A DNA stretch of 11,859 nt, from positions 1 through 11,859 of the forward strand of contig JAJRTR010000058.1 in the NCBI GenBank assembly GCA_024278215.1, in the 5' to 3' direction. Shown piece by piece: positions 1 through 11,859 of the stretch. Below the pieces are notes generated by a model. It saw nothing but the letters and a program-made list of their open reading frames with translations. It did not search any database and had not been told where the DNA came from. The DNA is from a bacterium. Its GTDB lineage: Bacteria; UBP15; UBA6099; JAJRTR01. The position numbers and the translations under genes are program-made. Each line of letters begins with the position of its first letter. The stretch's first letter is position 1.

Positions 1-5
1 CAGTA

Positions 6-184
6 GAGCCAATTGCAAAATTATGTTCGTAGCGAGGTCGAGCGAAATTGTTCCGAAGCAAGGCGGAGATGCGAAATCCCCGCAGGCGTACTTGTAGAGT
101 ACGTCGAGGACGATTTTACACCGACAACGCAGCTATGGACAATAGCAGCCGACCGCAGCAGAATCATAATTTTGCAATTGGCTC
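6..184. repeat. Long imperfect palindrome, MITE-like or hairpin repeat element
   Basis: Bases 6-25 and 165-184 are perfect 20-bp inverted repeats. Moving inward, base i still pairs with base 190-i without any shift of register: 36-40 with 150-154, 47-51 with 139-143, 74-78 with 112-116, and 87-92 with 98-103 around a five-base loop at 93-97. The whole stretch can therefore fold into one long interrupted hairpin centred on base 95. No transposase or convincing protein is encoded inside it. Non-autonomous transposable elements (MITEs) and dispersed hairpin repeats look like this, but copy number and target-site duplications cannot be judged here. The immediate flanks show no obvious direct repeat, and the left flank is only five bases. 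It lies about 220 bp downstream of livG. The palindrome is seen directly; the mobile-element reading is inference. Confidence 0.72.
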
Positions 185-390
185 CACGGTCTGTTTTTAA
201 AGAATTATTTTATTGGGGGTATGCACTTGATTCCGGTTGTCATGATATATCGCCTGCACTCTTTTTCTCATTATCCCTGATACGCATAATTTTTCCGTCG
301 TTCCCAGGCGCTCCGGCTTCGTAACGTATAACAGCTATTGCCCTGGCAGACAAACTGTTGTGCACAGATACATCTGTGCCGATAGCAAAA
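185..390. other. Gene-poor gap between the palindrome and livG
   Basis: Together with the palindrome this makes about 400 bp without a convincing gene. It contains a perfect 8-bp inverted repeat with a 2-nt centre at 362-379, which lies just beyond the livG terminator hairpin. The livG reading frame also continues open for 53 codons after its stop, to a TGA at 240-242. A GTG at 365 would allow a 41-residue peptide in that frame. I recognise no family in it and see no good ribosome binding site, so I do not call it a gene. Otherwise I see nothing in this stretch. Confidence 0.5.
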
Positions 391-415
391 GCGAAAAGGT
401 TTCAGTCCTTTTCGC
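387..415 (-). terminator. Rho-independent terminator spanning the livG stop codon
   Basis: On the minus strand a perfect 9-bp stem (GCGAAAAGG with CCTTTTCGC, plus-strand positions 407-415 and 391-399) encloses a 7-nt loop and is followed by TTTT. The first arm encodes the last livG residues and the TGA stop (402-404) lies in the loop, so the gene ends inside its own terminator. The T tract is short, so efficiency may be modest. Confidence 0.6.
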
Positions 416-1190
416 TGTTTGCCGCATACTCCGAGCCCAGGTATATCCTTATCACTTCCGGATCGTTCTGCACTTCGCGGGGCTTGCCCTGTGCAATCTT
501 CTTGCCTGTGTCGATGACGATCACTTCGTCGGAAATCTCCATCACAAGCGACATGTCGTGTTCGACGAGCAGTACAGTAACACCGGATTCCCTGATGCGT
601 GTGATCAGGTGCGCCATATCGTCGGTTTCCCTGGAGTTGAGGCCTGCGGCCGGTTCGTCCAGCAGGAGCAGTTCGGGGTCGAGAGCCAGGGCGCGCGCGA
701 CTTCGAGCGCTTTCTGGTTGCCGAACGGCAAGCTTTTCGACGGCAAGTCCGCAATATTTTCGAGGCCCGTGAATTCGAGCCACCTCATCGCCGCGTCACG
801 AATCTCTTTTTCCTCTCTTACGGCGCGGGGCAGCCTGAGCGCGGCGGCGGCGAAGCCGGTTTTAGTACGGCAGTGGCGGGCAAGCATCACGTTCTGGAGC
901 GCCGTCATGTTGCCGAATACTTTTACGTTCTGGAATGTGCGCGCGATGCCGAGCGCGGCGATACGGAAGGATTTCAGACATGATATGTCCTGATTGTGGA
1001 ATATGATTTTCCCGGATGTCGGCGGGAAAGTGCCGGCGAGCATGTTGAAGATTGTTGTTTTCCCCGCGCCGTTAGGACCGATTATTGATTTTATCTGGTT
1101 GCCGGACACCTCGAAGTCGACGCCCTGCACGGCATCGAGCCCGCCGAAGGACTTGCGGAGATTTTCCACTGCCAGTATCGCTTCACTCAT
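402..1190 (-). CDS. livG: Branched-chain amino acid-type ABC transporter ATP-binding protein (LivG)
   Basis: This 262-residue protein is one of the two cytoplasmic ATPases that drive Liv/HAAT-family importers, which take up branched-chain amino acids, amides, urea or similar small polar compounds. The Walker A motif GPNGAGKT is at 38-45. The Q-loop region around FQN is at 86-88. The LivG-style signature LPFGNQK is at 154-160, where most ABC proteins have LSGGQ. Walker B LLLLDEP is at 174-180 and the H-loop histidine is at 211. The C-terminal segment (NDPEVIRIYLG, 242-252) is the usual LivG tail, so the protein is complete. It begins with ATG 97 bp after livM, with GAGA as the only weak ribosome-binding match. 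The gene ends inside a terminator-like hairpin, and no livF follows within the window. Family assignment is secure; the transported substrate is unknown. Confidence 0.93.
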   Translation of the reverse strand: MSEAILAVENLRKSFGGLDAVQGVDFEVSGNQIKSIIGPNGAGKTTIFNMLAGTFPPTSGKIIFHNQDISCLKSFRIAALGIARTFQNVKVFGNMTALQNVMLARHCRTKTGFAAAALRLPRAVREEKEIRDAAMRWLEFTGLENIADLPSKSLPFGNQKALEVARALALDPELLLLDEPAAGLNSRETDDMAHLITRIRESGVTVLLVEHDMSLVMEISDEVIVIDTGKKIAQGKPREVQNDPEVIRIYLGSEYAANSEKD

Positions 1191-1201
1191 ATTTGTTTTT
1201 T

Positions 1202-1217
1202 CTCTGTGTCCTCTTTG
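1202..1217 (-). repeat. Two degenerate CACAGAG-type heptads with 9-nt period
   Basis: In the livM-livG gap, the plus strand reads CTCTGTG at 1202-1208 and CTCTTTG at 1211-1217, each followed by a 2-nt spacer. The same motif and period recur at 6705-6729. It sits directly upstream of the livG start codon and contributes the GAGA that serves as a weak ribosome-binding sequence. Confidence 0.45.
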
Positions 1218-1287
1218 TTATATCACATTATTATGCGGTCGGGGCCGGCTTCATCCCGAACAAACCGCTTCGCGTACTCCTTTTAGC

Positions 1288-2289
1288 TTACCGGCAACTA
1301 TTGTCTTCGCTATTGCCGCGGACCGCGCCGAGCTTTTTTGAAATGCTCTTCACGAGGTCCGCTGTCCCGGCAAAAATTCCGTCGGGCATGAATATCATTA
1401 TCACTACAATTATCGCTCCGTACATGAGGATGTCCATCTCGCGGAACGCCCGCAGGAATTCCGGCAGGAGCGTGAGGAAAATTGTGGCGACGACAGTTCC
1501 CCACAGATTTGCCATTCCGCCGACGGCGACCATGGCGACGAGCATTACGGACAACATGAGGTCCGCCGAGTCCACCCCGATAAACTTTTCTTTGTGTGCG
1601 TAGAGAAAACCGGCGACGGCGGCCATGGCGGCGCTGAGGACGAAAATCTTGAGTTTGAAAGCTGCGACGTTCACACCCATGGCACTGGCGGCGTCCTCGT
1701 TGCCGTGGATCGACATGAGCGCTCTGCCGGGCCGTGAGTTCATCAGGTTGAAAGCCAGCAGCAGGCATACGATGACTGTGCCCCATATAAGATAATAGTA
1801 GTAAAAACCATTGTGGGCGGTGAGATCGACGCCGAATATTACGAGCGGCGGCACCTTCGGGATGCCTGACGATCCGCCGGTGAGTTCAATGTTGGACTGA
1901 ACCATATTATAGACTATTTCGCCGATGCCGAGCGTAGCCATAGCCAGGTAGTGGCCCCTTAGCCGCAGCGTGGGGATGCCGATGAGGTAGGCGACGAGCA
2001 CGGTGAGCGAGACAGCGGCAATGAACGTAGCCCACAGCGGCCAGCCGAAACGTGTCGAGAGTATGGCGGTTGTGTAGCCGCCGAGCGCGAAGAACGCGGC
2101 GTGCCCGAGCGATATCTGGCCCGTGTAGCCGATGAGCAGGCAGAGCCCGATAGTAACGATACAGAGTATGCCCGCCTTTGAAAACACCAGCATATAATAT
2201 GCGTGGCCCTGGATATAGGGACCCAGCTGCATGGCCGCTATCACGACGGCTATCATAACGGCGAATGGAAGCCTGCTGAATTTCCCCAT
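1288..2289 (-). CDS. livM: Branched-chain amino acid-type ABC transporter permease (LivM)
   Basis: A 333-residue inner-membrane permease, hydrophobic throughout, with multiple predicted membrane spans. It carries the LivM hallmarks: GYTGQISLGHAAFFALGGYT at 54-73, the LRLRGHYLAMATLGIGEI block at 108-125, and GGSSGIP at 138-144. The cytoplasmic coupling loop that contacts the ATPase is SRPGRALMSIHGNEDAASAMGVN at about 185-207, read as two adjoining blocks. The length is normal for the family. ATG starts 3 nt after the livH stop, so the two permeases are almost certainly co-translated. The predicted role is to form, with LivH, the membrane channel of a HAAT importer. It ends in a short charged tail (residues 322-333), after which a 97-bp gap precedes livG. 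Confidence 0.92.
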   Translation of the reverse strand: MGKFSRLPFAVMIAVVIAAMQLGPYIQGHAYYMLVFSKAGILCIVTIGLCLLIGYTGQISLGHAAFFALGGYTTAILSTRFGWPLWATFIAAVSLTVLVAYLIGIPTLRLRGHYLAMATLGIGEIVYNMVQSNIELTGGSSGIPKVPPLVIFGVDLTAHNGFYYYYLIWGTVIVCLLLAFNLMNSRPGRALMSIHGNEDAASAMGVNVAAFKLKIFVLSAAMAAVAGFLYAHKEKFIGVDSADLMLSVMLVAMVAVGGMANLWGTVVATIFLTLLPEFLRAFREMDILMYGAIIVVIMIFMPDGIFAGTADLVKSISKKLGAVRGNSEDNSCR

Positions 2290-2292
2290 CGG

Positions 2293-3186
2293 TCAGAATT
2301 CTTTCAATTTACTTACTTCGGATTTCCCCAGTATGCCGCTGGGCCGGACAAACAACACGAGCAGCAGGAGAGCAAGCGTTATCGCTTCCTTGTATGTAGA
2401 CGAGATGTAGGCGGCGCTGAATGTCTCGAACAGCCCGAGCAGCAGACCGGCGACGACGGAACCCATTCCGTTGCCCAGACCGCCTATAATCGCCACGATG
2501 AAGCCCTTTAGTCCGAGAATCGCGCCGCGCCCGTATTCCATGCTCGCTATCGGCGTGTAGACGATGCCCGCTATCGCTCCCAGCGCCGCGCTCAAAACAA
2601 ACGACAGCAATACTGTCCCGTTGACGTTTATCCCCATAAGTTGCGCCGTCTCGCGATCTTCCGAGCAGGCTCGCATCGCTTTGCCGATCATCGTGCGCTC
2701 AAAAAATAGAAATAAAAGCAATACGACAACTGCGCAGATACCCAGTATCCATAGAGTATGCACCTGCACGATTGCTCCGGATATTTTCAGCGGTGTCGAC
2801 GTTGTGAATGGTTTCATATATACCGGGTACTTGCCCCACACGAACATCGCAATTCCACGCAGGAGTATGCCACCGCCGATTGTTATGATAATCAGAGTTA
2901 TTACCGATGGTTTCTTCAGAGGATTTATCATTGTACGCTCGAAAACACCGCCGATGAACGCCACCGCTATAACGGTCATGAAGAACGCCACCGGCACGGG
3001 TATGTTCCATGTCACACTGAAGGTGACCATAGTGAAACCGCCGAGCACAACGAATTCGCCCTGCGCGAAATTTATGATTCCCGTCGCATTATAAATAATA
3101 TTGAATCCGAGCGCGATCAGGATGTATACACTCCCGTTCGCCACGCCGGAAAAGAAGTACTGCAAGAGTGCTTCGTGAAGTTCCAT
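2293..3186 (-). CDS. livH: Branched-chain amino acid-type ABC transporter permease (LivH)
   Basis: A 297-residue inner-membrane permease that pairs with LivM. The N-terminal block ALGFNIIYNATGIINFAQGE at 25-44 is the LivH family signature. The coupling loop GKAMRACSEDRETAQLMGIN at 168-187 matches the EAA-like loop that contacts the ATP-binding subunits. GLKGFIVAIIGGLGNGMGS at 225-243 is the conserved C-terminal block. Length is normal and hydrophobic spans fill the protein. The ATG at 3186 follows a purine-rich GGCGGGTAG. It is the first gene of the livHMG set, 171 bp downstream of the hydantoinase-family gene, and a weak terminator-like hairpin lies in that gap. It may therefore have its own promoter, but I found no hexamer pair I would defend. 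Substrate-binding protein genes are not present nearby. Confidence 0.93.
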   Translation of the reverse strand: MELHEALLQYFFSGVANGSVYILIALGFNIIYNATGIINFAQGEFVVLGGFTMVTFSVTWNIPVPVAFFMTVIAVAFIGGVFERTMINPLKKPSVITLIIITIGGGILLRGIAMFVWGKYPVYMKPFTTSTPLKISGAIVQVHTLWILGICAVVVLLLFLFFERTMIGKAMRACSEDRETAQLMGINVNGTVLLSFVLSAALGAIAGIVYTPIASMEYGRGAILGLKGFIVAIIGGLGNGMGSVVAGLLLGLFETFSAAYISSTYKEAITLALLLLVLFVRPSGILGKSEVSKLKEF

Positions 3187-3291
3187 CTACCCGCCTATCT
3201 TCAAATATTACAACTTGCGCTAATATTTCATCCATCGTCGATCAGAACAATTAATATATACTCCGGACGGAAAAAATTAAATGAACTGATG

Positions 3292-3310
3292 AAAAAAGGG
3301 CATACATGCC
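3292..3310 (-). terminator. Weak terminator-like hairpin after the hydantoinase-family gene
   Basis: Minus-strand reading gives GGCATGTATGCC, a 4-5 bp stem with a 2-4 nt loop, then C and six T residues. The stem is short for a strong terminator, so read-through into livH is plausible. The rest of the 171-bp gap (3187-3357) is AT-rich and shows nothing else I can support. Confidence 0.35.
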
Positions 3311-3357
3311 GCTGGCCTGCGAATCAAAAATATCGCCTGATGTTTGTCGGCGCAGAC

Positions 3358-5496
3358 TCATTTTTTAACGATGATGCAGAAACTGTCGTAGGATGTATGG
3401 TCGTCGATCTCGACGGCGGCGAAGTCGATCATTTTCGCAGGGTCAGCCAGTTTCGAGAGGTCGACGACACGGCCGCCGAACACGATATAAACAGTCGGCG
3501 CGAGTGTACCGCCGTCAGAAAATATCGTGCCTTCGGCGATGGTTTTTCTCAGGGTGTCGATCACGTTTTCGCGGTCTGCGACGTCGGCCCGCGCGTCGGC
3601 GAGTGTGAGTCTGGCCAGCCCGTGCGAATCGATCATCACCAGTGGCCTGCTCACTTTCCGGCCCAGCCCGAGAAACCCTTTTTTCTCTTTCCTGCCTGAA
3701 AAAACAAAGCAGGAGCCGTCATCGAACACCATATCCGGCTCGCCATCGCCGCCGAGTGTTTCCCTCGCGACTTCCTCGGCCTGCTCCGCATCGATCTTTT
3801 CAGTGCTCCTGCGCGAGACGAGCGTCGACGCGCCCGTCGCCGATGCGCGAACGATATTTTTACGCCTGTCGACACTTATCTCCACTTCGATACCGGCCGG
3901 GTCGCACCCTGCGTCCACAAGCAAACGTACAGCAAGCGAACGTACACTGTTTATATCTTCCTCCGAAGGATCGACGATGCTCTTTTCGACAACTTCCTTC
4001 ATCAGCGCCATGCCGACGCCCACCGCGGAAACAACTTCAGCATCGCCTGCAAGCCTGTAGCCGAGCCCCAGCCGCTTCGCCGCCGCCGGTGCGATAACCG
4101 AGGCACCGCCGCCGCCACCGATGACCAGCAATCGCGCGGTGTCGACCGGATACTCTTTCATAAGCTCCCTGCAAACTTTTTCCACCTTTCGCGCCGCCGC
4201 CTGTATCATGCCGCGTGCGAGGTCTTCGGCAGGCACGCCCGTATCTGCCGAAAGCGCGTCGAACGCGAGCCGGGCCGCGACGCGGTTGCCTCGCGAGTAG
4301 TCGCCCTCGTCCAGCACGCCCAGGAAATTCGCCGCGCATGTCGTCGTTATCGCCGCAAGTTTACCCGCACGCGTTTCAACAACCGCGTAATCAGCCGGGT
4401 CGCCGGGTAGAGGCGATATATGTTTTATTTGCGGTTTGTCAAACTCGGCCGCGTCGCAATAGCAACAATACCGAAGCCCGGCGATATGCGCGCTGCGCGG
4501 GCCGACAGCCACGACCCGCCCCTTCTCCACACGCGCCATCGAGCCGCCCGCCACACCTATCGTGCGCACGTCGAGCGTCTCGAGATACAGTACATTGCCG
4601 CCGATAACGGCCTGCTTGCGACCGGGTTTGCTGTCGCGGATGAAACTCACATCCGTGCTCGTGCCGCCCACTTCGACAAACAGTCCGTTGGCTATCTTTT
4701 CACATAAAATCGCTGCCGACACACCGGCAGCGGGGCCGGAGAGTATCGTCTTTATCGGCGTCTTCTCCATATTGTCGGCGGACATCACGCCGCCGTCACT
4801 GCGCATGATCATCAGTGCCGGTTTTATCCCCATCCGCTCGACGGCCTGCTTCGTTCGACGCGCTACTTCCATCATCTTAGGCAGTATGCTCGCGTTCACT
4901 ACCGACGTGCGCGCGCGTGCTTTCAGTCCGTACAGACCGGAAACCTCGTGGCTCGCCGTAGCGGGCACGCCTATTCGCGCTATGATCTCCACCACCTTAT
5001 TTTCGTTGCCGGGATCATCCACTGCGAACGGCTCGGCGACAGCGTAAGCCTCGACACGGTCGGAATTATCTTTCACGATGTTCTCCACGACCGCGCCTTC
5101 TATCTCACCGGGCGTAATAAAAACCGGTGTCACGCTGATTGATCTGTCGCCGGAAATTCTCACTTCGTTGAAGTTGAGCTCTCGCCGCGCCTGTACGCCC
5201 GCCGCGCCTTCGGCGACTCCTATCAGCCCGACCGGAGCCACGTCGCCCTCGAGCAGCGCGTTTGTCGCCTGCGTCGTACTGTGCGCGACAAATATCACAT
5301 CCGACGCTTCGAAACCGCCCTCTCCGACAAGTTCACCGATGCACCGCCATATCCCACGCGCGACCCCCTCTTCCGCCGTGTGCGTTGTCGGGCAACACGC
5401 TTTTGCGACTATCTTCAGCGTCCTGTGGTCGATAGCCACCGCGTGGGTGAATGTGCCGCCGACATCTATGCCGATCCTGATCGCCATGTCCGCCAT
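3358..5496 (-). CDS. Hydantoinase/5-oxoprolinase family protein (HyuA-like ATPase)
   Basis: A 712-residue cytoplasmic protein of the family that couples ATP hydrolysis to opening of cyclic amides (hydantoins, 5-oxoproline) or to related carboxylations. The N-terminal GIDVGGTFT at 9-17 is the ASKHA-type phosphate-binding turn. It is followed by HSTTQATNALLEGD at 72-85, LSGPAAG at 252-258, VGGTSTD at 276-282, GVAGGS at 314-319 and IGGGGGASVIAP at 459-470. These cover the Hydant_A_N and hydantoinase_A core up to about residue 500. Residues 510-712 are a separate C-terminal part that I do not recognise. The ATG at 5496 overlaps the preceding stop as TAATG and has GGAG seven bases upstream. A longer in-frame start at 5619 would lie inside the upstream gene and is rejected. 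ATG at 5487 is an alternative. No hyuB-like partner lies nearby. The downstream livHMG genes suggest uptake of its substrate, which is inference. Confidence 0.85.
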   Translation of the reverse strand: MADMAIRIGIDVGGTFTHAVAIDHRTLKIVAKACCPTTHTAEEGVARGIWRCIGELVGEGGFEASDVIFVAHSTTQATNALLEGDVAPVGLIGVAEGAAGVQARRELNFNEVRISGDRSISVTPVFITPGEIEGAVVENIVKDNSDRVEAYAVAEPFAVDDPGNENKVVEIIARIGVPATASHEVSGLYGLKARARTSVVNASILPKMMEVARRTKQAVERMGIKPALMIMRSDGGVMSADNMEKTPIKTILSGPAAGVSAAILCEKIANGLFVEVGGTSTDVSFIRDSKPGRKQAVIGGNVLYLETLDVRTIGVAGGSMARVEKGRVVAVGPRSAHIAGLRYCCYCDAAEFDKPQIKHISPLPGDPADYAVVETRAGKLAAITTTCAANFLGVLDEGDYSRGNRVAARLAFDALSADTGVPAEDLARGMIQAAARKVEKVCRELMKEYPVDTARLLVIGGGGGASVIAPAAAKRLGLGYRLAGDAEVVSAVGVGMALMKEVVEKSIVDPSEEDINSVRSLAVRLLVDAGCDPAGIEVEISVDRRKNIVRASATGASTLVSRRSTEKIDAEQAEEVARETLGGDGEPDMVFDDGSCFVFSGRKEKKGFLGLGRKVSRPLVMIDSHGLARLTLADARADVADRENVIDTLRKTIAEGTIFSDGGTLAPTVYIVFGGRVVDLSKLADPAKMIDFAAVEIDDHTSYDSFCIIVKK

Positions 5497-5927
5497 TATT
5501 CTGCTCCATCCGGTGTGTCGAGTGTCGCGATGTACCGCCGCCCGATAACCACCGCGGCCCAGGCGTCCATATCGCCGGGCAGGCCGAAAAGCCCGAACGG
5601 AACAAGGCGAGCGGGCCATGGCCTCGGATTCTCTTTTTCATATAAACGGCGCGCTTCGAGAGTCGTGTTTTTTTCATGCGCTTGTATTATGGGCATTTTA
5701 TCCCCGAAAAACGATTTCACTGTTTCCGCTGTTTTTTTGTAGCCGGTTCCGTCACCTATAACGATCCTGTCGATGCGCTCGAACCTTTCAATAATATCTT
5801 CGAGGTCGGCGGAAAGCGTTTCCGGCTTCGACTCCATTATCTCGAGCGCCGCGCCGCGCGAGTCCATGACCGCGAGACCGCACTTCGCGGTCCCCGGATC
5901 AACAGAAAGAAAAACGAACCCTGTCAA
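5496..5927 (-). CDS. YqgF/RuvX-like RNase H-fold protein
   Basis: A predicted 143-residue cytoplasmic protein with the size and fold pattern of the YqgF (RuvX) family, whose studied members process pre-16S rRNA ends or resemble Holliday-junction resolvases. The first strand carries the acidic residue in SVDPGTAKCGLAV (Asp10). VIGDGTG at 56-62 is the second strand. Glu85 or Glu91 in HEKNTTLEAR is a candidate second acidic residue, and GDMDAWAA at 118-125 supplies the C-terminal aspartates (119, 121). I chose TTG at 5927. It forms a TTGA overlap with the comF stop, has GGAGG six bases upstream, and gives the family's usual N-terminus. The in-frame ATG at 5999 would add 24 residues unlike the family, all inside comF. 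It is closer to the divergent GDGT-type subgroup than to classical RuvX, so enzymatic function is less sure than the fold. Confidence 0.75.
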   Translation of the reverse strand: MTGFVFLSVDPGTAKCGLAVMDSRGAALEIMESKPETLSADLEDIIERFERIDRIVIGDGTGYKKTAETVKSFFGDKMPIIQAHEKNTTLEARRLYEKENPRPWPARLVPFGLFGLPGDMDAWAAVVIGRRYIATLDTPDGAE

Positions 5928-6667
5928 CTCGCGCCTCCTCTCGCCAGTGTCAGGACAACTACACGCGCCGCGCCGCCTTCCTTCAGTACACGCGAACACT
6001 CGTTCACTGTCGCACCGGTCGTCATGACATCGTCGATGAGCAATACTGTTTTATCCTTCACATCCGCTCTCCCCTTAAGCCTGAACGCGCCGCTCACGTT
6101 CTTCCTGCGCTCTTTCGGGGATAGCAGAGACTGCGGTCTGGTGTTTTTTATACGTAACAGACAGTTCTCGATCCGCTTGTCCCATATCCGCGCTGCCTCC
6201 TCCGCAAGATACTGCGACTGGTTGAATCCCCTCCATATTCTGCGCCGGGGATGCAGCGGCACGGGCACAATAAAATCAACGTCGCCGAAGATGTCGAAGA
6301 TGTCCACGCCGGTCGTCGCTCGGCGTGCCAGCCTGCCCCGCAGGTAGCGCCCCATGCCGTAGCTGCGGTGGAACTTGAATCGCATCACTATTTCCCTCAC
6401 CGGCGACTGGTAGTTCAGCGCCGAGCGCGCGGCGTCGAAATATATTTCCTGTTCCCGGCACCAGCCGCAATCGGCGGCGGCGTTGATACCCGGCGGCAGC
6501 GGAATACCGCACCGGCGGCAATACGGTTCGCTGATTTCACGTATCTTTCTCTCGCAATCCGGGCACACGAGTTCGGAACCGGCCCTTCCGCAGCCCGGAC
6601 ATTTGTGCGGAAAAAATATCGTGAAAACTTCGTTTATGTAAGAGCCGGCTGTTGTCAGGAGGTCCAT
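5924..6667 (-). CDS. comF: ComF family phosphoribosyltransferase-like protein
   Basis: A 247-residue protein with the two-part ComF architecture. An N-terminal double zinc ribbon has cysteine pairs C23/C26 and C35/C38, then C50/C53 and C67/C70. A type I phosphoribosyltransferase domain follows, with FIVPVPLHPRRRIWRGFNQS at about 132-151 and the PRPP-binding loop VLLIDDVMTTGAT at 208-220. ComF/GntX proteins are linked to DNA uptake or DNA metabolism in several bacteria, but no enzymatic reaction is firmly established. The ATG at 6667 has no clear ribosome binding site. A copy of its start region (gaggtccataa) recurs 17 bp upstream, and a TATAAT-like hexamer lies at 6691-6696 on this strand. 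It ends in a 4-base overlap with the YqgF-like gene, so the two are probably translationally coupled. Family membership is firm; the biological role is not. Confidence 0.88.
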   Translation of the reverse strand: MDLLTTAGSYINEVFTIFFPHKCPGCGRAGSELVCPDCERKIREISEPYCRRCGIPLPPGINAAADCGWCREQEIYFDAARSALNYQSPVREIVMRFKFHRSYGMGRYLRGRLARRATTGVDIFDIFGDVDFIVPVPLHPRRRIWRGFNQSQYLAEEAARIWDKRIENCLLRIKNTRPQSLLSPKERRKNVSGAFRLKGRADVKDKTVLLIDDVMTTGATVNECSRVLKEGGAARVVVLTLARGGAS

Positions 6668-6704
6668 AAGGATGTGAGGTCCATAACAGTATTATATATA
6701 TACT

Positions 6705-6729
6705 CTCTGCGAACTCTGTGATCTTTGTG
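6705..6729 (-). repeat. Three degenerate CACAGAG-type heptads with exact 9-nt period
   Basis: In the rfaE2-comF gap, the plus strand reads CTCTGCG (6705-6711), CTCTGTG (6714-6720) and CTTTGTG (6723-6729), separated by 2-nt spacers. It has the same motif and period as the pair at 1202-1217. It adjoins an alternating AT run at 6691-6702 that may serve as the comF -10 region. The function is unknown. Confidence 0.55.
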
Positions 6730-6758
6730 TTGGATTCTTTTCCCCGCTACGCTCCGGT

Positions 6759-7241
6759 TCAATCTGTTTCATTCTTTATAATGCTGTTTATAATGGAACT
6801 GCTGGAGTAGCCCGGCAGGTGCGGAATGACAACGAGCCTGCCGCCGTCCGCTTCCACTTCCGCACGGCCTACAATTGTTTTCGGGTTATAGTCGCCGCCT
6901 TTGACAAGGACATGCGGGCGCACCTGTTTGACAAGTTCGAGAGGCGTCCACTCGCTGAACACGACTACATAGTCGACGAAATAGAAAGAAGCAAGGATTT
7001 CGGCGCGTTCTTCCTGCGGAAAGATCGGACGGGTAGGTCCCTTGAGCCGCGACACCGACTGATCGCTGTTAAGACCGACGACAAGGACATCGCCTTCCGA
7101 GCGCGCTTTAAAGAGACAGTCGATATGGCCCGGGTGCAAAACATCAAAACACCCGTTCGTGAATACAACAACTTTGCCCTCTTCCCTGAGCTTCGCGCAT
7201 ATCCCGCCGATGTCTTTTCTCTCAATTATCTTGTTGTTCAT
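6759..7241 (-). CDS. rfaE2: D-glycero-beta-D-manno-heptose 1-phosphate adenylyltransferase
   Basis: A 160-residue nucleotidyltransferase that, by family, transfers AMP from ATP to heptose 1-phosphate to make ADP-D-glycero-D-manno-heptose for lipopolysaccharide core. FTNGCFDVLHPGHID at 27-41 holds the HxGH catalytic motif (HPGH, 36-39). RLKGPTRPI at 65-73, KGGDY at 114-118 and IVGRAEVE at 123-130 follow as in RfaE2/HldE C-terminal domains. The usual ISSTxxI-type element is represented by YSSSSII at 145-151. It is a stand-alone domain, not fused to the kinase as in E. coli HldE. It lies 28 bp after rfaE1, giving the two sequential enzymes as neighbours. The phosphatase (gmhB) and isomerase (gmhA) of the pathway are not in the window. 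Confidence 0.9.
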   Translation of the reverse strand: MNNKIIERKDIGGICAKLREEGKVVVFTNGCFDVLHPGHIDCLFKARSEGDVLVVGLNSDQSVSRLKGPTRPIFPQEERAEILASFYFVDYVVVFSEWTPLELVKQVRPHVLVKGGDYNPKTIVGRAEVEADGGRLVVIPHLPGYSSSSIINSIIKNETD

Positions 7242-7269
7242 GCCGCCCTGTTTCCCCGTGATCCCGTTG

Positions 7270-8268
7270 CTACTGAAGAACCGTTTCTATGAAATTCTTC
7301 AACTCGTCCTGTCCGACGGAAGTTGTGCCACGCTTGCGGACAACGACGCCTGCCGCGAAGTTGGCCAGTTCGACGGCATCCCGGTAGTGAATGCCCGCGC
7401 TGAGCGCCACGGTAAGCGTAGACAGCACGGTGTCGCCCGCGCCGGTTACGTCATACACCTGTGTGGAAAGAGCGGGAATTGCCACAAAATCGCTACCCGG
7501 ACCGAACAGCGCCATGCCGTCTTCTCCGAGTGTGATAAGCGCCGCCTCGACGCCGAGCCGCCTCCGCAATCGTTTCCCCGCCTCTTTCAGACTCTCTTCA
7601 TCCTTGATAGTAATCTCCGCTATCGCCGAAGCTTCTTTCCTGTTGGGAGTAATGATGTTGACGCCTTTGAAACATTCCGTGTTTGGCGGCTTTATGTCCG
7701 CCGCGACGATAACGCCTGCCTCCTTTGCCATCGTCAGCAGGTTACCCATGAACGCCGGGCTTATCACACCTTTGTTGTAGTCCGACACAGCTATGCCGTC
7801 GATCTGACCGATGATCTTTCCAAGCGCTTTAACCATGCGTCCGGCGATCCTGTTGTTCATGGGTGAAGCGTCTTCCTGGTCGGCCCTCATGACCTGTTGC
7901 CCATGAGCGATAATGCGCACTTTGGAAGTTGTGGGTCGTGATGAATCCGTTATTATGTTGTCGGTGTTGATGCCGCCGTCCCTGAGTATCTGTTTGAGAC
8001 GCCTGCCGTCCGCGTCCTTGCCGACGATGCCGAGCAGGCTCGCTCGTGCGCCCAGCGAAAGGATGTTGGACACCGTATTCGCCGCGCCGCCGGGATGATA
8101 TGTCCGTTTCCGGATTTCCACGACCGGCACAGGCGCTTCGGGCGATATTCTCGTCGCGCTGCCCCACACATATTCGTCCAGCATTATATCGCCGACAACG
8201 AGTATGTTCTTTCCTTTGAATTTATTGATCATGCGAATGTATTTATCAAACTTTTTCTTCGACGCCAT
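7270..8268 (-). CDS. rfaE1: D-glycero-beta-D-manno-heptose-7-phosphate kinase
   Basis: A 332-residue PfkB/ribokinase-family sugar kinase, predicted to phosphorylate heptose 7-phosphate at C1 in ADP-heptose synthesis. The RfaE1-specific block GDIMLDEYVWGSATRISPEA spans 26-45 and runs on through PVPVV to 50, which distinguishes it from generic PfkB kinases. The substrate-side motif PGGAANTVSNILSLGA is at 59-74. The C-terminal GAGD at 276-279 supplies the anion hole and catalytic Asp279. ATG at 8268 starts 3 nt after the channel gene's stop, with GGGGAG upstream inside that gene's 3' end. The protein is full length and shows no damage. Its separation from the adenylyltransferase (rfaE2 next downstream) is the split arrangement known from a number of Gram-negative groups. 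Confidence 0.92.
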   Translation of the reverse strand: MASKKKFDKYIRMINKFKGKNILVVGDIMLDEYVWGSATRISPEAPVPVVEIRKRTYHPGGAANTVSNILSLGARASLLGIVGKDADGRRLKQILRDGGINTDNIITDSSRPTTSKVRIIAHGQQVMRADQEDASPMNNRIAGRMVKALGKIIGQIDGIAVSDYNKGVISPAFMGNLLTMAKEAGVIVAADIKPPNTECFKGVNIITPNRKEASAIAEITIKDEESLKEAGKRLRRRLGVEAALITLGEDGMALFGPGSDFVAIPALSTQVYDVTGAGDTVLSTLTVALSAGIHYRDAVELANFAAGVVVRKRGTTSVGQDELKNFIETVLQ

Positions 8269-8271
8269 CTC

Positions 8272-9285
8272 TTATTTTCTCCCCGCAAGTTTCTCGAGCG
8301 CAGTTATCTGGTCGTTTGTGCCAAGGCATATCAGCAGGTCGCCCGTGTTCAATGTCGTGCTGGGCGACGGGTTAGTGATCAGGCCGCCCTCACCGGTTTT
8401 TATCGCAAGTATTATCGTGCCCGTGGATTTGCGCACATCCGAATCGACAAGGGTTTTCCCGTTGATGCGAGATGATGGCGCGACTCCGATTTCGGCCATT
8501 CTCAATTCGAGATCATCATTTCCCATCGCCGTTTCAAGAAAATCCGTCACAGACGGCATCAACACCTGCGACGCTATGCGGCGACCGCCGATCTCGTATG
8601 GCAGCACAACCTTGTCCGCGCCCGCACGCAACAGTTTGTTTTTGTTCGCGTCGTCCTCCGCGCGTGCCACGACTTTTATATCCGGGTTCATGCCTCGCGC
8701 CGTCAGGATAATAAAAAGGTTGTCGGCGTCTTTTCCCACCACGGCTACAAGTGTGTTCGCCCTCTCGATGCCCGCCTGCCGCAGTGTCGCTTCGTCTTCC
8801 GCATGGCCCTCGATAAACAGAACTCCCTTTCCCTTAAGCACTTCCTGGTCGGGTATTTCCGAATCGATCACTACGAATTTTTCGTTCATCGACAGGAAAT
8901 GTTCGACTACATGGTATCCGATCTTGCCGTAGCCGCACACTATAACATGGTTCTTCAGCGCATCTATCTTTTTTTCCATGCCCCTCCTCCAGAGGTTGCC
9001 GAAAACATTCTTCTGTATCATATACAGCACAAAGTATTGTATGCAATAGGCGATGATAACTACGCCGGAGACAATCAGTACTATTGTGAAGATGCGACCG
9101 GTATCTGACAACTCGTGAATCTCGGTGAAGCCGACTGTGGCCACGGTGATGACCGTCATGTACACAGCGTCGAGCAGCGGCCAACCCTCGATGATCCTGT
9201 ATCCCGCTGTCCCGAGAACAAGAAGCATTAACGGCAGCAGAAATGTCAACCCTATAGCTGTGCCGGGACTTATTTTCTTAAACAT
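8272..9285 (-). CDS. Two-TM RCK-domain potassium channel-like protein
   Basis: A 337-residue membrane protein with one subunit's worth of a tetrameric channel. It has a first hydrophobic span at about 11-30, a pore helix and filter (VITVATVGFTEIHEL, 45-59), and a second span at about 65-90. A linker is followed by an RCK_N Rossmann domain starting NHVIVCGYGKIG (112-123) and an RCK_C (TrkA-C) domain over about 255-335. The family passes potassium and is gated by nucleotide, calcium or similar ligands at the RCK domains. The filter reads TVGFTE rather than TVGYGD. ATG at 9285 is chosen because GGGAG lies five bases upstream and the first span then begins close to the N-terminus. The longer frame from 9378 would run into galK. 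It is the gene before rfaE1, with a 3-nt gap. Confidence 0.88.
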   Translation of the reverse strand: MFKKISPGTAIGLTFLLPLMLLVLGTAGYRIIEGWPLLDAVYMTVITVATVGFTEIHELSDTGRIFTIVLIVSGVVIIAYCIQYFVLYMIQKNVFGNLWRRGMEKKIDALKNHVIVCGYGKIGYHVVEHFLSMNEKFVVIDSEIPDQEVLKGKGVLFIEGHAEDEATLRQAGIERANTLVAVVGKDADNLFIILTARGMNPDIKVVARAEDDANKNKLLRAGADKVVLPYEIGGRRIASQVLMPSVTDFLETAMGNDDLELRMAEIGVAPSSRINGKTLVDSDVRKSTGTIILAIKTGEGGLITNPSPSTTLNTGDLLICLGTNDQITALEKLAGRK

Positions 9286-9315
9286 ACGGCTCCCATAATT
9301 GTTGATTGCATATAT

Positions 9316-9343
9316 TCCCCGGGTTCCGGAGTTCGGGTTCCGG
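9316..9343 (-). repeat. Four degenerate heptads (CCGGAAC-like) in the galK-channel gap
   Basis: Read on the minus strand from 9343 downward the bases are CCGGAAC, CCGAACT, CCGGAAC and CCGGGGA, an uninterrupted 7-nt period. The run starts directly after the galK stop codon and fills about half of the 58-bp gap before the channel gene. It cannot be coding for galK. The function is unknown. Confidence 0.5.
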
Positions 9344-10516
9344 CTAACGCTCCAGACGCGCGACTCCTCCGGCTGCAAGTGTTACGTAAACTTCCGGCTC
9401 GCGCCCGGTCTTCTGCGGATATTCCGCCATAATACGCTCACGAAGCGCACCGGCGGCGTCCTCCCGCACAAGGGCCACGACACACCCGCCGAACCCCGCG
9501 CCGGTCATCCGCGCGCCCGGCACACCATCGTGCGACCTCGCGATCTCATTCATCACGTCCAGTTCGCGGCAGCTCACTTCGTAATCGTCGCGAAGGCTGT
9601 CGTGCGACTCACTCATAAGCGTGCCGAACGTCGCCAGGTCGCCGTTCTCAAGGCTTTCGACAGCCTCGCGCACCCGCCGGTTTTCCTCCACTACATGGCG
9701 GCACTTGCGCAACACAGCCTCCGGCAGCCTGTCGCTGTAACGGCCCAGCATATCGGGCGTAACGTCACGCAACGCCTTTATGCACGGTTCCCACTGCGAG
9801 ATTAGCCGCACGCCTTCCTCGCACGCGCGACGCCGCGCGTTGTACTCCGAATCGACCAAGCCGCGCGACCTGTTCGTATTGAGTATCATTATTACATGCC
9901 CAGAAAGCGCGAGCGGCACCTGTTCATATCCCCGCGAGCGGCAGTCGAGGAACAGCGCTGAATCCGGAGCGCACAGCGCGGACGCGAACTGATCCATTAT
10001 GCCGCACATCATGCCGAGATATTCGTGTTCCGCCTTCTGCCCGTAGAGCGCGATGTCCCTGCGCCCGACACACAGCCCGTGTATTTCGTTAATGAAACAA
10101 CCTGTCGCCACCTCGAGCGCCGCCGACGAACTAAGGCCCGTACCCTGCGGCACATCGCCGCTGACGACCGCGTCGAACCCCGGCAATTTTTCGCACAGTT
10201 CCGACTCGAAAACCCGTGCGACGCCCTCTACATAACGGCTCCAGCGCGGTGTCTTGTTGTCGAACTGCGCGTCAAGGTCGAGCTCGACTGTTTCGCCGTA
10301 ATCGAGTGACTGGACACGCACTTTGCGGTCGCGCCGCGCGGCACCGACGATCACAACACCGAAATCCAACGCCACAGGCAACACGAATCCATCGTTATAA
10401 TCGGTATGCTCGCCGATCAGGTTTACCCTTCCCGGCGCGTTCACAGCGACAGTATCCGCGCTGCCGCCGAACCGTCTTTCGAATGCCTCGAATATGATTT
10501 CCGTGTCCTTTTTCAT
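9344..10516 (-). CDS. galK: Galactokinase
   Basis: A 390-residue GHMP-family kinase that converts galactose and ATP to galactose 1-phosphate, the first committed step of the Leloir pathway. The galactokinase signature PGRVNLIGEHTDYNDG is at 28-43, the ATP-binding GHMP motif DVPQGTGLSSSAALEV at 121-136, the catalytic aspartate in CGIMDQF at Asp175, and the C-terminal GARMTGAGFGGCVVAL at 334-349. Length is normal for the family. ATG at 10516 gives an N-terminus like known galactokinases. An in-frame GTG at 10537 would add seven residues but leave only about 8 nt of leader after the predicted promoter. Neither start has a good ribosome binding site. It is divergent from a glycosidase-like gene. 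No galT, galE or galM is in the window. Confidence 0.94.
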   Translation of the reverse strand: MKKDTEIIFEAFERRFGGSADTVAVNAPGRVNLIGEHTDYNDGFVLPVALDFGVVIVGAARRDRKVRVQSLDYGETVELDLDAQFDNKTPRWSRYVEGVARVFESELCEKLPGFDAVVSGDVPQGTGLSSSAALEVATGCFINEIHGLCVGRRDIALYGQKAEHEYLGMMCGIMDQFASALCAPDSALFLDCRSRGYEQVPLALSGHVIMILNTNRSRGLVDSEYNARRRACEEGVRLISQWEPCIKALRDVTPDMLGRYSDRLPEAVLRKCRHVVEENRRVREAVESLENGDLATFGTLMSESHDSLRDDYEVSCRELDVMNEIARSHDGVPGARMTGAGFGGCVVALVREDAAGALRERIMAEYPQKTGREPEVYVTLAAGGVARLER

Positions 10517-10551
10517 AGCTGCAAGATTCGAATGCACTGATACTTTATGCT

Positions 10552-10581
10552 ATTGTAGTGGCCGATGCGCTTCTTTACAAT
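10552..10581 (-). promoter_or_regulatory. Candidate galK promoter (shared bidirectional hexamers)
   Basis: On the minus strand TTGTAA, a 17-nt spacer and TACAAT (-10 at 10557-10552) lie about 36 bases from the galK ATG. The -35 hexamer is the reverse complement of the -10 used by the opposite strand. -10 matches the sigma70 consensus at 5 of 6 and -35 at 4 of 6. Confidence 0.45.
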
Positions 10582-10586
10582 ATAAT
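10552..10586 (+). promoter_or_regulatory. Candidate promoter of the glycosidase-like gene
   Basis: The plus strand carries TTGTAG (10553-10558), 17 nt, then TACAAT (10576-10581). A perfect TATAAT directly follows at 10581-10586 as an alternative -10. The ATG at 10618 is about 36 bases from the first -10, mirroring the spacing for galK. A purine-rich GGGAAG begins at 10601. Confidence 0.45.
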
Positions 10587-10617
10587 ATTAACGAACCAAC
10601 GGGAAGAAGCTTTTTAA

Positions 10618-11859
10618 ATGAAAGAATTCAAACTCGAAATGTACGAATTCCGCGCGGTATACCTCGAATGCGGCCCGAACGCGGAGGAGATGATCGACAA
10701 CACAATCGTGCGCCGCGACGGCAAAGAAGCAACCTCGCGATTCGACGCCGGCGAACGCTCGATCGAAGCGCTCGCGAACACAAACGCCAACTTCGCGATA
10801 GTTCCATACGATGTCGGCTTCCCGCCCGGCATAGCCGAACAGCAACACGAATTTTTCGCGGACATCACGAAAAAACTCAACGACCACGGCATCGAAACAC
10901 TCGCACTGCTCACATCTTCTTCATATCTCGTCGAGGGCGAATATGCGAAGGCCCGCTGGGGCGCGCTGCTGCCGGGACAAAGTGACGTGATTTATTCCGT
11001 CTTCTCAAGACGCGCTATGGCGTGCTGGAATAATACGGAATGGACCAACCGGCTCGCACTGCTCGTGCGCGGCGCAATGCAGTCGGGCGCAAGCGGGATT
11101 TTCTTTGATTTTCCATGCTTCGGATCAGCACCCATAGTGGTGAAGGGCAGGCTCGAAGGCCCCGCCGGCTGCCACTGCCCGGTTTGCAGACAGCAGTATC
11201 GCGCGTTCTCGGAAGAGACCGGCGCGTCGAAGAAAAACATACCGAAAAACCTGCGCGACCTCAGCGAGGGCAACGAAGGCAGACTCTATGCAGTGTGGCG
11301 CGCCGGGCGTTTGCGCGACGCGCTAGAAAAATTATTCGATGCCGCGCGAAATGAAAACACTGACGCCCTCACCGCCGTTTCTGTTCCGCATCTCACCACA
11401 CTGCCCACACTTCCTCTTTTCGGGATCGACCCGGAATGGGCGCTCACCGTTCCGGACATCTGCTGCGTCGAACACCATCTGGACCCGGCGATCTCGAAGT
11501 CGGGAATCGTCTATGAATCACCTGTATTCAAAACACTGTATGCTTACTCGAAAAATCCGCTTCCCGCCGCGCTCGGCTGTGTATACGGGCCGTCGCCGGA
11601 CATCGTGAAACCACCGAATGTATATGGCGCGTCCCAGGCGGGCGGGTTCTCCTGCGGTGTGTCGGCGCTGGTCAGAGGCGGGAAATACAACCAGTCGACA
11701 TTTGAGGATGCCGCCGGAGCCGGGTTCATCACCGGCGAGCCGTATCAGGACCAGCGCGACACTGTGGCGGGACTCTACAACTGGATGGAAAAAAACTGGG
11801 ACATATTCGAGAAGTCCGAGCCTGTCGCAGAAGTCGGCATCCTGTTCTCGATGAAAAAA
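10618..11859 (+). CDS. Glycoside-hydrolase-like TIM-barrel protein, N-terminal part (runs off the edge)
   Basis: The frame from ATG 10618 stays open for 414 codons to the window edge with no stop, so the C-terminus is missing. The sequence has the look of uncharacterised glycosidase-like families related to GH42 and the GHL groups. A barrel strand with an aspartate, GIFFDFP (160-166), is followed by a cysteine cluster CHCPVC (185-190) and a conserved-type YRAFSEETG (194-202). The last residues, VAEVGILFS (403-411), resemble the start of the Rossmann-like domain that follows the barrel in GH42-type enzymes. A catalytic acid/base pair cannot be assigned with certainty; Asp164 and the glutamates around 285-300 are only candidates. 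There is no signal peptide, so a cytoplasmic location is likely. Its divergence from galK suggests a galactose-containing oligosaccharide as substrate. The open frame is certain; the enzyme class is a reading from motif resemblance. Confidence 0.62.
   Translation, partial: MKEFKLEMYEFRAVYLECGPNAEEMIDNTIVRRDGKEATSRFDAGERSIEALANTNANFAIVPYDVGFPPGIAEQQHEFFADITKKLNDHGIETLALLTSSSYLVEGEYAKARWGALLPGQSDVIYSVFSRRAMACWNNTEWTNRLALLVRGAMQSGASGIFFDFPCFGSAPIVVKGRLEGPAGCHCPVCRQQYRAFSEETGASKKNIPKNLRDLSEGNEGRLYAVWRAGRLRDALEKLFDAARNENTDALTAVSVPHLTTLPTLPLFGIDPEWALTVPDICCVEHHLDPAISKSGIVYESPVFKTLYAYSKNPLPAALGCVYGPSPDIVKPPNVYGASQAGGFSCGVSALVRGGKYNQSTFEDAAGAGFITGEPYQDQRDTVAGLYNWMEKNWDIFEKSEPVAEVGILFSMKK

Follow-up and report, generated by a model that had tools for sequence, protein, structure and literature searches.

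Among the bacterial MITEs reviewed in PMC2229807, Correia/NEMIS and RUP are gene-less intergenic elements of 100-200 bp with terminal inverted repeats, target duplications and a long stem-loop, traits that are all shared by the element described here. However, Correia/NEMIS and RUP have been described as genus-level families with TA-type ends (PMC2229807), whereas our element makes a 4-bp duplication and has an interior that is found across phyla with different ends. The ERIC/IRU elements of enterobacteria are imperfect intergenic palindromes of 127 bp, a size similar to that of our short variant of about 125 bp (type B below), but they occur in other taxa and are reported to have a 7-bp terminal inverted repeat with TA ends (PMC2229807). 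REPIN/RAYT systems also consist of dispersed intergenic palindromes; unlike them, the element has target duplications and no linked RAYT gene. The IS1380 family resembles some relatives of the element (type A) in its ends, as seen at locus L223, and in its 4-bp duplication (YTAR). It differs in that the element lacks a transposase gene, the interior is not common to both and the ends of our own copy are different.

Finally, palindromic multicopy nucleotide sequences have been described in Geobacteraceae, genome by genome, as families of unknown function (PMC2700814, PMC2996986, PMC3543383). They are likewise intergenic, palindromic and multicopy, a likeness at the level of description, and type-B-like relatives of our element are present in a Geobacter MAG (L120). 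The palindromic families of Geobacter and Pelobacter may include the superfamily reported here, as single-genome views of its short type. Rfam gave no match up to an E-value of 1 for positions 1-400 of our locus and none at the gathering threshold for five loci with relatives. Sequence strings of the element were found in none of the relevant papers searched, and we found no description of it as one family in the literature. Hence, while bacterial MITEs are known, a cross-phylum superfamily with a common interior and variable ends appears to be new.

A palindromic element and its copies in the host genome

The window, i.e., the whole stretch of 11,859 nucleotides that was analysed, is contig C28 of a draft genome of 4.55 Mb in 207 contigs (G000). 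It starts with an imperfect palindrome in one gapless register (Table 1), in which 57 of the 95 pairs between positions i and 190-i are complementary (18-30 in the registers next to it) and where the outermost 20 bp pair perfectly. Folded as RNA, the palindrome reaches -80.2 kcal/mol (z -7.7), a stability equalled by none of 200 shuffles, and the DNA fold has a z of -8.5 against shuffles. There is no gene in it; a frame of 103 aa at 13..324 was rejected as accidental. The original prediction had described such a gapless, gene-less palindrome with perfect 20-bp ends and had proposed to fold it as RNA. The description is confirmed, at a length of 179 bp, and the fold is far more stable than those of shuffled sequences.

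Table 1. Features of the element in the window, and terminal repeats found on the shared interior
Feature	Positions	Strand	Sequence or remark
Whole MITE-like palindromic element	6..184	+	179 bp
Left terminal inverted repeat	6..25	+	GAGCCAATTGCAAAATTATG
Right terminal inverted repeat	165..184	-	exact reverse complement of 6-25
Interior common to other phyla	28..161	+	covariance model R1 end to end, 86.6 bits, E 4.5e-15
Outer left loop motif	26..37	+	TTCGTAGCGAGG
Outer right loop motif	153..163	+	CCGCAGCAGAA
Middle left loop motif	58..65	+	GCAAGGCG
Middle right loop motif	126..136	+	AACGCAGCTAT
Tip hairpin	85..108	+	GGCGTACTTGTAGAGTACGTCGAG, G-U wobble conserved
Right copy of 4-bp target duplication	185..188	+	CACG; left copy seen in overlapping contig C31, outside the window
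Window ends			GAGCCAATTGCAAAATTATG
Type A ends			CCYGCATTATTCATGA or CCYGCATTTCTCACC, inserted at YTAR
Type B (short) ends			CAGGmTGTTGAAAAAGGTCC
Ends of same-order relative			AGAGGCTCTAACAAAA
Further end types, found by model only			e.g. L273, L276, L277, L284

The rest of the window holds ordinary neighbours. Between 402 and 10537, the translations read as genes of a branched-chain amino-acid-type ABC transporter, a hydantoinase-like and a ComF-like gene, an RfaE-like kinase and nucleotidyltransferase, a potassium-channel-like gene and a galactokinase. The left flank of the window copy is uninformative because the contig ends 5 bp before the element. Contig C31 overlaps window positions 185-220 with 3 differences and shows CACG on both sides of the element. 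It probably carries the same insertion, and the two contigs probably join at the window copy. Many contigs of this genome start or end inside a copy (e.g., C8, C11, C20, C25, C27, C28 and C31), so the element fragments the draft assembly.

A search of the whole genome with the 20-bp end, allowing up to 3 mismatches, returned 320 forward and 327 reverse matches and none for a reversed-pattern control, which indicates about 320 copies. Their lengths cluster at 178 bp, 1 bp under the window copy, and most sister copies keep the register. Among the 75 intact copies with both flanks present, 47 are flanked by exact direct repeats of 4 bp and 6 by repeats of 5 bp, where mismatched flanks lead one to expect 1.7 and 0.1, respectively. 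The duplicated bases are A/T-rich, preceded by C and followed by G (C-NNNN-G). In 374 kb of sampled sequence, with ORFs reconstructed after removal of the element, 3 of 39 copies lie inside ORFs, against 80% of random points, and 36 are intergenic (20% expected). These duplications and the avoidance of genes are the marks of a MITE mobilised by a DDE transposase, whose gene-disrupting insertions were removed; together with the copy number, they indicate a MITE-like non-autonomous element that depends on a DDE transposase in trans.

The original prediction had listed a MITE among its options, and the copy number, conserved ends, target duplications and intergenic placement support it. It had named target duplications of TA type or longer as support; those found are of 4 bp, not TA. 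The outcomes it had named as contrary, a single copy or the loss of register by indels, are contradicted by about 320 copies, most of which are in register. A long intergenic palindrome, in a genome with six weak matches to Y1_Tnp, could also be a REP/REPIN-type element moved via single-strand hairpins by a Y1 tyrosine transposase (RAYT). We regard this as very improbable: the clear 4-bp target duplications point to a DDE enzyme, and none of the six matches lies between paired intact window-type ends. The explanation is in fact already refuted unless the duplications are pre-existing sequence.

The copies in the host genome differ from their consensus by about 5% on average, and the tip, the arms and the rest are alike in this respect (5-7%). 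The terminal ends are somewhat less diverged, in a set of copies whose selection favoured intact ends. Within this genome, the copies simply decay neutrally. One derivative of 46 bp (L237 1501-1546, G000 C6:16952), flanked by TATC/TATC, consists of barely more than both terminal repeats; it has either lost its interior by deletion or represents a minimal mobile unit.

Terminal repeats and candidate transposases

We found no autonomous element with window-type ends in the fragmented draft assembly. The 3 DDE_Tnp_1 genes of the genome have other ends and do not lie between two intact ends of the window type. The 15-bp end occurs without the usual interior behind it at 13 places, and no transposase lies beside the lone ends among those examined. 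The C-terminal relic of an IS1380-type transposase adjoins one copy (L227 1501-1653, G000 C44:16102). The active enzyme is thus lost, outside the assembly or associated with diverged ends. The same genome has an IS4-like element with ends CCAATACCGTTCAGTTAAGC (L194 1090-2516), which is unrelated to the palindromic element. A search of plasmid and phage collections gave no match to the element. Two matches in viral contigs look like chance and are not detected by the covariance model R1 (see below).

The same interior of ~134 bp is found with different terminal repeats (Table 1). In a relative of the same order, the BLAST match covers the interior only, and the ends are different. In type A, the YTAR duplication is supported by 6 non-palindromic 4-bp repeats in direct orientation, where 0.8 are expected, versus 1 inverted case. 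A host of type-A copies carries an IS1380-family element (L223) with ends similar to type A, and no such interior adjoins the ends of this element. When compared with IS1380-type terminal inverted repeats, only the type-A relatives agree, and the window ends (GAGCCAATTGC) differ from those of L223. In Nitrospira moscoviensis, type-A ends form pairs at MITE length only and none at the length of an IS. The distant genome G041 has at least 28 copies with IS1380-like ends, which makes it suitable as a second host for a population-level study.

Distribution and structure of the interior

The central pattern GGCGTACTN{4,9}AGTACGTCGAG was searched in GTDB genomes and, among the matches listed, most are palindromic, measure 178-186 bp (or about 125 bp) and carry the left-hand motif TTCGTnGCGAgg and the right-hand motif CGCAGyAGAA. 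We built R1 from 21 interiors, all from outside the phylum of the window and with their terminal repeats cut off. It matches the window interior over its full length (Table 1) and also detects the ~125-bp type B, and it gives no hit on chance matches of the pattern in coding genes. With nhmmer, the window scored 56.3 bits, versus 18-30 bits when all but the tip was shuffled and 6-20 bits when the tip was shuffled, while fully shuffled interiors went undetected; the match therefore rests on both the tip and its flanks.

Of 117 genomes drawn from across the domain, 12 contain R1 matches with an E-value of 1e-4 or better. Model-supported copies occur, among others, in Delta- and Gammaproteobacteria, Nitrospirota, Acidobacteriota, Aegiribacteria, Hydrogenedentota, Planctomycetota, Neomarinimicrobiota and Spirochaetia, some of which belong to the training set of R1; matches in Omnitrophota are weaker. 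Conservation of the tip in the cross-phylum pattern set is partly circular, since the set was selected by its tip. This circularity is eased by the survey of 117 genomes and by the elements of Nitrospira chosen by their ends alone, in 20 out of 20 of which the tip and the left loop motif can be recognised.

Compensated changes were found at 23 of 34 predicted pairs in a sequence-only alignment. In an alignment of 54 elements that was fitted to the model, and leans towards it, 91.6% of pair cells are standard, against 29-44% when partners are slid, and the paired cells changed on both sides between families number 533, against 161 in shuffles. In one Nitrospira subfamily, a G-C pair of the tip stem has become A-T, and matches found by the model only have tip stems that were replaced yet remain paired (e.g., GGGGCC/GGCCCC and GTCCGC/GCGGAC). 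The G-U wobble of the tip is kept in 52 of the 54 elements, although the pattern used to choose most of them includes this wobble. The mismatched internal loops keep their asymmetry, with a consensus of CGAGGCG on the left in the outer and middle tiers and a CGCAGTAG-like sequence on the right. We do not claim a 'bulged-G' RNA motif in these loops, as their AGUA-like strand is not constant (AGTA, AGCA, AGCC). The tiers are spaced by about 25 bp in a hand count on L125, for which an automatic motif count gives a loose signal only. Type B resembles this ladder with its outer tier missing, and the arrangement suggests modular growth of the interior in ~25-bp tiers. The relatives of ~125 bp in which the outer tier is seemingly missing include L101, L115, L097, L131, L157 and L171.

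The original prediction had considered a recent descent from a perfect palindrome, which finds no support since the same mismatched loops are conserved across phyla and are therefore old and constrained. Absence from relatives, which it would have counted against itself, is seen in part: 5 of the 6 other genomes available for the window's small phylum lack the core pattern, but distant phyla carry it. An ordinary MITE, i.e., an internally deleted insertion sequence whose interior is a leftover without role and whose many copies stem from a once-active transposase, would account for the terminal repeats, the target duplications, the high copy number and the neutral decay, and suits the IS1380-type relic next to a copy. 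However, a leftover interior would be expected neither to recur in different phyla on different terminal repeats nor to covary, and the IS1380-family element with type-A-like ends has no such interior near them. The match of R1 to the window already strains this explanation, to which we give a low probability.

A probable structured module for mobility

The + strand of the consensus folds at -80.8 kcal/mol and the other strand at -65 kcal/mol, and the G.T versus A.C counts between families (71 vs 49, p 0.055) lean weakly in the same direction. This stable fold, the nearly invariant wobble of the tip and the intergenic location of the copies are in line with an RNA functional for the host, such as the mRNA stability or termination element claimed for ERIC, that was spread by transposition and kept by selection on gene regulation. 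Yet, among the copies of the host genome we found no sign that pairing is selected on one strand, as G.T is not in excess over A.C (79 vs 143 at the pairs found in both strand folds, and 39 vs 42 by distinct site), and no orientation bias in gaps between tandem genes (13 same, 9 opposite). We looked for a conserved neighbouring gene and found none, and the lack of a match in Rfam also argues against such an RNA, which we consider unlikely. The long structured RNA of the original prediction draws support from the plentiful compensatory changes between families, but not from pairing on one strand or orientation within the genome. A need of the host for the element in place would keep one or the other, which points to a role in mobility or spread.

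Considering that the interior recurs with different ends and, in its arms and tip, covaries between families while the copies in the host decay, it is probably a structured module that serves mobility and not a host function. The explanation we favour, and regard as likely, is that the stretch in the window is a copy of a gene-less, non-autonomous, MITE-like transposon whose interior belongs to a cross-phylum hairpin superfamily and acts in cis as a mobility module. A DDE transposase supplied in trans would cut at the 20-bp ends and insert the element at C-NNNN-G sites. The interior, as an RNA or single-strand DNA hairpin, would help the element to move or to persist, and the terminal repeats would be exchanged, or diverge, to suit whichever transposase is at hand. 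Horizontal transfer would carry the element between phyla, and each inserted copy then decays neutrally. More tentatively, the interior could be a bacteria-wide mobile hairpin module, a tiered RNA or single-strand DNA of ~134 nt that joins the ends of any available DDE transposase. Its structure would then be the heritable unit, acting in cis, for instance through recruitment or regulation of the transposase; we see this as possible but doubtful.

The interiors of MITEs are commonly regarded as leftover DNA. In this case, it is the interior that is conserved and the ends that vary, in hosts from at least 8 phylum-level groups and in about a tenth of the sampled genomes. If the hairpin acts in mobility, it becomes testable how a non-autonomous element persists when it is not tied to a single transposase.
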